Below the pieces are notes generated by a model that saw nothing but the letters and a program-made list of their open reading frames with translations, made no database searches and was not told the DNA's origin. A stretch of 64,000 nucleotides of DNA, taken from assembly GCA_030673875.1 (NCBI GenBank), contig JAUTCT010000027.1:1-64000 (forward strand). Direction: 5' to 3'. The translations under genes were made by a program, and so were the position numbers. Positions 1 through 64,000 of this stretch are shown piece by piece. Numbering within the stretch: position 1 is the stretch's first letter; every line of letters begins with the position of its first letter. Origin of the DNA: Verrucomicrobiota bacterium JB025 (lineage in GTDB: Bacteria > Verrucomicrobiota > Verrucomicrobiia > Verrucomicrobiales > Akkermansiaceae).

Positions 1-2031
1 GTCGAGGTCATCGATGAACCAGCCTTCGCCGGGCGTGGCGGCGTTGTCGCTGACCATGCGGAAACGCAGTTTCACATTGGAGAGGCCCTTCCATGGCGAG
101 AGGTCGATGCGCTGGCGCTGCCAGGTGGAGCGGGATATTTCATAGGCGCCGTAGGTGTAGATCGTGGGGCCTCCGGTGCCTGAGATTTCGATCCGGAACC
201 AGTCTCCGGAGTTGAGGCCGTAGCGGTCCCAGAAGGTGAGGACCGGCCACTCGGTGTTGCGCAGGTCGACGGCGGTTTCGATGTAGGTGTTGGTGTTCTG
301 GGCGTAGCTGGCACCGGGCGAGCTGGCGAGGCAGGAGGCACCCGTTCGTTTCACGGCAGTGGAAAGGCCCCACGCGCTGGTGCCGGTGTCGGCACCGGTG
401 TTCCAGTTGAGGAGGTCGGCATCGAAGTTGGCGGCAAATGGCAGCGGGTTGTTCAAGGTGAGCGCCACGGTTTCATTGGCGCTGTCCGCCGAGTAGGTGC
501 CGTAGGGTGAGACGGCATAAACGCGGTAGTAATAGGTCGTGTCGAGCGCCAGGCCGCTGTCGGTGAAGGTGGTCTGCGTTTGGTCCGTGATGACTGCGAT
601 GCGCGGCGAGTTGATGCCCACGCCGGTGCTGGTGGAGCGGTGGATGGCGTAGTGGGAGAACGGCAGCGAGGTGTTCGCGGTCCAGGTGAGGCGCATGCCG
701 TGGGAGGTGATTTCATCGGCAGCGGGTGCGGCGACCACTGCCGGGGCCTCGGCGGCCGAAATGTCGTCGATCCACCAGCCGTCGGCGTTGGTGGAGGCGT
801 CGGTGGTGAGGCGGAAGCGGACCAGGACCGAGCTTTGGCCGGCGTAGGTGGTGAGCGGGATGCGCACGCGGGTCCAGACCTGAGTGCCGCTGGTGTAGCT
901 GGCGAGCACCGACCAGCTGGTGCCCTGGTTGGTGGAAATTTCCACGTTGGCGGTGTCTCCCGAGGCGAGGACGTAGCGGTGATGGAAGGAAAGCACCGGA
1001 TTCACCGCGCTGCTCAGGTTCATCGGCGCGGCGAGGCGGAGCGGCTGCGAGGCGATGCCATCGGCGTAGTTGGCGCCGGGGGAATCCGACCAGGCGCGGC
1101 TCGGGCTGTTGGCGTCCTCATCGGAGAGTGCCCACGGCGCGGTGGCCAGCCACAGGTTGGGGCTGCCCTCGCCATCGTCGAGGAACGGGAAATCCATGCC
1201 CGCGGGGGTGGTGACGGAGACCTCGTTGCTGAGCGAATGGAGTCCGCGGCTGGTGAGCGTGAGGACGCGGTAGTGGAAGTTGGCTTTCGGCGCGACGGCG
1301 ATGTCGGTGCACTCGACGGTGGCGGAGTCGGTCAGGGTGGCGACGGTTTTGGCGGTGCGCCAGTCGAAGCCCGCGCTGGTGCCGCGCAGGACGATGTAGG
1401 AGGCAAATCCGGCGTCGGTGGAGGCGGACCAGCGCAGGGTGACGGCGGTTTGGCCGAGGTCGGTGCCGGTGGGGGTATCGAGAGTTACGGGTTCGGGCGC
1501 GCTGCCGATGACCACGTCATCGAGATACCAGCCGTCCATGACGATCGATGAATCGGTGGTCATGCGGAAGCGGATTTTGGTGTTGGTTTCCGCGGCAAAC
1601 GACGAGAGGTCGAGTTGGTCGCGGACCATGGCCGGGTGGGTGCCGGAGTAGCTGGCAAGTGGGGTGGCGGACCAGGTGGAGCCGCCGTCGGTGGAGATTT
1701 CCACGTGGCCGAAGTCGTAGCCGTTTTCCAGTTCGTAGGAATGCTGGAATGCGAGGGCAGGGCGTGCGGTGGCGGCCAGCGTGACGGCGGATGTCAGCGT
1801 GAGCGAGGTGTCGTTGTTATTGGTGTAGAAGGCCCCCGGGGTATCGGTGACCGAGTGGGTGGGCGAGGCGGCGCGGGTGGTGGTGGCCGCCCATGCGCCG
1901 GTGGCCTGCCATTGGGCGAGGCCGGACTCGAAATCGTCGGTGACGAGCGGGGTGGGTTGGGCGGCTAGGATCGCGGTGGTGATGCTCCAGATGGTGGCAG
2001 TCCGGATTCCGAAACGGGTTTCGAGTTTCAT
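1..2031 (-). CDS. Secreted multi-domain adhesin-like protein with MAM-like and fibronectin III-like repeats (C-terminus outside window)
   Basis: The frame is open from an ATG at 2031 to the window edge, giving 677 residues with no stop. It begins with a signal-peptide-like stretch (IWSITTAILAA). Three blocks of about 150 residues follow. Each opens with an aromatic, Asp-rich segment and closes with a GWYLDDV, GWWIDDI or GWFIDDL motif, as in MAM/jelly-roll lectin-like domains. Fibronectin III-like linkers (LRWSASTDAGFASY, LTWTANTSLPFSHY) lie between the blocks. Such proteins are exported, and a C-terminal sorting domain is likely beyond the window. The exact role (adhesin, surface protein or hydrolase with accessory domains) cannot be told without the rest. 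Low-complexity Thr/Ser/Ala-rich composition fits a surface protein. Confidence 0.75.
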   Translation of the reverse strand, partial: MKLETRFGIRTATIWSITTAILAAQPTPLVTDDFESGLAQWQATGAWAATTTRAASPTHSVTDTPGAFYTNNNDTSLTLTSAVTLAATARPALAFQHSYELENGYDFGHVEISTDGGSTWSATPLASYSGTHPAMVRDQLDLSSFAAETNTKIRFRMTTDSSIVMDGWYLDDVVIGSAPEPVTLDTPTGTDLGQTAVTLRWSASTDAGFASYIVLRGTSAGFDWRTAKTVATLTDSATVECTDIAVAPKANFHYRVLTLTSRGLHSLSNEVSVTTPAGMDFPFLDDGEGSPNLWLATAPWALSDEDANSPSRAWSDSPGANYADGIASQPLRLAAPMNLSSAVNPVLSFHHRYVLASGDTANVEISTNQGTSWSVLASYTSGTQVWTRVRIPLTTYAGQSSVLVRFRLTTDASTNADGWWIDDISAAEAPAVVAAPAADEITSHGMRLTWTANTSLPFSHYAIHRSTSTGVGINSPRIAVITDQTQTTFTDSGLALDTTYYYRVYAVSPYGTYSADSANETVALTLNNPLPFAANFDADLLNWNTGADTGTSAWGLSTAVKRTGASCLASSPGASYAQNTNTYIETAVDLRNTEWPVLTFWDRYGLNSGDWFRIEISGTGGPTIYTYGAYEISRSTWQRQRIDLSPWKGLSNVKLRFRMVSDNAATPGEGWFIDDLD

Positions 2032-2519
2032 GTGATGCCTCTTTCTCGGGTTGCCCCGGAAGTCCGGCTTGTCCCGCCGCTTCCAGGGTGGGTTTTGATG
2101 GGGGTTTTGAAGGAATGGGCTCCCGGCGGCCCCGGGGATCCGCCTCATTTGATGAGGTCGGCCGGGGGCAGCCACGATTTCATCCAACAGTTCTTCTGTT
2201 ATCGCATGAGACGACTTTTACCGATCATTCTCAATCTGTTCGGAAGGGGTGCTGAATAAAACGCAAGATATGCGTAGTCGGAATTCCGGCGATTTCGTGG
2301 GTTTTGAATCAAATCGGATTATTTGTCCGGCGGAGGGGCGGTGTGAGCGGGCGAGTGGATTGCGGAGTCGCATTTGCCGGACGGCTCGGAGATCCGTCCC
2401 TGCCAGGGGAGGGTGAATTGGGTGGGGGGAATCGGCCGGGTGCGTGGCGAGCGAATGCGAGGGTTGAGGTCGCATTCGCCGGGTGCCGGGTGCTGGGCGC
2501 GTGGCGCCGGGGGTGGTGG
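2032..2519. other. 488-base intergenic leader region
   Basis: No convincing gene is seen here. It is the upstream region of the secreted protein ending at position 1 and the downstream region of the dehydrogenase at 2520. It contains a 6-bp palindromic hairpin (CCTCAT-TTG-ATGAGG, around 2142-2158), an AT-richer stretch around 2240-2290 that could hold the promoter, and a perfect 10-bp hairpin listed separately. Confidence 0.5.
2451..2479. repeat. Perfect 10-bp inverted repeat
   Basis: The arms are GCGAATGCGA (2451-2460) and TCGCATTCGC (2470-2479), with a 9-base loop. It lies about 40 bases downstream of the minus-strand dehydrogenase stop but has no U-tract on either strand. A related copy of the right arm (TCGCATTTGCCGG) occurs about 100 bases away near 2367. 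It may be a factor-dependent terminator or a small REP-like element. Confidence 0.5.
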
Positions 2520-3479
2520 TTAGAGGACGCCGTTGGCGCAGTTGCATTCCCCTTCGCCGGAGAGGGCGTTGATCAGGTTGGTGAGGGATTTCATCGCCTG
2601 ACGGGGGACGCTTTCGTAGGTGCGGGATCCGATGTGCGGGGTGATGACGCTGTTCGGGGCGTGGAGCAGCGGGTGGTCGGGGGACGGGGGTTCTTCGTCG
2701 AGCACGTCGGCGCCGTAGCCGCCGAGTTTACCGGATTCGAGGGCGGCGACGATGTCGGGGGTTTCGACGATTTCACCGCGGGCACAGTTGAGGATGATGA
2801 CGCCGTCCTTCATTTCGGCGATTTTGGCGGTGTTGATCATGCCGCGGGTTTCGTCGGAGAGGTTGCAGTGGAGCGAGACGACGTCTGAGCCGGTGAGGAC
2901 TTCGTCCATGGTGGCGCAGCGTTTGACCTGGTGTGCGGCGGCGAATTCCTCCGGCCAGTAGGGGTCGAAGGCGATGACGTCCATGTCGAAGGCGCGGGCG
3001 CGGACGGCGACTTCCTTGCCGATGCGGCCGAGGCCGACGATGCCGATGGTTTTGTGGTAGATTTCGTGTCCGGTGACGCGCATCCATTCGCCTTTGCGAG
3101 CGGCTTCGGCGGTATCGACGATGCGTTTGGTGATGCCGATGAGGAGGCCGAAGGTGTGTTCGGCGACGGTCATGTGGTTGACGCCGGGGGTGAAGAGGAC
3201 GGGGACCTTGAGTTCCTTGGTGGCGGGGATGTCGATTTTATCGAGGCCGATGCCGTATTTGGAGATGATCTTGAGGCGGGGGAGGGATTTTTCGATGACG
3301 GCGCGGGTGATGGCGTCGTCGCCGCAGAGGAAGGCGTCGAAGTCACCGGCGAGTTCGAGCATGCGTTGTTCGGAGAGCGGGCCACGTTCGCGGACGATGT
3401 CCCAGCCTTGGGATTCCATGAGTTCGTGGTGCGGGCCGGGGGTGTCTTGGTAGCTGCAGGTGGTGAGGAGGATGCGCAT
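2520..3479 (-). CDS. D-isomer-specific 2-hydroxyacid dehydrogenase (phosphoglycerate dehydrogenase-like)
   Basis: A 319-residue NAD-dependent dehydrogenase of the D-2-hydroxyacid family. The Rossmann glycine motif is GLGRIG. The catalytic Arg lies in LNCARGEIV, the Glu in DVLDEEPPSP, and the His in the ITPHIGS segment near the C-terminus. It is shorter than SerA proteins carrying ACT or ASB domains, so it is a minimal enzyme. The substrate could be 3-phosphoglycerate, glyoxylate/hydroxypyruvate or a sugar acid; sequence alone does not decide. It is transcribed alone, with EF-P upstream on the same strand but separated by a strong terminator. The chosen ATG is the first in frame and gives the usual N-terminus of the family. 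Confidence 0.85.
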   Translation of the reverse strand: MRILLTTCSYQDTPGPHHELMESQGWDIVRERGPLSEQRMLELAGDFDAFLCGDDAITRAVIEKSLPRLKIISKYGIGLDKIDIPATKELKVPVLFTPGVNHMTVAEHTFGLLIGITKRIVDTAEAARKGEWMRVTGHEIYHKTIGIVGLGRIGKEVAVRARAFDMDVIAFDPYWPEEFAAAHQVKRCATMDEVLTGSDVVSLHCNLSDETRGMINTAKIAEMKDGVIILNCARGEIVETPDIVAALESGKLGGYGADVLDEEPPSPDHPLLHAPNSVITPHIGSRTYESVPRQAMKSLTNLINALSGEGECNCANGVL

Positions 3480-3548
3480 GGTTTGGTGTTTTTCGTTGTG
3501 AGTGGGTGGATTCCAGCACTTCGGCAGCGGGTTGCAATGGTGGAATGC

Positions 3549-3577
3549 AAAAGGGCCGCCCGATGCGGGCGGCCCTT
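3549..3577 (-). terminator. Intrinsic terminator of efp
   Basis: An 11-bp perfect GC-rich stem (AAGGGCCGCCC at 3551-3561, partner at 3567-3577) with a 5-base loop. On the minus strand it is followed by TTTT. It sits about 30 bases after the EF-P stop and ahead of the dehydrogenase start. Confidence 0.8.
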
Positions 3578-3605
3578 GGGTTGATCTGTTGCGCAGGATC
3601 GGGGG

Positions 3606-4169
3606 TCAGGCGCGGCCGAGGTAGGAGCCGTCTTCGGTTTTGACGTTGATTTGTTCGCCCTGGTTGATGAAGAGCGGGACCTGGACGACGAGGCCGGTTT
3701 CCATGGTGGCGGGTTTGTAGACGTTGTTGGCGGAGTCGCCTTTGACGCCTTCCGAGGATTCGGCGACGGTCATGGTCATCGACTGGGGAAGGTCGATGGA
3801 GACGGCGCTGCCATCGGCGATGAGGAGGGTGTAGAGTTGGCCTTCGATGAGGTAGTCTTTCATCGGCGCGACGAGTTCCTCGTTGATGGTGACGTCTTCG
3901 AAGGTTTCCGGGTGGAGGAAGTGGTAGCCGGAGCTGTCCTTGTAGGAGTATTCGTGGGGGTCGCGCTCGAGCATGACTCCATCAAGCGAGTCATTGGAGG
4001 TGAGGCGGAGGTTGAAGACTTTTTTGGTGGCCACGCTGCGGACGGACATCTGGACGTATGATGCCATGCGGGGAGGCGTTTTCAGTTCGTGGTCGGTAAC
4101 GAGGCAGATCTCGTTGTTGTGGCGGACGGCGTGTCCTTTGCGGAGGTTGATGACGGGAGTGCTGGCCAT
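3606..4169 (-). CDS. efp: Elongation factor P
   Basis: 187 residues covering the three EF-P beta-barrel domains. It is full length compared with E. coli EF-P (188). EF-P binds between the P and E sites of the ribosome and relieves stalling at polyproline. Domain II/III signatures are visible: KGDTA-like GVKGDSANNVYKPAT, then GLVVQVPLFI. The C-terminal GSYLGRA recalls EfpL/YeiP. The tip loop of domain I reads LKTPPRMASYV, so the residue at the position of E. coli Lys34 is Arg34, preceded by two prolines. That rules out the EpmA lysylation route at this site and resembles the arginine type glycosylated by EarP. The start at 4169 gives MASTPV; longer in-frame extensions upstream lack any EF-P similarity. 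Confidence 0.95.
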   Translation of the reverse strand: MASTPVINLRKGHAVRHNNEICLVTDHELKTPPRMASYVQMSVRSVATKKVFNLRLTSNDSLDGVMLERDPHEYSYKDSSGYHFLHPETFEDVTINEELVAPMKDYLIEGQLYTLLIADGSAVSIDLPQSMTMTVAESSEGVKGDSANNVYKPATMETGLVVQVPLFINQGEQINVKTEDGSYLGRA

Positions 4170-4357
4170 GATGTTTGGGGGACGTGGATAGAGGGCTGGC
4201 GGGGGAGAGGCAAGCGTGGAATTTGTGGCCGGTCGGGCGCGGTGGTGCGGTGGCGGTGCGGTGGATGGGCGCTGATGGGTGGGCTTGTTGTTGGCATGGG
4301 TGCCGCGGGTGAGAGCGGGGCTTGCGCCGGGCGGGAAAGCCGGGCAGGTTCTGGCCC

Positions 4358-5041
<684 letters not shown>

Positions 5042-5058
5042 GGGGGGCGTTCGGAAGC

Positions 5059-5083
5059 GAACTGGAACAGGAGGTTCCAGTTC
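5059..5083 (+). terminator. Probable terminator after the ABC ATPase
   Basis: A 10-bp perfect stem (GAACTGGAAC / GTTCCAGTTC) with a 5-base loop starts 17 bases after the stop. The downstream T-content is weak (ACTTTGTG), so efficiency is uncertain. Confidence 0.5.
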
Positions 5084-5119
5084 ACTTTGTGAGCGATGGC
5101 TCAGAGCGCCAGCGGGGTG

Positions 5120-6661
5120 TTATTCCGCGCGAGACAGGCGGGGGATGCCGCGTTGGATGAGTTGGTTGTCGACGGCGAGGGCTTCGTTGTCGTCGAGGTA
5201 GATGGTGAGGTCGTCATCTTCGAGTTTGATCGAGTGGAGGCCGCCGGTGTTGTTGTCGAAGGCGGCGATGAGTGACTTCATATCGGTGATTTTGGTGCCG
5301 TTGACTTCGACGATGACGGCGTTGCGGAGGGGTTCGTAGCCGACAGTTGCGGGGGTGGGGATGACGCCGCTGAGGAAGACGACGCGGTTGATGCTGTCTT
5401 CGAAGTTTTCCGGGTTGTAGTATGGGTCGAGCAGGTTGATGGGGGCGCGAGATGACCATTTGTCGCCGAATCCGGAGAGGTATGGGCGGGTGAGTTCGAG
5501 GAAGACGAGGCCGCCTTTGATGAGGTAGTTGGGTGCCTGGTCGATGAGGTGGGTGGGGACGAGTTTGTCCTTTTGGTCGAGGCGGGTGAGGGTTGCCTCG
5601 AGTTCGATTGGCCGGCCGTCGCGGATGAGGGAGAGGGCGACGGTGTCGCCGGTGGATTTTTCCCCGCGAATGAGGTGGCCCCACAGGAGTTTTCCGTAGG
5701 ATGGGTGTTCGAAGTAGCCGCGGCGGTCGATTGGTTTGCCGTCGATGGCGATGATGACATCGTCTTTTTTGACGCCGGCGGTTTCGGCCGAGCTGCCTTT
5801 GCGGACGCTTTTGACGTAGAGTCCGCCCTGGTCATCGGTGAGTTTGAGCCATTTGCGGAATGAGGCGTCTTCGGTGCGTGCGGTGCGGGTGCCGAGGGAT
5901 GGGGATCCGGCGTAGTCGCCGTTGGTGGCTTCCTTGAGGAAACGGGTGAGGATGTCGGTGGCGGCGACGTCTGATATCTGGTCCTTCGAGTCGTAGCTGA
6001 TGAGGACGCCGGCGAGTTTGCCGTTGTGGAGGACGGGCAGCGAGTAGCTGCTGGCGGCGCTTTGCATGGAGGCTTTGACGCGGTAGGTGAGGAAGGATGC
6101 GCCGGGCAGGAAGTTCGACAGGAGGTCGACGCTCTGGAGGGTGCCGGGGGTTTGGATGGTGGTGCCGTTTTCTTCGACCTGGAGGATTTCGACTTTGCTG
6201 CCGATGGCGAGCGGTTGGTTGATTTCGAAGGGTTGGGTGTCCTGGAAGAATGCCGCGCCTTCCTCGTCATTCTGCGGGCCGAGGAGGGCGAAGTTTGCCT
6301 CGTAGTCGACGGCGACGACCTTGGCGGGGCAGAAGCGGGTGCCGTCGGGTGATTCGAATTCGAGGTAGGTGGCATCCGCGACGAGTTCGGCGGTGGTGAC
6401 GATGCGCTGGTCACGGACGATGGCGGCGAGGGCGCGGCGTTTGCGCGGCGGGTTTTTTTCCCACGGTTGCCATGGGTTCCATGATTGCTGGGTGGAATTG
6501 ATGCGGACGACGGAGCGGGTGAGGTCGACGGGTGCCGGGGTTTCCGCGGATTCGGCAGCGGTGGTTTCGGGGGTGGCGGGGCCGTTGTGCGGGGAATCGT
6601 TCTCGCGCGGTTGGCAGGCGGCGACGATGAGGATGAGTGGCAGGGTGAGATACGGGCGCAT
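5120..6661 (-). CDS. HtrA/Deg-like PDZ lipoprotein with all three catalytic residues replaced
   Basis: 513 residues. The N-terminus is a lipoprotein signal (LILIVAAC, lipid attachment at Cys16). Residues about 48-240 follow the trypsin-like fold of HtrA/DegP, but the expected triad is absent. The TxAHVV site reads TTAELVAD (Glu92 for His), the DLALL site reads EANFALLG (Asn123 for Asp), and the GNSGGP site reads SSYSLP (Tyr206 for Ser). A PDZ domain follows at about 265-360 (GLYVKSVRKGSSAETAGV), and a second, weaker PDZ-like segment at about 420-490 resembles the second PDZ of Deg proteases. It is most likely a periplasmic, membrane-anchored scaffold or chaperone rather than a protease. It lies downstream of dapB on the same strand, 69 bases away. 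Confidence 0.75.
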   Translation of the reverse strand: MRPYLTLPLILIVAACQPRENDSPHNGPATPETTAAESAETPAPVDLTRSVVRINSTQQSWNPWQPWEKNPPRKRRALAAIVRDQRIVTTAELVADATYLEFESPDGTRFCPAKVVAVDYEANFALLGPQNDEEGAAFFQDTQPFEINQPLAIGSKVEILQVEENGTTIQTPGTLQSVDLLSNFLPGASFLTYRVKASMQSAASSYSLPVLHNGKLAGVLISYDSKDQISDVAATDILTRFLKEATNGDYAGSPSLGTRTARTEDASFRKWLKLTDDQGGLYVKSVRKGSSAETAGVKKDDVIIAIDGKPIDRRGYFEHPSYGKLLWGHLIRGEKSTGDTVALSLIRDGRPIELEATLTRLDQKDKLVPTHLIDQAPNYLIKGGLVFLELTRPYLSGFGDKWSSRAPINLLDPYYNPENFEDSINRVVFLSGVIPTPATVGYEPLRNAVIVEVNGTKITDMKSLIAAFDNNTGGLHSIKLEDDDLTIYLDDNEALAVDNQLIQRGIPRLSRAE

Positions 6662-6730
6662 GTGGGCGGTGGGGTGAAGGTGGTGGGGTGAGAGTGAGGA
6701 TGGGTGGTCTGAGGGCTGGGGGCGGGCGGA

Positions 6731-7468
6731 TTATTTGAGGCCGAGCACGTCCTGCATGTCGTAGAGGCCGGCGGGTTGCTGCTGGAGCCAGACGGCGGCG
6801 CGGACGGCGCCGGGTGCGAAGACCATGCGTGAGGTCGCCTTGTGGGAGAGTTCGACGCGTTCGCCATCGGCGGCGAAGATCACGGAGTGGTCGCCGATGA
6901 CGTCTCCGCCGCGCAGGGTGTGCATGCCGATTTCCTTTTTCGGGCGTGGTCCGATGTTGCCGAGGCGGCCGTGGGTGACGTCGTCCTGATAGGAGGTTCC
7001 GGTTTCCTGGTTGAGGATGTCGAGCAGGGTGCGGGCGGTGCCGGAGGGGGAGTCGATCTTGTGGCGGTGGTGCATTTCGAGCACCTCGATGTCGTAGCGG
7101 TCCTGGGTGAGGATGCGGCTGGCCTGGCGGGTGAGCCAGAAGAGTGTGTTGACGCCGACGGAGTAGTTGGAGGCGAAGACGATGGGGATGGATTGGGCGG
7201 CTTCGGTGATGGCGGCGCGTTCCTCGTCGGTGTGGCCGGTGGTGCCGATGACGAGGGATTTGTTTTGGGCGATGGCGGTTGCGACGACTTCGGCGGTGAA
7301 CGAGTGGACGGTGAAGTCGATGGTGCAGGTGGCCTTGGCCATGGCGGCGGCGAGGTCTTCGCCGACGTCGTGGGTGGCGGTGACGGAGGTTTGCGGGTTT
7401 TGTTCTGCGGCGGTTTGGAGCGCTTGGCCCATGCGGCCGGATTTGCCTGTGATGAGGAGGTCGAGCAT
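6731..7468 (-). CDS. dapB: 4-hydroxy-tetrahydrodipicolinate reductase
   Basis: 245 residues, typical DapB length. It reduces the product of DapA to tetrahydrodipicolinate in lysine and meso-diaminopimelate synthesis, so it feeds both protein and peptidoglycan synthesis. The nucleotide motif GKSGRMG is at the N-terminus and GTTG follows. The catalytic and substrate-binding segment EMHHRHKIDSPSGTA is complete. The start at 7468 gives MLDLLITG; longer upstream frames are unrelated. It follows the TPR gene by 47 bases on the same strand; dapA is not in the window. Confidence 0.95.
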   Translation of the reverse strand: MLDLLITGKSGRMGQALQTAAEQNPQTSVTATHDVGEDLAAAMAKATCTIDFTVHSFTAEVVATAIAQNKSLVIGTTGHTDEERAAITEAAQSIPIVFASNYSVGVNTLFWLTRQASRILTQDRYDIEVLEMHHRHKIDSPSGTARTLLDILNQETGTSYQDDVTHGRLGNIGPRPKKEIGMHTLRGGDVIGDHSVIFAADGERVELSHKATSRMVFAPGAVRAAVWLQQQPAGLYDMQDVLGLK

Positions 7469-7515
7469 TGGGGTGTGAAGGTTGAGGATGGAAGGGTGGG
7501 ATGGTCGGGTGGGTG

Positions 7516-10068
7516 TCAGTCTTCCCAGATCATGTGTTTGAGTTGGAGTTGGGATGCGCGGGTTGCGGCTTCTTTGGCGCGGGGGCCGTTGAAGGAGGCG
7601 ATTTTTCTGGCGCAGGCGATGGCGGCGGGCCAGCGGCCGGCTTTTTCGAGGAGTGCGAGGGCGCGGAATCCGCAGAGTTCGAAGTGGTGCCATTCGGCGG
7701 GGGTGGTATCGGTTTCGAGGACCGAGTAGTATGCTTGGAACGCTTGTTTTTCCTTGGTTTTTTGCGGGTTTTCGGGGTCGGGTATTTGTTCGAGCGTGCG
7801 GCCGCGGAGGTATTGGATGCGGTTTCTGATGGAGGGGAATTTTTCCGAATGGAGGAGGAGTTCGTCGTAGACGGCGAGTGCCTGTTGGAGGGATTCGGGG
7901 TTGACACTGCCCTGGGCGTAGATGGCTTCACCGAGGAGGAGTCCGGCCGGGAGGTGGATGGGGTCGGTGGGTGGGAGGGTATCGAACCAGCCGCGGATGA
8001 ACGAGGTCGCTTCCGTGAGGCGGTTCATGTCGATCATGAGGCGGGATTTTTCGAGGAATGCGACGGGTGCGAGTTCGCTTTTTTGGGCGATGACCTTGTC
8101 GAAGAGGGTGAGTGCTTCCTGTTGGGACTGGCTGGTGGGGACGAGGGCGGATGATCGAGCGGCGAGGAGGAGGGCGGCTTGGGCGCGTTGCGGGTGGGTT
8201 TCGGAGTTGGCGAGTTTTTCGAGGACGAGGCGGGCTTCGTTGAAGTTGCGGGTTTCGAAGAGGTTGCGGCCGAGGATGAAGGCGGCTTTGTGGGTTTCCG
8301 GGTTTTCGGGGTAGGTTTTGAGGATGTCGCGAGCGGTGGCGATGGTGGTTTTCGGGTCGCCGGAGAGGTCTTCGATGCGGAGGCGGACGAGTTGGAGTTG
8401 GAGTGGGTCGAGGTTGTTGGCGCCGCTGGAGTCGAGGGTGGCGAGTTGTGCCTTGGCGTATGAGAGGTCGGGTTTGGCGGTGGTGAGTGCGGCTTGGGCG
8501 GCGAAGAGGCGGGCTTCGGCGGCGCGTGGGTGGGTGGGGTGGGAGATGAGGAAGGCTTCGATGGCGGTGAGGGCTTCGCGGGGGTCGCGGAGGCTGAGGG
8601 CGCGTTCGAGCTGGAGTTCGGATGAGAGTTTGCGGTTTTCCTGCGGGTTGAGGATTTCGGGGGTGCGGCCGCCGGTTGCTTCCTTGAGGCGGATGACTGC
8701 GGCGTTGATTCTGGCGGCGGTGGCGGCTTCGTTGGAGAGCAGGGCGGCGGCTTGGTCGAAGAGTTTGATGGCGAGTTGGTTGTCGCCGTTGTGGTGGTTT
8801 TGGAGGGCTTCGAGGAAGGCGGCTTCGCCGCGCAGGGCAGGTGAGTTGGCGGATTCGATGAGCGAGTTGAGGGCGTGGAAGGCGCTTTCGGTTTTGCCGT
8901 TTTCGAGGTCGCTGCGTGCGGTTTCGAAGAGGGCGCGGTCGGCGAGGAAGTGGCCGGGGTTTTCCAGGCGGAGGCGGGTGAGGAGTTGGCGTGCCTGGTG
9001 GGAGGTTTCCGGGGTTCCGACGCGGAGCAGGCCGACGGCGCGGATGTAGATGGCGAATGTCTGGAGGTCGTTGGTTTCGGCGACGACGGGCCATGCGGCG
9101 ACGGCACCGGGTGCGAGGGTGTCGAGCGGTCCGGTGGAGGGGAAGGTGGGTGGTGAGATCCACTCGGTGAGGCGTTCGAGCACCGGGTCGTTGGCGGCGG
9201 GTTTTTCCGGCAGCCAGGCGAGGATGCGTTTGAACATGGCGTCGAGCAGGGGGGACTCGGGGTGTTCGCCGATGAAGGTGAGAAGGAAGGTTTGGGCTTC
9301 GTCGGGTTTGCCGGAGGCGAGCAGGGCGTCGGCGAGGCCGACGGCGGTGGCGTGGTAGTGGAGGAGGGTTTGTCCGACGGGTTGCTCGATGAGGCTGCGG
9401 AAGGTGGTGGTGGCGTCTTCGGGTTTGCCTTCGGCGAGGAGGAGCTGGGCTTCGAGGAAGGTGGCGAGCGGGGTTTCGGTGGCGGCGATCCCGGCGGAGT
9501 CGGGCATGATTTCGCGGGCTTCGGCGGTTCTGCCGAGGTCGAGCATGATTTCGACTTCGCGGAGTTTGGCTTTGGTGGCGACGGCGGGGTCCGCGGATTT
9601 GGCGAGCCGGGCGAGGGAGTCGAGGGCGGCCGCTTCGTTTCCGAGTGAGAGCAGGAGGCTGGCGATGGTGAAGCCGGCTTCGGCGTGGAAGCGGGAATCA
9701 GGGGCTTCGGCGAGCGGGGTGAGGGTGGTGACGGCGTCCTGGAAGGCACCGAGTGCGAGTTGTGCCTGGCCTTTCCAGAAGGTGGCTTCCTGATTGAGGG
9801 ATTCGGGGAGTGCCTTGACGAGTTCGATGGCTTCGGCGGCTTTGCCTTCGCGGATCCATGCTTCGACGAGGCCGAGGGTGACCTTGGCCTGGGTGGCGGG
9901 GTCGAGGTTCTGGATTTTGAGGCATTCGTCGAAGTGTCCTGCGGCGATGGCCCAGAGTCCTGAGGCGAGTGCTTGTTCGCCCTTTGTCGCGAGTGTGTCG
10001 GCGCGCTCGTCCGCGCGGGCGGCGGACAAGCTGAGCAGTAGGAGAGGAAGGAGGAACCTTGATCGCAT
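7516..10068 (-). CDS. Exported tetratricopeptide-repeat protein
   Basis: 850 residues, starting with a signal peptide (FLLPLLLLSLSAARA). The rest is alpha-helical, Ala/Leu/Glu-rich and made of degenerate TPR units. Repeats such as LATKGEQALASGLWAIAAGHF are near the N-terminus, and ARLVLEKLANSETHPQRAQAA is typical of the C-terminal part. Such periplasmic TPR proteins act as assembly scaffolds; YfgC/BamD- and YbgF-like roles are possible, but nothing specific is visible. No catalytic domain is seen. It is likely co-transcribed with dapB downstream. It is a large protein of unknown function that is clearly a real gene from its continuous repeat pattern. Confidence 0.8.
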   Translation of the reverse strand: MRSRFLLPLLLLSLSAARADERADTLATKGEQALASGLWAIAAGHFDECLKIQNLDPATQAKVTLGLVEAWIREGKAAEAIELVKALPESLNQEATFWKGQAQLALGAFQDAVTTLTPLAEAPDSRFHAEAGFTIASLLLSLGNEAAALDSLARLAKSADPAVATKAKLREVEIMLDLGRTAEAREIMPDSAGIAATETPLATFLEAQLLLAEGKPEDATTTFRSLIEQPVGQTLLHYHATAVGLADALLASGKPDEAQTFLLTFIGEHPESPLLDAMFKRILAWLPEKPAANDPVLERLTEWISPPTFPSTGPLDTLAPGAVAAWPVVAETNDLQTFAIYIRAVGLLRVGTPETSHQARQLLTRLRLENPGHFLADRALFETARSDLENGKTESAFHALNSLIESANSPALRGEAAFLEALQNHHNGDNQLAIKLFDQAAALLSNEAATAARINAAVIRLKEATGGRTPEILNPQENRKLSSELQLERALSLRDPREALTAIEAFLISHPTHPRAAEARLFAAQAALTTAKPDLSYAKAQLATLDSSGANNLDPLQLQLVRLRIEDLSGDPKTTIATARDILKTYPENPETHKAAFILGRNLFETRNFNEARLVLEKLANSETHPQRAQAALLLAARSSALVPTSQSQQEALTLFDKVIAQKSELAPVAFLEKSRLMIDMNRLTEATSFIRGWFDTLPPTDPIHLPAGLLLGEAIYAQGSVNPESLQQALAVYDELLLHSEKFPSIRNRIQYLRGRTLEQIPDPENPQKTKEKQAFQAYYSVLETDTTPAEWHHFELCGFRALALLEKAGRWPAAIACARKIASFNGPRAKEAATRASQLQLKHMIWED

Positions 10069-10128
10069 CGGGACAAGGCGGAGTTTGCGCGTGAAGACCG
10101 CGCATGGCTAGCCCGGATGAGGGGGAAA

Positions 10129-10752
10129 TCAAACGTCGGTGCCGAAAAGGCGGTCGCCGGCGTCGCCGAGGCCGGGGAGGATGTAGCCGCGTTCGTCGAG
10201 GCAGCGGTCGAGGGCGGCGGTGTAGATGGGGAGGTCGGGGAAGGCTTGCTGGAGGGTGGCGACGCCTTCCGGAGCGGCGACGAGGCAGGCGAAGCGGATG
10301 GATTTGGCGCCGGCGTTGACGAGGCTGCGGACGGCTTCGGTGGCGGATCCGCCGGTGGCGAGCATGGGGTCGAGCAGGATGATGTCGCTGTGTTCGAGGA
10401 CGCTGGGGTGGTTGATGTAGTAGGCTTCCGGTTCGAGGGTTTCCTCGTTGCGGGCGAGGCCGATGTGGGCGACGGAGGCGTGAGGGATGAGGTCGAGGAA
10501 GCCGTCGAGGAAGCCGAGGCCGGCGCGGAGGACGGGGACGAGGATGATGTCGCGGGAGAGTTTGCAGCCGGAGGTGATTTCGAGCGGGGTGTTGCAGGGG
10601 ACGACGTGGGTCGGGAGGTCTGCGGTGACGGCGGGGACCATGAGAGATGCGATGCGGCGGACGCGCAGGCGGAACTCGGGCGACGGGCAGGATGGTTCGC
10701 GCAGGCGGGTGAGTTCGTCGTTGATGAGCGGATGGTCGACGGTCTGGAGCAT
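10129..10752 (-). CDS. upp: Uracil phosphoribosyltransferase
   Basis: 207 residues, full length. It converts uracil and PRPP to UMP in pyrimidine salvage. The PRPP-binding motif is LLDPMLATGGSATEA, and the uracil-binding C-terminal region contains RGYILPGLGDAGDR. The start at 10752 (MLQTVDHPLI) lies one base after the stop of the sigma54 activator gene, indicating translational coupling. The longer upstream frame belongs to another reading frame of that gene. Confidence 0.95.
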   Translation of the reverse strand: MLQTVDHPLINDELTRLREPSCPSPEFRLRVRRIASLMVPAVTADLPTHVVPCNTPLEITSGCKLSRDIILVPVLRAGLGFLDGFLDLIPHASVAHIGLARNEETLEPEAYYINHPSVLEHSDIILLDPMLATGGSATEAVRSLVNAGAKSIRFACLVAAPEGVATLQQAFPDLPIYTAALDRCLDERGYILPGLGDAGDRLFGTDV

Positions 10753-10753
10753 G

Positions 10754-12145
<1,392 letters not shown>

Positions 12146-12237
12146 CGTGATGGGACTGCGATTGAAGCAGCGTGACGGTGAAGTCACGATAAAAAAAATT
12201 GCGCATGAGGATTACCCGGATATGCGCAAGCGGCTGG

Positions 12238-13575
12238 TTATTCGAAGAACCGTTTCATGACCCGTTGTTCGTCGGGGTCGAGTGAGTCGCGCCAGACGCG
12301 GTCGCCGCCCTGGCCGGTGGAGGTGATATTGCCGCCGGTGGTGAGGGTGGTGGCGGAGGTATCGATGTCGTGTTCGCCGTTTTGGAGTTCGAGGAGGTCG
12401 CCGGGAGCGGTGCGTGAGAGGTCCTGTGCGGCGAGGCCTTCGAGTTTGCCGGTTTCGAGTTTGTCCTTTTGGTTGCCGAGCACGCCGGGTGCGTGTCCGG
12501 GGCCGCGGTTGACGCCGCCCTGGCCGGGGCCGTCGCCGTCCTGGCCGGGGGCGTCGTTTTCATCGGCGAGCAGTTCGTCGGTCCAGTCGGCCTCGCCCTG
12601 TCCTTGTCCGCCGTTGCACTGGCCCATGGCGTCGGCGTGTTTCTGGAGGTTTTGGCGGAGTTGTTCGATTTGTTCGGGGGTGAGGTCGGCGAGGTTTTTG
12701 AGGTCCATGTCCTGCATTTGTTTGAGCAGTTCTGGGTTGGGTTTCATGGCGCCGTTTTTCATGCCTTCGAGTGCTTGGTCGAACTGGTTGAGGAGGCGGT
12801 TGCGTTCGGCGGGGGTGATGGAGGCGGCATTTTTTTCGAGTGTGGTGAGGGCGTTGTTGGCGCGCTCTGCCTCGCGTTCGATGCGGCGGGTTTCGGCGTT
12901 GTGGGATTCCCTGAGGGTATCGGTGGCTTCGAGCGACGAGTGGCTGAACCATTGTTCTTCCTGCTGGGATTTCAATTCGTCGAGTCGTTTGCGGGTTTCC
13001 TCGAGGTAGGTTTCGTCGGCGACTTGCTGATTGGCGAGCATGTCGAGTTCGGCCTCGATTTGCTGCCATGCCTGTGGTTGTTCGGGGTTGTGGGCGGCGG
13101 TTGGCTGGCGGGCGGACACCGGGAACCAGAGGCCGGCGGTGAGGAGGGTGAGTGCGCCGATGAGCGGGACGAGGAGGCGGGGTGCGTGCCAGCGGATGCC
13201 GGCGTTGATTTGTTGTCTCGGGGCGGGCCATGGGGCGATGCCGGCGCTGGCGGCGGAGAGGGCGTTGCGCATGCCCATGGAGGCTTCGATGCGGACCATT
13301 GCGTCGGATTGGCTTTCGAAGCGGCGGCGGGCGACGAGCAGGCAGGCGATGGCGGTGAGGAGCAGAGCGGTGGCGCAGCCGGAGGCGAGTTGCCAGTGGG
13401 GGATTTGGGGGATTTCGCGGCGCAGCCAGAGGGCGGCGACGGCGGCGACGATCGAGACGATGACGAGCGGGCCGGCGAGGGTTTCCAGCCACCAGCCGAG
13501 GTTGATGCGGCGTCCGGTGTTGCGAGCTTTGGTGAGCCAGAAGTCGCGATTGTGGTTGGCGGATTCGGCGGGCAT
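12238..13575 (-). CDS. Membrane protein with periplasmic coiled coil and Gly/Gln-rich tail
   Basis: 445 residues. Two hydrophobic segments near the N-terminus (about 30-50 and 65-83) and a third at about 135-152 anchor it. Then comes a long charged coiled coil (about 165-305, with EETRKRLDELKSQQEEQW). It ends in a low-complexity tail rich in Gly, Gln, Asp and Pro (about 310-370) followed by a conserved-looking acidic end (DPDEQRVMKRFFE). The layout recalls the DUF4175-like coiled-coil membrane proteins encoded near MoxR/BatA clusters, but no such genes are adjacent here. Function is not recognised. Confidence 0.7.
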   Translation of the reverse strand: MPAESANHNRDFWLTKARNTGRRINLGWWLETLAGPLVIVSIVAAVAALWLRREIPQIPHWQLASGCATALLLTAIACLLVARRRFESQSDAMVRIEASMGMRNALSAASAGIAPWPAPRQQINAGIRWHAPRLLVPLIGALTLLTAGLWFPVSARQPTAAHNPEQPQAWQQIEAELDMLANQQVADETYLEETRKRLDELKSQQEEQWFSHSSLEATDTLRESHNAETRRIEREAERANNALTTLEKNAASITPAERNRLLNQFDQALEGMKNGAMKPNPELLKQMQDMDLKNLADLTPEQIEQLRQNLQKHADAMGQCNGGQGQGEADWTDELLADENDAPGQDGDGPGQGGVNRGPGHAPGVLGNQKDKLETGKLEGLAAQDLSRTAPGDLLELQNGEHDIDTSATTLTTGGNITSTGQGGDRVWRDSLDPDEQRVMKRFFE

Positions 13576-13992
13576 GGTGGGAAGTTAGGCGGAAAGCGTG
13601 GATTTGCGAAGGGGAAATGTGTGGGGCGGTGGCGGGGCGACCAAGCGAGGGTGCCAGTCACTCAAGAAGCGCCACTAAGAACCACGGATTAAGACTGATT
13701 CGTCGGATTATACTGATTTTTTAAGACGTTTGGGGGTGAGGAACCCTCAACTCACGAGAGCTTCGGAGCACCATGCCTTTTCAGGTAGAGAGGAATCAGT
13801 GATGTCAGAGCAATCAGTGGTTCTGCTGCCGAATCGATCAGGCGTTTCTGGCTAACTTGATCGCTGTGGGGCGGTGGCGGGGATTGTGCGGGTGGCGGGT
13901 GATGGGGTGCTGGAGATGCGGTGGATTTTTGTGCTGTGGATTGAATCGAAAATTGGGATCGACCTTGGGGCGGGGATTTTCTGAATTCGTGC
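13576..13992. other. 417-base intergenic region with a palindromic repeat remnant
   Basis: No gene is seen. It separates two divergently transcribed genes and holds the GAACCAC-type inverted repeat listed separately. The 100 bases before queF are G-rich and then AT-rich and probably contain the que promoter. I looked for a preQ1 riboswitch aptamer and did not find one. Confidence 0.5.
13679..13823. repeat. Inverted pair of degenerate CACGGATT-type tandem repeats
   Basis: The left arm (13679-13718) starts GAACCACGGATTAAGACTG and continues with further variants of a GGATTnnnnCTGATT unit. The right arm (13794-13823) ends AATCAGTGGTTC, the reverse complement of the left start with one mismatch. 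The two arms are separated by about 75 bases. This has the form of a non-autonomous palindromic interspersed element. It is AT-richer than the surrounding sequence. Confidence 0.55.
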
Positions 13993-14415
13993 ATGGCAGA
14001 GCGCGATGATCTCAAGAATCTTTCCCTTTTGGGCAAACCCGATACGCGGCTTCCGGCGAGTCCGGAGGAGGCGAAGTTGGAGGTGTTTCCGAACCAGCGT
14101 GCGGGCAGGCGTTATTGGATCACGCTGAATGCGCCCGAGTTTCAGTCGTTGTGTCCGGTGACGGGTCAGCCGGACAGCGCGAAGATGTTGATTCGGTATG
14201 TGCCGGGTGAGACCTGTGTGGAAACGAAGAGTTTGAAGTTCTATCTGGCGTCGTTCCGCAACCAGCCGGCGTTCAACGAGGAGATTGTGAACCGGATTCT
14301 GGATGATTTGGTGGCGGCGTTGAAGCCGCAGGAGATCATTGTGCGCGGGGAATTTGCTCCGCGGGGCGGGATTCAACTGACGACCGAAGCGCGTTTTCCG
14401 GAGGAGGAGTCATGA
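13993..14415 (+). CDS. queF: NADPH-dependent 7-cyano-7-deazaguanine reductase
   Basis: 140 residues, the short type I (unimodular) QueF. It reduces preQ0 to preQ1 in queuosine biosynthesis. The nucleophilic Cys lies in QSLCPVTGQPD with the catalytic Asp just after, and the nucleotide-binding motif is ETKSLKFYLASFRN. It overlaps queC by 4 bases (ATGA), so the two are translationally coupled. The start at 13993 gives MAERDDL. Confidence 0.95.
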   Translation: MAERDDLKNLSLLGKPDTRLPASPEEAKLEVFPNQRAGRRYWITLNAPEFQSLCPVTGQPDSAKMLIRYVPGETCVETKSLKFYLASFRNQPAFNEEIVNRILDDLVAALKPQEIIVRGEFAPRGGIQLTTEARFPEEES

Positions 14416-15089
14416 AGGTGTGCGTGTTGTTGAGCGGCGGGATGGACTCGGTGACGGCGCTTTATGAGGCGCTGGAGGTTCACGAGGTGGTGGGTTGTTT
14501 GTCCTTCGACTATGGCTCGAAGCACAATGCGCGGGAGATTCCGTTTGCGAAGCTGCATGCGGAGCGGAACGGGCTGGTGCAGCAGACGATCCCGCTGGGA
14601 TTCATGGACGGGTTGTTCGAGTCCGATCTGTTGAAGTCGGGCGGGGAGATTCCGGAGGGGCACTATGCGGAGGAGTCGATGAAGAAGACGGTGGTGCCGT
14701 TTCGCAACGGGATCATGCTGGCGATTGCGGCGGGGTATGCGGAGAGCATCGGGGCGGAGGGGGTGGTGATTGCCGCGCATTCGGGCGATCATGCGATTTA
14801 TCCGGATTGCCGCGAGCCGTTCATGAAGGGCATGGGGGATGCGATGCGGGAGGGGACGTATGCGAAGATCGAGTTGTTGCGGCCGTTCATCGCACTGGAC
14901 AAGACGGGGATTGCGAAGCGGGGAGTGGAGCTGGGGATCGATTTTGCGGAAACGTGGTCGTGCTACAAGGGTGGGGAGATCCACTGTGGTGTGTGCGGGA
15001 CGTGTGTGGAGCGGCGCGAGGCGTTTTTGCTGGCGGGGCTGGATGATCCGACCGTGTATCTGGCGACGCCGGAGCTGCCGCAGGGGTGA
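14412..15089 (+). CDS. queC: 7-cyano-7-deazaguanine synthase
   Basis: 225 residues. It makes preQ0 from 7-carboxy-7-deazaguanine with ATP and ammonia. The PP-loop ATP motif is LLSGGMDSVTAL at the N-terminus. Four zinc-binding cysteines lie in the C-terminal stretch CYKGGEIHCGVCGTCVE. The ATG lies inside the end of queF, preceded by a purine-rich GGAGGAGG ribosome site. The order queF-queC-queD places the substrate-producing and substrate-consuming steps together. Confidence 0.95.
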   Translation: MKVCVLLSGGMDSVTALYEALEVHEVVGCLSFDYGSKHNAREIPFAKLHAERNGLVQQTIPLGFMDGLFESDLLKSGGEIPEGHYAEESMKKTVVPFRNGIMLAIAAGYAESIGAEGVVIAAHSGDHAIYPDCREPFMKGMGDAMREGTYAKIELLRPFIALDKTGIAKRGVELGIDFAETWSCYKGGEIHCGVCGTCVERREAFLLAGLDDPTVYLATPELPQG

Positions 15090-15174
15090 TGGGGCGGGGC
15101 GGCAGCGGTGCCGGCTGAAGGTGGTGAAAAAGGCTGGTTTGGCGGTTGGAGATGGCTGAGAGTGGCGCGACGCC

Positions 15175-15630
15175 ATGGTTTACCGAATTTGCAAGACGCT
15201 GGAGGTTGAGAGCGGACACATGCTGACGAAGCACCCGGACAAGTGCCGGTTTCCGCACGGGCATTCGCGGAAAGTCGAGTTTGTGCTGGAGGCGGCGGAG
15301 CTGGACGCGCGGGAGATGGTGTGTGACTTCAAGATTGTGAAGGCGGCGGTGGGCGAGTGGCTGGATGGCTTCGACCACGCGATGTGCATGAACACGGCGG
15401 ATCCGGCGTATGCGGAGATGAAGGAGAGGTATGGCGAGCGGGTGATCGGCTTTGAGAACGAGGACCCGACGACGGAGGTGATGGCGCGCGAGATTTTCCT
15501 GCATACGGCGGCGGCGCTGGAGCGCTATGGGAAGGATGGCGACGCGCGGTATCCGCTGGCGGAAGGGGTGAGGCTGGCGAAGGTGCGGGTGTGGGAGACG
15601 AGTTCGTCGTGGGCGGAGTATGCCCGGTGA
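15175..15630 (+). CDS. queD: 6-carboxy-5,6,7,8-tetrahydropterin synthase
   Basis: 151 residues of the PTPS/QueD family. It converts dihydroneopterin triphosphate to carboxytetrahydropterin, an early step of the queuosine path. Zinc ligands are His15 (ESGHML) and the HGH pair; the catalytic Cys is in CRFPHGHS, the CxxxHGH form typical of QueD. It lies 85 bases after queC. QueE, the radical-SAM enzyme that acts between QueD and QueC, is not in this cluster and must be elsewhere. Confidence 0.92.
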   Translation: MVYRICKTLEVESGHMLTKHPDKCRFPHGHSRKVEFVLEAAELDAREMVCDFKIVKAAVGEWLDGFDHAMCMNTADPAYAEMKERYGERVIGFENEDPTTEVMAREIFLHTAAALERYGKDGDARYPLAEGVRLAKVRVWETSSSWAEYAR

Positions 15631-15654
15631 GGTGACGAGCGGCAGAAGGGGGGG

Positions 15655-16608
15655 TTATGGTAGCAGGGGTTCGAGTTCCAACCAGCGGCAGCCGAGGGAG
15701 ATGATCCAGGGGAGGGTGAGGATGCTGATGGCGGTGGTGAAGAGGACGATCTGAACGGCGACGGCGGGGCGGCCGCCGTAGAGGCGGGCGATGAGGATGG
15801 AGTTCATCGATGCGGGCACGGCGGCCTGGACGAGGAGGACCTGGCGGAGCTCGGTGGCGATGGGGAGGAACTTGGCGAAGCCGATGAACACGGCGGGGGC
15901 GATGATGAGGCGGACGAGGAGGCCGCCGGTGATGAGTTTGAGGTTGGGTTTTTCCTCGGCGACCATGTCGATCATGGTGCAGCCGATGATGAAGATTCCG
16001 ACGGGGAATGCGCCTTTGCCGATCATCGACATGGCTTCGCGGACGGGGCCTTCGATGTGTTGGTCGAGGCGGAGGACGACGAGCAGGAGGCCGACGGTGA
16101 CGGCGACGAGCGGGCCGTTGAGGAGGCGGCGCCAGCGGATTTCGCGGGCACCGGACATGAGCATGACGCCGAAGGACCAGATGGCGATTTCGGTGCCGAT
16201 GTTGTGGACGAAGAGGATGGCGAGGGCGCTGGATCCCCAGAGGATTTCGACGACGGGTGCGGCGGCATAGCCGTAGTTGCCGGTTCCGGCGGCGAGGGCG
16301 AAGGTGCGCATGCCGGTTCCGCGTTCGAGGCCGAGGGCGCGGCCGACGCCGATGGCGAGCAGGTTGTTGATGATGATGATGCAGAAGCCGAGGACGATGC
16401 AGCTGACGATGACGGAGCTGTTGCGGAGGATTTCGGCGCCGAGGAGTTTGTCGAGGATGTAGCACGGCATCATGGCGGAGAAGACGACGCGCATGATGCC
16501 CTCGTCGTGTTCTCTTCTAATGATGCCGGTGCGGCGGGCGATGGCGCCGGCGAGGATGAGGATGTAGACGGGAAGAACCGAGAAGACGACGACGAGAGGT
16601 GAAATCAC
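15655..16608 (-). CDS. AEC-family (auxin efflux carrier-like) transporter
   Basis: 317 residues with about ten hydrophobic segments, matching the two five-helix halves of the AEC family. These carriers move small organic anions such as malate or amino-acid-like compounds across the inner membrane; the substrate is unknown here. Typical features are the N-terminal FSVLPVYILILAGAIARR and polar breaks in helices (PASMNSILIARLYGG) at the family's crossover region. The start codon is GTG at 16608. It is convergent with queD and divergent from the PII gene. Confidence 0.85.
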   Translation of the reverse strand: MISPLVVVFSVLPVYILILAGAIARRTGIIRREHDEGIMRVVFSAMMPCYILDKLLGAEILRNSSVIVSCIVLGFCIIIINNLLAIGVGRALGLERGTGMRTFALAAGTGNYGYAAAPVVEILWGSSALAILFVHNIGTEIAIWSFGVMLMSGAREIRWRRLLNGPLVAVTVGLLLVVLRLDQHIEGPVREAMSMIGKGAFPVGIFIIGCTMIDMVAEEKPNLKLITGGLLVRLIIAPAVFIGFAKFLPIATELRQVLLVQAAVPASMNSILIARLYGGRPAVAVQIVLFTTAISILTLPWIISLGCRWLELEPLLP

Positions 16609-16750
16609 GGGCGGAGTATGGGGAGGTGATTTTGTAAAAACTAGGCATGATATGGGAAAGCTGGTGTGGATTTGACGGGCGGCTGGGGAATCGCGGCGTG
16701 ATGGCCGGGAGGAGGCGGCCTGAGCTTGGATTTTTCAGTGGTCGCAGTGA

Positions 16751-17233
<483 letters not shown>

Positions 17234-17234
17234 T

Positions 17235-17299
17235 TTCCGCTGAAAGCGGAATTTTCCAGATTTCCGGCGGTCCTTGCATGGGGCTGCCGGAATTTTTTT
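17235..17299 (+). terminator. Tandem intrinsic terminators of the PII gene
   Basis: Hairpin 1: TTCCGCT (17235) / AGCGGAA with a 3-base loop, followed by TTTT. Hairpin 2: TTCCGGC (17262-17268) / GCCGGAA (17286-17292), followed by seven T. The first begins inside or next to the stop codon. Confidence 0.8.
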
Positions 17300-17319
17300 G
17301 TTCGGCGGGGTTGGTTTGT

Positions 17320-18828
17320 TCAGCGGGTGGCTTGGCGCCAATCGTTGAAGGCGGAGCCGAGGTGGGATGCGATGTCGCCGGGGGTGAGGGATTGTTCGGA
17401 TTGGGAGGATGACTGGAGGGCGATTTCCGCGGCGCGGCCGCAGAGCCATGCGGAGTGGGCGGCGGCCTGGGTGGGTGGTGCGCCGGCAGCGAGGCGGGCG
17501 GCGATGACTCCGGTGAGGAGGTCGCCCTGGCCGCCGGTGGCCATGCCGGGGGTGCCGGTGGAGTTGATCCAGAGCGGGTGGTTGGCGCGGCTGACGAGGG
17601 TGCGTGCGCCCTTGAGGAGGAGGGTGACGGGGTGGCGGCGGGTGAACTCGAGGGCGGCGGATTCGCGCGGGAGTTCGGCGAGGTCCGGGGCGAGGCGGCG
17701 GAATTCGCCGGGGTGTGGGGTGAGGATGTGGTTTTGGCCGAGCAGTGGCTGGTTGTGGGTGCGGGCGATGAGGTTGAGGGCGTCGGCGTCGATGACGGTG
17801 GGTGAGGGGGTGGTTGAGATGAGCTGGATGATTGCCTGGGTGGTGTCGGGGTCGGGTTGGCCGAGGCCGGGTCCGATGGCGATGGCGTCCGCTTGGGATT
17901 CGAGGGATTCGAGGGATTCGAGGATTTCGCGGGGTGAGCGGTAGCTGCGGATGATGATTTCCGGCGGGCATTTGGCGGCGATGGCGGCGGCGGCGGATTC
18001 CGGGGTGACGAGGGTGATGAGGCCGGCGCCGCCACGGAGGGCACCGATGGCGGTGAGGGCGGCGGCTCCGGGGTATTGGCGGGAGCCGCAGATGAGGGTG
18101 ACGCGGCCGGCCTGGCCTTTGTGGGTCTGGAAGGGGCGGGGGGATTTGGCGAAGTCCAGCGATTGGGGGCAGATGAGTTCGCGGTCGCCGGGTGTGCTTG
18201 AGGTGAGGATTTCGACGGGGACGACGGCGAGTTGGCCGCAGTGATTGGTGGCTTGTGGGGTGAGGAGTCCGGCCTTGGGGTTGGCGATCATGAAGGTGGC
18301 GTCGGCGGTGACGCAGCCGGGGCCGGGGTGGCCGGTATCGGGGTCGACGCCGGAGGGGAGGTCGACGGCGGCGACGATGGCTCCGGAGTGGTTGCGGAGG
18401 AGGTTGATTTCGTTTGCGAGGGAGTCGAGTGGCGGGCGGATGGCTCCTTTGGCGCCGCTGCCGAGGAGTGCGTCGAGCAGGAGCAGCGGGCGCGGCGAGA
18501 GGTGGGGGTCGATGGCGGGGGAGCCGTGGATGCCGAGTTCGCTCCATTTTTTGCGGGTGAGCGGGGCGAGTTGGTCGGGCGGGAAGCCGAGGCGGGCGTG
18601 GATGCGCCAGCCGAAGTGGTGGCGCAGGATGTGGAGGGCGACGATGGCGTCACCGGCGTTGTGGCCTTTGCCGAGGTAGGCGACGGCGGTGCCGGGATGG
18701 GGGAAATGGCGGCCGATGTGGGTGCCGAGGCGTTTTCCCGCGAGGTCGAGCAGTTGTTCCTCGCTCCAGCCCTGGGCGATTGCGGAGGCTTCCGCCTCGA
18801 GCATTTGGGAAATGGTGACGACGGCCAT
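17320..18828 (-). CDS. nnr: Bifunctional NAD(P)H-hydrate epimerase / ADP-dependent dehydratase
   Basis: 502 residues with two domains. The N-terminal YjeF-type epimerase (1-215) has a somewhat divergent nucleotide loop (LGKGHNAGDA instead of GNGNNGGDG) and the Asp of DALLGSG. The C-terminal ribokinase-like dehydratase (about 225-500) has GTPGMATGGQGDLLTG. Together they repair the hydrated, inactive forms of NADH and NADPH. Length matches E. coli Nnr (515). It is convergent with the PII gene and lies upstream of the amidase on the same strand. Confidence 0.92.
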   Translation of the reverse strand: MAVVTISQMLEAEASAIAQGWSEEQLLDLAGKRLGTHIGRHFPHPGTAVAYLGKGHNAGDAIVALHILRHHFGWRIHARLGFPPDQLAPLTRKKWSELGIHGSPAIDPHLSPRPLLLLDALLGSGAKGAIRPPLDSLANEINLLRNHSGAIVAAVDLPSGVDPDTGHPGPGCVTADATFMIANPKAGLLTPQATNHCGQLAVVPVEILTSSTPGDRELICPQSLDFAKSPRPFQTHKGQAGRVTLICGSRQYPGAAALTAIGALRGGAGLITLVTPESAAAAIAAKCPPEIIIRSYRSPREILESLESLESQADAIAIGPGLGQPDPDTTQAIIQLISTTPSPTVIDADALNLIARTHNQPLLGQNHILTPHPGEFRRLAPDLAELPRESAALEFTRRHPVTLLLKGARTLVSRANHPLWINSTGTPGMATGGQGDLLTGVIAARLAAGAPPTQAAAHSAWLCGRAAEIALQSSSQSEQSLTPGDIASHLGSAFNDWRQATR

Positions 18829-18898
18829 GGGGTCAGCCTAGCAGGCTGGCTGGCGGCGCGCAGTAGAAAAGCGGAGGGGGGGGAGCCGGGCGCTTGGT

Positions 18899-19498
18899 TC
18901 AGCGGGAGCGGCGGTAGGATTGGATGCCTTCGGCGATGGAGTCGGCGATGGATTCGCGGAAGTCGCCGGATTTCATGCGGTCGCGTTCGGACGAGTTGCT
19001 GACGAATCCGCATTCGACGAGGATGCCGGGCAGGCGGCAGTTGCGGATGACGTAGTAGCGGGCGTATTTGGCGTTACGGTTGTTGCCGCCGGTTTTGCGG
19101 ACCATCTGGCTTTGCACGTGTCTGGCGAGTTTGGCGCCTTCGCTGTTGAAGTAGAAGGTTTCGAGTCCGCTGACGTCGCGTTTCCAGGTGTAGTTGTAGT
19201 GGACGCTGACGAAGATGGCGTCTTTCTGGCGGTTGGCGATGGCGGTGCGCTGGTGGAGGGAGACGAAGGTGTCGCTACGGCGGGTCATCACGGTGTTGTA
19301 GCCCATGCGTTTGAGGCGGTTTTCAAGCCGGATGGCGGTGTCGAGCGCGAGGTGTTTTTCGTAGACCTTGCCCCAGTTTCCTCCCTTGTCCTGGCCGCCG
19401 TGGCCGGGATCGATGACGACGGTGCGGAAGCTGGCGGCCTGGGCGAGCGAACCGATGACGCAGAGCAGGATGATGGTGAGTGGCTTGAGGAGAGGCAT
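18899..19498 (-). CDS. Exported N-acetylmuramoyl-L-alanine amidase (AmiC-type)
   Basis: 199 residues. A signal peptide (LTIILLCVIGSLAQA) precedes an amidase_3 domain that fills the rest. Zinc ligands and catalytic residues are visible: His in VVIDPGHGG, Glu in VYEKHLAL, His in FVSVHYN, and Glu in LVECGFVSN. It cleaves the amide bond between MurNAc and the stem peptide in the periplasm. No AMIN or LysM targeting domain is present, so it is a minimal amidase. A second possible ATG lies 9 bases upstream. Confidence 0.9.
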   Translation of the reverse strand: MPLLKPLTIILLCVIGSLAQAASFRTVVIDPGHGGQDKGGNWGKVYEKHLALDTAIRLENRLKRMGYNTVMTRRSDTFVSLHQRTAIANRQKDAIFVSVHYNYTWKRDVSGLETFYFNSEGAKLARHVQSQMVRKTGGNNRNAKYARYYVIRNCRLPGILVECGFVSNSSERDRMKSGDFRESIADSIAEGIQSYRRSR

Positions 19499-19585
19499 GG
19501 GATGCAATTTCGAAAATTGTTAAGAACAATTAACTTTATGGATGGGAAGTAAAGATTATTCGGGGCAGGGAAGGGACGAAATGGA

Positions 19586-20455
19586 TCAGAATCCGACGTT
19601 GGGGCGGTCGGAGGTTTTGCGGATTTTCGAGCGTTCCTTGGATGCGGCTTCGGGGTCGTATGGGATGGAGTTGGTGACGCGCACGGTTCCGTCGCCGAAG
19701 GTGAGGAGGCGGGGGTCGCCTTTTGCGGCGCGCTGGTGGATGGTGCGGTCGACGAGGCGTCCGTCGGTATTGATGATGCAGTGGACCCACATGGTGGGGG
19801 TGGCGAGGAAGAGGACGTGCATGCGCTGCTGGAGGTCGACGGTGGCGAGGGGTTTGCGGAGCATGAGGACATCGCCGAGGCGGAAGGTGCTGAGGAAGGT
19901 GCCGGTGCGGCCGTCGACGACCTGGGCGTAGAGGTGTGAGCGTTGGTCGCCGGAGAAGTTGAGGAGGCGGAATTTGCGGGTTTTGGTTTTGGATCCGGAG
20001 ATTCCGACTTCCTGGGACCAGTATTCGCGGCCGGGGCTTTGGTTGAAGAAGACGCGGTTGGTGGACGAGCCCTTGGAGCGGTCACCGGGGAAGTGGATGA
20101 CGGCGGCGACGGAGTAGTTTCCGGGGGAGTCGAGCTGGAAGTGTTTGGAGAGGTCGACTTCGCGTGAGAGGGATTCGCCGGCGCCGATTTTCATGGGGCC
20201 GAAGACGGTTTTTCCGCGGCTGGAGACGGTGTTGCCGTTGCTGGTTTTGACGATGAAGTCGAGCCACTGGAAGCGGCCGTCGCTGCTGAAGAGGAGTTCG
20301 CGGCCGGCGTGGTTGGTGATGGTGACGGTGGCGATGACCGGTTCACCGGCGAGGTGTTGTTTTTTGCCGAGTTTGAGGGAAGTGGCAATTTGGCCGGATG
20401 CGGCGGCGATCAATGAGACCGCGAGGGCGGGGATGAGCAAGAGTCCTCGTATCAT
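19586..20455 (-). CDS. Exported protein of unknown function with Ig-like N-terminal half
   Basis: 289 residues with a signal peptide (LLLIPALAVSLIAAASG). Residues about 25-130 look like a beta-sandwich (HLAGEPVIATVTITNHAG, then a GNYSVAAVIHF strand), the pattern used by proteins that describe relative rather than absolute membrane adhesion. The C-terminal half has an RLLNFSGDQRSHLYAQVVDG segment and ends in a basic, Asp/Pro-containing tail. I do not recognise the family. It is separated from the amidase by 87 bases on the same strand. Confidence 0.65.
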   Translation of the reverse strand: MIRGLLLIPALAVSLIAAASGQIATSLKLGKKQHLAGEPVIATVTITNHAGRELLFSSDGRFQWLDFIVKTSNGNTVSSRGKTVFGPMKIGAGESLSREVDLSKHFQLDSPGNYSVAAVIHFPGDRSKGSSTNRVFFNQSPGREYWSQEVGISGSKTKTRKFRLLNFSGDQRSHLYAQVVDGRTGTFLSTFRLGDVLMLRKPLATVDLQQRMHVLFLATPTMWVHCIINTDGRLVDRTIHQRAAKGDPRLLTFGDGTVRVTNSIPYDPEAASKERSKIRKTSDRPNVGF

Positions 20456-20524
20456 GTGTGCGCAGGGTTAGCCGAGGTGGGGGGGCACGTCAAACTAACG
20501 TTGTAACGGGCAGGGTCCTGATGG

Positions 20525-21007
20525 TTAGAAGATGCGTTTGAAGAGGGATTTCGAGCTGCGTTTGCGGAAGAGGAGGGCGCCGATGCAGATGCCGATGGCG
20601 AGGGTGAAGAGCAGGCAGGCGGTGAGGACGAAGTAGTGGGCGGTGACGGTGACGGTCTCGGGGTGGGTGCGGGCGTGTTCGAGGTCGGTTATTTTGAGGC
20701 AGCCGAGCATGGCGCGGTAGGCGAAGAGGCCCGGGATCATGGTGATGCAGGCGGGCATGGTGAAGACGACGGGCGGGGTGTGGACCTTGTGGGAGAGGAC
20801 GATGCCGAAGAGGCCGATGAAGACGGTGCCGGCGAGGGTGGCGGGGATGATGCCGATGTCGTGGCTGAGGAGTGAGAAGCGGATGCAGTGGCCGAGACCG
20901 CCGAGCAGGCCGGCGACGTGGAGGACGCGGGTCGGGGTTTGGAAGAGCACGGCGAAGCCGATGGCGACGATGAAGGCGAGGATGATGTCCGAGAGGTAGG
21001 TGAGCAT
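20525..21007 (-). CDS. Threonine/serine exporter subunit, YjjB/ThrE C-terminal type
   Basis: 160 residues with four to five hydrophobic helices. This is the small partner of the split ThrE exporter (the YjjB type), here separate from the YjjP-like large part encoded 10 bases upstream. The pair exports threonine and serine, or succinate in E. coli. Sequence features include FIGLFGIVLSHKVHTPPVVF and the C-terminal basic KRSSKSLFKRIF end. It belongs to an operon with polX. Confidence 0.82.
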   Translation of the reverse strand: MLTYLSDIILAFIVAIGFAVLFQTPTRVLHVAGLLGGLGHCIRFSLLSHDIGIIPATLAGTVFIGLFGIVLSHKVHTPPVVFTMPACITMIPGLFAYRAMLGCLKITDLEHARTHPETVTVTAHYFVLTACLLFTLAIGICIGALLFRKRSSKSLFKRIF

Positions 21008-21017
21008 GGCGGTGGGT

Positions 21018-21821
21018 TCAGAAGTTCTGGATTCCGAGCAGGAGGATGGCCAGTGACATGCCGACGGCGATGCAGAGGAGGATGAAGCTGCCGAAGACGG
21101 CGCGGGCGATGGCGGTGGGGAAGCGGCCTTCGATGAGGTCGATGGTGGAGTTGATGAGGGGGACGCCGGGGATGAGGTAGAGGACGGAGGTGGCGAAGGT
21201 TTTTTCGGGTGAGTGGCCGAGCTGCATGGTCATGTCGATGCCGGCGATCATAGTGGTGGTGAAGGCGGCGGCGATGACGGCGATCATCGGGTTGAAGCGG
21301 AGTTTGAGGACTTCCTGGCGGACGGCGAGGCCGATGAATGCGGCGGTGAATGCGACGAGGCCGTTGAGCCAGTTGCCGCCGGCGAGGATGCAGAGGCAGC
21401 CGCAGGCGAGGCCGACGGCGAGGAGGATGGCCCAGCGCGGGTGGTGGGGGAGGGTTTTGATTTTGGCGAAGCGGGTTTCGACTTCGGAGATGGGGATATT
21501 TTTTTCCGCGACTTGCCACGTGAGGATGCTGGTTTCGGTGACGATGCCGAAGTGGACGCCGTGGTGGGGGCAGCGCTGGAAGCGGGCGACGCGTTCGTCC
21601 GGGTGGCGGGCGTTTTTGATGGAGACCATCAGTCCGGTGAAGGTGATGAAGAGTTCCATTTCGTAGCCCCAGGTTTCGGCGATGCGTTCGAGGTTGCGGG
21701 TGATGCGTCCGCAGTGAGCGCCGGATTGGAGGAGGACGGTGCCGATGTCGAGCAGGAGGTCGGCGACACGGCAGGTGGAGGCGGTGGCGTGTTCGAAGAT
21801 TTCGGGGTCGGGCCGGGGCAT
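21018..21821 (-). CDS. Threonine/serine exporter subunit, YjjP/ThrE N-terminal type
   Basis: 267 residues. The N-terminal soluble part (about 1-115) contains the conserved LLQSGAHCGRITRNLERIAE segment of the DUF1212/YjjP family. About five transmembrane helices follow. With the downstream YjjB-like protein it forms an amino-acid or dicarboxylate exporter. The gene starts 7 bases after the polX stop, so co-translation is likely. Confidence 0.85.
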   Translation of the reverse strand: MPRPDPEIFEHATASTCRVADLLLDIGTVLLQSGAHCGRITRNLERIAETWGYEMELFITFTGLMVSIKNARHPDERVARFQRCPHHGVHFGIVTETSILTWQVAEKNIPISEVETRFAKIKTLPHHPRWAILLAVGLACGCLCILAGGNWLNGLVAFTAAFIGLAVRQEVLKLRFNPMIAVIAAAFTTTMIAGIDMTMQLGHSPEKTFATSVLYLIPGVPLINSTIDLIEGRFPTAIARAVFGSFILLCIAVGMSLAILLLGIQNF

Positions 21822-21828
21822 GGTGGTC

Positions 21829-23571
21829 TCAGCGCTGGTGTTTGGGAGTGGAGAGGAAGGATTGGACGTCGTTGAGATTGCGGGTGTTGAAGACGCCGTC
21901 GCGGGTGAGCCATCCCTTGCGGGCGAGGCGGACGCCGATGCCGAGGTAGTGGAGGCCGGCGGTGGAGTGGGCGTCGGGGTTGATCGAGCAGAGGACGCCT
22001 TTGTCGCGGGCGAGTTTCCACCAGCGCCAGTCCATGTCGAGGCGGCGCGGGTTGCAGTTGAGCTCGATGATGGTGCGGGTTTCGGCGGCGCAGTCGATGA
22101 TTTTCTGGTGGTTGACGGGGTATCCGTCGCGTTTGAGGAGGAGGCGTCCGGTGAGGTGGCCGAGCATGGTGACGTGGGGGTTTTCCATGGCGCGGATGAT
22201 GCGTGCGGTCATTTCGTCTTCGGGGAGGTTGAAGACGTTGTGGACGGAGGCGACGGTGTAGTCGAGGCGGGCGAGGACGTCGTCGGGGAAGTCGAGGGTG
22301 CCGTCTTTGAGGATGTCGACTTCGGAGCCGGCGAAGAGGTGGAAGCCGTCGAAGGTGGCGTTGAGTCGGTTGATTTCTTCGACTTGGGCGAGGAGGCGTT
22401 CGGCGTTGAGGCCGTTGGCGACGACGGTGGACTTGGAGTGGTCGGCGATGCCGAGGTATTGGAGTCCGAGGTCGATGGCTTCTTCGGCCATTTCGGCGAG
22501 GGTGTTTTTGCCGTCGGATGCGGTGGTGTGGTTGTGGAAGGTTCCGCGGAGTTGGGAGAGTTCGAGCAGGCGGGGGAGTTGGTTGTCGGCGGCGGCCTGG
22601 ATTTCGCCGCGGTCTTCGCGGAGTTCGGGTTCGATGTAGGCGAGGCCGAGGTGTTGGTAGATGTCGCGTTCGTCGTGGATGTCGGCGGGGATTGCGGTAT
22701 TGGCTTCGGGGTCGATGGCGGTGAAGCCGTATTCGTTGAGCGAGAGGCCGTGTTTGCGGGCGAGGGAGCGGAGGGCGACGTTGTGTTCCTTGGAGCCGGT
22801 GAAGTATTGGAGGGCGAATGGGTATTCGCGGTTGGAGACGGCGCGGAGGTCGCACTGGATGCCGTTGTTGAGGCGGACGGAGGCTTTGGTTTCGCCGCAG
22901 GCGATGATGGAGTCGACCTGGGGGAGGGTGGTGAAGTCCTCGCAGACGAGTTTGGGTTCGCGGGTGGACACGAGGAAGTCGATGTCGTGGAGGGTTTCCT
23001 TGGCGCGGCGGTAGGAGCCGGCGACGGCGACGAGTGAGATTTCCGGGTGGAGGCGGAGGGTATCGAGCATGTCGGCGACCATTCCGGAGACGGCGCCGAG
23101 GAGGAAGCGGTCGGCGAATTTCTCCTTGAGGGCGATGGCATCGAGGATTTTGGCCTGGGTTTTGGCACCGAACCCGGGGAGGTCTGCGACCTTGCCGTCG
23201 GCGCATGCTTGTTTGAGGTCGGCGAGTGAGCCGACGGCGAGGGATTCGTAGAGGGATTTGACTTTTTTCGGTCCGAGGCCCTGGAGGGAGAAGAGGTCGA
23301 AGATGCCTGCGGGGAACCCGGCGCGGAGGGTTTTGTGGAACTCGAGTTCGCCGGTGGTGGCGAGTTCGTGGAGTTTGTCGCGGAGGGCGGAGCCGATGCC
23401 CTTGATTCCGGTGAGTTGGTTGTCTTTGGCGAGTTGGACGATGTCGCCGTCGAAGTTGCGGACGGTTTCGGCGCCGGTTTTGTAGGCGCGGATTTTGAAT
23501 GGGTTTTCGCCCTTCAGGTCGAGGAGTTGGGCGATTTCGTCGAGGACGTTGGCGAGGGATTCACGGGACAT
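21829..23571 (-). CDS. polX: DNA polymerase/3'-5' exonuclease of family X
   Basis: 580 residues. Order: helix-hairpin-helix 8-kDa domain (about 1-90, GIKGIGSALRDKL), a second HhH (LPGFGAKTQ), the polymerase X palm (about 170-310; metal ligands in GSYRRAKETLHDIDF and the third Asp in IQCDLRAV), then a C-terminal PHP phosphoesterase domain (about 335-575; HNHTTASDG, ADHSKS). This is the bacterial PolX architecture used in base excision repair. The start at 23571 (MSRESLANVL) is favoured over an ATG 21 bases upstream. It heads an operon with the ThrE-like exporter genes. Confidence 0.93.
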   Translation of the reverse strand: MSRESLANVLDEIAQLLDLKGENPFKIRAYKTGAETVRNFDGDIVQLAKDNQLTGIKGIGSALRDKLHELATTGELEFHKTLRAGFPAGIFDLFSLQGLGPKKVKSLYESLAVGSLADLKQACADGKVADLPGFGAKTQAKILDAIALKEKFADRFLLGAVSGMVADMLDTLRLHPEISLVAVAGSYRRAKETLHDIDFLVSTREPKLVCEDFTTLPQVDSIIACGETKASVRLNNGIQCDLRAVSNREYPFALQYFTGSKEHNVALRSLARKHGLSLNEYGFTAIDPEANTAIPADIHDERDIYQHLGLAYIEPELREDRGEIQAAADNQLPRLLELSQLRGTFHNHTTASDGKNTLAEMAEEAIDLGLQYLGIADHSKSTVVANGLNAERLLAQVEEINRLNATFDGFHLFAGSEVDILKDGTLDFPDDVLARLDYTVASVHNVFNLPEDEMTARIIRAMENPHVTMLGHLTGRLLLKRDGYPVNHQKIIDCAAETRTIIELNCNPRRLDMDWRWWKLARDKGVLCSINPDAHSTAGLHYLGIGVRLARKGWLTRDGVFNTRNLNDVQSFLSTPKHQR

Positions 23572-23828
23572 CGCCGTGAGGATGCGGGGCAATTCTCCGG
23601 AGGGAAAGTGGGAATTGGGATGGATCGAGGGATCGGATCGAGGGAGGAGCGGATCGAGTTGCCTGGGGGGATCCCATCCCTCCCGGTGTCATGAGTTGGT
23701 GGCCGAGAGGAATGGGATCGTGGGGGAGTTCACTGGGAACTCAGATCGGGATCGTGACGGGAAATCCGGCGGCATGACAATCCCCTAAAATAGGGGGATG
23801 GTCGGGGCGGGTCCGGGTGGGTGGGGGC

Positions 23829-24623
23829 TCAGGGGTGGGTGCGGAGGTCGCCGCCGTCGCCCTTGATGAATTTGTGGATGAGGGCGCTTTGTGAGTGGAC
23901 GCCGAAGAGGTGGTAGACGTGTTTGACGTATTCGTTGACGGTGTGGATCGAGAGGTCGAGTTCGGCGGCCATTTGTTTGCGGCTGTTGCCCTGCAGGAGG
24001 AGGTTGGTGATGGTGTTGAGTCTGGGCGAAAGGTTGGCGGCTTGGTCGGTCGGGTGGTTCGGCCAGGAGTCCTGGTGGAGCCACGGGACTTCGCTGAGGA
24101 GGATGTGGGCGATGCGGTTTTCGCGATCGCTGAATTCGGGTTTGTGCCACCGGCGGGCGAGGAGGATGGCGCTGTTTTTCGCCTCGCCGACCGGGCGCAT
24201 GGAGAGGATGAGCGGGCCGATGTCGGCGTTTTTCCAGAGGGCGTGGACTTCGGTTTGGTCGAATTGGTTGTCGGGGTCGAGTTGTCCGCGATGGCGGGTG
24301 ATGTGGCGTGGTTGTCTGCAGAACTCCTCCATGAGGGGGGCGTTGAGCATGACCATTTCCGGGTGTTCCTGAATCTGGACGTATTGGGCGAACTGTTGGT
24401 CTGTGAAGCCACCCTTGAGGAGGATGGTGAAGGCCGGGGTTTCACCGGCTTTCGGGGAGGACGCCAGGGCCCAGTAGTAGAAGTCCGCGCCGATGAGGCC
24501 GGCGATGCCCGCGAGGAGGCGTTTCCTCGAGGCCGCAAGGTCGTTTCCGTTGGCCGCGACATCTGCCAGAAGGCGGACCATTGCGCGGACGTCGGATTCT
24601 TCGATCAACTGCTCATCACCCAT
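23829..24623 (-). CDS. LuxR-type transcriptional regulator
   Basis: 264 residues. The C-terminal HTH (about 195-255) has SPRLNTITNLLLQGNSRKQMA and the recognition helix SIHTVNEYVKHVYHLFGV. The N-terminal about 170 residues are a sensor-like domain without a receiver signature, possibly GAF/PAS-like (LIGADFYYWALASS). The ligand and targets are unknown. It is monocistronic: 257 bases separate it from polX. Confidence 0.8.
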   Translation of the reverse strand: MGDEQLIEESDVRAMVRLLADVAANGNDLAASRKRLLAGIAGLIGADFYYWALASSPKAGETPAFTILLKGGFTDQQFAQYVQIQEHPEMVMLNAPLMEEFCRQPRHITRHRGQLDPDNQFDQTEVHALWKNADIGPLILSMRPVGEAKNSAILLARRWHKPEFSDRENRIAHILLSEVPWLHQDSWPNHPTDQAANLSPRLNTITNLLLQGNSRKQMAAELDLSIHTVNEYVKHVYHLFGVHSQSALIHKFIKGDGGDLRTHP

Positions 24624-24911
24624 AGTGGGCGATGTTGACGGGGTTTGGGGAGTTGGGTCAAGCGAATCCGGCGGGCATGGGGCGCAGGGCGGTTGGCTAG
24701 TGCACCGAACCGGAAGCCGGTATGGAACCGGATGATGAATTGATCAGGTTTCAGGATGCGTTCTGCGAACGATTTGGCAGAAGGACGCGGCGCTTTTTGC
24801 TGATTCCTGCGTTATTCCTCGGTCGTTGAGCCTGCTCAACTCCACTCGTCACGCCTTGGACTGAGGAACAATCACTCGCGCCATTCGCACGCCGACTTCC
24901 GGTTCGACGCA
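24624..24911. other. 288-base intergenic region with nested inverted repeats
   Basis: A perfect hairpin GTTGAGC-CT-GCTCAAC (24826-24841) is nested inside an imperfect one, with arms GTTATTCCTCGGTC (from 24811) and GGACTGAGGAACAATC. On the plus strand a 35-codon frame (24722-24829) ends inside the hairpin region. No confident gene. Confidence 0.4.
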
Positions 24912-25547
24912 CTAGTGGAGGAACTTGATGACGACGAAGCCGCCGACGAGGAGGATGCCGAAGGCGAGGAAGCACCATTCGAGGTTTTTTTCGACGAAGG
25001 GGCGGACGGTGGGGCCGCAGATGCGGGCGAGGCCGGCGACGACGTAGAAGCGGAATCCGCGGCCGATGATGGAGGCGACGATGAGCATCGGCAGGCTGTA
25101 GTTGAACATGCCGGATGCGATGGTGAAGACCTTATAGGGGATGGGGGTGATGGCGGCGATGAGGATGCCGAGGAAGCCGTAGGCTTCATACCAGGTTTGG
25201 ATTGTGGTCTGGGTGGATCCATCGTGGTCGAAGATGTTGAGGAGCGGGATGGCGACGGTGTCGCGCAGGCCCCAGCCGATGGCCCAGCCGGCGATGCCGC
25301 CGATGACGGAGCCGGCGGTGCAGATGAGGGCGTATTTGGCCCATTTTTTCCTCGCGCCGAAGACGAGTGCGAGCAGCAGGACGTCGGGCGGGATGGGGAA
25401 GAAGGAGGATTCGGCGAAGGCGATGAGGAAGAGGGCGATGGCGCCGCCGGGGCGGTCGGCCCAGGAGATCGTCCAGTTGTAGGTGCGGCGGATGATGCCG
25501 GGCGGTTTGGTGGCGGGTTGGTCCACGGTGGGTGCGGTGTCGGACAT
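24912..25547 (-). CDS. YqaA-like membrane protein (VTT/DedA-related)
   Basis: 211 residues with an N-terminal Pro/Thr-rich cytoplasmic segment and then about five hydrophobic helices. FAESSFFPIPPDVLLLAL and ITPIPYKVFTIASGMF are the characteristic motifs of the YqaA branch of the DedA/VTT superfamily, linked to lipid carrier recycling and membrane homeostasis. The start at 25547 gives MSDTAPTVDQ. The long upstream extension of the frame has no similarity. Confidence 0.85.
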   Translation of the reverse strand: MSDTAPTVDQPATKPPGIIRRTYNWTISWADRPGGAIALFLIAFAESSFFPIPPDVLLLALVFGARKKWAKYALICTAGSVIGGIAGWAIGWGLRDTVAIPLLNIFDHDGSTQTTIQTWYEAYGFLGILIAAITPIPYKVFTIASGMFNYSLPMLIVASIIGRGFRFYVVAGLARICGPTVRPFVEKNLEWCFLAFGILLVGGFVVIKFLH

Positions 25548-25606
25548 GGGGGAGGAGGATTTGAAACCTGAGGATGGGGATTTCAGACGGATCAAATGGG
25601 CCGGGT

Positions 25607-26608
25607 TCAGCCGTTTTCCGGGCGGGGGTCGCGGGAGAGGAGTTCGCGCATGGCGGTGGGCGCGGGTTTGTCCTGATAGAGGATGGAGTAGACGCAGTCG
25701 AGGATGGGTGTGCGGACGTTGGCTTTGCGGGCGGCTTCGTAGATCGAGAGGGTGTTGGGGACGCCTTCGGCGACCATGCCGAGGGTATCGACGGCTTCCT
25801 TGAGGGTTTTTCCGGTGCCGATGGCGTGGCCGACGCGGTGGTTGCGGGAGTGTTCGGAGAAGCAGGTGACGATGAGGTCGCCGACGCCGGAGAGGCCGAC
25901 GAAGGTTTCTTTTTCGCCGCCGAGTGCGGTGCCGATGCGGATCATTTCGGCGAGGGCGCGGGTGACGAGAGCGGCGACGGCGTTGTCACCGAGGCCGAGG
26001 CCGTGAGCCATGCCGGCGGCGAGGGCGTAGACGTTTTTGACGGCGCCGCCGAGTTCGATGCCGGCGACGTCGCGGGTGGTGTAGGTGCGGAAGTGGGGGA
26101 GGGTGAAGAGTTGCTGGAGTGCGACGGCGAGGGGTTGGTTTTCGGAGGCGACGACGGCGCAGGTGACGAGGTCTTTGGCGATTTCTTCGGCGTGGTTGGG
26201 TCCGGTGAGGATGCCGATGGGGTTTTGGGGGAAGACTTCGCGGAGGATTTCGCTCATGCGTTCGCCGGTGTTGCGCTCGATGCCTTTGGCGCAGGAGAGC
26301 AGCGGGGTGGTGGCGGGGAGGCCGAGGTTGGCGAGTTGTTCGGCGACGGGGCGGATGGCGCTGGTGGGGACGGCGAAGATGACGAGCGGTTGGTCGAGGG
26401 CGACGGCGGTGTCGGTGGTGGCGGTGACGTGGGCGGGGAGTTCGACGTCGGTGAGGTATTTCGGGTTGCGGTGGGTGCTGTTGATTCCGGCGACGACGTC
26501 TTGTTCGACGGAGACGAGGGTGATGGCCTCGAGTTTCGGGGCGAGGAGTTTGGCGAGTGAGGTGCCGAGGGATCCGGCGCCCATGATGGCGGCTGTGGAG
26601 AAGTTCAT
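25607..26608 (-). CDS. gpsA: Glycerol-3-phosphate dehydrogenase [NAD(P)+]
   Basis: 333 residues, full length. It makes sn-glycerol-3-phosphate from DHAP for phospholipid synthesis. The Rossmann motif is GAGSLGTSLA. The catalytic Lys lies in GGAVKNVYALAAG, and the substrate-binding SGVGDLIVTC and NHRVGHAIG segments are complete. plsY lies 97 bases upstream on the same strand, so the supply and first acylation of glycerol-3-phosphate are linked. The start at 26608 is MNFSTAAIMG. Confidence 0.96.
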   Translation of the reverse strand: MNFSTAAIMGAGSLGTSLAKLLAPKLEAITLVSVEQDVVAGINSTHRNPKYLTDVELPAHVTATTDTAVALDQPLVIFAVPTSAIRPVAEQLANLGLPATTPLLSCAKGIERNTGERMSEILREVFPQNPIGILTGPNHAEEIAKDLVTCAVVASENQPLAVALQQLFTLPHFRTYTTRDVAGIELGGAVKNVYALAAGMAHGLGLGDNAVAALVTRALAEMIRIGTALGGEKETFVGLSGVGDLIVTCFSEHSRNHRVGHAIGTGKTLKEAVDTLGMVAEGVPNTLSIYEAARKANVRTPILDCVYSILYQDKPAPTAMRELLSRDPRPENG

Positions 26609-26705
26609 GGAGTGAAGAGACGAATGACTGAGCGCGAATGCGGGATGAAATTGGGGGCCCGGTGGCCGGAGGGTCGGGGTGGGATGTCCGCCGGTGGCGT
26701 GGCGG

Positions 26706-27407
26706 TTACTTTTTTTTGCGTTCGAAGCGGTGTTCGGTGCCATCGCGGAGGCGCTGGATATTGGCGCGGTGTTTCCAGGTGGCGAGCAGAGCGATGACGA
26801 TGGAGAAGATGAAGAGCGGTTTGTTCCATGAGCCGTCCTGGAGGCGGCCGTGGTGCCATGAGCCGAAGATGGTGAGGACCGGCAGCATGTTTGCGGCGCC
26901 GACGCTGGCGATGGAGACGAAGCGGGTGGTGTAGAAGAGGGTGACCCAGATGACGAGCAGGATGAGGACGGCGAAGGGCATGAGGGCGAGGAGGACGCCG
27001 GCGGAGGTGGCGATGCCTTTGCCGCCCTTGAAGCCGACCCAGGGCGAGTAGTTGTGGCCGAGGACGGCGCAGAAGGCGGTGACGATGTGGATGGTTTGGG
27101 CGAGCAGGGGTTTGGCGGCGGGGAAGACCATGGCCCAGGTCTCCGGGAGGCCGAGCGGGACCTGTGGGGAACGGCTGGCGATCTGGATGAGGTTGGTGGC
27201 GATGGCGACGGGGATGAAGCCCTTGAGGAGGTCGAGGAGGAGGCAGGTGACGCCGTATTTCTTGCCGACGACGCGGAGCACGTTGGTGGCACCGATGTTT
27301 CCGGATCCGTGCTGGCGGATGTCGATGCCCTTCATGCGTGCGATGAAGAGTCCGAAGGGGATGGATCCAAGCAGGAATGCGAGGATCGGGCAGAGCCAGA
27401 GTTGCAT
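26706..27407 (-). CDS. plsY: Acyl-phosphate:glycerol-3-phosphate acyltransferase
   Basis: 233 residues, five to seven membrane helices. PlsY transfers an acyl group from acyl-phosphate to glycerol-3-phosphate, starting phospholipid synthesis. The three cytoplasmic active-site motifs are visible: GSGNIGATNV, then KGGKGIATSAG in the middle, and a C-terminal RHRANIQRLRDGTEHRF. It is upstream of gpsA. Confidence 0.95.
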   Translation of the reverse strand: MQLWLCPILAFLLGSIPFGLFIARMKGIDIRQHGSGNIGATNVLRVVGKKYGVTCLLLDLLKGFIPVAIATNLIQIASRSPQVPLGLPETWAMVFPAAKPLLAQTIHIVTAFCAVLGHNYSPWVGFKGGKGIATSAGVLLALMPFAVLILLVIWVTLFYTTRFVSIASVGAANMLPVLTIFGSWHHGRLQDGSWNKPLFIFSIVIALLATWKHRANIQRLRDGTEHRFERKKK

Positions 27408-27444
27408 CGGTGGGCGGGTTGGGTGAAGCGGCGGTGCGGGAGGC

Positions 27445-28074
27445 TTAATTGATGACGGTCGCGGAGGTGATGACGACCGGGGATTTGGGGACGTTTTGCG
27501 CGGGCAGTTCGAGTTTTTCGCCGGTCCGGGGGTGGATCATGACGATTTCGGAGGTGTGGGTGGGGACGGCTTTGATTTTGTCGACGACGTCCATGCCTTT
27601 GATGACTTTGCCGAAGACGGCGTATCCGCCCATGCTGGGGTGGTTGAGGGAGGGGTTGTCGACGACGTTGATGAAGAACTGTGCGGTGGCGCTGTCGGGG
27701 TCTGCGGTGCGTGCCATGGCGATGGTTCCGCGGTCGTTTTTGAGGCCGTTGGTGCTTTCGTTTTTGATGCCGGCGCCGGTGGGGCGTTCGACGGGTTTGC
27801 CGTCCTTGATGGTGAAGCCGCCGCCCTGGATCATGAAGGTGCTCATGACGCGGTGGAAGACGGTGTTGTCGTAGTGGTGTTTTTCGACGTAGGAGAGGAA
27901 GTTTTTGACGGTGATGGGGGCTTTGGCGGCGTTGAGTTCGAGAGTGATGTCGCCTTTGGTCGTTTTGAGGAGGACTTTGGGGTTGCTGGCGGGTTTCGCT
28001 GATTCCGTGGATTCCTGAGCGAGGGCGAGGCAGGGGAGGAGAGCGATAGCGAAGAGAGCGAAGCGTCGTTTCAT
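27445..28074 (-). CDS. Exported cyclophilin-type peptidyl-prolyl isomerase
   Basis: 209 residues. A signal peptide ([15 protein letters not shown]) is followed by a cyclophilin domain (about 33-205). Active-site residues are in [15 protein letters not shown] and the [17 protein letters not shown] stretch. It catalyses cis-trans isomerisation of Xaa-Pro bonds, here in the periplasm. The start at 28074 is preferred; upstream in-frame sequence is unrelated. It is separated from the MFS gene by a terminator. Confidence 0.92.
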
Positions 28075-28203
28075 CGGGGTGGGTATGTAGAGGATCTCAG
28101 GGGAGTTACAAGGTCGAAGGGGGGAGATTCGGGGTGGCGGGAGGGGGGGATTCGGATGGGGCGGGGCGCTGCGGGAAGGCGGGGCGAGGTGGTGGATGAC
28201 GGA

Positions 28204-28239
28204 AAAACCCGCCGGCCGGGGTGGTGGCGGGCGGGTTTT
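28204..28239 (-). terminator. Intrinsic terminator of the MFS gene
   Basis: A perfect 10-bp stem (AAAACCCGCC 28204-28213 / GGCGGGTTTT 28230-28239) with a 16-base loop; a T-run of five follows on the minus strand. It lies 22 bases after the MFS stop. Confidence 0.8.
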
Positions 28240-28261
28240 GGTGAGGGATTCGGGTTCCGGT

Positions 28262-29833
28262 TCAGGAGGAGGCTCCGATATCGACGGGCTTGTAGCCGCC
28301 TTTCGAGCGGAAGTAGAGGAGGAGTCCGAGGTAGCAGACGAGCATGAAGGCGGGGAATATGGCCATTTTGCCAAGAGCGCCGAACTGGCCGGCGGTGTTG
28401 GCTGCTTCGAGCGCGGCGATGCCGGTTTCTCCGGTGACGGTTTCGGCTTTTACGGGATCGATGGCCTGATAGTCGCCGAGGAGGTATTCCTTCTCGATGC
28501 TGACGGTCTGGTGGATGGCGGGGGCTTTTTCCATGAGTTCCGCGTTTGCGGTGGATTCCTGGAGGAAGCCGATGAAGGGGAAGCCGAGGATGCCGACTGC
28601 GAGCATGCCGATGCCGCCGACGGCGTTGAGGGTGAGGGCGCCGCCTTTCGGGCATTGTTCCGAGGTGACCGCGAGCATGGTGGGCCAGAAGAAGGTCTTT
28701 CCGAATGCGTAGAGGGTGGCGGCGGCGAAGATCATGATGAGGCCGGAGTGTGCGGTCTTGCTGAGCCAGGTGAGGCCGAGAATGGCGAGGACTGCGGAGC
28801 CGGCGAGCAGTCCGAGCGGGGAGATGCGGTGGACGATCGAACCGGCGAAGAAGCGGAGGATCATCATGATGGTGGAGGTGTAGACGAGGACCCAGCCGGC
28901 GTTGTGCCCGGCTTCCTTCATGGGTTCCTCCATGAGTGAGGAGATCCAGCCGTCGGTGCCGATTTCGGTGGTTGCGAGTGGCATCATGATGACGATGAGG
29001 ACGACGAGAATGATGTGTCCGAAGGAGCGGGTGATCACCGCGAAGCCGATGACGACGGCGGCGATGAGGCCCCAGACGACGGCGGCGGACCATCCGAAGA
29101 CCTGACCGACCTGGGCGATGACGAGTCCGAATCCGACGAGCGCGCCGAATGCGCCGAACTCCCGGAGCATTTCCATGTAGCTGACACCGGCTTCTTCGCG
29201 TTCGTTTCTCGGGAAGGTCTGCGGGGTGAGCATGATCAGGTAGACGACGGCGGGAACCATGATGAGTCCGAGGACGATGCGCCAGTCGCCATTGGCGGCG
29301 ACGTCGGCGAGGGCGATGGTGCAGAGGCCGCCGACGATGAGACCGGCGGGCCATCCCGCGTGGAGGGCGTTGAGCCATTTGGTCTTGTTGTCACGGAAGA
29401 CGGTGGCGACGAGCGGGTTGATGAAGGCCTCGACGGTGCCGTTTCCGAGGGCAAGGATGATGCTGCCCCACATGAGGAGACCGTAGCCTTTTTGCTGGGC
29501 GGCGGCGAGGGCCTCACCTTCGAGGCCCTGGATGGTGGAGTAGGCCATGCACGCGAGGGTGATGTAGATGGCGTAGCAGACGAAGGAGGAGAGCATTGCG
29601 ACCTTGTAGCCGATCTTGTCGATGATCAGGGAGAAGATGATGATGCTGACGCCGAAGGGCCAGACGCCCGCGCCCATGAGTTCGCCGGCTTCGACTTTGG
29701 TGAGTCCGAAGTCCTCGACGAAGCGTCCGCCGCAAAGGTACATGCGGCTGAAGAAGGCGTAGGATGTGGCGATGAGCGCGACGAAACAGCCCCAGAACAG
29801 GGCCTTGTTGGCTGCGGATGGATGGGAACTCAT
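28262..29833 (-). CDS. Major facilitator superfamily transporter
   Basis: 523 residues, about 12-14 hydrophobic helices. MFS-typical loop features include [14 protein letters not shown] between helices 2 and 3. A soluble insert of about 60 residues lies between the last two helices ([20 protein letters not shown] onward), which is unusual for the family. The substrate is not evident. A sugar/nucleoside or organic-acid carrier is most likely. It is transcribed alone, divergently from the ECF sigma gene, and ends with a strong terminator. Confidence 0.85.
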
Positions 29834-29970
29834 GGGTATTTTCAGGATTTCGGGTTTGGTGCCGGGGTTTCTAGCGGGTGCTCTACGACGTGACGAGAAG
29901 AAAGGTTTCGGAGAATTTTGGGGTTTTTTCTAAGGATTTCGGGTGGTTTGTGTCTTGGTAGGTGAAAGGC

Positions 29971-30030
29971 ATGAGAAAGCGCGCGCCGCATCATGAGCTC
30001 CCCAACCCCGAACATACGATCGATGGCTGA
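29971..30030 (+). CDS. Possible 19-residue leader peptide overlapping the sigma factor start
   Basis: ATG at 29971 follows a good ribosome site (AGGTGAAAGG) and reads through 19 codons in another frame, overlapping the first in-frame ATG of the sigma gene (29993) and ending just after a second in-frame ATG (30023). The sigma ATGs themselves lack a Shine-Dalgarno. It could couple translation to the sigma gene. Evidence is only the signal spacing. Confidence 0.25.
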   Translation: MRKRAPHHELPNPEHTIDG

Positions 30031-30574
30031 TGCCGTAGAGAGTCCGGTAGGATGTCTGCCGGGAGGCGACGCCGTGAAACCGGATTTTCGCGAGGTGTTC
30101 GCGGCGGAGGAGTCGCCGCTGCTTCGGTTTGGCTATGGATTGACCGGCCAGCGGGAGACGGCGGAGGACATTGTGCAGGACGCCTTTCTGAAGCTGCACA
30201 CACACTGGGACGACGTGTCGAATCCCCGGGCCTGGTTATTCCGCTGCGTGCGGAATCTGGCGCTCAATCACATCCGCGACACCCGCAAGGAGATCATGAC
30301 TGAGCATGATGATGAATGGGAAAGCCAACAGCCGGAGCCGGATGAGGCAGCCGCGCGGATGGAGGCGGTGGGGACGCTGCGCTTGCTGGTGTCCGAACTG
30401 CAACCGCAGGAGCGGGAGCTGGTTTCCCTGAAATACCACGAAAACCTCAAATACGAGCAGATTGGCGAACGTACGGGGCTGAGTGTCGGCAACGTGGGCT
30501 ACAAGCTGCACCACGTGTTGAAGGGTCTGGCGGACGCGATGAGGCGGATGGGGGTGGATAGTCCGGCGGGCTAG
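29993..30574 (+). CDS. ECF-type RNA polymerase sigma factor
   Basis: 193 residues with sigma region 2 (about 36-100: LLRFGYGLTGQRETAEDIVQ, then NPRAWLFRCVRNLALNHIRD) and sigma region 4 (about 130-185: LQPQERELVSLKYHENLKYEQ, GLSVGNVGYKLHHVLKGL). Regions 1 and 3 are absent, defining it as an extracytoplasmic-function sigma factor. The next gene, 30 bases downstream, begins with an anti-sigma-like segment and a membrane anchor, the usual arrangement for a sigma factor held at the membrane. The start is either 29993 or 30023; a leader peptide with a better ribosome site overlaps both. Confidence 0.9.
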   Translation: MSSPTPNIRSMADAVESPVGCLPGGDAVKPDFREVFAAEESPLLRFGYGLTGQRETAEDIVQDAFLKLHTHWDDVSNPRAWLFRCVRNLALNHIRDTRKEIMTEHDDEWESQQPEPDEAAARMEAVGTLRLLVSELQPQERELVSLKYHENLKYEQIGERTGLSVGNVGYKLHHVLKGLADAMRRMGVDSPAG

Positions 30575-30604
30575 AGACGGGAACCAAGAACCAAGAATCA
30601 AGAG

Positions 30605-33600
30605 ATGAGTGACGAGAGTTCATATACGGCGGTGGGAGACGAGGCGCTTGAAGCGCGGATCGTGGCGTGGGTGCTGGGCGAGGCGTCGGCATTCGAGGCG
30701 GAGGAGTTGGAGAAACTGTGTGTGGAGCGTGAGGAGTTGGGGGTGTTCAAGCGGCGGATCGAGCGGATGCACGGGCTGATGGAGGCGGAGGTGCGGGAAG
30801 GGGCGGATGAGGCGTGGTCGCTGCCGGAGGCGAAGCGGAGCGCGGTGGAGCAGTTGCTGGAGAACGGCGAGGAGAAGGCGCGGGAGAGGAGTGTGCGGAG
30901 GAGCGGGAGAAGGGCGATGGTCGCGATTGCGGCGTGCGTGGTGGTTTCGTTGTTCGGGGTGTGGATGATGCCGAGGGGATACGAGGGCAAGGTGGTGGTG
31001 GAGGTGCGGCCGAGGGCGGGGGGGATGTCACCGCTGGGTGAGGGCATGAGGGATGAGTCCGGACCGATGTCGGCACAGTTTTTCGGCACGGAGTTTGAGA
31101 AGATCAAAAGCCGGGAGAGTTTGGAAAAGGTGGTGGAGAATCTGGATTTGGACGCGCGCTGGGGAGTGGACAAGGAGGATGCGCTCGGGAGGTTGCGCGG
31201 GATCGTCGATGCGCAGAACATCAGGGGGACGGATTTGGTCGAGATCAAGGTGCGCGCAGGGGATAAGGGGGACGCGAAGGAGATCGCGGAGGAGGTGGCG
31301 GAGACGTATGCCGCGTATCGGAGGGAGTGGGAAACCGAGGCATCCAGGCGCTCGCTGGAGGAACTGAAGAAGGCGATCCGGGACCAGGAGGAAAAGGTGG
31401 AGGAGCGGCGGAAGGTGCTTTCGACGATCGTGCGGACGAAGGGCGTGATCCACAAGGGGGAGGATAGGTTTTATGGACGCGGCGGTGAGGGAGAGCAGAG
31501 GGAGGAGACGGTCAAGCGTGGTCTTGACGCGCAGGACTACGTGGATGCGAAGCGGGCCTTTGAGACCGACGTGGCACTGCTGCAGGAAATGAAGATCAAG
31601 CAGATTGCGGAGACCATTTCCTCTGAGACACCGGCGGGCAATGCGGTGATCGTCCATGATTCCTCGGTGGAGGATCGGTCGTTGTTTCAGTGGGCGTTTG
31701 GTGGCAAGGCGGAAGGGACTGTTGCGGAGGCTCCGACGGTCACGACCTACTCGGCTGCGTTAGCGGAACAAGAGGAGAAGGGACAAGACGAGGATGGCGA
31801 GGGCATGGTGGCGCTGAAGACGGAGTTTCCCGCGGAGATGATCGAGGGGACGCCGAAGCCGATGAATGTGCCGGGGTTGGTGGATGAGAGGGATGGTCCG
31901 GTGATTGCGGGGAGGATGCGGTATGGGCGCGGGCAGGAGAAGCAGGATAGCAACTGGAAGGAGTCGTCGAATGGGGTGGTTGTGGGCGGACAGGTGCTCT
32001 CGCCGGGAACTGTCAATTTTGCGGATGGAATGAAGCTGGGAGATGCGGTTGACGGGGCGGGCGGGGCGTCGGATTTCGCTTCGAAGAAGCGGGTGAGGGT
32101 GATGCGTGATGGAGTGCTGAAGCAGTATGATTTGAATTCCAAGGAGGGGCGTGAGCTGCAGTTGCAGGCGGGGGATGTGGTGGAGGTGCCGCAGAAGTCG
32201 GTATTTGGTGATGGTGAGAGATTGCCGGGAAATGAGCGTCTGAGGGGGCGGCCGGAGGCTGCTGTGGATTTCGCGAAAACCGCGCCGGTTCAGAGTGCGC
32301 CTGCGGCTTGGGTGTCCGGCGTTGCTGATCGGGAGAGGTCGGCGGGCAAGTCGTCGTCATCGAGTGAATTGGCTGACGGTGGTGCGGACGAGGGCGGGGT
32401 GGGTGTCGAGACGAGGTATTTCTTCAGCGATGCGGATGGGGGTGTGAAAGCGGTGCCCGAACCCGCGGCGCGGCCTCAGCCGAGGCCGGAGGTGGTTCGG
32501 AAGCCGGTGGTGGCGAGTGGTGGGGTGGCAGCGGATGAGGCTGCGGTGTCGAGTTCCCTGTTTGCGGAAGCGGGCAAGCATGAGTCCAAGCAGAATGTCG
32601 ACGCGTTTGCGGCATCCGATGTGCCGGAGGTGGCGGATGTTCCGATGCTGGGGCGGATGTTCCGCAGCAAGGAGAAGGGGCGCAAGGTGGACGTCAACGG
32701 ACGCGAACGCGAGCTGCCGGATCTGTCGAATGCCGCGACGATGGCGGAGAACCGGACGCGGGTGGATGAGGTGAGGAAGGATCTCTATCTCGCGGAGGGG
32801 AATCTCAAGCTGGGCAAGCTGGATGTGGCGAAGCGGAAGTATGAGGACGCGCTCGGGGTGGATCCGGGCAATCTGGCGGCGAGGCGAGGCTTGGAGAAAC
32901 TGGCGAAGCAGGAGGCGGCGTCTTATCGGGCGGCGTATGATTCCACGCGTGCCGAGTTGTTGGCGGAGGTGGATGCGGCATGGGAGTTGAAGGTTCCGGC
33001 GGAGGTTGTGGAGTTTGAAGGATTCATCAATTACGGTGCTCCGATTGATGGTGTGGCGGGCAAGGACGGGGTTGATGCGGACGCCTTCAACGCAAACGCG
33101 ACTGACGGGGACGACTGGAGTGGCGTGATTCGCGACAAACTGGAGGCCGACTTGGAGGTGGTGGATGGAGAAGTGGAGAAGTTGGCGGAGCAGGCGGAGC
33201 TGGAGAACCGACCGGCGGTAACGCCCGCGAGGAAGTCGGTGGTGTTTGAGGAGGAGAACTCGGCGGCGGAGGAACCCTATTCGACTTTCTCGCTCAACAT
33301 CAGCGACGCGTCGTTCCAGGTGGCGCAGGCGGCGCTGGCGCGGGGTGAGCAGCCTGATCCGGCGGGGATCAAGGTGGAGCAGTTTTACAATGGGGTGGAC
33401 TACGGGGATCCGGGTCCGGTGGGTGAGGAGCCGGTGGCGGTGACGATCGAGCAGGCGGCGCACCCGGTGGTGCCGGGGCGCAATCTGGTGCGGGTGGCGG
33501 TGAAGACGGCGGCGGCGGGCCGGGGCGAAGGGCAGCCGCTGCGGCTGACGCTGCTGGTGGACCAGAGCGGATCGATGGCGCGCGAGGACCGGCGCGGGGC

Positions 33601-34570
33601 GATGGATGAGGCGCTGGGCGGACTGGCGGAGTTGCTGACGGAGAACGACCGGGTATCGGTGATCGGGTTTTCCCGCAGGGCGCGGCTGCTGGCGGAGGCG
33701 ATGGGCGGGGAGAAGGCGGACGGGCTGGCGGAGTTGGTGAACCAGGGGGCGGCGGAGGGTGGCACGAATCTGGAGGAGGCGATCGGGCTGGCCGAGGAGA
33801 TCGCACTGCGCGGGATGCAGGCTGGCGCGCAGAACCGGATCGTGCTGTTCACGGACGGGGCGGCGAATTTGGGGGACGCGGATCCGGAGCGACTCGCGGA
33901 GAAGGTGAAGGAACTGCGGCAGAAGGGGCTGGCGCTGGACATCGCGGGGATCGCGGCAGACGACCTGAATGACGATTTATTAGCCGAGCTGGCGAGGCAT
34001 GGAAACGGGCGGTATTACGTGGTCGGCAAGGCCGGCAAGGGCGGGGAGGCGGAGCTGGCGAAGAAGCTGGCGGGCGCGTTCCGGCCGGCGGCGGAGAACG
34101 TGAAGGTGCAGGTGAGGTTCAATCCGGAGCGGGTGGGGCGCTACAAGTTGATCGGGTTTGAGAAGGACCGGTTGCAGAAGGAGGACTTCCGGAATGATGC
34201 GGTGGATGCGGCGGAAATGGCGGCGGAGGAGGCCGGGGTGGCGATCTATCAGGTGGAGCCGCTGGCGGAGGGAAGCGGGGAGATTGGCGAGGTGAGCGTG
34301 CGATTCCGTGATGTGGCGAGCGGTGAGATGGTGGAGCGGAGCTGGACGGTTCCGCATGACGAGATGGCTCCGGCGATTGACCGGGCGTCGCCCTCGATGC
34401 AGTTGGCGGTGCTGGCGATGCTGGCGGGTGAGAAGCTGCGTGGCGGGCCGTTGGGCGAGGCGGTGGACTTCGGGGAGTTCACGGATGTGAAGGCGAAGGT
34501 GCGCGAGTTTTACGGCAGTTCCGGCCGGGTGGCCGAGGTGCTGGAGATGGTGGAGGCGCTGAGGAAGTGA
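30605..34570 (+). CDS. Mosaic membrane protein: anti-sigma-like head, Wzz-like, SLBB-like, secretin-like, TPR and VWA domains
   Basis: 1321 residues. In order: a cytoplasmic head (1-100; IVAWVLGEASAFEAEELEKL resembles anti-sigma heads but lacks zinc ligands); one transmembrane helix (105-123); a Wzz-like periplasmic region with coiled coil (about 158-285; EFEKIKSRESLEKVVENLDL); an SLBB-like domain (458-531; VGGQVLSPGTVNF, ending AGDVVEVPQ); a Pro/Ala linker; a secretin-like motif (675-690; ADVPMLGRMFR); a TPR (727-769); then a VWA module preceded by its N-associated region (from about 888) and followed by a DUF3520-like tail as in YfbK. The MIDAS is intact: Asp986, Ser988, Ser990, Thr1054, Asp1084. 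It probably holds the sigma factor and reads an envelope signal through the VWA domain. The domain boundaries are my reading by eye. Confidence 0.8.
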   Translation: MSDESSYTAVGDEALEARIVAWVLGEASAFEAEELEKLCVEREELGVFKRRIERMHGLMEAEVREGADEAWSLPEAKRSAVEQLLENGEEKARERSVRRSGRRAMVAIAACVVVSLFGVWMMPRGYEGKVVVEVRPRAGGMSPLGEGMRDESGPMSAQFFGTEFEKIKSRESLEKVVENLDLDARWGVDKEDALGRLRGIVDAQNIRGTDLVEIKVRAGDKGDAKEIAEEVAETYAAYRREWETEASRRSLEELKKAIRDQEEKVEERRKVLSTIVRTKGVIHKGEDRFYGRGGEGEQREETVKRGLDAQDYVDAKRAFETDVALLQEMKIKQIAETISSETPAGNAVIVHDSSVEDRSLFQWAFGGKAEGTVAEAPTVTTYSAALAEQEEKGQDEDGEGMVALKTEFPAEMIEGTPKPMNVPGLVDERDGPVIAGRMRYGRGQEKQDSNWKESSNGVVVGGQVLSPGTVNFADGMKLGDAVDGAGGASDFASKKRVRVMRDGVLKQYDLNSKEGRELQLQAGDVVEVPQKSVFGDGERLPGNERLRGRPEAAVDFAKTAPVQSAPAAWVSGVADRERSAGKSSSSSELADGGADEGGVGVETRYFFSDADGGVKAVPEPAARPQPRPEVVRKPVVASGGVAADEAAVSSSLFAEAGKHESKQNVDAFAASDVPEVADVPMLGRMFRSKEKGRKVDVNGRERELPDLSNAATMAENRTRVDEVRKDLYLAEGNLKLGKLDVAKRKYEDALGVDPGNLAARRGLEKLAKQEAASYRAAYDSTRAELLAEVDAAWELKVPAEVVEFEGFINYGAPIDGVAGKDGVDADAFNANATDGDDWSGVIRDKLEADLEVVDGEVEKLAEQAELENRPAVTPARKSVVFEEENSAAEEPYSTFSLNISDASFQVAQAALARGEQPDPAGIKVEQFYNGVDYGDPGPVGEEPVAVTIEQAAHPVVPGRNLVRVAVKTAAAGRGEGQPLRLTLLVDQSGSMAREDRRGAMDEALGGLAELLTENDRVSVIGFSRRARLLAEAMGGEKADGLAELVNQGAAEGGTNLEEAIGLAEEIALRGMQAGAQNRIVLFTDGAANLGDADPERLAEKVKELRQKGLALDIAGIAADDLNDDLLAELARHGNGRYYVVGKAGKGGEAELAKKLAGAFRPAAENVKVQVRFNPERVGRYKLIGFEKDRLQKEDFRNDAVDAAEMAAEEAGVAIYQVEPLAEGSGEIGEVSVRFRDVASGEMVERSWTVPHDEMAPAIDRASPSMQLAVLAMLAGEKLRGGPLGEAVDFGEFTDVKAKVREFYGSSGRVAEVLEMVEALRK

Positions 34571-34635
34571 TGATTTGATATTTTACGTTGGGTTTACGGA
34601 ACTGGTGAAACAATTGAGATAGAAAGAGCAAAGTG

Positions 34636-37600
34636 ATGAAGACTGCGAAGCTTGTGATGATTTTGGGTTTGTTGTTGATGGTGTTTGCGCCGGCACAGGA
34701 GGTGGCGCAGGACGAGCGACTGGTGCTGGTACCGTGGAAGGCGGCGCGGACGGATGCGCCGTTGTTTTTCTCCGCGACTGCGGAGGTGGACGTGCGGGTG
34801 GGACTGGAAGAGGTGACGGGCGAGCAGCGGATTTCATTCATGGTGCACCAGGGGAAGGCGGAGGAGCTGAGTCTCGAGCTCTCGGGGCCGGGTGAGGTGA
34901 CGGAGGTGAGCGGCAAGGGGCTGAAGGACTGGTCGGTGCGGATGACGGACGGCAAGCGGTTTTTGGATCTGAGGCCGGCGGTAAAAAGCGGCAGGCTGCC
35001 GCGGACGCTGGAGGTTTCCGTGAAGACGAGGTTGGAGAACGAGGGCGGGATGGTGGGCATTTTGCTGCCCGGGGCGGGACGGGCGACCGGGTTTGCGGTG
35101 AAGGTCGCGGTGCAGCCCGACAAGGGGGTGGACCTGAAGGTGCTGGAGGCGGCGGGGCTGGCGAAGGTGGAGGATGGCGAATGGGCGTATGTGGGCGGCG
35201 GCAGCGTGCTGCCGAAACTGGTGGTGGGAGCGGCTGCGGCGGGTGTGGATTCGCGCGGGCTGGAGCTGGCGGGCGCGGTGTTGGAGGGGAATGTGGCAGA
35301 GGACGGGAAGAGTGTGTCGTTCGTGCTGAAGGGGGTGGCGAGGTCGGCTGGCGAGGGGTCGAGGATTGAGTTGTTAGGCGGTGGAGCGGCGCTGGCGGAT
35401 GGGGTTGCCGGGGAGGACTGGCATGTGGAGCTGAAGAAACGGGGCAAGGAATGGGTGTATGAACTGGTGGCGGATTTCTTCGGGGATCTGCCGGTGGAGG
35501 TGGGCTTTGAGGTGGCGGTGCAACGGCAGGGTGACTGGAGCGGATTGTCGTTCCGGGTGCCGGGTGGGGTGGTGGTGCCGGTGACGGTGAGGGGGCTGGA
35601 CAAGGGGGTCTCGTTTGACGCGAAGCGTGCGGTGGTGCCGCAGCATGTGAAGGGGGCGTGGATGGGGTTTTTACCGGCGAACGGGCAGGCTGAGATGGCC
35701 TGGCGGGAGGTGGACAAGGTGGCGGATGGATCGTTGTTTTTCTCCAGCACGGCGACGAGCGACGTGCGGGTGGGGAGTGGATTGCTGAGGCAGCAGACGG
35801 TGATGGACCTGCGGGTGCTGCAGGGGAAACTGGCGGAGCTGACGATCAAACTGGACGGTCCGGGCGAGGTGCTTTCGGTGGCCGGCGAGCCGGTGCTGGG
35901 GTGGGTGGTGCGGGAGACCGATGGGGTGCGTGAGCTGGATGTGAAGCTGAGCCGGCCGATCGAGGGTGCTGGGCGGATCCGGATCGAGGCGCAGGCGGCG
36001 TTGGGAGGATTTCCGGTGAAGGCGGAGGCGTTGCGGATGTCTCCGGTGGGGGCGTTGCGGCACAGCGGGTATCTGCGGATCGCGAACCACGGTGCGGTGC
36101 GGGTCGAGGTGGGTGGGGCGAAGGGGTTGATCCAGTTGGCGCCGGAGCAGTTTCCGGGTGGGGTGGACGAGAGTTTGAGGCAGGTGTTTGTGTATCGTTT
36201 TCCCTCGGCGGAATACGGGTATTCGGTGGATGCGAGCCAGGTGCTGCCGGAGGTGGGTGTGACGGAGGTGACGGTTTATGAGATGTCGGAGACCGACATG
36301 CGGATCGCGGCGGATCTGGAGCTGGACATCAGGGAGGCACCGCTGCGCGAGTGGGAGCTGATGATACCGGCGGACCATGCGGTGGCGGCGGTGAGTTCGG
36401 CGGCGGTGGCGGACTATTCGGTGGGTGAGGAAACCGAGGATGGGCTGAGGCGGCTGAAGGTGATATTCGGCAATCCGGTGTCGGGCCGGCAGTTGGTGAA
36501 GTTGCGGTTGGAGAAGAACGAGGCGGCGAAGGCGGGGGCGTGGCAACTGACGCCGCTGGGGTTTCCGAAGGTGAAGAGCCGGAGGGGCTATGTGGGTGCG
36601 GTGGCGGCGGCGGGGTATCGGCTGGTGGTCGGCAAGACGGCCGGGCTGGCGGAGGTGCCGCTGACGTTTTTCCCGAAGAAGACGCAGGGGTTGCAGCAGG
36701 CGTTCCGGTTGCGTGATGACAAGTGGTCGGCGGGCTTGGTGGCGGAGGCGCTGGGGCAGAGTGTGGAGGCGGATGTGTTTCACCTCTATTCGCTGAAGTC
36801 CGGGGCGGTGTATGGGAGTGTGCTGATGAATTTCTTTGTGGTGGGTGCGCCGGCGACGGAGTGGCGGGTGGAGGTGCCGGAGGGGATCGGCAACATCGAT
36901 GTGACGGGGCAGAATGTGGGGCGTGACTGGCGGCGGGACGGGAATGTGGTGATCGTGCCGCTGTCGAGCCCGGTGCTGGGAGCGGGGACCTTGTTGTTAA
37001 CCTTCGAGCAGCCGATGAACTCGATGGGGGGGACGTTTTCGCCGGGTGAGGTGAAGCCGCTGGGGGTGCAGGGCGAGCGCGGGTATGTGCAGGTGGTGAG
37101 TCCGCTGCAGGTGAAGCATGAGTCGACGAGCGAGGGCGGTCTGCTGGAGATCGATGCGAGTGAGTTGCCGACGGAGTTTCGCCTGTTGACGAGTGCGCCG
37201 ACCTTGCGGGCGTGGCAGTATACGGCGCGGGAGTTTGCGATCGAGATGAACGTCGAGTGGTTTGAGCCGGGTGAAACGGTGGGCCAGGTGGTGGATTTCC
37301 AGAAGCTGTCGACGCGGCTTTCGCGGGACGGCCAGTGGGTGACGGAGGCGCGGGTGTTTGTGAAGTCGCGCGGTCGGAGTGTGTTGCGGACGGTGTTTCC
37401 GGAGGGTGCGGTGCTGTGGGAGGCGAAGGTGGACGGGAAGGCGGTGAACGCACGCAAGGATGCGGGCGAGACGCTGGTGCCGCTGCCGTCGCGGGTGGAT
37501 CCGAACCAGGCGGTGGAGGTGGTGCTGCGCTATGGGGCGAAGGCGGACAGTGCGCGGCGTGCGAAGCTGGTGGCGCCGGTGATTGACGCGCCGGTGGTGA

Positions 37601-40600
37601 TCGGCGAGTGGACGGTGAGCGGTGATGAGGGGCGGCAGTTGGTGCCGAAGGGCGGGACGGCGGATTTGGTGCGGCCGGTGCTGGCGGAGACGGGTTGGGA
37701 GTGGCTGGCCGGGAAACGGCGCGGGGCGGGCTTGTTGTTTGTGGTGGGGCTGGCGGCGGTGCTGCTGGCGTGGCGGTGTGAGTCGGTGTTGCGGCGCGGT
37801 TTCGCGATTGGCGCGGGCGCGGGATTCGTGGTGCTGGCGCTCGGGCTGGCAGTGGCGGCGGCCAGTGGCGGCCGGGGCCATGCGGAGGTGCTGGAGTATG
37901 CGGCGCCGGTGGTGGCGGCAGGTGGCGAGGTGTCGGTGGTGGTGGCGAATGTGCCGCAGTGGGCGGCGGGCACGAATGCGGGCGTTTGGCTCGGCGGGTT
38001 GGCCGGGCTGGGGCTGGCGGCGTGGGGTGTGGTGAAGCGGCAGCGGATGTTCACGGGTGCGGGTGTGGCGCTGTTGGCTGCGGCGGTCCTGTTCGTGCAC
38101 GGCGGGGCGGCGTGGTTTTTCGTGGTGTTGGCGCTGATTGGGTTTGTTTGCGTGCTGCCGGAGGTGTTCAAGCTGGCGCTTCGGTTGAAGAAGAAGCCGG
38201 TGGCGGCCCCGGTGGGGACGGCGGTGGTGATGCTGTCCTGCCTGCTGACGATGGGTGGGACGGGTGCGGAGCTGGCGGAGTCGATGATTCACGATTGGGA
38301 AATCCGCGACGGGCGTCTGCACGGCACGGTGGAGGTGACGGTGCGCGGGGAAACCGGCGAGCGGTTTTTGCTTTTGCGTGATCCGGCGGTGTTGAGTGAT
38401 TTTGCGGGTGACGGGTTGCGGGTGGTGAAGTCACCGGCGGGCGAGGCGACGGCCTATTGGCTGGAGGCGGAGGTGGCCGGGCGGTTGACGGGCAGGGCGA
38501 CGTTTGAGATGCCGCTGGCGGATCCGCTGAAAGGGTGGCACATGCCGTCCGGGCAGGCGGCGATGCAGAAGGTGCGGGTGCGCTGGGACGAGGCCGGCTG
38601 GGAGTTCGTGTGTCCGGCGGCGGCGAAGGTCGATGAGCTGGCAGGCACGGGCAAGGCCGGGAGCGGTGCGTCGATGGTGATCGGTCCGGTGGAGCATGTG
38701 ATGATCCGGGCGAGGGCGAAGCAACGCGACGTGACGGGTGAGGAGACGAAGTTTTACGCCGAGGTATCCAACCTGTATCTGCCGGGGCCGGGGGTGGTGA
38801 ACGGACGCCACCAGGTGAGGATTCGTCCGTCGCAAGGACGGGTGACGAGTTTGCGGATGCGGGTGCCGGACGGGTTTACGGTGAGTGATGTGCTGGACGG
38901 GCCGGTGGGGTCGTGGCGGTTCGACCCGGAAGGGCGCGAGCTGCGGATGACCGTGGAGCCGGCGCAGACGAAGGGGTTTGGATTCGTGATCGAGACGCAG
39001 CGTGGGGCCGGCGAGCTGCCGGTGGATTTGGCGCTGGGTGCGCTGCGTGTCGAGGGCAGTGCGGGCGAGGTGGGCTTGCTGGGGTTGGCGTTTGGAAATG
39101 ACGTGCAGCCGGAGTCGGTGGCGGTGGAGGGGATGACGCGGGTGAATCCGGAGGATTTCGGGAACGGTCTGCTGCCGGTTTCCGCGAAGGGGCGGGCACT
39201 GGCGGTGCTGCAACACGCGTTCCGCTATGGGGCGGAGGATGTAACGGCGAAGGTGCGTGTTTCGGAGGTGGCGCCGGAGTTGCGGGCGGAGATTTCCCAG
39301 TTGGTGTCACTGGGTGAGGATCGTCTGGTGGTGGCGGCGGATCTCAGGGTGAACATCACGAGGTCCGGGGTGTTCCGGCTGGATGTGGAGGTTCCCGCGG
39401 GTTTGGAAATCGAGAGTGCGACGGGTGAGGGGCTGAGCCATTGGGCGGAGGTGAGCGAGGACGGCAAGCGGGTGCTGGTATTGCATCTGGCGGGCAAGAC
39501 GATGGGGTTGAGGAACTTCAACCTGACGCTGGCGGGGCGCCCGACCGGGACGCAGAAGAAGTGGACGGTTCCGCGGATGACGGTTCGTGGTGCGTCGCGG
39601 GAGACGGGGGTGCTGACGATTGTGCCGGAGCGCGGGCTGCAGGTGCGTGCGGTCGAGCGCAACAAGGTGTCGCAGCTGGATCCGCGGGAGCTGGCGGATG
39701 CGGGGAAACAACAGGCGCGGGCGGCGGTGAAACCGGGTGCGCTGGCGTATCGCTTGTTGCAGGGGGATTGGTCGCTGGGGCTGGCGATCAGCCGGCTGGA
39801 TCCGTGGGTGACGGCGCGGGTGTTTCACGACGCGACGATTCGCGAGGGGCAGTTGCTCTCGCGGGTGAACATCAGCTACAAGATCGAGAATGCGGCGGTG
39901 AAGACGCTGCGGGTGCGGATACCGGGGCTGGACGAGTCGTCGGCGGCGACGGTGCGGGCGACGGGTGCCGCCGTGGCGGACCTGGTGCCGGTGGCGGGCG
40001 AGGACGGTCTATACGAGATCCGTTTCCAGCGGGGGCTGGCGGGAAGCTCGAGTGTGGATCTCGAGTATCAGCGGGCGGGTGCCGACGGCGGGACGGAGAA
40101 GGTCGAGCCGGTGGCGCTGGAGGATGTACGACAGCTGTCGTATTTCGTGGCGGTGCGTGCGGGCGGCCGGCTGGAGCTGGAGGAGGGCGAGGTGCCGCGC
40201 GGCTGGAGGCGGGCTGACTGGGCGGTGTTGAAGTCCAACCTGGGGAGCGTGGCCGGCGGGGTGACGCCGAATCTCTCGTATCGGGTGGCGGATGCGGGTG
40301 AGCCGCTGCAGGTGGTGCTGAAGCGGCACGAGCTGGCGGCGCTGAGGAAGATGAGGGTTTCCGAGGGGAGCCTGACTACGCTGCTTTCGCCGAACGGCGG
40401 GGCGCTGACCGCGGTGGACCTGAAGATGGAGGTGGTGGCGAAGAGCACGCTGCGGCTGAGGCTGCCGAAGGGGGCGGAGCTGTTCAACGTGCGGGTGAAT
40501 GGCGAGGGCACGGTGTTGGTGCGGGAGGGTGACGAGTGGTTGTTCCATGTGTTTCCGGCGACTGACGCGGACGAGCCCTCGAATGTCGGGTTTGTGTATT

Positions 40601-41406
40601 CGGCTCCGCTTGGCAAGCGAGGCAGTCTGGTGGGTCCGCTGATGGATGTGCCGATGGAGAACCTGAGCTGGCGGGTGCTGGTTCCGGAGGGCTGGACGAG
40701 CACGGGGCACGACGGGGATTTCGACCTGCTGGGTGAGGAGGCGAAGGGCGGGTTCGGCTTGCAGGATTATCTTTCGCTCTCCGTGCTGAAGAGCCGCAGT
40801 GACAAGAAGAATGCGGTCGAGCTGCTGGACAAGGCGAACAAGTACATGCTGGCGGGCGACCAGGAGAAGGCGAGCAAGGCGTTCAGCAATGCGGTGAACA
40901 ACGGGTTTCTGGATGCGGCATCGGGTGAGGACGCGCGGGTGCAGCTGCGGCAGTTGAAGACCCAGCAGGCGGTGCTCGGGCTGAACACGCGGCGCCAGAA
41001 GATCGAGCTGGACAACCGGATCGAGGCCACATCGTTCGGCCAGCAGGCACAGATCGAGCAGGCGGCGAACGTGAATCCGGTTTTCCAGGGGAGATACAAC
41101 TATGACCCGCAGCAGTTCGACCGTTTCCTGGCGGGCAACACGGCGGATGAGAACGCGGCGCTGAAGGAGGTGGCGAACCGGATTGTGGCGCAGCAGCTTG
41201 CGGCGGAACCGGCGGCAGCGGCGCTGGATGTGACGCTGCCGGAGCGGGGGACGGTGCTGACGTTCGGGCGGAGCGTGCAGGGTGAGGTGGGCCGTCCGAT
41301 GGAGATCCGGCTGAAGCTGAGGCGTGCGAACGGCGGATTTGCGGCGGTGGCGCTGGCGTTGTGCGCGCTGGTGGGGGCGATGGCGGCGGTGACGCGGAAG
41401 AAGTGA
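34636..41406 (+). CDS. Giant envelope protein: two homologous beta-rich arms around a transmembrane hub
   Basis: 2256 residues. A signal peptide (LVMILGLLLMVFAPAQ) starts it. The N-terminal arm (about 25-1020) is beta-rich. A cluster of about six hydrophobic helices lies at 1030-1212. A second beta-rich arm (about 1215-2080), a helical Gln/Asn-rich stretch (2080-2200) and a C-terminal helix with a basic end (2234-2256, AAVTRKK) follow. Internal repeats are clear: an 80-residue unit at 40-120 and again at 364-445 (LFFSATAEVDVRVG / LFFSSTATSDVRVG), and a module pair at about 556 and 687-795 that recurs at about 1565 and 1703-1815 (FRLRDDKWSAGL / YRLLQGDWSLGL). It follows the VWA gene by 65 bases, with an AAAGAG ribosome site. 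No enzyme domain is seen. A cell-surface or inter-membrane structural role under the upstream sigma factor is inferred. Confidence 0.8.
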   Translation: MKTAKLVMILGLLLMVFAPAQEVAQDERLVLVPWKAARTDAPLFFSATAEVDVRVGLEEVTGEQRISFMVHQGKAEELSLELSGPGEVTEVSGKGLKDWSVRMTDGKRFLDLRPAVKSGRLPRTLEVSVKTRLENEGGMVGILLPGAGRATGFAVKVAVQPDKGVDLKVLEAAGLAKVEDGEWAYVGGGSVLPKLVVGAAAAGVDSRGLELAGAVLEGNVAEDGKSVSFVLKGVARSAGEGSRIELLGGGAALADGVAGEDWHVELKKRGKEWVYELVADFFGDLPVEVGFEVAVQRQGDWSGLSFRVPGGVVVPVTVRGLDKGVSFDAKRAVVPQHVKGAWMGFLPANGQAEMAWREVDKVADGSLFFSSTATSDVRVGSGLLRQQTVMDLRVLQGKLAELTIKLDGPGEVLSVAGEPVLGWVVRETDGVRELDVKLSRPIEGAGRIRIEAQAALGGFPVKAEALRMSPVGALRHSGYLRIANHGAVRVEVGGAKGLIQLAPEQFPGGVDESLRQVFVYRFPSAEYGYSVDASQVLPEVGVTEVTVYEMSETDMRIAADLELDIREAPLREWELMIPADHAVAAVSSAAVADYSVGEETEDGLRRLKVIFGNPVSGRQLVKLRLEKNEAAKAGAWQLTPLGFPKVKSRRGYVGAVAAAGYRLVVGKTAGLAEVPLTFFPKKTQGLQQAFRLRDDKWSAGLVAEALGQSVEADVFHLYSLKSGAVYGSVLMNFFVVGAPATEWRVEVPEGIGNIDVTGQNVGRDWRRDGNVVIVPLSSPVLGAGTLLLTFEQPMNSMGGTFSPGEVKPLGVQGERGYVQVVSPLQVKHESTSEGGLLEIDASELPTEFRLLTSAPTLRAWQYTAREFAIEMNVEWFEPGETVGQVVDFQKLSTRLSRDGQWVTEARVFVKSRGRSVLRTVFPEGAVLWEAKVDGKAVNARKDAGETLVPLPSRVDPNQAVEVVLRYGAKADSARRAKLVAPVIDAPVVIGEWTVSGDEGRQLVPKGGTADLVRPVLAETGWEWLAGKRRGAGLLFVVGLAAVLLAWRCESVLRRGFAIGAGAGFVVLALGLAVAAASGGRGHAEVLEYAAPVVAAGGEVSVVVANVPQWAAGTNAGVWLGGLAGLGLAAWGVVKRQRMFTGAGVALLAAAVLFVHGGAAWFFVVLALIGFVCVLPEVFKLALRLKKKPVAAPVGTAVVMLSCLLTMGGTGAELAESMIHDWEIRDGRLHGTVEVTVRGETGERFLLLRDPAVLSDFAGDGLRVVKSPAGEATAYWLEAEVAGRLTGRATFEMPLADPLKGWHMPSGQAAMQKVRVRWDEAGWEFVCPAAAKVDELAGTGKAGSGASMVIGPVEHVMIRARAKQRDVTGEETKFYAEVSNLYLPGPGVVNGRHQVRIRPSQGRVTSLRMRVPDGFTVSDVLDGPVGSWRFDPEGRELRMTVEPAQTKGFGFVIETQRGAGELPVDLALGALRVEGSAGEVGLLGLAFGNDVQPESVAVEGMTRVNPEDFGNGLLPVSAKGRALAVLQHAFRYGAEDVTAKVRVSEVAPELRAEISQLVSLGEDRLVVAADLRVNITRSGVFRLDVEVPAGLEIESATGEGLSHWAEVSEDGKRVLVLHLAGKTMGLRNFNLTLAGRPTGTQKKWTVPRMTVRGASRETGVLTIVPERGLQVRAVERNKVSQLDPRELADAGKQQARAAVKPGALAYRLLQGDWSLGLAISRLDPWVTARVFHDATIREGQLLSRVNISYKIENAAVKTLRVRIPGLDESSAATVRATGAAVADLVPVAGEDGLYEIRFQRGLAGSSSVDLEYQRAGADGGTEKVEPVALEDVRQLSYFVAVRAGGRLELEEGEVPRGWRRADWAVLKSNLGSVAGGVTPNLSYRVADAGEPLQVVLKRHELAALRKMRVSEGSLTTLLSPNGGALTAVDLKMEVVAKSTLRLRLPKGAELFNVRVNGEGTVLVREGDEWLFHVFPATDADEPSNVGFVYSAPLGKRGSLVGPLMDVPMENLSWRVLVPEGWTSTGHDGDFDLLGEEAKGGFGLQDYLSLSVLKSRSDKKNAVELLDKANKYMLAGDQEKASKAFSNAVNNGFLDAASGEDARVQLRQLKTQQAVLGLNTRRQKIELDNRIEATSFGQQAQIEQAANVNPVFQGRYNYDPQQFDRFLAGNTADENAALKEVANRIVAQQLAAEPAAAALDVTLPERGTVLTFGRSVQGEVGRPMEIRLKLRRANGGFAAVALALCALVGAMAAVTRKK

Positions 41407-41467
41407 TGCTCCGGGCGGCGGCGGTGGCGGCCATGGGATGACCGGGGTCGCCGCCGGGCAGTGCCGG

Positions 41468-41617
41468 TTATGGTTTGGCCGGGGTTTCCGCTGTGGCGGG
41501 GGCTTCGTCGGTGCGGGAGAATTCGGAGGTGGAGCTGAGGTAGAAGAGGACGGCGCCTCCTCCGATGACGAGGGTCAGGATGAAGAGGGAACCGAGCAAT
41601 CCGAGGCACGAGCGCAT
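41468..41617 (-). CDS. Small single-helix membrane protein
   Basis: 49 residues: a short basic start, one hydrophobic helix (LLGSLFILTLVIGGGAVLFY) and an acidic/Pro-rich tail (TDEAPATAETPAKP). Too short for similarity by eye. The clean helix plus charged ends support a real gene; otherwise it would be a chance frame. It is divergent from the U32 gene, 94 bases away. Confidence 0.5.
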   Translation of the reverse strand: MRSCLGLLGSLFILTLVIGGGAVLFYLSSTSEFSRTDEAPATAETPAKP

Positions 41618-41711
41618 GATGTGAGGCTAGGCGGCGGACGGCTGGTGGGGCGAGCGGAAAATGCGCAGGATGCGGGCTTGCGCGGGGCGATGAGATGCCG
41701 ATGGTGAGGGC

Positions 41712-42980
41712 ATGAAGTCACCTGAATTGCTTGCTCCGGCAGGATCGATCGAACACATGCGCGCGGCGTATGCGTATGGGGCGGACGCGGTTTACGCCGG
41801 GTTGCCGCGTTACAGTTTGCGGGTTCGGAACAATGCGTTCCGGAACGTGGAGGCGCTGGGTGAGGGGATTTCCGAGGCGCACGCGCAGGGCAAGACGTTT
41901 TTCGTGGTGAGCAACCTGCTGCCCCACAACATGAAGGTGAACTCGTTCCTGAAGGACATGAAGCCGGTGGTGGATTTGAAGCCGGACGCGCTGATCATGG
42001 CGGATCCTGGGTTGATCGATCTGGCGCGCAACGCGTGGCCGGAGATGCCGATTCATCTGTCGGTGCAGGCGAACACGCTGAATTGGGCGGCGGTGAAGTT
42101 TTGGAACAAGCTCGGGGTTTCACGGATCATTCTTTCGCGCGAGTTGTCGCTGGATGAGATTGCCGAGATCCGGCAGATGTGTCCGGAGGTTGAGCTTGAG
42201 GTGTTTGTGCACGGTGCGTTGTGCATTGCGTATTCCGGGCGCTGCCTGTTGTCGGGATATTTCACGAGGCGGGACGGCAACCAGGGGGCGTGCACGAATT
42301 CGTGCCGGTGGAAGTACAAGCTGCACGAGGGTGGCGGGACGAAGGTGGCGGAGGATGACGATCCGTTTTTGATCGAGGAGAAGGAGCGTCCGGGCGAGTT
42401 CATGCCGATCGAGGAGGACGAGCACGGGACGTATATCATGAACTCCAAGGATCTGCGGGCGGCGGAGCACGTGCCGCGGTTGATGGAGATCGGGATTGAC
42501 TCGCTGAAGATCGAGGGCCGGACGAAGAGTGCCTACTATGTGGCGCGTAGTTGCCAGGCCTACCGGCGGGTGATCGACAATGCGGCGGCGGGCAGGGAGT
42601 TCGATCCGGCGGTGATGGCGGATCTGGAGGGGCTGGCGAACCGCGGGTATACGGGCGGATTCTTCCAGCGGCACCCGAGTTCGGACTACCAGAACTACGA
42701 GGACAGCCATTCGTCACCCGGGAGCGGCCGCTACGCCGCGAAAGCGCTGGGCTGGGATGCCGGGCGGGGGTTGATGGAGGTGCAGGTGAAGAACCGTTTC
42801 GACAAGGGGGACGTGATCGAGATCGTGAGGCCGGGCGGCAACGAGCGGCAGGTGGTGGAGGTGATGCAGGACCGCGAGGGTGCGGAGATCGAGGTGGCGC
42901 CCGGGGACCCGCATCACGTGTGGATCGACCTGCCGGAGGATGCGGCGGGGGCGTTTGTGGCGCGGGTGAACAAGGCGTGA
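41712..42980 (+). CDS. U32-family peptidase-like protein (TrhP/YegQ type)
   Basis: 422 residues. It starts SPELLAPAGS as U32 proteins do. The Cys-rich core is SGRCLLSGYFTRRDGNQGAC with a second pair of cysteines just after (NSCRWKY), the Fe-S/tRNA-hydroxylation signature of TrhP (YegQ) rather than a true collagenase. In E. coli TrhP supports prephenate-dependent 5-hydroxyuridine formation in tRNA. TrhP is shorter at the C-terminus than the YhbU type, matching this length. Collagenase activity, once proposed for the family, is unlikely. It stands alone, followed by REP-like repeats. Confidence 0.88.
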   Translation: MKSPELLAPAGSIEHMRAAYAYGADAVYAGLPRYSLRVRNNAFRNVEALGEGISEAHAQGKTFFVVSNLLPHNMKVNSFLKDMKPVVDLKPDALIMADPGLIDLARNAWPEMPIHLSVQANTLNWAAVKFWNKLGVSRIILSRELSLDEIAEIRQMCPEVELEVFVHGALCIAYSGRCLLSGYFTRRDGNQGACTNSCRWKYKLHEGGGTKVAEDDDPFLIEEKERPGEFMPIEEDEHGTYIMNSKDLRAAEHVPRLMEIGIDSLKIEGRTKSAYYVARSCQAYRRVIDNAAAGREFDPAVMADLEGLANRGYTGGFFQRHPSSDYQNYEDSHSSPGSGRYAAKALGWDAGRGLMEVQVKNRFDKGDVIEIVRPGGNERQVVEVMQDREGAEIEVAPGDPHHVWIDLPEDAAGAFVARVNKA

Positions 42981-43006
42981 AGCGGTGGGTCCGGGGGCCG
43001 GGGGGG

Positions 43007-43250
43007 CGGAGCGGGACGGACGCTCCGGCCAGGCCGTTGACAAAGCCATGAAGCAAGCCATGGAGAGCGCCGCTGGCATCCCTGCCGGGATGCGGTGATC
43101 ACCGGTGGCTTGTGATCCGGGGGTGTCGCTGCGCTCGACCCCCGGCTATTTTCTTTGATCCCTCCGGGATCTTTCGCAACGGAGCCTTGGCAACGGGATG
43201 GCGGGAGCGGGACGCTCCGGCAACGGTCTGGAGCAGGATGCTCCAGCCAC
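43007..43250. repeat. Cluster of REP-like palindromes
   Basis: At least six hairpins in 240 bases. CGGAGC...GCTCCGG lies at 43007-43028. CATCCCTGCCGGGATG is at 43077, GGTGATCACC at 43094, and a 29-base palindrome with arms CCGGGGGT and ACCCCCGG-like at 43117-43145. GATCCCTCCGGGATC is at 43157, and GGAGCG-type palindromes at 43204-43220 and 43228-43246 (CTGGAGCAGGATGCTCCAG). The last resembles the element at 53826. This is the pattern of an interspersed mosaic element between convergent genes. Confidence 0.7.
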
Positions 43251-43255
43251 TGCAT

Positions 43256-43534
43256 TCATGGTTCCACGAGGTGGAAGGATCCGCGGGACCATTTGCAGCG
43301 GAAGGGGTCTCCGGAGGAGTTTGGGTCCCAGCCGTGCTGGTTGGCGAAGTCGATGGCGTCGGTGACGCGGTCGTAGCTGACGACGCGGGTGAGTTCGGCG
43401 ATGAGTTGGCGGCCGTTGACGGGGGCGGTGGCTTCGACGATGAGTTCGTTGACGCCACGCTTGTTCTGCATGATCCAGCGGTATTGGACGTCGTGGTGGT
43501 TGATGGCTTTGAAACCTTTTTGTGGTGCGGGCAT
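43256..43534 (-). CDS. Small conserved-looking cytoplasmic protein in the ppk operon
   Basis: 92 residues, no membrane segment, Asp/Arg/Trp-rich with FKAINHHDVQYRWIMQNKRG and a C-terminal CKWSRGSFHLVEP. The start is 5 bases after the ppk stop, so it is translated with it. Possible roles include a partner or regulator of polyphosphate synthesis. No family is recognised. Confidence 0.65.
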   Translation of the reverse strand: MPAPQKGFKAINHHDVQYRWIMQNKRGVNELIVEATAPVNGRQLIAELTRVVSYDRVTDAIDFANQHGWDPNSSGDPFRCKWSRGSFHLVEP

Positions 43535-43539
43535 GGTGA

Positions 43540-45636
43540 TCAGTCGATGGGGACGTGGGGTTCGAATGTCATGGCGCGCTCGTGTTCCTGGGCTTTGGCG
43601 GCCTTTTTCGCCTGTTGATAGAAGTATTCCTGGGAGCGGAATGTCTTCACGCCCTTCGGGCGGGCGATGCGTTCGGACGATCCGTCCGGCAGGATGCGGG
43701 ATGCCTGGGTGTTGTCCTTGAAGAAGGTGTCCAGGATGCGGATGAGCTGGCGTTTGATTTTGGGTTCCTCGACGGGGACCATGAGTTCGACGCGTTTTTC
43801 GAGGTTGCGGGTCATCCAGTCCGCGGAGGCGAAGTAGACTTTGGAGTCGCCGCCCTGGTGGAAGTGGAAGAGCCGGGCGTGTTCGAGGAAGCGGTCGATG
43901 ACGGAGATGACTTCGATGTTTTTCGAGTATTTCGGGTCGCCGGGTTTGAGGCAGCAGATGCCGCGGACGTTGAGTTTGATTTCGACGCCGGCCCGGGATG
44001 CCTTGTAGAGGGCGGCGATGATGTCGGGGTCCTGGAGTGAGTTGACCTTGGCGTTGATGCGTGCGGGGAGTCCCTGTTTGGCGCGTTCGGCCTCGCCGGT
44101 GATGAGGTCGATGAGGGTGGGTTTCATCGCGGTGGGTGCGGGGACGAGGCGCTGGAAGCGGAGGAGTTTCGAGCGGCCGGAGACGGCGTTGAAGAAGAGC
44201 GAGGCGTCGTTTCCATAGTCCGGCTTGCAGGTCATGTAGGAGATGTCCGTGTAGAGGCGGGAGGTGGATTCGTTGTAGTTGCCGGTGCCGAGGTGGACGT
44301 AGCGGCGGAGGTGGCCGGTTTCGCGGCGGACGATCATGCAGATTTTGGCGTGGGTTTTGAGGCCCTTGACGCCGTAGACGATCTGGACGCCGGCGCGCTG
44401 GAGTTCGTCGGCGCGGTCGAGGTTGCGGGCTTCGTCGAAGCGGGCCTTGAGTTCGACGAGAGCGGTGACGTGTTTGCCGTTTTCGGCGGCCTTGATGAGG
44501 GCGTCGATGATGCGGGATTTTTTCGCGGTGCGGTAGAGGACCTGTTTGATGGCGACGACGCCGGGGTCGGTGGCGGCTTCTTCGAGGAGGCGGAGGACGG
44601 GTTCGAAGGATTCGTATGGGTGATAGAGCATGACGTCGCCGGCGGCGATGGTCTCGAACATCGAGGCGCCGGGGATGATGGCGGGGGAGTTTTGGCCGGG
44701 CCAGTCCGAGTCGCGGAGGTGGTCGAAGTCCGGCAGGAAGGCGAGGTCCATGAAGGAGGAGAGTCCGGGCGGGCCGTCGACGCGGTAGATTTCCTTTGGT
44801 GAGGCGGCGGTGACGTTCTGGATCATGCGGGTGAGGTCGCGGGGTGCGCCGACGCGGAGTTCGAGGCGCACGGTGTCCGAGAATCGGCGGGCGGTGAGGA
44901 CTTCCTCCATTTCGCCGGCGAGGTCGATGGCGTCTTCCTCCTGGACGGCGATGTCGCCGTTGCGGGTGACGCGGAAGACGGTGGTGGCGACGACGGATTC
45001 GGCGGGGAAGAAACGGCCGGCGTGGATGGCGACGATGTCTTCCAGGAGGAGGAAGTTATGGGTTTTCGGTTCGGAGTTGAGCGGGGCGAAGCGGTTGAGG
45101 CTTTCGGGGATGGGCAGCAGGGCGTGGCGGGTGGTGCGGGTTTCCGGGTCGAACAGTCGGCAGGCGACCACGAGGGTGAGGGCTGGCACCACGGGCGGGG
45201 TGTCTCCGGGGTCGACGGCGAGCGGGGTGATGAGCGGATAGATCTGGTCTTCGAAGATGGCGGAGACCTGGACGCTTTGTTCGGCGTCGAGATCGCCGGG
45301 TTCGAGTTGGCGGACGCCGGCTTCCTCGAGGCCGGGGATGAGTTGGTTGTTGTAGAGTGCGTATTGGTCGTCCTTCATGCGCAGGATGCGCTGGCGGAGG
45401 GCGGCGAGGTTCTGGTTGGGGGTGAGTCCGGAGATGTCGCGGGATTTCAAGCCGCTGCGGCGCATCATCATCAGTCCGCCGACGCGGACCTGGAAGAACT
45501 CGTCCATGTTGGATGCGGTGATGGCGAGGAACTTGAGGCGTTCGAGGAGGGGGAGGTCGTCGCGCAGGGCTTCGTTGAGGACGCGCTGGTTGAATTCGAC
45601 CCAGGAGAGTTCGCGGTTGATATAGGGGATCGGCAT
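43540..45636 (-). CDS. ppk1: Polyphosphate kinase 1
   Basis: 698 residues, full length. It polymerises the gamma-phosphate of ATP into polyphosphate. The N-terminal domain starts INRELSWVEFNQRVLNEA. The catalytic part has VELKARFDEA and the autophosphorylated His in KTHAKICMIVRR. The second phosphohistidine region is near HFHQGGDSKVYF. The C-terminal PLD-like domains are complete. The Ppx-like gene lies 26 bases upstream and a small gene 5 bases downstream, giving a polyphosphate operon. Confidence 0.95.
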   Translation of the reverse strand: MPIPYINRELSWVEFNQRVLNEALRDDLPLLERLKFLAITASNMDEFFQVRVGGLMMMRRSGLKSRDISGLTPNQNLAALRQRILRMKDDQYALYNNQLIPGLEEAGVRQLEPGDLDAEQSVQVSAIFEDQIYPLITPLAVDPGDTPPVVPALTLVVACRLFDPETRTTRHALLPIPESLNRFAPLNSEPKTHNFLLLEDIVAIHAGRFFPAESVVATTVFRVTRNGDIAVQEEDAIDLAGEMEEVLTARRFSDTVRLELRVGAPRDLTRMIQNVTAASPKEIYRVDGPPGLSSFMDLAFLPDFDHLRDSDWPGQNSPAIIPGASMFETIAAGDVMLYHPYESFEPVLRLLEEAATDPGVVAIKQVLYRTAKKSRIIDALIKAAENGKHVTALVELKARFDEARNLDRADELQRAGVQIVYGVKGLKTHAKICMIVRRETGHLRRYVHLGTGNYNESTSRLYTDISYMTCKPDYGNDASLFFNAVSGRSKLLRFQRLVPAPTAMKPTLIDLITGEAERAKQGLPARINAKVNSLQDPDIIAALYKASRAGVEIKLNVRGICCLKPGDPKYSKNIEVISVIDRFLEHARLFHFHQGGDSKVYFASADWMTRNLEKRVELMVPVEEPKIKRQLIRILDTFFKDNTQASRILPDGSSERIARPKGVKTFRSQEYFYQQAKKAAKAQEHERAMTFEPHVPID

Positions 45637-45662
45637 GGGGACAGGGGAAGTTCGGATGGGTG

Positions 45663-47219
45663 TTAGTTATCTTCGTCGATGACGACGGCGAGGCCGAATG
45701 TTTGTTCGAAGAGGTCGGCCTTGCTGTGCATGGCGAGGCGTTCGACGGCGGCGTCGTTGAGGCCGGGGAGGTGGAGGCGGAGTTTGCGGGGTTCGCGGGT
45801 GATGGTGATGTCCGAGACGCGCTGGGCGTGGGTTCGTTCGAGGGCGTCTGCGACGCGGAGGATGGCGGCGAGTTTGCAGACGCGGATGCGGTCGTCGACG
45901 CCGAGTGCGGCGTAGCTCGGGTGGTCGAGTGAGGGGCAGGAGTGGCGGTGGTAGCGGGCGACGAGAGCGACGATGGTGACGTCGAGCCGGTCGAGGCCGA
46001 AGACTTCGGAGTTGAGGATGAGGTATTCCGAGTGTTTGTGGTGTGCGCGGGGGCTGACGAAGGTTCCGACTTCGTGGAGGATGGCGGCGACCTGGAGGAG
46101 GAGTGCGTCGTGTTGGTTGAGTTGGTGGAGGTCGGAGAGTTCGTTGAAGAAGAACTCGCAGAGTGCGCCGACGTGTTTGCCGTGGCGGGGGTCGGATTTG
46201 TATCGTTTGGCGAGGATGGTGGCGGAGCGGAGGACTTCGGTGGCGAAGTTTCCGGTGAGGTTTTTCGAGACGAGGAGGTCGTGGAGGAGTCCGAGTTCGA
46301 AGCCGGTAGCGGGGATCTGGACTTCGGCGAGTTTGAGGATTTCGGAGATGGCGAGGTTGATTTCGAGGGCGGGGAGGAGGGCTTCGGCGGTTTGGTAGTC
46401 GAGGCGGAAGCGTTTGACGATCTCGACGTCGGTGAGGTGGGAGGTTTCGGTGGTGAGTTCGCGGAGGGCGGGGACCCTGCACTGGCCGTCGCCGAGGCGG
46501 GTGGATGCGACGGACTGGATTTCGTAGCCGATGAGGACGATGCCCTTGATATCGACGTCCGAGTAGTCGAAGCGGACTTGTTCGACGTTGCCGGACACGT
46601 GTTCGCGGATGACGCGGAGGAGTGCGGTGCCTTCGGCGTGGGTTCCTTCGACGGCCTCGCGGGTGCGGTGGGTTCCGAGGCGGTAGCTGGTGTAGCGGGT
46701 GATGCGGCCTTTTTGGAAGAGGAGGGCGCGGGTGTTGCCGGGGCCGACGTGGACGACGAGGACGGTGCGTTTGCGGAGGTCGGGGAGTTGTTGGAGGCGT
46801 CTGCGGGTTTTGAGGTAGATGAGGCGGGTCATTTCGCCGTCGTCGATGACGCTGACCTTGAGTCCGCATGCCACCCGGAGGCGGTTCATGACGGTTTCGT
46901 GGTTTTTTGCTTCGCTGAGGATATTGGTTGCGACGGCGCGGGTGATGCCGTTGGGGTCGAGGCCGAGTTCGGTGAGGGATTTCTGGTATCCTTTGACGAC
47001 GGAGACGATGCGTTCGATGGTGGCGAGGCTGACGGTTCCGTCGCGGAAGATGTCGCGGGCGACGGGGGCGGGTTGTTCGAGGAAGTCGACCGGGGTGAGC
47101 GGGCCGTCGGGGGAGGATTCGGCGACCAGCATGGAGACCGAGCTTGCGCCGATGTGGAGGGCGGTGACGAGGGTGCCTGAGGGGAGTGGTTCGGGCGCGG
47201 GAGTCCTATCGGATGGCAT
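45663..47219 (-). CDS. Ppx/GppA-like phosphatase with HD domain, degenerate in the N-terminal loops
   Basis: 518 residues. The N-terminal half follows the Ppx/GppA ASKHA fold, but its two phosphate-binding loops are altered. The DxGSNS loop reads LHIGASS (His22 for Asp), and the DIGGGS loop reads VHVGPGNT (His157 for Asp). The catalytic Glu of the family seems retained in DGEMTRLI (Glu129). The C-terminal half is an HD-type domain with LQVAAILHEVG and HHKHSEYLI, the same motif layout as E. coli Ppx. It could be an exopolyphosphatase, a guanosine pentaphosphatase or a regulatory relative. It forms an operon with ppk1, 26 bases ahead of it. A start 30 bases upstream is also possible. Confidence 0.8.
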   Translation of the reverse strand: MPSDRTPAPEPLPSGTLVTALHIGASSVSMLVAESSPDGPLTPVDFLEQPAPVARDIFRDGTVSLATIERIVSVVKGYQKSLTELGLDPNGITRAVATNILSEAKNHETVMNRLRVACGLKVSVIDDGEMTRLIYLKTRRRLQQLPDLRKRTVLVVHVGPGNTRALLFQKGRITRYTSYRLGTHRTREAVEGTHAEGTALLRVIREHVSGNVEQVRFDYSDVDIKGIVLIGYEIQSVASTRLGDGQCRVPALRELTTETSHLTDVEIVKRFRLDYQTAEALLPALEINLAISEILKLAEVQIPATGFELGLLHDLLVSKNLTGNFATEVLRSATILAKRYKSDPRHGKHVGALCEFFFNELSDLHQLNQHDALLLQVAAILHEVGTFVSPRAHHKHSEYLILNSEVFGLDRLDVTIVALVARYHRHSCPSLDHPSYAALGVDDRIRVCKLAAILRVADALERTHAQRVSDITITREPRKLRLHLPGLNDAAVERLAMHSKADLFEQTFGLAVVIDEDN

Positions 47220-47432
47220 CAGGAGAAGACAACGCGGGAGTGCGCCCAATTCAATCCCGAAAATTCGGCGGGGTGCTTGAGAACGGGGGAAAAGGGCGGG
47301 CGACGGGGTGCGATGAGAGGCGCAAAATACGCGTTGTCATGGATGGGAATCATGCTCACAACTGGTGGGCGAGGATTTCGCACAAGGATTTCTGTTGGGG
47401 TTTCTGGCCTGGTTCCAAGGTTTCAGCGGGGT

Positions 47433-47461
47433 TTGCGTGGTTTTTGCAGAATGATTATAGA
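47433..47461 (+). promoter_or_regulatory. Sigma70-like promoter of the cys operon
   Basis: -35 TTGCGT (47433-47438), 17-base spacer, -10 TATAGA (47456-47461). Predicted start is about 47468, 74 bases before cysJ. Nothing else with better spacing lies in this region. Confidence 0.45.
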
Positions 47462-47474
47462 AGAAAAATATTGC

Positions 47475-47509
47475 TTCCGGCGGTGATTGGGAACAAGTTC
47501 CGCCCGGAA
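47475..47509 (+). promoter_or_regulatory. Leader hairpin in the cysJ 5' UTR
   Basis: TTCCGGCGG (47475-47483) pairs with CCG and CCGGAA (47500-47509) with one bulge and a 16-base loop. Inside the loop is the palindrome GGAACAAGTTCC (47490-47501). It is about 33 bases before the cysJ start. It could be an RNA element or a protein operator. No known riboswitch consensus is recognised. Confidence 0.4.
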
Positions 47510-47541
47510 ACCTCATAAAACAAGGTAACAAACTAAGGTTT

Positions 47542-49299
47542 ATGCTTCCAGAGCACTCCCCATATACTTCCGAGCAGCGCGCGGCGCTGGAAAATGCAAT
47601 TTCCGGATTCACGCCGGAGCAACGGGCTTGGCTGAGCGGATTTCTCGCTCAGGCGGGCGGATCTGCGGTTCCGGCGGAACCGGCGGCGGGCGGGAGGATG
47701 ACCGTGTTGTATGGATCCGAGTCGGGGAACTCGGAGGAGCTGGCGGATCGCACGGCGAAGGAGGCGAGGCGGCGGGGGTTCAAGGTGGTGTTGAAGAGCA
47801 TGGCGGATGTGGCGCCGGGGAATTTGGTTGAGGCGGAGAATCTGCTGGTGATTGTTTCGACGTGGGGTGACGGCGAGCCGCCGGAGAGTGCGGAGTCGTT
47901 TTATCATTCGCTGATGGAGGAGGAGCATGCGTTTGGCGGGGTGAATTTCTCGGTGTGCGCGCTGGGCGACACGTCGTATGAAAAGTTTTGTCAGACGGGG
48001 AAGGATGTGGACGAGCGGCTCGAGGCGCTGGGTGCGAAGCGTCTGGCGGCGAGGAAGGATTGCGACGTGGACTATGAGGACGCGTGGACGGAATGGGTGA
48101 TGGACGTGCTGGGGGCGGTGGATCCGGGATCGGTGATGGTGAGTGCCGCGGAGATGGCGGATGCCGGCCAGGAGGTGTTCGGCAAGAAGAACCCGTTTCC
48201 CGCCAACCTGCTCAACTGCCAGCCGATCAACGGCCAGCTTTCGAAGAAGGAAACGATCCACGTGGAGTATTCGCTCGATGGCTCGGGTCTGGTCTATCAG
48301 CCGGGCGACGCGCTCGGGGTGGTGGCGCGGAACGCGCCGGACGTGATTGGCGCGGTGTTGTCGGCAGCGAGGCTGCGTGGTGATGAGACGATCGAAACCA
48401 AGGTGAGCGGGCGGAAGCTGCTGGCGGACGCGCTGCGCGATGATTTCGACATCACGGCGCTGTCCCGCAATGTGCTGGGCAAGCTGCAGATTGCGACGGG
48501 TTCATCCGAGCTGGAGAAGCTGCTGGCGGATGATGCGAAGGAGAAGTTCCACGATTATGTGTTTGGCCGCGAGATTGTGGATGCGATTGAGGATTTTGCG
48601 CCGAACGGGTTGTCGGCGGACGTGCTGGCCGGGTTGTTCCGGAAGCTGCCGCCGCGATTGTATTCGATTGCTTCGAGTCCGCTGGCGCATCCTGGCGAGG
48701 TGCATTTGACGGTTGCGGTTGTGCGCTACGAGACGCACGGGCGGAAGCGCAAGGGCGTGTGTTCGTCCTACATGGCGGATTTGGTGAAACCCGGCGAGGA
48801 TTCGAAGGTGTTTGTGGTTCCGAACAAGAACTTCCACCTGCCGGAGGATCCCGGTGCGCCGATCATCATGGTCGGGCCGGGAACGGGCATCGCGCCGTTC
48901 CGGAGTTTCATCGAACACCGTGCGGAGATGGGTCATCCGGGCAAGAACTGGCTGATCATGGGCGATCAGTATTTCCAGCAGGATTTTCTCTATCAGCTGG
49001 AGTGGCAGGAGTATCTCAAGAGCGGCGTGCTGACGAAGCTGGACACCGCGTTTTCCCGGGACCAGCCGGAGAAGGTCTATGTCCAGCACCGGATGCTGCA
49101 GAACGGCAAGAAGCTGTTCGAATGGCTGGAGCAGGGCGCGTATTTCTACGTCTGCGGGGACGCGCTGCGGATGGCGTCGGATGTGCACGATGCGCTGATT
49201 TCCGTGATCCGGGAGAACGGCGGGATGTCGCGCGAGGAGGCCGAGACCTATGTCGAGGGCCTGAAGGCGGCGAAACGATACAAACGAGACGTCTATTGA
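47542..49299 (+). CDS. cysJ: Sulfite reductase [NADPH] flavoprotein alpha-component
   Basis: 585 residues. A short N-terminal extension with AWLSGFLAQAGG precedes a flavodoxin domain (about 54-200; LYGSESGNSEELA, VSTWGDGEPPESA). Then come the FAD domain (RLYSIASSP, GVCSSYMADL), the NADPH domain (VGPGTGIAPFRSF) and the conserved end KRYKRDVY. It passes electrons from NADPH through FAD and FMN to CysI. It is the first gene of cysJ-cysI-cysH-cysK; the intergenic gap to cysI is 48 bases. Confidence 0.94.
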   Translation: MLPEHSPYTSEQRAALENAISGFTPEQRAWLSGFLAQAGGSAVPAEPAAGGRMTVLYGSESGNSEELADRTAKEARRRGFKVVLKSMADVAPGNLVEAENLLVIVSTWGDGEPPESAESFYHSLMEEEHAFGGVNFSVCALGDTSYEKFCQTGKDVDERLEALGAKRLAARKDCDVDYEDAWTEWVMDVLGAVDPGSVMVSAAEMADAGQEVFGKKNPFPANLLNCQPINGQLSKKETIHVEYSLDGSGLVYQPGDALGVVARNAPDVIGAVLSAARLRGDETIETKVSGRKLLADALRDDFDITALSRNVLGKLQIATGSSELEKLLADDAKEKFHDYVFGREIVDAIEDFAPNGLSADVLAGLFRKLPPRLYSIASSPLAHPGEVHLTVAVVRYETHGRKRKGVCSSYMADLVKPGEDSKVFVVPNKNFHLPEDPGAPIIMVGPGTGIAPFRSFIEHRAEMGHPGKNWLIMGDQYFQQDFLYQLEWQEYLKSGVLTKLDTAFSRDQPEKVYVQHRMLQNGKKLFEWLEQGAYFYVCGDALRMASDVHDALISVIRENGGMSREEAETYVEGLKAAKRYKRDVY

Positions 49300-49347
49300 G
49301 GCGCGCGCCGGAAGCAAGTCCGGCAGAACCAATACCCCAAACGAACC

Positions 49348-51069
49348 ATGAGTGAAAAGAAACTGTCCGCCAACGAAGGCATCAAGGAGCGCAGCAACTA
49401 CCTGCGCGGCACCATTGAGGAAGGTCTCGCCGACAACTCGACGGGATCGATGTCCGCCGACGACCAGCAGTTGTTGAAATTTCACGGGACCTATCAGCAG
49501 GACGATCGTGACCAGCGCAAGGAGCGGCGCCAGCGCAAGCTGGAGAAGGCGTATTCGTTCATGATCCGGATCCGGGTGCCGGGCGGGGTGGCGACGCCCG
49601 CGCAATGGCTGGAGACCGACCGGCTGGCGAGGGACTATGCCAACGGGACGATCAAGCTGACGACGCGCCAGGCGTTCCAGTTTCACGGGATCATCAAGAG
49701 CAATCTGAAGCGGACCATCAAGGAGATCAACCAGGTGGCGATGGACACGATTGCGGCCTGCGGTGACGTGAACCGCAACGTGATGTGCAACCCGAACCCG
49801 CATCAGTCCGAGGTGCATGCCGAGGTGCTCAGGCACGCGCAGGCGATTTCCGACCATCTGACGCCGGCGACCCGGGCGTATCATGAGATCTGGCTGGACG
49901 GCGAGAAGGTGGAAACGAGCGAGGAGGAGGTGGAGCCGATCTACGGCAGGACCTATCTGCCGCGGAAGTTCAAGATCACCATCGCGGTGCCGCCATCGAA
50001 CGATGTGGACATTTACGCCAACTGCCTGTCGTTCATCGCGATCGTTGAGGACGGCAAGCTGGCCGGGTTCAACGTCGCCGTGGGCGGCGGGATGGGCAGT
50101 TCGCATGGTGACGAGAAGACGTATCCGCGGATTGCCGACGTGATCGGCTTCTGCACGCCGGACCAGGTGGTGGATGTGGCGGAGAAGGTGGTGCTGGTGC
50201 AGCGCGATTTCGGCGACCGCACGAACCGCAAGCACGCGCGGTTCAAGTACACGGTGGACGACCACGGTCCGGAGTGGATTCTGGCGAAGCTGAACGAGTA
50301 TCTCGGCTACGAGCTGGGGCCGGTGCGGGACTTCAAGTTCGAGGACAATGGCGACCGTTACGGTTGGGTGGAGGATGCGAATGGAAATGCGCATTACACC
50401 CTGTTCGTGCAGGGCGGGCGGGTGCGCGACACGAAGGACTATCCGCTTCTAACCGGCTTGCGCGAGATTGCGAAGGTGCACGACGGCGACTTCCGGCTGA
50501 CCGCGAACCAGAACCTGATCATCGCCAACATTTCTCCGGAGAAGCGCGCGCGGATCGAGGAGTTGATGGAGCAATACGGGATCAAGGACAGCCATGAGAA
50601 AAGCGGGCTGCGGTTGAGTTCGCTGGCGTGCGTGGCGTTGCCGACCTGCGGATTGTCGCTTGCGGAAGCCGAGCGCTATCTGCCGGACCTGCTCACCGAG
50701 ATTGAGGAAGTGGTGGAGGAGAACGGCCTGAGTCATGATTCGATCACGATCCGGATGACCGGTTGCCCGAACGGTTGTGCGCGTCCGTTCATCGCCGAGA
50801 TCGGTTTTGTCGGTCGTGCTCCGGGGAAATACAACGTCTATCTGGGTGGCGGATTCGCGGGTCAGCGCTTGTCGAAGCTGTATCGCGAGAGCGTGCCGGG
50901 CGGCGAGATCAAGGAGTTGCTTGCTCCGGTGATTTCGCGCTACGCGAAGGAGCGCGAGGACGGGGAACGCTTCGGTGATTTCTGCATTCGTGCGGGCATT
51001 GTGGCGGAGACGATCCAGGGCGGTGACTTTCACAAGAACCTCAAGCCGGAGGCGCTGAAAGCGAGGTAA
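49348..51069 (+). CDS. cysI: Sulfite reductase hemoprotein beta-component
   Basis: 573 residues, full length. It reduces sulfite to sulfide with six electrons. The siroheme/[4Fe-4S] cysteines are in the [17 protein letters not shown] segment and the [10 protein letters not shown] motif. The paired N-terminal half-domains with [12 protein letters not shown] are present. It follows cysJ closely and is 2 bases ahead of cysH. A nitrite-reductase role is excluded by pairing with CysJ. Confidence 0.95.
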
Positions 51070-51071
51070 GC

Positions 51072-51818
51072 ATGCCGGGTTCATCCCAAGCGTTGAAGTT
51101 CCACGCGATGCCGGATTTTGATCCGGCGGATCTCTCCGTGGAGATCGCACCCTTGAAGGCGGGCGAGCGCATCCGGCTGCTGGCCGAGCGGCTCGGCGAC
51201 CATTTGGTGGCGAGCACGAGTTTCGGCCTGCAGTCCGCGGTGATGCTGCATTTGCTTCACGAGAACGCGCCGCAGGTTCCGGTGGTGTTCATCGACACCG
51301 GATTCTTGTTTCCGGAGACGTATCGCTATGCTGAGGAGTTGATGGGGCGGCTGGACATCGACCTGCGGATCTATCAGCCGACGGTATCCGCGGCGCGCAT
51401 GCAGGCGCTGTGGGGGAACCTCTGGGAGCAGGGGCGGGAGGGGTCCGATCAATACGGACTGTTGACCAAGGTGGAGCCGATGAACCGGGCGCTGACCGAG
51501 ATCGGCGCCGATGTGTGGCTGAGCGGGCTGCGCCGGTCGCAGTCCGAGACGCGGCAGGACCGGCCGTTCGTCGAGCAGCAGAAGAAGACCATCAAGGCCT
51601 ATCCGATTCTGGATTGGGCGGATGCGCAGGTGGAGCTCTATCTCAACGAGCACCGGCTGCCGCGGCATCCGCTGGCCGACCAGGGATATGTGACGATGGG
51701 CGATTGGCACAGCACGAGGCCCTCGGCCGACGGTAGTGCGGCGGGCACCCGGTTCAACGGGGAGAAATATGAATGCGGTCTCCACCTTGACTCGGGGACG
51801 TCCGACTTCCAGATTTGA
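51072..51818 (+). CDS. cysH: Phosphoadenylyl-sulfate reductase
   Basis: 248 residues. It reduces PAPS to sulfite with thioredoxin. The PP-loop-like SFGLQSAVMLHLLH region and the C-terminal catalytic YECGLH motif are present. The extra Cys-Cys pairs of APS reductases are absent, so PAPS is the expected substrate; cysN/cysC-type genes must lie elsewhere. It starts 2 bases after cysI. Confidence 0.92.
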   Translation: MPGSSQALKFHAMPDFDPADLSVEIAPLKAGERIRLLAERLGDHLVASTSFGLQSAVMLHLLHENAPQVPVVFIDTGFLFPETYRYAEELMGRLDIDLRIYQPTVSAARMQALWGNLWEQGREGSDQYGLLTKVEPMNRALTEIGADVWLSGLRRSQSETRQDRPFVEQQKKTIKAYPILDWADAQVELYLNEHRLPRHPLADQGYVTMGDWHSTRPSADGSAAGTRFNGEKYECGLHLDSGTSDFQI

Positions 51819-51881
51819 TGGATTAGCTAGAGCAGTCAGAGAAGAGAAACCCGAACTGAGACTGAAGAAACAGAAACTGAT

Positions 51882-52841
51882 ATGAATATTGCAGAAAACA
51901 TGGTTGCCACCGTGGGCAACACCCCTCTCATTCGCCTCAATCACATCACGGCGGGGCTTGATGCGGAGATTTGCGTGAAGGCCGAGTTTTTCAATCCGCT
52001 TTTCAGCGTGAAGGACCGGATCGGCCGCTCGATGATCGAGGCGGCGGAGAAGGACGGATCGCTGAAGCCCGGCGGACTGATCATCGAGCCGACCTCGGGA
52101 AACACCGGGATCGCGCTTGCATTCATTGCCCGTGCGAAAGGCTACCGCTGCATCCTGACGATGCCGGAAAGCATGTCGATCGAGCGGCGGGTGCTGCTGC
52201 GGCTGCTGGGTGCCGAGATCGTGCTGACGCCTCGTGCGAAGGGCATGAATGGAGCGATCGCCAAGGCGAACCAGCTGCTTGGCGAGACGGCCGGCGCGTA
52301 TGGTCCGGGCCAGTTTGACAACCCGGCCAACCCGCAGGCGCACCGTGAGACGACCGCCGAGGAGATCTGGCGTGATACGGATGGCGAGCTTGCCGCGTTT
52401 GTGGCGGGAGTCGGCACGGGCGGCACGCTGACGGGTGTGTCCGAGGTGTTGAAATCGCGGACGGATTTGAAATCATTTGCGGTGGAACCTGCGGCGAGTC
52501 CGGTGATTTCCGGTGGTGCGCCGGGGCCGCACATGATCCAGGGCATCGGTGCGGGGTTCATTCCGAAGAACCTGAATGTTGATATCATTGACGAGCCGAT
52601 TCAGGTGACCAATGAGGATGCGTTTGCGACCGCGCAGGCGCTGGCGCAGCAGGAAGGGTTGCCGGCGGGGATCTCGACCGGGGCGAACGTCTGGGCGGCG
52701 ATCCAACTGGCGAAGCGTCCCGAGTTCAAGGGCAAGAGGATCGTGACCGTCGGCTGCTCGTCGACCGAGCGCTATCTATCGACTCCGCTGGCGGAGAACG
52801 TGCGCGATGAGGTGACGAACCTGCCGGTTCACGAGATCTGA
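51882..52841 (+). CDS. cysK: Cysteine synthase A (O-acetylserine sulfhydrylase)
   Basis: 319 residues, PLP fold type II. It joins sulfide and O-acetylserine to cysteine. The PLP Lys is in FSVKDRIGRSM, the TSGNTGIALA loop binds substrate, and GVGTGGTLTGV binds the PLP phosphate. It is 63 bases after cysH and ends with an intrinsic terminator, closing the sulfur operon. Confidence 0.95.
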   Translation: MNIAENMVATVGNTPLIRLNHITAGLDAEICVKAEFFNPLFSVKDRIGRSMIEAAEKDGSLKPGGLIIEPTSGNTGIALAFIARAKGYRCILTMPESMSIERRVLLRLLGAEIVLTPRAKGMNGAIAKANQLLGETAGAYGPGQFDNPANPQAHRETTAEEIWRDTDGELAAFVAGVGTGGTLTGVSEVLKSRTDLKSFAVEPAASPVISGGAPGPHMIQGIGAGFIPKNLNVDIIDEPIQVTNEDAFATAQALAQQEGLPAGISTGANVWAAIQLAKRPEFKGKRIVTVGCSSTERYLSTPLAENVRDEVTNLPVHEI

Positions 52842-52863
52842 TCCGCGAGGAGATTCCATGGGG

Positions 52864-52901
52864 AAAATCCGCCGGGGCAGGATGTGCTGCGGCGGATTTT
52901 T
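52864..52901 (+). terminator. Intrinsic terminator of the cys operon
   Basis: A 10-bp stem (AAAATCCGCC / GGCGGATTTT) extended by one G-C pair; the right arm runs straight into the U-tract. It begins 23 bases after the cysK stop. Confidence 0.8.
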
Positions 52902-53020
52902 CATCGGGATGGTTACGGTGGGGGCGATGCGGGCCCTGCGTGGGGGTTGGCGGGGGCGGGTGGTGATTTGCCGGCACTCGCGCATTGTCTAACAGCGGGA
53001 AAGGCGGTTTTCTGGCGGCC

Positions 53021-53824
53021 ATGAACGAAAACTGGCGGCAGATATGCGACGACTACGTGAAGGTGACCTCCTATGACCGGGCGACCTTGGACGCGGTTTG
53101 GGAGGGTCGATCATACGATGCGAAGAACCGGCCCGAGACCTACCTGACGTATCCGGACGCGCTGCGGCGGATTCCGCTGGGGGAGCCCGAGTTTCCGGAG
53201 GACACGGCGTCCTTGTGGAAGGTGTTTGCCGAGCGGCGTTCGAAGCGCAACTTTCTGCCCGAGGCGCTGACGCTCAACGAGCTTAACGTGCTGCTGTGGT
53301 CGACGCAGGGGATCACTGCCGACATGAACGGCTACAAGCTGCGGACCTCGCCGAGTTCGGGCGCGTTGTTTCCGCTCGAGACCTATCTGCTGGTTTCCCG
53401 TGTCGAGGGGTTGGAGCCGGGGCTGTATCACCTCGATGTGAAGGGATGGGCGCTGGAGGCGCTGAAGTTCGACCCGGAGATTGCGGAGACGGCCTATTCG
53501 ATCGCGCTCGACCAGGAGCACTGCCGCCACGCCGCGGTGACCGTGCTGTGGACGGCAGTGCTGCCGCGCTGCCGGGCGAAGTATTACGAGCGGGCCTACC
53601 GCTATGTGTGGTGGGACGTGGGGCACACCTCGGAGAATCTGAACCTTGCCGCGACCGGCCTCGGGCTGGGGTGTGTGTCGATGGGCGCGTGGTATGACAA
53701 GCAGGCCCACGAGTTGCTCGGGATCGACGGCAAGGAGCACGTCAGCGCGATGATGGCCTCGGTCGGCAAGGTCGGGGGCGACTGGAAGAGCGACCGCCGC
53801 GCGCCGAGCCCGGAGGCGGACTGA
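53021..53824 (+). CDS. SagB/ThcOx-type nitroreductase-family oxidoreductase
   Basis: 267 residues. FMN-dependent fold; SKRNFLPEALTLNELNVLLW and the TSPSSGALFPLETYL segment are typical of the SagB family, which oxidises thiazolines in peptide natural products but also includes stand-alone enzymes. No SagC/D cyclodehydratase or precursor peptide is adjacent, so a stand-alone role is likely. The ATG at 53021 is preferred over a TTG 36 bases upstream. Confidence 0.8.
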   Translation: MNENWRQICDDYVKVTSYDRATLDAVWEGRSYDAKNRPETYLTYPDALRRIPLGEPEFPEDTASLWKVFAERRSKRNFLPEALTLNELNVLLWSTQGITADMNGYKLRTSPSSGALFPLETYLLVSRVEGLEPGLYHLDVKGWALEALKFDPEIAETAYSIALDQEHCRHAAVTVLWTAVLPRCRAKYYERAYRYVWWDVGHTSENLNLAATGLGLGCVSMGAWYDKQAHELLGIDGKEHVSAMMASVGKVGGDWKSDRRAPSPEAD

Positions 53825-53825
53825 G

Positions 53826-53876
53826 CCGGCAGGGGGGGCGCTGCCGGAACGCGCTGGAGCAGGGTGGGCTCCGGCG
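53826..53876. repeat. REP-like double palindrome
   Basis: CCGGCAG/CTGCCGG (53826-53847) followed by CTGGAGC/GCTCCGG (53854-53875). The second resembles the CTGGAGCAGGATGCTCCAG element at 43228. It lies between convergent genes and may also end transcription from both. Confidence 0.55.
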
Positions 53877-53893
53877 CGGTCGGTGGAGGCGGG

Positions 53894-54073
53894 TCAGGAG
53901 GCGGGTTGCGACAGGCGCTGGATCATGGGAGCGCCGATGAACCAGAGGACGGTTCCGACTGCCATCAGGGTTTTCACCATCGGCAGTTCGATGGAGCCGA
54001 AGAGGTAGAGCAGTGAGGGCAGGATGGTGAGGACGAGTCCGGAACGGGCGATGATTTTCGATGCGAGTAACAT
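53894..54073 (-). CDS. 59-residue membrane protein next to the NCS1 permease
   Basis: 59 residues with two hydrophobic segments (SGLVLTILPSLLYLFG and TLMAVGTVLWFIGAP) and a short polar tail. It begins 18 bases after the permease stop, so it is part of the same transcript and possibly an accessory subunit. Too short for family assignment. Confidence 0.6.
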   Translation of the reverse strand: MLLASKIIARSGLVLTILPSLLYLFGSIELPMVKTLMAVGTVLWFIGAPMIQRLSQPAS

Positions 54074-54091
54074 GGGTTTATCCGGTTGGAA

Positions 54092-55474
54092 TCAGGCGTT
54101 TGTGGTGGCGGGGCGGCGGTTCATGGCAAGGTAGAGCAAGCCGCAGGCGAGCCAGCACGGGAGGGGGAAGAAGTGGGCGGGGATGTGCTTGAACTGGATG
54201 AAGTAGAAGGCGGCGAGCACGGGTGCGAGCCATGAGATCATCACGGAGACGTTGATCGGCGATGAGTTTTGATAGGTGGCGAAGCGTTCGGCATTGCGTT
54301 TCTGGCGGAAGTGCCAGTCGAAGAAGATGACGGCGCCCATGGGTGCGAGGATGGTACCGTAGAGGCCGACGAATCCGAGGAGTTTCCAGGCGAAGGCGGG
54401 GAACAGCCCGGCGAGGGTGGCGATGAGGCCGGCGGCGAAGGTGACCTTGAAGCGGGAGGCTTTCGGGACGATCGCCTGGAACGCGAGACCGGCGCGGTAG
54501 ATCGTCGGGTTGGCGGTGGTCCAGCCGGCGACGATGACGCAGAGGATGCCGGCGAGGCCGGCGACGTTGTTGGCCATGGGTCCGGCGACGGGGTCGGCGT
54601 TTTGGGAGAGTTTGATCTGCACGGCGAGCATGAGTGCGGCGGAGATCCAGGCCATGTAGTGGCCGACATACATGCCGGCGGAGGTGGCCCAGCCGTAGGA
54701 TGGTTTTTTCGCGAAGCGGAAGACCGAGAGGTCGGCCATGCCGACGTGCATCGCGGCGTTGCAGAACCAGGCGAAGAAGGTGACGCTCCAGAAGCCCATG
54801 GTGGTTTCGGTTTTGCCCTCCTGGGCGAAGGTGATGGATTCGGTCCAGACCTTGTTGAGGCCGGACCAGTCCGAGATGCCGAGTTCGCGGAGGGCGACGA
54901 TGCCGCAGGCGAGGAAGACGAGGACCATCCACGGGGAGGCGACGTTGGCGAACTTTGCGACGGCGTCGTAGCCGAGCGAGGCGACGATTGAGATGACCAG
55001 TCCGACGGCGAGGGCGATGATGATGAAGCTGGCGCTGGTGGGATACATGTCCTGGATGCTGGGCATGGTCATGTCGAACGGGATTCCCACGGCGGTGGCG
55101 GAGACCGTGATCATGGCGCCGGCGAGGAAGCAGAAGAGCACGCCGTTGGCGAGGTTGAAGATCTTGACCAGCTTGTCCCCGGCGAGTTTTTCGAGGTGAT
55201 AGTAGAGCGTGTAACGGGCGCCGGTGGCGATGGGGGCGCAGAGGTATCTCCAGCTGAGGACGGCGAGCAGGTTGCCGAGCAGCAGGCCGAACACGATGTT
55301 CTGCAGGCTGACGCCGTTGAGCAGGAAGAGCGGGCCGATCATGAACTCGGTGCCGGCGGCATGTTCTCCGGCATACATGCCCCAGAATTTATTGGCTCCT
55401 TTGAGTTCGCTATCGGGCACACGTTCGCGTTCGTATTCGCTTTTCGGCGGGGTGGAAACTGGGTTTTCCGGCAT
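54092..55474 (-). CDS. NCS1-type permease (nucleobase/cation symporter family)
   Basis: 460 residues, about 12 hydrophobic helices. Typical N-terminus with GMYAGEHAAGTEF and pore-lining GWTTANPTIYRAGLAFQ. Members carry cytosine, purines, allantoin or hydantoins with Na+ or H+. The neighbouring hydroxyproline genes start 2 kb away on the other strand; a link to that substrate is conceivable but not shown. The start at 55474 (MPENPVSTPP) is favoured; the frame extends far upstream without similarity. Confidence 0.82.
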   Translation of the reverse strand: MPENPVSTPPKSEYERERVPDSELKGANKFWGMYAGEHAAGTEFMIGPLFLLNGVSLQNIVFGLLLGNLLAVLSWRYLCAPIATGARYTLYYHLEKLAGDKLVKIFNLANGVLFCFLAGAMITVSATAVGIPFDMTMPSIQDMYPTSASFIIIALAVGLVISIVASLGYDAVAKFANVASPWMVLVFLACGIVALRELGISDWSGLNKVWTESITFAQEGKTETTMGFWSVTFFAWFCNAAMHVGMADLSVFRFAKKPSYGWATSAGMYVGHYMAWISAALMLAVQIKLSQNADPVAGPMANNVAGLAGILCVIVAGWTTANPTIYRAGLAFQAIVPKASRFKVTFAAGLIATLAGLFPAFAWKLLGFVGLYGTILAPMGAVIFFDWHFRQKRNAERFATYQNSSPINVSVMISWLAPVLAAFYFIQFKHIPAHFFPLPCWLACGLLYLAMNRRPATTNA

Positions 55475-55602
55475 GTGATTGGGTTTTGGGGTTTGAAGAT
55501 CCGGGGCGGATTGAAGCAGTTTGGCGCGAGGTTTCGAGGACGAATTGATAGGGATCGTCCGATTTTCTCGCGGTGGTGGCCGCGGGTGCGGGTTGGTGGG
55601 TT

Positions 55603-57387
55603 TCAGCGCACGATCACCCGCTGGCTGCCGCGCAGTGGTTGCGTGAGGGTGAGCCATGAGTTTGCGCGCGATGCGGCGGCCTGGCGCTGGTTGAGCCACG
55701 CCGATGATTCGGGGGTGGTTTGCGGCAGGACGAGTTCGGCTTCCATGCCATCCGGCAGTTCGAATGTCAGATCGAGGGAGCCGGCGGATTTCCGCCATTG
55801 GATTTTCACCGGTCCGAGCGGGGTCGGGATGGTTCCGCGCGCGTGGTCGAGTCCCGAGGTGCGCGGTTGGATGCGGATTTTCTTCCATCCCGGGGTGACG
55901 GGTTCGGCGCCGAGGATGAAGCGCGGCAGCAGGTTTGCGGGAGCGGCGCCCCATGCGTGGTTCCAGTCCTGGTTGGATTTGTATTTCTGGTCCCAGGCCT
56001 CCCAGGTAATGGTGGTTCCGCTGTCGAGCATGTGTTTCCAGCTGCGGTCGCCCTGGGCGAGGATCAGGTCGACGGCCTGCCGGTCGCGGTCGGTGCGGAA
56101 CAGCCCCTCCATTTGGTATTGTGCGGCATAGACCGAGCAGCGCATGCCGCGTCCGGCGACGAAGTCGGCGACATCCGGAGCATGGCCGTCGGGGACGAGG
56201 CCGAATGCGAGCGGAAAGAGCGACGCATGGAGCGAGGTGTGGTCGGTGCCCTCGCCGTCCCGGTAGGCGGATTTGGACTTGATGAAGAAGCGGCGGTTGA
56301 ACTCGGCGAGTCTGGTTTGGCGGTCGCTGCGATATTGGCGGGCTTCGGCGGGTTTGCCGACGGCGAGTGCGAGGTCCGCCATTTTTTCGAGGGCGGCGAG
56401 GTGGAACGCGTTCACGACGGTATTCAACCGGGTGTGGACGAAGCCGTCGCGTTCACCCCGCGGCCAGTCGACGATGTCGTTCCAGCGGCGTTGTTTCTGG
56501 TTGCTCTGGACGAGGCCGTGGTCGCCGACGCGTTCGGCAAGCAGTTTTGACTTCAGGCGTTGGTAGCGTGGTTTGAGCCAATCGGCGTTTCCGGTGTGCA
56601 TCCAGTCGGCATGAGCGATGAAGACCATGTGGGGTGCCCATTCGGACGGCCATGTCGGGTGGTCCATCAGGCGGTCGAAGGTGTCGCGCGAGGTTTGCAG
56701 GTCGGTGTCGGTCGCGTAGTGGCAGAGTTGGTTGATGTAGGCGTCCGCCTCGTAGGGGATGCGTTCGCGGTCACCGTCGACGTAGACGCCGGCAAAGGTG
56801 GTGGCCTTGATTGAATACCGGCAGAGTTCCCAAATGTCGTTGAGGGTTTGGTTGGAGGATTCGAACTCGGCCGCGTGGTCGTCCCACGAGGCGAGCCAGA
56901 CGGATTTGCGGGTGAGCTGATCCGGTTTGAGTTCCCCGTTCCAGTTTTCGATTTCGACCCATCGGAAGGGCAGGATCACGCCGAATTCGGGAGGGGTGAG
57001 GATGGCGGCGGGTTGTTTGGTGTTTCTGGGGTCGGTGGGCGGGGCGATCCTGACCGGATGGTCGGTTTGCAAGGATGCCTCGACGCGGGCGTAGCGCACG
57101 GAGCCGGGTGGTTTGCGGTCGACCCGGCCGTTTTTACTGGCCTCGCCGAAATGGAAGACGGTGGATTGGGGTGTGTGGCCGGCGGGGTCGACTTCGAGGT
57201 TGGCGAAGGAGACTTTGCCGAAGTCCGCCAGCCAGTTGCCGTTGTCCAGTTTGCTGAGACGGACCGGAGATTCGTCGAACACCGCGGTGGGGGCGGCGGT
57301 GGCGACTGGACGGGCAAGCAGCAGGATGGCGGATGCGATGGCCAGCGGGAGCGGGCGGAAATGGAAGCGGAGTTTCGGGGAAGGCAT
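55603..57387 (-). CDS. Exported GH78-like alpha-L-rhamnosidase
   Basis: 594 residues. A signal peptide (PLAIASAILLLARPVATAA) starts it at 57387. A beta-sandwich N-terminal part precedes an (alpha/alpha)6 barrel with GVYVDGDRERIPYEAD (general acid region) and TITWEAWD, typical of family 78. The C-terminal beta domain has SGLDHARGTIPTPLGPVKIQ. It would release rhamnose from polysaccharides or glycosides in the periplasm or outside. An in-frame extension of 61 codons lacks a signal peptide. Confidence 0.85.
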   Translation of the reverse strand: MPSPKLRFHFRPLPLAIASAILLLARPVATAAPTAVFDESPVRLSKLDNGNWLADFGKVSFANLEVDPAGHTPQSTVFHFGEASKNGRVDRKPPGSVRYARVEASLQTDHPVRIAPPTDPRNTKQPAAILTPPEFGVILPFRWVEIENWNGELKPDQLTRKSVWLASWDDHAAEFESSNQTLNDIWELCRYSIKATTFAGVYVDGDRERIPYEADAYINQLCHYATDTDLQTSRDTFDRLMDHPTWPSEWAPHMVFIAHADWMHTGNADWLKPRYQRLKSKLLAERVGDHGLVQSNQKQRRWNDIVDWPRGERDGFVHTRLNTVVNAFHLAALEKMADLALAVGKPAEARQYRSDRQTRLAEFNRRFFIKSKSAYRDGEGTDHTSLHASLFPLAFGLVPDGHAPDVADFVAGRGMRCSVYAAQYQMEGLFRTDRDRQAVDLILAQGDRSWKHMLDSGTTITWEAWDQKYKSNQDWNHAWGAAPANLLPRFILGAEPVTPGWKKIRIQPRTSGLDHARGTIPTPLGPVKIQWRKSAGSLDLTFELPDGMEAELVLPQTTPESSAWLNQRQAAASRANSWLTLTQPLRGSQRVIVR

Positions 57388-57527
57388 GGGTTCGGGGTGG
57401 AAATTTACTGCAGGGACCGCGGTGATGGGCGGGTGGAGACGATGACGCACGGGATACGAATTGGTCGACCGGGTTCTTGCAGGGCACGGTTGCGGATCTT
57501 CCAGCGCTGGCTGGGATTTCCGCATGA

Positions 57528-58454
57528 ATGCGGCGATCCAGCGGTTGGCGGGGATTCGTCCCCTTGACATTGGACGGGAAACCGGGGAGACCTCGTCTTA
57601 GAGTGTCTGCTTCTTCACGGGTAACCGACGAGATTGTCGCCGCGCCATGCGCTGGTGACGAGCGGGCTGCGGATTGCCCTCAGGTCCCGGGCGGGGACAG
57701 CGGCCGGATTTTTGACATCAAGCGGTTTTCGACGCATGACGGGCCGGGAATCCGGAGCACGGTGTTTTTCACCAACTGTCCGTTGCGCTGCGCGTGGTGT
57801 CACAACCCCGAGGCGTTCGCGCTGTGCGGTTCCGGCCATGAGGACGAGGAGAAGAAGGTGCGGATGGTGACGATCCGGGGACTGCTCAAGGAGGTGGAAC
57901 GCGATGTGGCCTACTACGACCGGTCTGGCGGCGGAGTGACCTTGTCCGGGGGAGAGCCGCTGGTGCAGGCGCGGTTTGTCGAACGTTTCCTGACCGCGTG
58001 CCGCAAGCGCGATTTGCACGCTGCGGTTGATACCAGCGGGGCGGTGCCGGTGGAGTTCATCGAGATGGCCGCCGAGCTGGGGGACTTGATTCTTTATGAC
58101 CTGAAATCCATCGATGACGGGATTCACCGCGAATGGACGGGCAAGGGCAACGGCTTGATCCTCGGCAACCTCGAACGGCTCAATGAGCTGGACGTGGATG
58201 TGTGGATTCGGTTGCCGATGATTCCCGGTGTCAACGATGACGCGGAGACGCTGGAGAAGACGGTCCGGTTTCTGAGGAAGACGCGGTTTCGCCGGGTTTC
58301 GGTCCTGCCCTACCACCGGATCGGGGAGGGCAAGTATGCCGGATTCGGCCTCGACTACCGGCTGGTGGGCGTGGACCCGCACCCGCCGGAGCGGATCACG
58401 GAGATCCGCCGGATGTTTGCCGATGCGGGCTTCGACTCCCATGTTGGATCCTGA
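57528..58454 (+). CDS. Glycyl-radical enzyme activase (HypD activase)
   Basis: 308 residues from the ATG at 57528; a GTG at 57603 is an alternative and gives a more usual N-terminus. It is a radical-SAM protein. The cluster motif is CPLRCAWC (CxxxCxxC) followed by HNPE; SGGGVTLSGGEPL binds SAM, and the C-terminal VLPYHRIGEGKY is typical. It installs the glycyl radical on the next gene product. The ferredoxin-like insert with eight cysteines present in many of these activases is missing, as in PflA. The gene ends 39 bases before the glycyl radical enzyme. Confidence 0.88.
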   Translation: MRRSSGWRGFVPLTLDGKPGRPRLRVSASSRVTDEIVAAPCAGDERAADCPQVPGGDSGRIFDIKRFSTHDGPGIRSTVFFTNCPLRCAWCHNPEAFALCGSGHEDEEKKVRMVTIRGLLKEVERDVAYYDRSGGGVTLSGGEPLVQARFVERFLTACRKRDLHAAVDTSGAVPVEFIEMAAELGDLILYDLKSIDDGIHREWTGKGNGLILGNLERLNELDVDVWIRLPMIPGVNDDAETLEKTVRFLRKTRFRRVSVLPYHRIGEGKYAGFGLDYRLVGVDPHPPERITEIRRMFADAGFDSHVGS

Positions 58455-58493
58455 TGATGCTTTAGTTTCAAAAACCCAAAGACCCCCAATGCG

Positions 58494-60854
58494 ATGAACG
58501 ACCGAGTCAAATCCCTCCGAGAAGCCACCCTTGCGGCTGTGCCGCGCCTGAACATGGAGCGGGCGCAACTGGTGACACGCGCCGCCGGCCGGCCGGAATA
58601 CCAGCGTGCGACGGCTCCGGTGAGGCGGGCGCTGGTTTTCAAGGAAGTCTTCGAGAACAAGGAGCTGTATGTGGGGGATCTTGAGTTGATCGTCGGCGAG
58701 CGCGGTCCGGAACCGGCGGCCGTTCCCACCTATCCGGAAATCTGCGTCCACACGGAGGAGGATCTGGCGACTCTCGATAGCCGGGAGAAGATTCCCTACA
58801 AGGTGGACGACGAGACGCGGCGGATTCATCTTGAGGAGATCAAGCCGTTTTGGGACGGGCTGTCGCAGCGCGAGCGGTTGATGCGCGAGCTGCCGCAGGA
58901 GTGGAACGATGCTTACGAGGCGGGTGTGTTCACCGAGTTTCAGGAACAACGGAGCCCCGGCCACACCGTGCTGGGCGAGGTGATCTATCAGAAAGGCTTT
59001 CTCGATCTGAAACTGGACATCCAGAAGTCGCTGGAGGCGCTGGATTTTGAAAACGACCGGGACGCGTATGCGAAGCGGGAGGAGCTGCGTGCGATGGACA
59101 TTTGTGCTGACGCGCTGATCACCTATGCGCAGCGCTACGCGGAGAAGCTGGACGAGCTCGCCGGGTCGGCCACTCCCGAGCGGGCGGAGGAGTTGCGTGA
59201 AATGGCGGCGATCTGCCGCAAGGTTCCGGCGAATCCACCGGAGACGTTTCGCGAGGCGCTGCAGTATTATTGGTTTGTGCACATCGGAGTGATCACCGAG
59301 TTGAACCCGTGGGATTCCTTCAATCCGGGGCGTCTCGACCAGCATCTGCATCCGTATTTCGAGCGTGAGCTGGAAAGCGGCGCGCTTGATGAGGCGGCGG
59401 CGCTCGAGTTGCTGCAGTGTTTCTGGGTGAAGTTCCACAATCATCCGTCGCCGCCGAAGGTGGGAGTCACCGCGCAGGAGAGCGGGACCTACACCGACTT
59501 TGCGCTGATCAACCTCGGCGGGGTGAAGCCGGATGGTTCGGACGGGGTGAACGAGCTGACCTATCTGATTCTGGACGTGATTGAGGAAATGCGGTTGTTG
59601 CAGCCGAGTTCGATGGTTCAGGTGTCCAAGAAGAACCCGGACCGGTTTCTCAAGAGGACCGGCAAGATCGTCAGGACCGGGTTTGGCCAGCCGTCGATTT
59701 TCAACACGGATGCGGTGATCCAGGAGTTGCTGCGGCAGGGGAAATCACTTGAAGACGCGCGTCGCGGCGGATGCTCCGGCTGTGTGGAGGCGGGAGCCTT
59801 CGGGCGGGAGGCGTATTTCCTGAGCGGGTATTTCAACCTGCCGAAGGTGCTCGAGCTCACGCTGCACAACGGGTTCGATCCGCGCAGCGGAAAACAACTG
59901 GGGCCCGAGACCGGCGACCCGCGGTCGTTTGAGACGTTCGATCAATTTTTCGCTGCCTACGAGGCGCAGATCAAGCATTTCGCCGACATCAAGATTGCGG
60001 GGAACAACCTGATTGAATCGATCATCGCGCGGCACATGCCGGCGCCGTTTTTAAGTCTTCTGATCGACGACTGCATCGAGCGTGGCAGGGACTATCACGA
60101 AGGTGGTGCGCGTTACAATACGACCTACATCCAGGGGGTGGGGCTGGGAACCGTGACCGACGGGCTGAGTTCGATCCTGCACAATGTGTTCGAGGAAGGA
60201 CGCTTCAGCTGGGACGAGTTGATGGCGGCACTGGATGCGGACTTCGAGGGGTATGGCGAGTTGCTCGGGATTTGTCTCGAGGAGACGCCCAAATACGGCA
60301 ATGACGACGACCGGGCGGACCAGCTGACCCAGCGGATTTTCGAGGCGTTCTGGAGCAAGGTCGACGGGCGTCCGAACGCGCGTGGCGGGACCCACCGGGT
60401 GGACATGCTGCCGACCACCTGCCATGTGTATTTCGGCAAGGTGACCGGTGCGCTGCCGGATGGACGGCGCAATACGGAAACGGTGAGCGAGGGGATTTCC
60501 CCGGTGCAGGGTGCGGACCGCAACGGGCCGACCGCCGCGCTGAATTCCGCCGCCAAGTTCGACCACATCAAGACCGGCGGCACGCTGTTGAATCAGAAGC
60601 TTTCGCCGCAGCTGCTGAGCAACGACGAGGGGCTGCAGCACTTTGTGCATTTGGTCCGGGGGTATTTCTCCAAGGACGCGCACCACATCCAGTTCAACGT
60701 GGTGACGCGCAAGACACTGCTGGAGGCGCTGGAGAATCCCGCGCAACACCGCGACCTGATCGTGCGGGTGGCGGGGTATTCCGACTACTTCCTCAATCTG
60801 ACTCCGGAGCTGCAGCAGGAGATCATCCGGCGCACGGAGCAGGAGGATTTCTGA
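58494..60854 (+). CDS. hypD: Trans-4-hydroxy-L-proline dehydratase (glycyl radical enzyme)
   Basis: 786 residues. The C-terminal glycyl radical motif is RVAGYSDYF (Gly761) and the thiyl site GCSGCVEAG (Cys430, Glu432). Residues I compared with the C. difficile enzyme as remembered (D278, S334, D339, F340, C434, E436, T645, G765) all occur here at a constant offset of 4: D274, S330, D335, F336, C430, E432, T641, G761; a His at 157 fits H160. It would dehydrate trans-4-hydroxy-L-proline to 1-pyrroline-5-carboxylate, which ProC reduces to proline. The activase is upstream, and a divergent AraC regulator and an epimerase are downstream. Oxygen destroys such enzymes, so expression is probably low-oxygen. 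Confidence 0.9.
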   Translation: MNDRVKSLREATLAAVPRLNMERAQLVTRAAGRPEYQRATAPVRRALVFKEVFENKELYVGDLELIVGERGPEPAAVPTYPEICVHTEEDLATLDSREKIPYKVDDETRRIHLEEIKPFWDGLSQRERLMRELPQEWNDAYEAGVFTEFQEQRSPGHTVLGEVIYQKGFLDLKLDIQKSLEALDFENDRDAYAKREELRAMDICADALITYAQRYAEKLDELAGSATPERAEELREMAAICRKVPANPPETFREALQYYWFVHIGVITELNPWDSFNPGRLDQHLHPYFERELESGALDEAAALELLQCFWVKFHNHPSPPKVGVTAQESGTYTDFALINLGGVKPDGSDGVNELTYLILDVIEEMRLLQPSSMVQVSKKNPDRFLKRTGKIVRTGFGQPSIFNTDAVIQELLRQGKSLEDARRGGCSGCVEAGAFGREAYFLSGYFNLPKVLELTLHNGFDPRSGKQLGPETGDPRSFETFDQFFAAYEAQIKHFADIKIAGNNLIESIIARHMPAPFLSLLIDDCIERGRDYHEGGARYNTTYIQGVGLGTVTDGLSSILHNVFEEGRFSWDELMAALDADFEGYGELLGICLEETPKYGNDDDRADQLTQRIFEAFWSKVDGRPNARGGTHRVDMLPTTCHVYFGKVTGALPDGRRNTETVSEGISPVQGADRNGPTAALNSAAKFDHIKTGGTLLNQKLSPQLLSNDEGLQHFVHLVRGYFSKDAHHIQFNVVTRKTLLEALENPAQHRDLIVRVAGYSDYFLNLTPELQQEIIRRTEQEDF

Positions 60855-60896
60855 GCGGCGGCAGGGCGGGCGGCGCGTCCGGGCGCAGCCGCAGCG

Positions 60897-61646
60897 TCAC
60901 GATTTCCCGCGTTTCCGCTCCCGGTAGGTTCCGGGCGGGAAGCCGACGGATTGGCGGAACTGGCGGGTGAAGGCGCTTTGGTCGCTGTAGCCGCATTCCA
61001 GCGCGATGAAGCTGAGCGAATCCGTGGTGCGCTCGAGCAGGTGGCAGGCGTGCTCGATGCGGCGGCGGGTGATGAACTGGCCGATGCTGACGCCAAAGAG
61101 CGTGCGGATCCGCTGGTCGAGCTGGTAGGGCGAGAAGCCGGCGAGTTTCGCGAGGTCCTTGACGGCGAGCGGTTGGTCGATGTGGGAGTCGATGTGTTTG
61201 AGGACGAGGGATACGGTGTCGAGTGCGTTGGCGGCTTCCGAGCGGTTCGGGAGGTCGCGTGAAATGCCGGCGACGCCGATGATGTCGCCGTTGCCGTCGG
61301 TGACGGGTTCCTTCCAGGTGAGGCACCAGCCCTGGTTGCCGCCGGGGTAGAGGTGGAGTTCGAGTTGGCCGCGGATGGGCGGGCCGTTGTGGAGGATGGC
61401 GAGGTCCTGTTCGGTGAAGCTTTCGCCGAGGGGTGCGGGGAAGAGTTTGTTGGCGCGGAGGCCGATGATTTCGTCCTTGGATGTGCGGCCGCAGCGTTTG
61501 ACGAGGGTTTGGTTGACGGCGATGTATTTGCCATCGCGGTCCTTGACGAAATAGACGCAGTCGGGGACCGAGTCGAACACCTCATCCGCCAGCCACGGGC
61601 GGTGCAGTTGGTCGAAGAAATTTTGCTGGATGTCGTGGGCGTTCAT
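60897..61646 (-). CDS. PAS-AraC family transcriptional regulator
   Basis: 249 residues. The N-terminal PAS-like domain (about 20-130; VPDCVYFVKDRDGKYIAVN) may sense a ligand or redox state. The C-terminal AraC HTH pair (about 150-245) has LAKLAGFSPYQLDQRIRTLF and SLSFIALECGYSDQSAFTRQ. It converges on hypD and is divergent from the epimerase gene, so it is the probable local regulator of hydroxyproline genes. Longer frames upstream are unrelated. Confidence 0.87.
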   Translation of the reverse strand: MNAHDIQQNFFDQLHRPWLADEVFDSVPDCVYFVKDRDGKYIAVNQTLVKRCGRTSKDEIIGLRANKLFPAPLGESFTEQDLAILHNGPPIRGQLELHLYPGGNQGWCLTWKEPVTDGNGDIIGVAGISRDLPNRSEAANALDTVSLVLKHIDSHIDQPLAVKDLAKLAGFSPYQLDQRIRTLFGVSIGQFITRRRIEHACHLLERTTDSLSFIALECGYSDQSAFTRQFRQSVGFPPGTYRERKRGKS

Positions 61647-61755
61647 TGCAGCCCGGAGCCGTTGTTTCGCATGCGTTCGAGAGGCGTCTTGTGCCGAATG
61701 ATTACCCCCGGCTTCGGCTTCCAGCAAGACCGAATCAGTAGAGTGACTGCAAAGC

Positions 61756-62724
61756 ATGAGACCGGTCGTCAAACAAAGCGTAAGCGTCATCGATTCCCAC
61801 ACCGCGGGTGAGCCCACGCGGGTGATTGTGGCCGGCGTGGACGAGCTCGCGGGGGCGACCATGGCGGAGAAGCGGGAGTGCTTCAGCCGTGATTGGGACT
61901 GGCTGCGTTCGGCGTGTGTGTGCGAACCGCGCGGGCATGATGCGATGGTGGGGGCGTTGCTGTGCGAGCCGGTGGCGCCGGACTGTGTGACCGGGGTGAT
62001 ATTTTTCAACAACGTGGGGGTGTTGAACGGCTGCCTGCACGCGACGATGGGTGTGGCGGTCACGCTGATGCACCTCGGCAGGCTGGGGGCGGGAACGCAC
62101 CGCTTCGACACGCCGACGGGGGTGGTGTCCGTGACGGCCGGGGAGTCCGGCGAGGTGACGGTGGAAAACGTGCGCAGCCACCGGTTCCGCGAGGATGTGG
62201 TGGTGGAGGTGCCTGGGATTGGCGAGGTGCGGGGCGACGTGGCGTGGGGGGGGAACTGGTTTTTCCTGACGAAAGTGCCGGACGGGATGGCGCTTGAGAA
62301 TTCAAACATCGATGCGCTGACGGATTATTCCTGGAGGGTGCGCAAGGCGCTGGCGGCGGGCGGGATATGCGGCGCGGATGGGGGCGAGGTGGATCACGTC
62401 GAGTTGTTCGGGCCGCCGACGGATCCGGCGGCGGCGGACTGCAAGAATTTCGTGCTCTGTCCGGGCAAGGCGTATGACCGGTCGCCGTGCGGGACCGGCA
62501 CGAGTGCGAAGCTCGCCTGTCTGCATGCGGATGGAGAGCTTGACGAAGGGCAAGAGTGGCGTCAGGCAGGGATCCTCGATACGGTTTTCACCGGCACGGT
62601 GAAGCCCGCGGCCGCAGGCGGAGTGCATCCGGTTGTGTCCGGATCCGCCTTTGTGACCGCAGAGGCCGTGCTTTTGATCGATCCGGCTGCGCCCTTCGCA
62701 TTCGGAATACCGGTGAATCCTTAA
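61756..62724 (+). CDS. 4-hydroxyproline 2-epimerase (proline racemase family)
   Basis: 322 residues. The family motif SHTAGEPTRV is at the N-terminus. Both catalytic cysteines are present: Cys93 in GCLHATMG and Cys245 in SPCGTGTSAK. This two-Cys state marks racemase/epimerase activity rather than the Ser/Thr-containing dehydratases. It would turn trans-4-hydroxy-L-proline into cis-4-hydroxy-D-proline, the first step of the oxidative route. The next gene, 19 bases on, encodes an aldehyde dehydrogenase of that route. Proline racemase itself is the alternative. Confidence 0.85.
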   Translation: MRPVVKQSVSVIDSHTAGEPTRVIVAGVDELAGATMAEKRECFSRDWDWLRSACVCEPRGHDAMVGALLCEPVAPDCVTGVIFFNNVGVLNGCLHATMGVAVTLMHLGRLGAGTHRFDTPTGVVSVTAGESGEVTVENVRSHRFREDVVVEVPGIGEVRGDVAWGGNWFFLTKVPDGMALENSNIDALTDYSWRVRKALAAGGICGADGGEVDHVELFGPPTDPAAADCKNFVLCPGKAYDRSPCGTGTSAKLACLHADGELDEGQEWRQAGILDTVFTGTVKPAAAGGVHPVVSGSAFVTAEAVLLIDPAAPFAFGIPVNP

Positions 62725-62743
62725 CTACAAACGAACGAAATTC

Positions 62744-64000
62744 ATGAAACCATCACTTCAAGGGAAATCCATTATCGGCTTTGCGCGCGGCGCAGGGCAG
62801 GAAGGCAAGCAGCAGGGCATCAATCCGGCGACGGGCGAGGCACTGGAGCCGGCGTATGCGGCCGTGCTGCCGGAGGAATTCGATCGCGCCATGGAGTTGG
62901 CGAAGAGCGCGTTTGCGGTGTATTCCGAGCTGCCGGGTGCGAAACGTGCGGAGTTTCTCAGGAAGATCGCCGACAATCTGGACGCGGCGGTCGATTTGTT
63001 CGCTGAGCGGGGGCCGCTGGAAACCGGTCTGCCGGAAGGACGGATGCGCGGCGAGACCGCCCGCACGAGCGGGCAGTTGAGGCTTTTCGCGCAGCTGATT
63101 GAAGACGGGTCCTGGGTGAACGCACGGATTGAGCACGGCATTCCCGACCGGGCGCCGCTGCCGAAGCCTGACCTGCGCAGCATGCTCCGTCCGCTGGGAC
63201 CGGTGGGTGTGTTTTGCGCCAGCAATTTCCCGCTCGCGTTTTCGGTGGCGGGTGGTGACACGGCCGCCGCGCTGGCAGCCGGGTGTCCGGTGGTGGTGAA
63301 GGCGCACCGTTCGCACCCCGGGATGGCCGAGTTGGCGGGCGAGTGCATCATGGATGCCGCACGTGAGACCGGCATGCCGGAAGGTGTGTTTTCGTTGCTT
63401 TTCGGCAGTCAGGAAATCGGCACGGCATTGGTTGACCATCCGGTGATTCAGGCGGTTGGGTTCACGGGGTCGCGTGGAGGCGGCACGGCACTGATGCGGA
63501 TTGCCGCGGCGCGTCCGCAGCCGATTCCGGTCTATGCGGAAATGAGTTCGATCAACCCGGTGGTGATTCTGCCGAAGGCATTGGAAGAGGGCGGCGCGTC
63601 ACTGGGCGAAGGGTTCTTCGGGTCGCTGACGCTCGGCGTGGGTCAGTTTTGCACCAACCCCGGGCTGGTTTTCCTGCCGGATGAAGGTGGCGAGGCATTC
63701 CTTGGCAAGCTGACCGAACTGGTGGCTGCGGCGTCCGGAGCGACGATGCTCAACGCCGGCACCTGCAATGCCTACAGCGGCCGGCTGGCGGAACTGGATG
63801 GCGTGTCCGTGGTGGAAACGCTGGCAGCGGCGGCCAGGACCGAGGGCAAGGCTGCCCCGGCGGTTTTCTCGGTGAGTCTCGAGGACTTCATCAAGAACCC
63901 CGAGCTGCAGGCGGAGTGTTTCGGCCCGGCGACCTTGATCGTGCGCGGACCGGTGGACAAGATGGCGGAAGCCATTGCCGGGCTCGAAGGTCAACTGACG
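62744..64000 (+). CDS. 2,5-dioxovalerate (2-oxoglutarate semialdehyde) dehydrogenase-type aldehyde dehydrogenase, C-terminus outside window
   Basis: 419 residues to the window edge, with no stop. The NAD(P)-binding loop region has RPLGPVGVFCASNFPLAFS and the AAGCPVVVKAHRSHPG segment typical of the hydroxyproline/sugar-acid type (KGSADH). Catalytic Glu266 (YAEMSS) and Cys303 (GQFCTNPG) are present. It would oxidise 2-oxoglutarate semialdehyde to 2-oxoglutarate at the end of the oxidative hydroxyproline or pentose route. It is co-transcribed with the epimerase (19-base gap). The remaining steps (D-hydroxyproline oxidation and deamination) are not in the window. Confidence 0.85.
   Translation, partial: MKPSLQGKSIIGFARGAGQEGKQQGINPATGEALEPAYAAVLPEEFDRAMELAKSAFAVYSELPGAKRAEFLRKIADNLDAAVDLFAERGPLETGLPEGRMRGETARTSGQLRLFAQLIEDGSWVNARIEHGIPDRAPLPKPDLRSMLRPLGPVGVFCASNFPLAFSVAGGDTAAALAAGCPVVVKAHRSHPGMAELAGECIMDAARETGMPEGVFSLLFGSQEIGTALVDHPVIQAVGFTGSRGGGTALMRIAAARPQPIPVYAEMSSINPVVILPKALEEGGASLGEGFFGSLTLGVGQFCTNPGLVFLPDEGGEAFLGKLTELVAAASGATMLNAGTCNAYSGRLAELDGVSVVETLAAAARTEGKAAPAVFSVSLEDFIKNPELQAECFGPATLIVRGPVDKMAEAIAGLEGQLT

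Follow-up and report, generated by a model that had tools for sequence, protein, structure and literature searches.

Why should the gene for an ECF sigma factor stand at the front of an operon that also encodes a VWA protein, whose middle resembles parts of Wzz, SLBB and secretin proteins, and a giant membrane protein? The three genes lie on one strand of the window, by which we mean the whole stretch of 64,000 nt that was analysed (contig JAUTCT010000027.1 of Verrucomicrobiota bacterium JB025); their features are collected in Table 1. A sequence-only reading had described a tandem of sigma factor, head-TM-VWA protein and giant without a terminator between the genes, and this description is borne out. 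The ORF calls agree with it, as do gaps of 30 nt between the sigma and VWA genes and 62 or 65 nt between the VWA gene and the giant, and terminator-like sites between positions 29500 and 42200 do not exceed chance (7 versus 7.1 expected). Sigma-70-type promoter-like sites in the same interval are likewise at chance level (1 versus 1.2 expected). No Rfam or tRNA features were found in the window, and in the open-access literature we found no title or abstract opening on a sigma/VWA/giant operon.

Table 1. Features of the locus, in window positions. Gene boundaries are from ORF calls; residues are those of the VWA protein.
Feature	Position	Strand	Remarks
Candidate autoregulatory ECF promoter, CTAAGG-N15-TGTCTT	29930..29956	+	36 nt 5′ of sigma start
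ECF sigma factor, 193 aa	29993..30574	+	Pfam Sigma70_r2 and r4_2; NCBIfam sigma70-ECF
VWA protein, 1321 aa	30605..34570	+	head-TM-middle-VWA
Anti-sigma-like cytoplasmic head (putative)	30605..30913	+	residues 1-103; conserved in 41 aligned sequences
Single TM segment	30914..30970	+	residues 104-122; hydropathy
Captured Wzz piece, N-terminal part of periplasmic domain	30959..31498	+	residues 119-298 = model 44-225
Captured Wzz piece, C-terminal part	31493..31669	+	residues 297-355 = model 348-405
Short motif in common with lipoprotein-like ORF	31814..31879	+	residues 404-425
Captured SLBB piece	31970..32212	+	residues 456-536; Pfam SLBB
Secretin-signature-like peptide, ...DVPMLGRMFRS...	32612..32683	+	residues 670-693; weak GspD match, E 0.081
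Captured Amuc_1098-type secretin pieces	32717..33055	+	residues 705-817; NF042912, 4.3e-33
vWF_A-VWA-YfbK_C core	33257..34570	+	residues 885-1321; Pfam
Giant membrane protein	34633..41406	+	GTG start, 2257 aa; next-codon ATG at 34636 gives 2256 aa

The operon is real and old. It is common to many Verrucomicrobiota and a few Planctomycetes, and the order sigma, VWA, giant is kept in related genomes, as the sequence-only reading had proposed to check. Homologues are not scattered without the sigma factor: its gene lies directly 5′ of the head gene in 55 of the 57 named loci that bear a head, the other two begin at a contig end where the sigma side is cut off, and no violation of the order occurs among the 57. 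In six loci the sigma and head genes overlap by 4 nt. The VWA core is located 5′ of the giant in 68 of 80 loci; of 110 relatives found, the best 80 were covered. (The comparison of related genomes covers matches with E up to 1e-8, and the named loci include ORFs that match Wzz alone where E is up to 1e-6.) A conserved neighbour is lacking: each family of flanking genes occurs in six loci at most, among 61 with more than 1 kb downstream and 49 with as much upstream.

The 193-aa sigma factor carries regions 2 and 4 alone, as expected of an ECF protein (Sigma70_r2 at residues 40-99, 1.9e-14; Sigma70_r4_2 at 129-177, 2.3e-10; Pfam). Upstream of its gene lies a promoter-like dyad that is conserved in about half of the loci. 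CTAA-N16-GTGT is present in 25 of 55 sigma-upstream regions and in none of three shuffled sets; a more degenerate form is present in 29 of 56, at -51 to -65 in 27 of those 29, against a mean of 0.04 and a maximum of 1 in 50 shuffled sets, although the upstream regions are mutually related and the shuffled controls ignore shared ancestry. The motif precedes the sigma gene in Haloferula sp. (L206) and Luteolibacter pohnpeiensis (L254) and is absent from this position in Roseibacillus persicicus (L245). As this promoter-like motif lies directly 5′ of the sigma gene, it suggests that the sigma factor regulates its own operon through the predicted promoter, in agreement with the self-regulation proposed earlier. 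The exact sequence CTAAGG-N15-TGTCTT occurs once in the genome, and a genome scan for a wider regulon with up to one mismatch gave five sites, versus ten for the backward control; with no enrichment of the motif, a large regulon was rejected. In many loci a small ORF begins 22 nt 5′ of the sigma gene and overlaps it; variation by codon position lends no support to its being coding.

The VWA protein has one strong hydrophobic segment, and both the head before it and the core at the C-terminus are conserved among relatives, whereas the middle is variable. The anti-sigma likeness attributed to the head finds weak model matches in a few relatives and none among NCBIfam anti-sigma families for the window's own head. 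Among the 41 aligned heads NF052375, PRK13920 and Pfam zf-HC2 each match one, all weakly, and NF052375 weakly matches 4 of 16 of the relatives' longer proteins (2.9e-5 to 3.2e-4); no convincing relative of solved structure was found. Sigma-head distances are weakly correlated when core and giant are controlled for (partial r 0.21, with 9 of 999 permutations as high), and the corresponding sigma-core value is larger (0.41). An anti-sigma role for the head is plausible, with weak support from these family models. The core is of the YfbK type: YfbK_C (6.3e-23), VWA (9.3e-14) and vWF_A (8.3e-11) are all matched in Pfam, together with SLBB in the middle (8.8e-8), and a DQSGS motif at residues 986-990 supplies the DxSxS metal site of YfbK-type proteins.

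Sigma70_r2, Sigma70_r4_2, VWA, SLBB and YfbK_C were recovered by HMM searches of the kind that the sequence-only reading had suggested, and the giant matched no described family in Pfam (above curated cut-offs), NCBIfam or PDB sequences; profiles of its arms found nothing under E 0.05 among the latter. Its two arms, each aligned in 61 rows, lie on either side of the central hydrophobic segments and are homologous to each other (hhalign 6.6e-40 over 747 columns). By hydropathy, which was applied to giants of at least 2150 aa with an intact 3′ end, the hydrophobic segments lie at residues 1-19, 772-790, several within 1031-1208, and 2235-2253. Of 193 genomes sampled from the phylum, 32 encode the giant.

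The middle of the window's VWA protein consists in part of recognizable fragments. The N-terminal Wzz piece is 63% identical to the Wzz protein of the same genome, and the two form a pair in the tree (98/94); the C-terminal piece is 67% identical to that protein, versus 69% to the Wzz of genome G016. The resident Wzz bears Pfam Wzz, GNVR and AAA_31 domains. Instead of the TM1-periplasmic-TM2 arrangement (and kinase) of Wzz, the VWA protein carries model positions 44-225 and 348-405, and TM2 and kinase are absent. The SLBB piece is 43% identical to an ORF on contig C105 that adjoins the Wzz gene and has Poly_export and SLBB domains. In NCBIfam, residues 102-287 weakly match a Wzz-like family and residues 453-530 an SLBB exporter family. 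The secretin pieces are 61% identical by search to the genome's own secretin (G000:C89), and in a comparison of the pieces 65% to their own versus 64% to the next secretin. The match to the Amuc_1098 family of type IV pilus outer-membrane proteins, strongest at residues 705-800, scores 114 bits against a curated cut-off of 750, and so denotes fragments and not a full-length secretin. The secretin-signature region around model positions 560-600 recurs in other loci. The lipoprotein-like ORF that has a short motif in common with the middle (G000:C81) contains an F5/8 type C domain and matches weakly over q307-428.

Across relatives the middle is a shuffled, in-frame mosaic, often permuted, with secretin and Wzz pieces among others. 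In 55 open frames that bear both head and core it ranges from 209 to 1240 aa. The Wzz, SLBB and secretin-like parts described earlier are therefore real pieces, yet they are variable, most of the traced ones derive from the host genome, and 17 of the 55 middles contain neither a Wzz nor a secretin piece by profile. That they are fixed domains of the system was considered and rejected, since presence, order and boundaries vary even between close genomes. Genomes G006 and G016 possess good donor genes and no pieces; together with the piece-free middles they indicate that the fragments are unnecessary for the system to exist.

In family scans of the 55 middles, 36 contain the pilus secretin family, and the next best family is found in 5. 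Wzz pieces are present in 18 of the 55. None of 26 Wzz pieces extends beyond model positions 36-412, and none reaches TM2 or the kinase; for independent pieces placed uniformly the chance of this would be about 1e-12. The Wzz stretches differ by lineage (model 44-225 plus 348-405, 157-407, 164-396, 48-345). Secretin pieces also occur in other large proteins.

Many fragments come from the host's own genome, with several origins or repeated overwriting. Among pieces of at least 45 aa with a known own donor, that donor ranks first, alone or in a tie, for 12 of 16 Wzz pieces, eight of the 12 being from the closely related genomes G002, G012 and G024, and for 7 of 11 secretin pieces; four of each kind have a closer match elsewhere, and for the secretin piece of G032 the own donor is missing from the comparison set. 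In the Wzz tree, captured pieces adjoin the Wzz of their own genome, the starred branches require six changes of label, and a single clade of captured pieces is rejected (p-AU 1.9e-65); this tree omits the G012 pieces and donors D_G012 and D_G024, whose identity to D_G002 is 99-100% in the stretches that the pieces cover, fewer than half of the positions are filled in its rows G001, G004 and G002a_C, and the G004 branch is long. A single clade of captured secretin pieces is also rejected (p-AU 0.003), with three starred own pairings, in a tree where five of eight captured rows are long-branched and where donors D_G012 and D_G024 and pieces G012, G002a_464 and G004_435 are left out. In the isolate R. 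persicicus the pieces are, by search scores, 66-69% identical to its own Wzz and at most 38% identical to sequences in seven other genomes searched. The reverse direction, with the VWA gene as donor and Wzz as recipient, was rejected: all three Wzz donors that were examined are complete proteins with Pfam matches to Wzz, GNVR and AAA_31 (Wzz below cut-off in one, GNVR in two), and the end branches of captured rows exceed those of the donors paired with them.

The mosaic is a matter of observation, and its function we infer. The reuse of the cell's own pilus-pore and capsule-export gene fragments suggests a sensor built partly out of the machinery that it monitors. The head of the VWA protein would hold the sigma factor, and the periplasmic YfbK-type core would probably bind the giant, a membrane-anchored partner. 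The hypervariable middle, in which fragments of the cell's own secretin, Wzz and SLBB exporter have repeatedly been joined in frame, would offer baits or reporters that dock to proteins with which those machines assemble or to the proteases that control their quality. Failed or absent assembly of a machine would alter the state of the VWA protein and giant and free the sigma factor, which would then re-transcribe its own operon. We hold this account of an envelope-monitoring operon with self-derived baits tentatively, as one that falls somewhat short of probable. The sequence-only reading had the cassette build or monitor an envelope structure; monitoring is the better half of that proposal, and building has found no direct support.

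The middle might instead be a periplasmic tether that needs reach and takes up any soluble coil or repeat neutrally. Its length range, the TPR repeats among its family matches, the coiled nature of Wzz pieces and the relatives with no detectable pieces all fit a spacer, as does the weak constraint on the first part of the G002b/G024 middle (dN/dS 0.67). We consider this explanation rather unlikely. Against it stand the dominance of one pilus secretin family and the recurrence in 17 pieces of the secretin-signature region (about model 580), which hardly looks like a spacer. Purifying selection acts on most of the mosaic in both strain pairs for which it was measured; in G002b/G012 dN/dS is about 0.29 in the middle versus 0.06 in the core. 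A different question is how the mosaic arose. It could be old, acquired once or a few times, and overwritten since by conversion with resident Wzz and secretin genes; this history concerns origin and is compatible with either baits or a spacer. In its favour, the Wzz stretches are permuted in the same way, and cut at nearly the same points, in L245 (model 331-408 then 80-344) and in one of the G002 copies (L211; 327-407 then 48-345), and despite that common layout the L245 pieces are most similar to their own Wzz. The lineage-specific Wzz stretches, missing altogether from some lineages, speak against it, and recent tracts were sought in 11 piece-donor pairs and not found, the longest exact DNA match being 12-29 nt at 66-80% identity. 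The lack of a fresh conversion tract lowers our confidence in such concerted evolution, which we regard as possible but doubtful. It also lowers confidence in the idea that, in the course of evolution, recombination with working envelope genes copies parts of the resident pilus, capsule and other outer-membrane machinery into the anti-sigma protein and so keeps the bait matched to evolving machines. This idea is distinctly unlikely in our judgement; if true, it would mean that self-sequence is used to update a stress sensor heritably.

Phages commonly use pili and exported polysaccharide as receptors, and the operon could display pilus and capsule fragments as phage decoys or sense phage attack; as the Wzz pieces are inner-membrane periplasmic parts and not surface structures, we think this very improbable. 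Chimeric metagenome contigs are scarcely credible as the source of the mosaic. Most loci do come from MAGs, the bin G002 contains two differing copies of the operon, and the upstream side of MAG contig L220 looks chimeric. However, the 55 middles come from open frames with both head and core, and pieces are found in the single-contig genome G004 and in non-MAG-titled genomes of R. persicicus (L245), Haloferula sp. (L206), Luteolibacter marinus (L233), L. pohnpeiensis (L254) and Haloferula rosea (L264).

Returning to the bait reading, its nearest parallel is the RpoE/RseA type of ECF sigma factor and class I anti-sigma factor, in which RseA reports on outer-membrane protein folding. The operon resembles it in its sigma/anti-sigma-like pair, its one-TM protein with an N-terminal head and the motif 5′ of the sigma gene, and differs in the very long periplasmic part with a VWA core, the giant third gene and the shuffled, self-derived middle. 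By contrast, PMC7406223 reports that within a group the domains joined to class I anti-sigma domains tend to be well conserved. With YfbK-type VWA proteins the protein has in common vWF_A, VWA and YfbK_C, all above curated cut-offs; here these domains are in addition fused to a head, TM segment and mosaic middle beside an ECF sigma gene. PMC12204202 describes motor-driven periplasmic force transducers that likewise have an inner-membrane helix, a long periplasmic linker and a C-terminal vWA domain resembling YfbK; the likeness, by that description, is one of layout alone, for those proteins have a conserved helix with an SHLS motif and a predicted motor box, and the protein studied here has a cytoplasmic head and an adjoining ECF sigma gene.

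In the gene-conversion cassette systems pilE/pilS and vlsE, which generate surface variation, one expressed locus is likewise rewritten from elsewhere in the genome. Here, in place of silent cassettes, complete genes with other functions serve as donors, the recipient has the look of a sensor, and the 11 pairs yielded no recent conversion tract. The same few envelope genes of the host have been reused repeatedly in several lineages for one sensor region, often permuted and joined in frame. Should the fragments work as baits, an envelope-stress sensor would here be constructed and kept up to date in a novel manner, which cultured Verrucomicrobiota would allow to be tested; should they not, the locus still offers a striking natural example of domain capture that is recurrent and biased, or of concerted evolution.

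The giant, with its homologous arms and lack of a known family, is distributed across much of the phylum. It stands as the conserved two-armed third gene that the sequence-only reading had proposed as a partner, except in five genomes that have the head gene and no giant match (G001, G005, G010, G014 and G017). G001 and G014 encode a small protein 3′ of the VWA gene, and the VWA protein of G005 ends in a fused domain that resembles it.

The three tandem genes proposed in the sequence-only reading, which encode an ECF sigma factor, a VWA protein and a giant protein, were borne out as described, and Pfam models confirmed the ECF sigma, SLBB, vWF_A, VWA and YfbK_C domains. An NCBIfam model, that of the Amuc_1098 type IV pilus outer-membrane family, also matches residues 705-800 of the VWA protein. 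The proposed gene order also holds in related genomes. A sigma gene stands directly before the ORF bearing the N-terminal head of the VWA protein in 55 of the 57 loci with such an ORF, and the remaining two head-bearing ORFs start no more than 243 nt from a contig end; the two genes overlap by 4 nt in six loci. Of 80 loci, 68 have the conserved C-terminal core of the VWA protein upstream of the giant. The remaining 12 comprise eleven whose giant begins at a contig end or about 200 nt from it at most, and one (L220) in which the final VWA-core residues are found just before the giant, then seemingly unrelated sequence. No other gene family neighbours the unit in more than six loci. The operon of G018 has an additional ORF between the VWA and giant genes (see table), and G019 has an ORF resembling it.

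The giant is present in 19 of 39 relatives; in G013, G027, G028 and G033 the matches are weak or partial. A sample of 193 genomes of the phylum yielded it in 32 (E 1e-20), and none of the 17 genomes listed for one sister genus has a match. It is missing from some relatives that carry the head gene of the operon. In G001 and G014 the gene after the VWA gene encodes a 'QGHGPDIG'-motif protein of about 240 aa, and the VWA protein of G005 ends in a fused domain of this kind that carries two copies of the motif; the protein of locus L067 has no Pfam match. A profile search of named genomes, covering the best 80 of 110 relatives, gave 80 Verrucomicrobiota loci, with titles including Luteolibacter, Haloferula, Rubritalea, Roseibacillus and Opitutaceae, and three loci with Planctomycete titles, Rhodopirellula maiorica among them. 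The giant itself matches no Pfam or NCBIfam family over cut-off and has no convincing PDB relative. Residues 20-1030 and 1205-2257 form two arms that flank central hydrophobic segments and are homologous to each other (hhalign 6.6e-40, 747 columns, 22% identity). The protein is thus an internal duplication. Distant relatives, whose ORFs of about 1170-1470 aa match the arm profiles, are paired in two other genomes (L298 and L299). In the genome of the window the giant is single-copy except for one weak 143-residue match.

Head and core of the VWA protein are conserved among relatives, and we conclude firmly that the middle between them is a mosaic whose traced pieces mostly derive from genes of the same genome. 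Complete VWA proteins range from 760 to 1821 aa; that of G010 (529 aa) has lost most of the VWA domain, and in G017 (472 aa) only the head is detectable. In the window, the Wzz piece is 61 and 66% identical to the genome's own Wzz-kinase-type ORF, the SLBB piece 43% to a polysaccharide-export-type ORF adjoining that ORF on one contig, and the secretin piece 61% to the genome's own 885-aa secretin. When 55 middles from named loci were scanned against all of NCBIfam, the Amuc_1098 family was found in 36, with other matches to Wzz-like families (at most 5), autotransporter repeats (4), a TonB-receptor family (3) and BamA (1); Pfam matches comprise TPR, PATR and secretin domains. Custom profiles detected a Wzz or secretin piece in 38 of the 55. 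Neither was found in six Opitutaceae/Opitutia head-to-core VWA genes (L221, L222, L223, L227, L229 and L246) or in that of Rhodopirellula (L234); short secretin matches occur in L219, an Opitutae MAG, and in L209, a truncated Rariglobus locus. An Amuc_1098 gene over cut-off is present in 14 of 14 genomes checked of the window's order, and in none of the four checked behind L234, L246, L229 and L221.

Of 16 Wzz pieces measuring 45 aa or more, 12 have the own or an identical donor gene as best match, and eight of these 12 come from the closely related G002, G012 and G024. The exceptions are both G004 pieces, one window-genome piece (67% own, 69% in G016) and one of G019 (70% own, 71% in its sister G006). 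For secretin pieces of that length, counted where the own donor is known, the own gene is best for 7 of 11, the exceptions being two G002a pieces and one each of G019 and G021. Margins can be wide, as in G009 (own 64%, next 53%) and the G002 clade (own 60-76%, others at most 54%). The isolate Roseibacillus persicicus shows identities to its own Wzz of 69% for VWA residues 676-740 and 66% for residues 749-1033, against at most 38% for matches in the other 7 genomes searched. A maximum-likelihood Wzz tree of 10 captured rows and 12 donors needs six changes of captured/donor label, all forced by starred branches; if a captured piece never reverts to a full Wzz gene, these represent six origins or overwritings. 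Own pairings are starred in the window genome (98/94), G009 (100/100) and the G002 clade (100/100), and weaker in G001 (91/74), G004 (89/66) and G019 (89/47). Starred own pairings in the secretin tree are those of G002b, G004 (with G005) and G018. A single clade of captured rows was rejected for Wzz (p-AU 1.9e-65) and for secretin (p-AU 0.003).

The pieces are also rearranged. Adjacent pieces are permuted against donor order in 31 pairs, which are spread over 20 of the 55 loci, and in L214 the Wzz periplasmic domain is cleanly circularly permuted (model 216-406, then 49-215). All 26 Wzz pieces are confined to model 36-412; as the donor hydrophobic segments lie at about 28-46 and 419-437, one piece begins inside TM1, and none of the 26 reaches TM2 or the kinase. 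Between G002b and G024, whose core DNA is 96.8% identical, a 1.1-kb block containing a secretin piece and about two thirds of a Wzz piece is replaced by 300 nt. Between G002b and G012, the middle has a dN/dS of 0.051/0.177 and the core one of 0.008/0.129. Between G002b and G024, the Wzz part has 0.099/0.475, and the front of the middle 0.028/0.042. By these values, most of the middle is under purifying selection, its front less so.

Secretin pieces are reused in other large proteins of these genomes, which makes the VWA protein, the only one whose pieces were placed in trees, one of several mosaic envelope proteins. In Roseibacillus persicicus, a YfbK-type VWA gene with a different head is likewise placed after an ECF sigma gene.

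Locations of operon neighbours and related features (G, genome, G000 being that of the window; C, contig; L, locus read; model, profile coordinates)
Feature	Location	Remark
MFS transporter	window 28262-29833	operon neighbour
U32 peptidase	window 41712-42980	operon neighbour
Out-of-frame ATG	window 29971-30030	22 nt before sigma ATG; recurs in many loci
ORF with Wzz pieces	L217:7770-8834 (G018)	between VWA and giant genes
'QGHGPDIG' small protein or domain	L066:794-1516; L067:6681-7409; end of L068:8662-11622	in place of absent giant
Two adjacent one-armed giant relatives	L299:2169-10309 (G027)	tandem secretin N-domain pieces at the end of one
Second giant family, 1531-2423 aa as read	L269:3641-10528 (G000:C24); L271; L273; L274	internal secretin piece, roughly model 165-490; several genomes of genus
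1069-aa ORF	L272:4577-7786 (G009:C4)	four tandem secretin N-domain copies, about model 240-495; no barrel match
YfbK-type VWA protein, different head	L184:2906-5299 (G000:C97)	short Wzz piece
YfbK-type VWA protein, different head	L305:5584-8455	short Wzz piece

We tentatively read the operon as an envelope-monitoring sigma/anti-sigma system, and put this slightly below an even chance. The VWA protein would be the sensor, the self-derived pieces in its middle would act as baits, and the giant would be its periplasmic partner. A strong rival on function holds that the middle is merely a periplasmic tether; its length varies from 209 to 1240 aa (median 540), and 17 of the 55 middles hold neither a Wzz nor a secretin piece. 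Concerted evolution competes as an account of how the mosaic originated and is compatible with either the bait or the tether reading. Piece and donor DNA are 66-80% identical in 11 pairs, with a longest exact match of 29 nt, so the capture or overwriting events are not fresh. According to PMC7406223, the domains to which class I anti-sigma domains are fused are as a rule well conserved within a group, whereas the middle described here is variable. A vWA fold similar to YfbK forms the end of an inner-membrane force transducer that spans the periplasm, as described in PMC12204202. Where PMC2754498 mentions ECF factors and a giant gene of Rhodopirellula baltica, the three-gene operon is absent from the mention.

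In the sensor reading, the head would be the anti-sigma part. Its alignment contains one well conserved segment that, judged from sequence, is probably helical; matches to anti-sigma families are few and weak, and no close solved structure was found. Partial Mantel correlations with sigma are 0.21 for the head (9/999), 0.41 for the core (0/999) and 0.16 for the N-part of the giant (40/999). The higher value for the core means that co-evolution does not single out the head.

Upstream of sigma, the out-of-frame ATG starts a reading frame that is mostly 19 codons long and has a constant stop position, and codon-position variation in 13 loci does not support coding. A promoter-like dyad, CTAA-N16-GTGT, precedes sigma in 25 of 55 upstream regions, against 0 in each of three shuffled sets. 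A relaxed form occurs in 29 of 56 regions (50 shuffled sets: mean 0.04, maximum 1), among them some Opitutaceae-type loci, and in 27 of the 29 it lies 51-65 nt before the called start. With up to one mismatch, there is no sign of a wider regulon (five sites against 10 in the backward control). The exact motif has a single genomic site, upstream of the window operon, and four sites have one mismatch. One of these, on contig C136, is followed after 7 nt by an ORF of 2049 aa that itself contains a secretin-signature piece.
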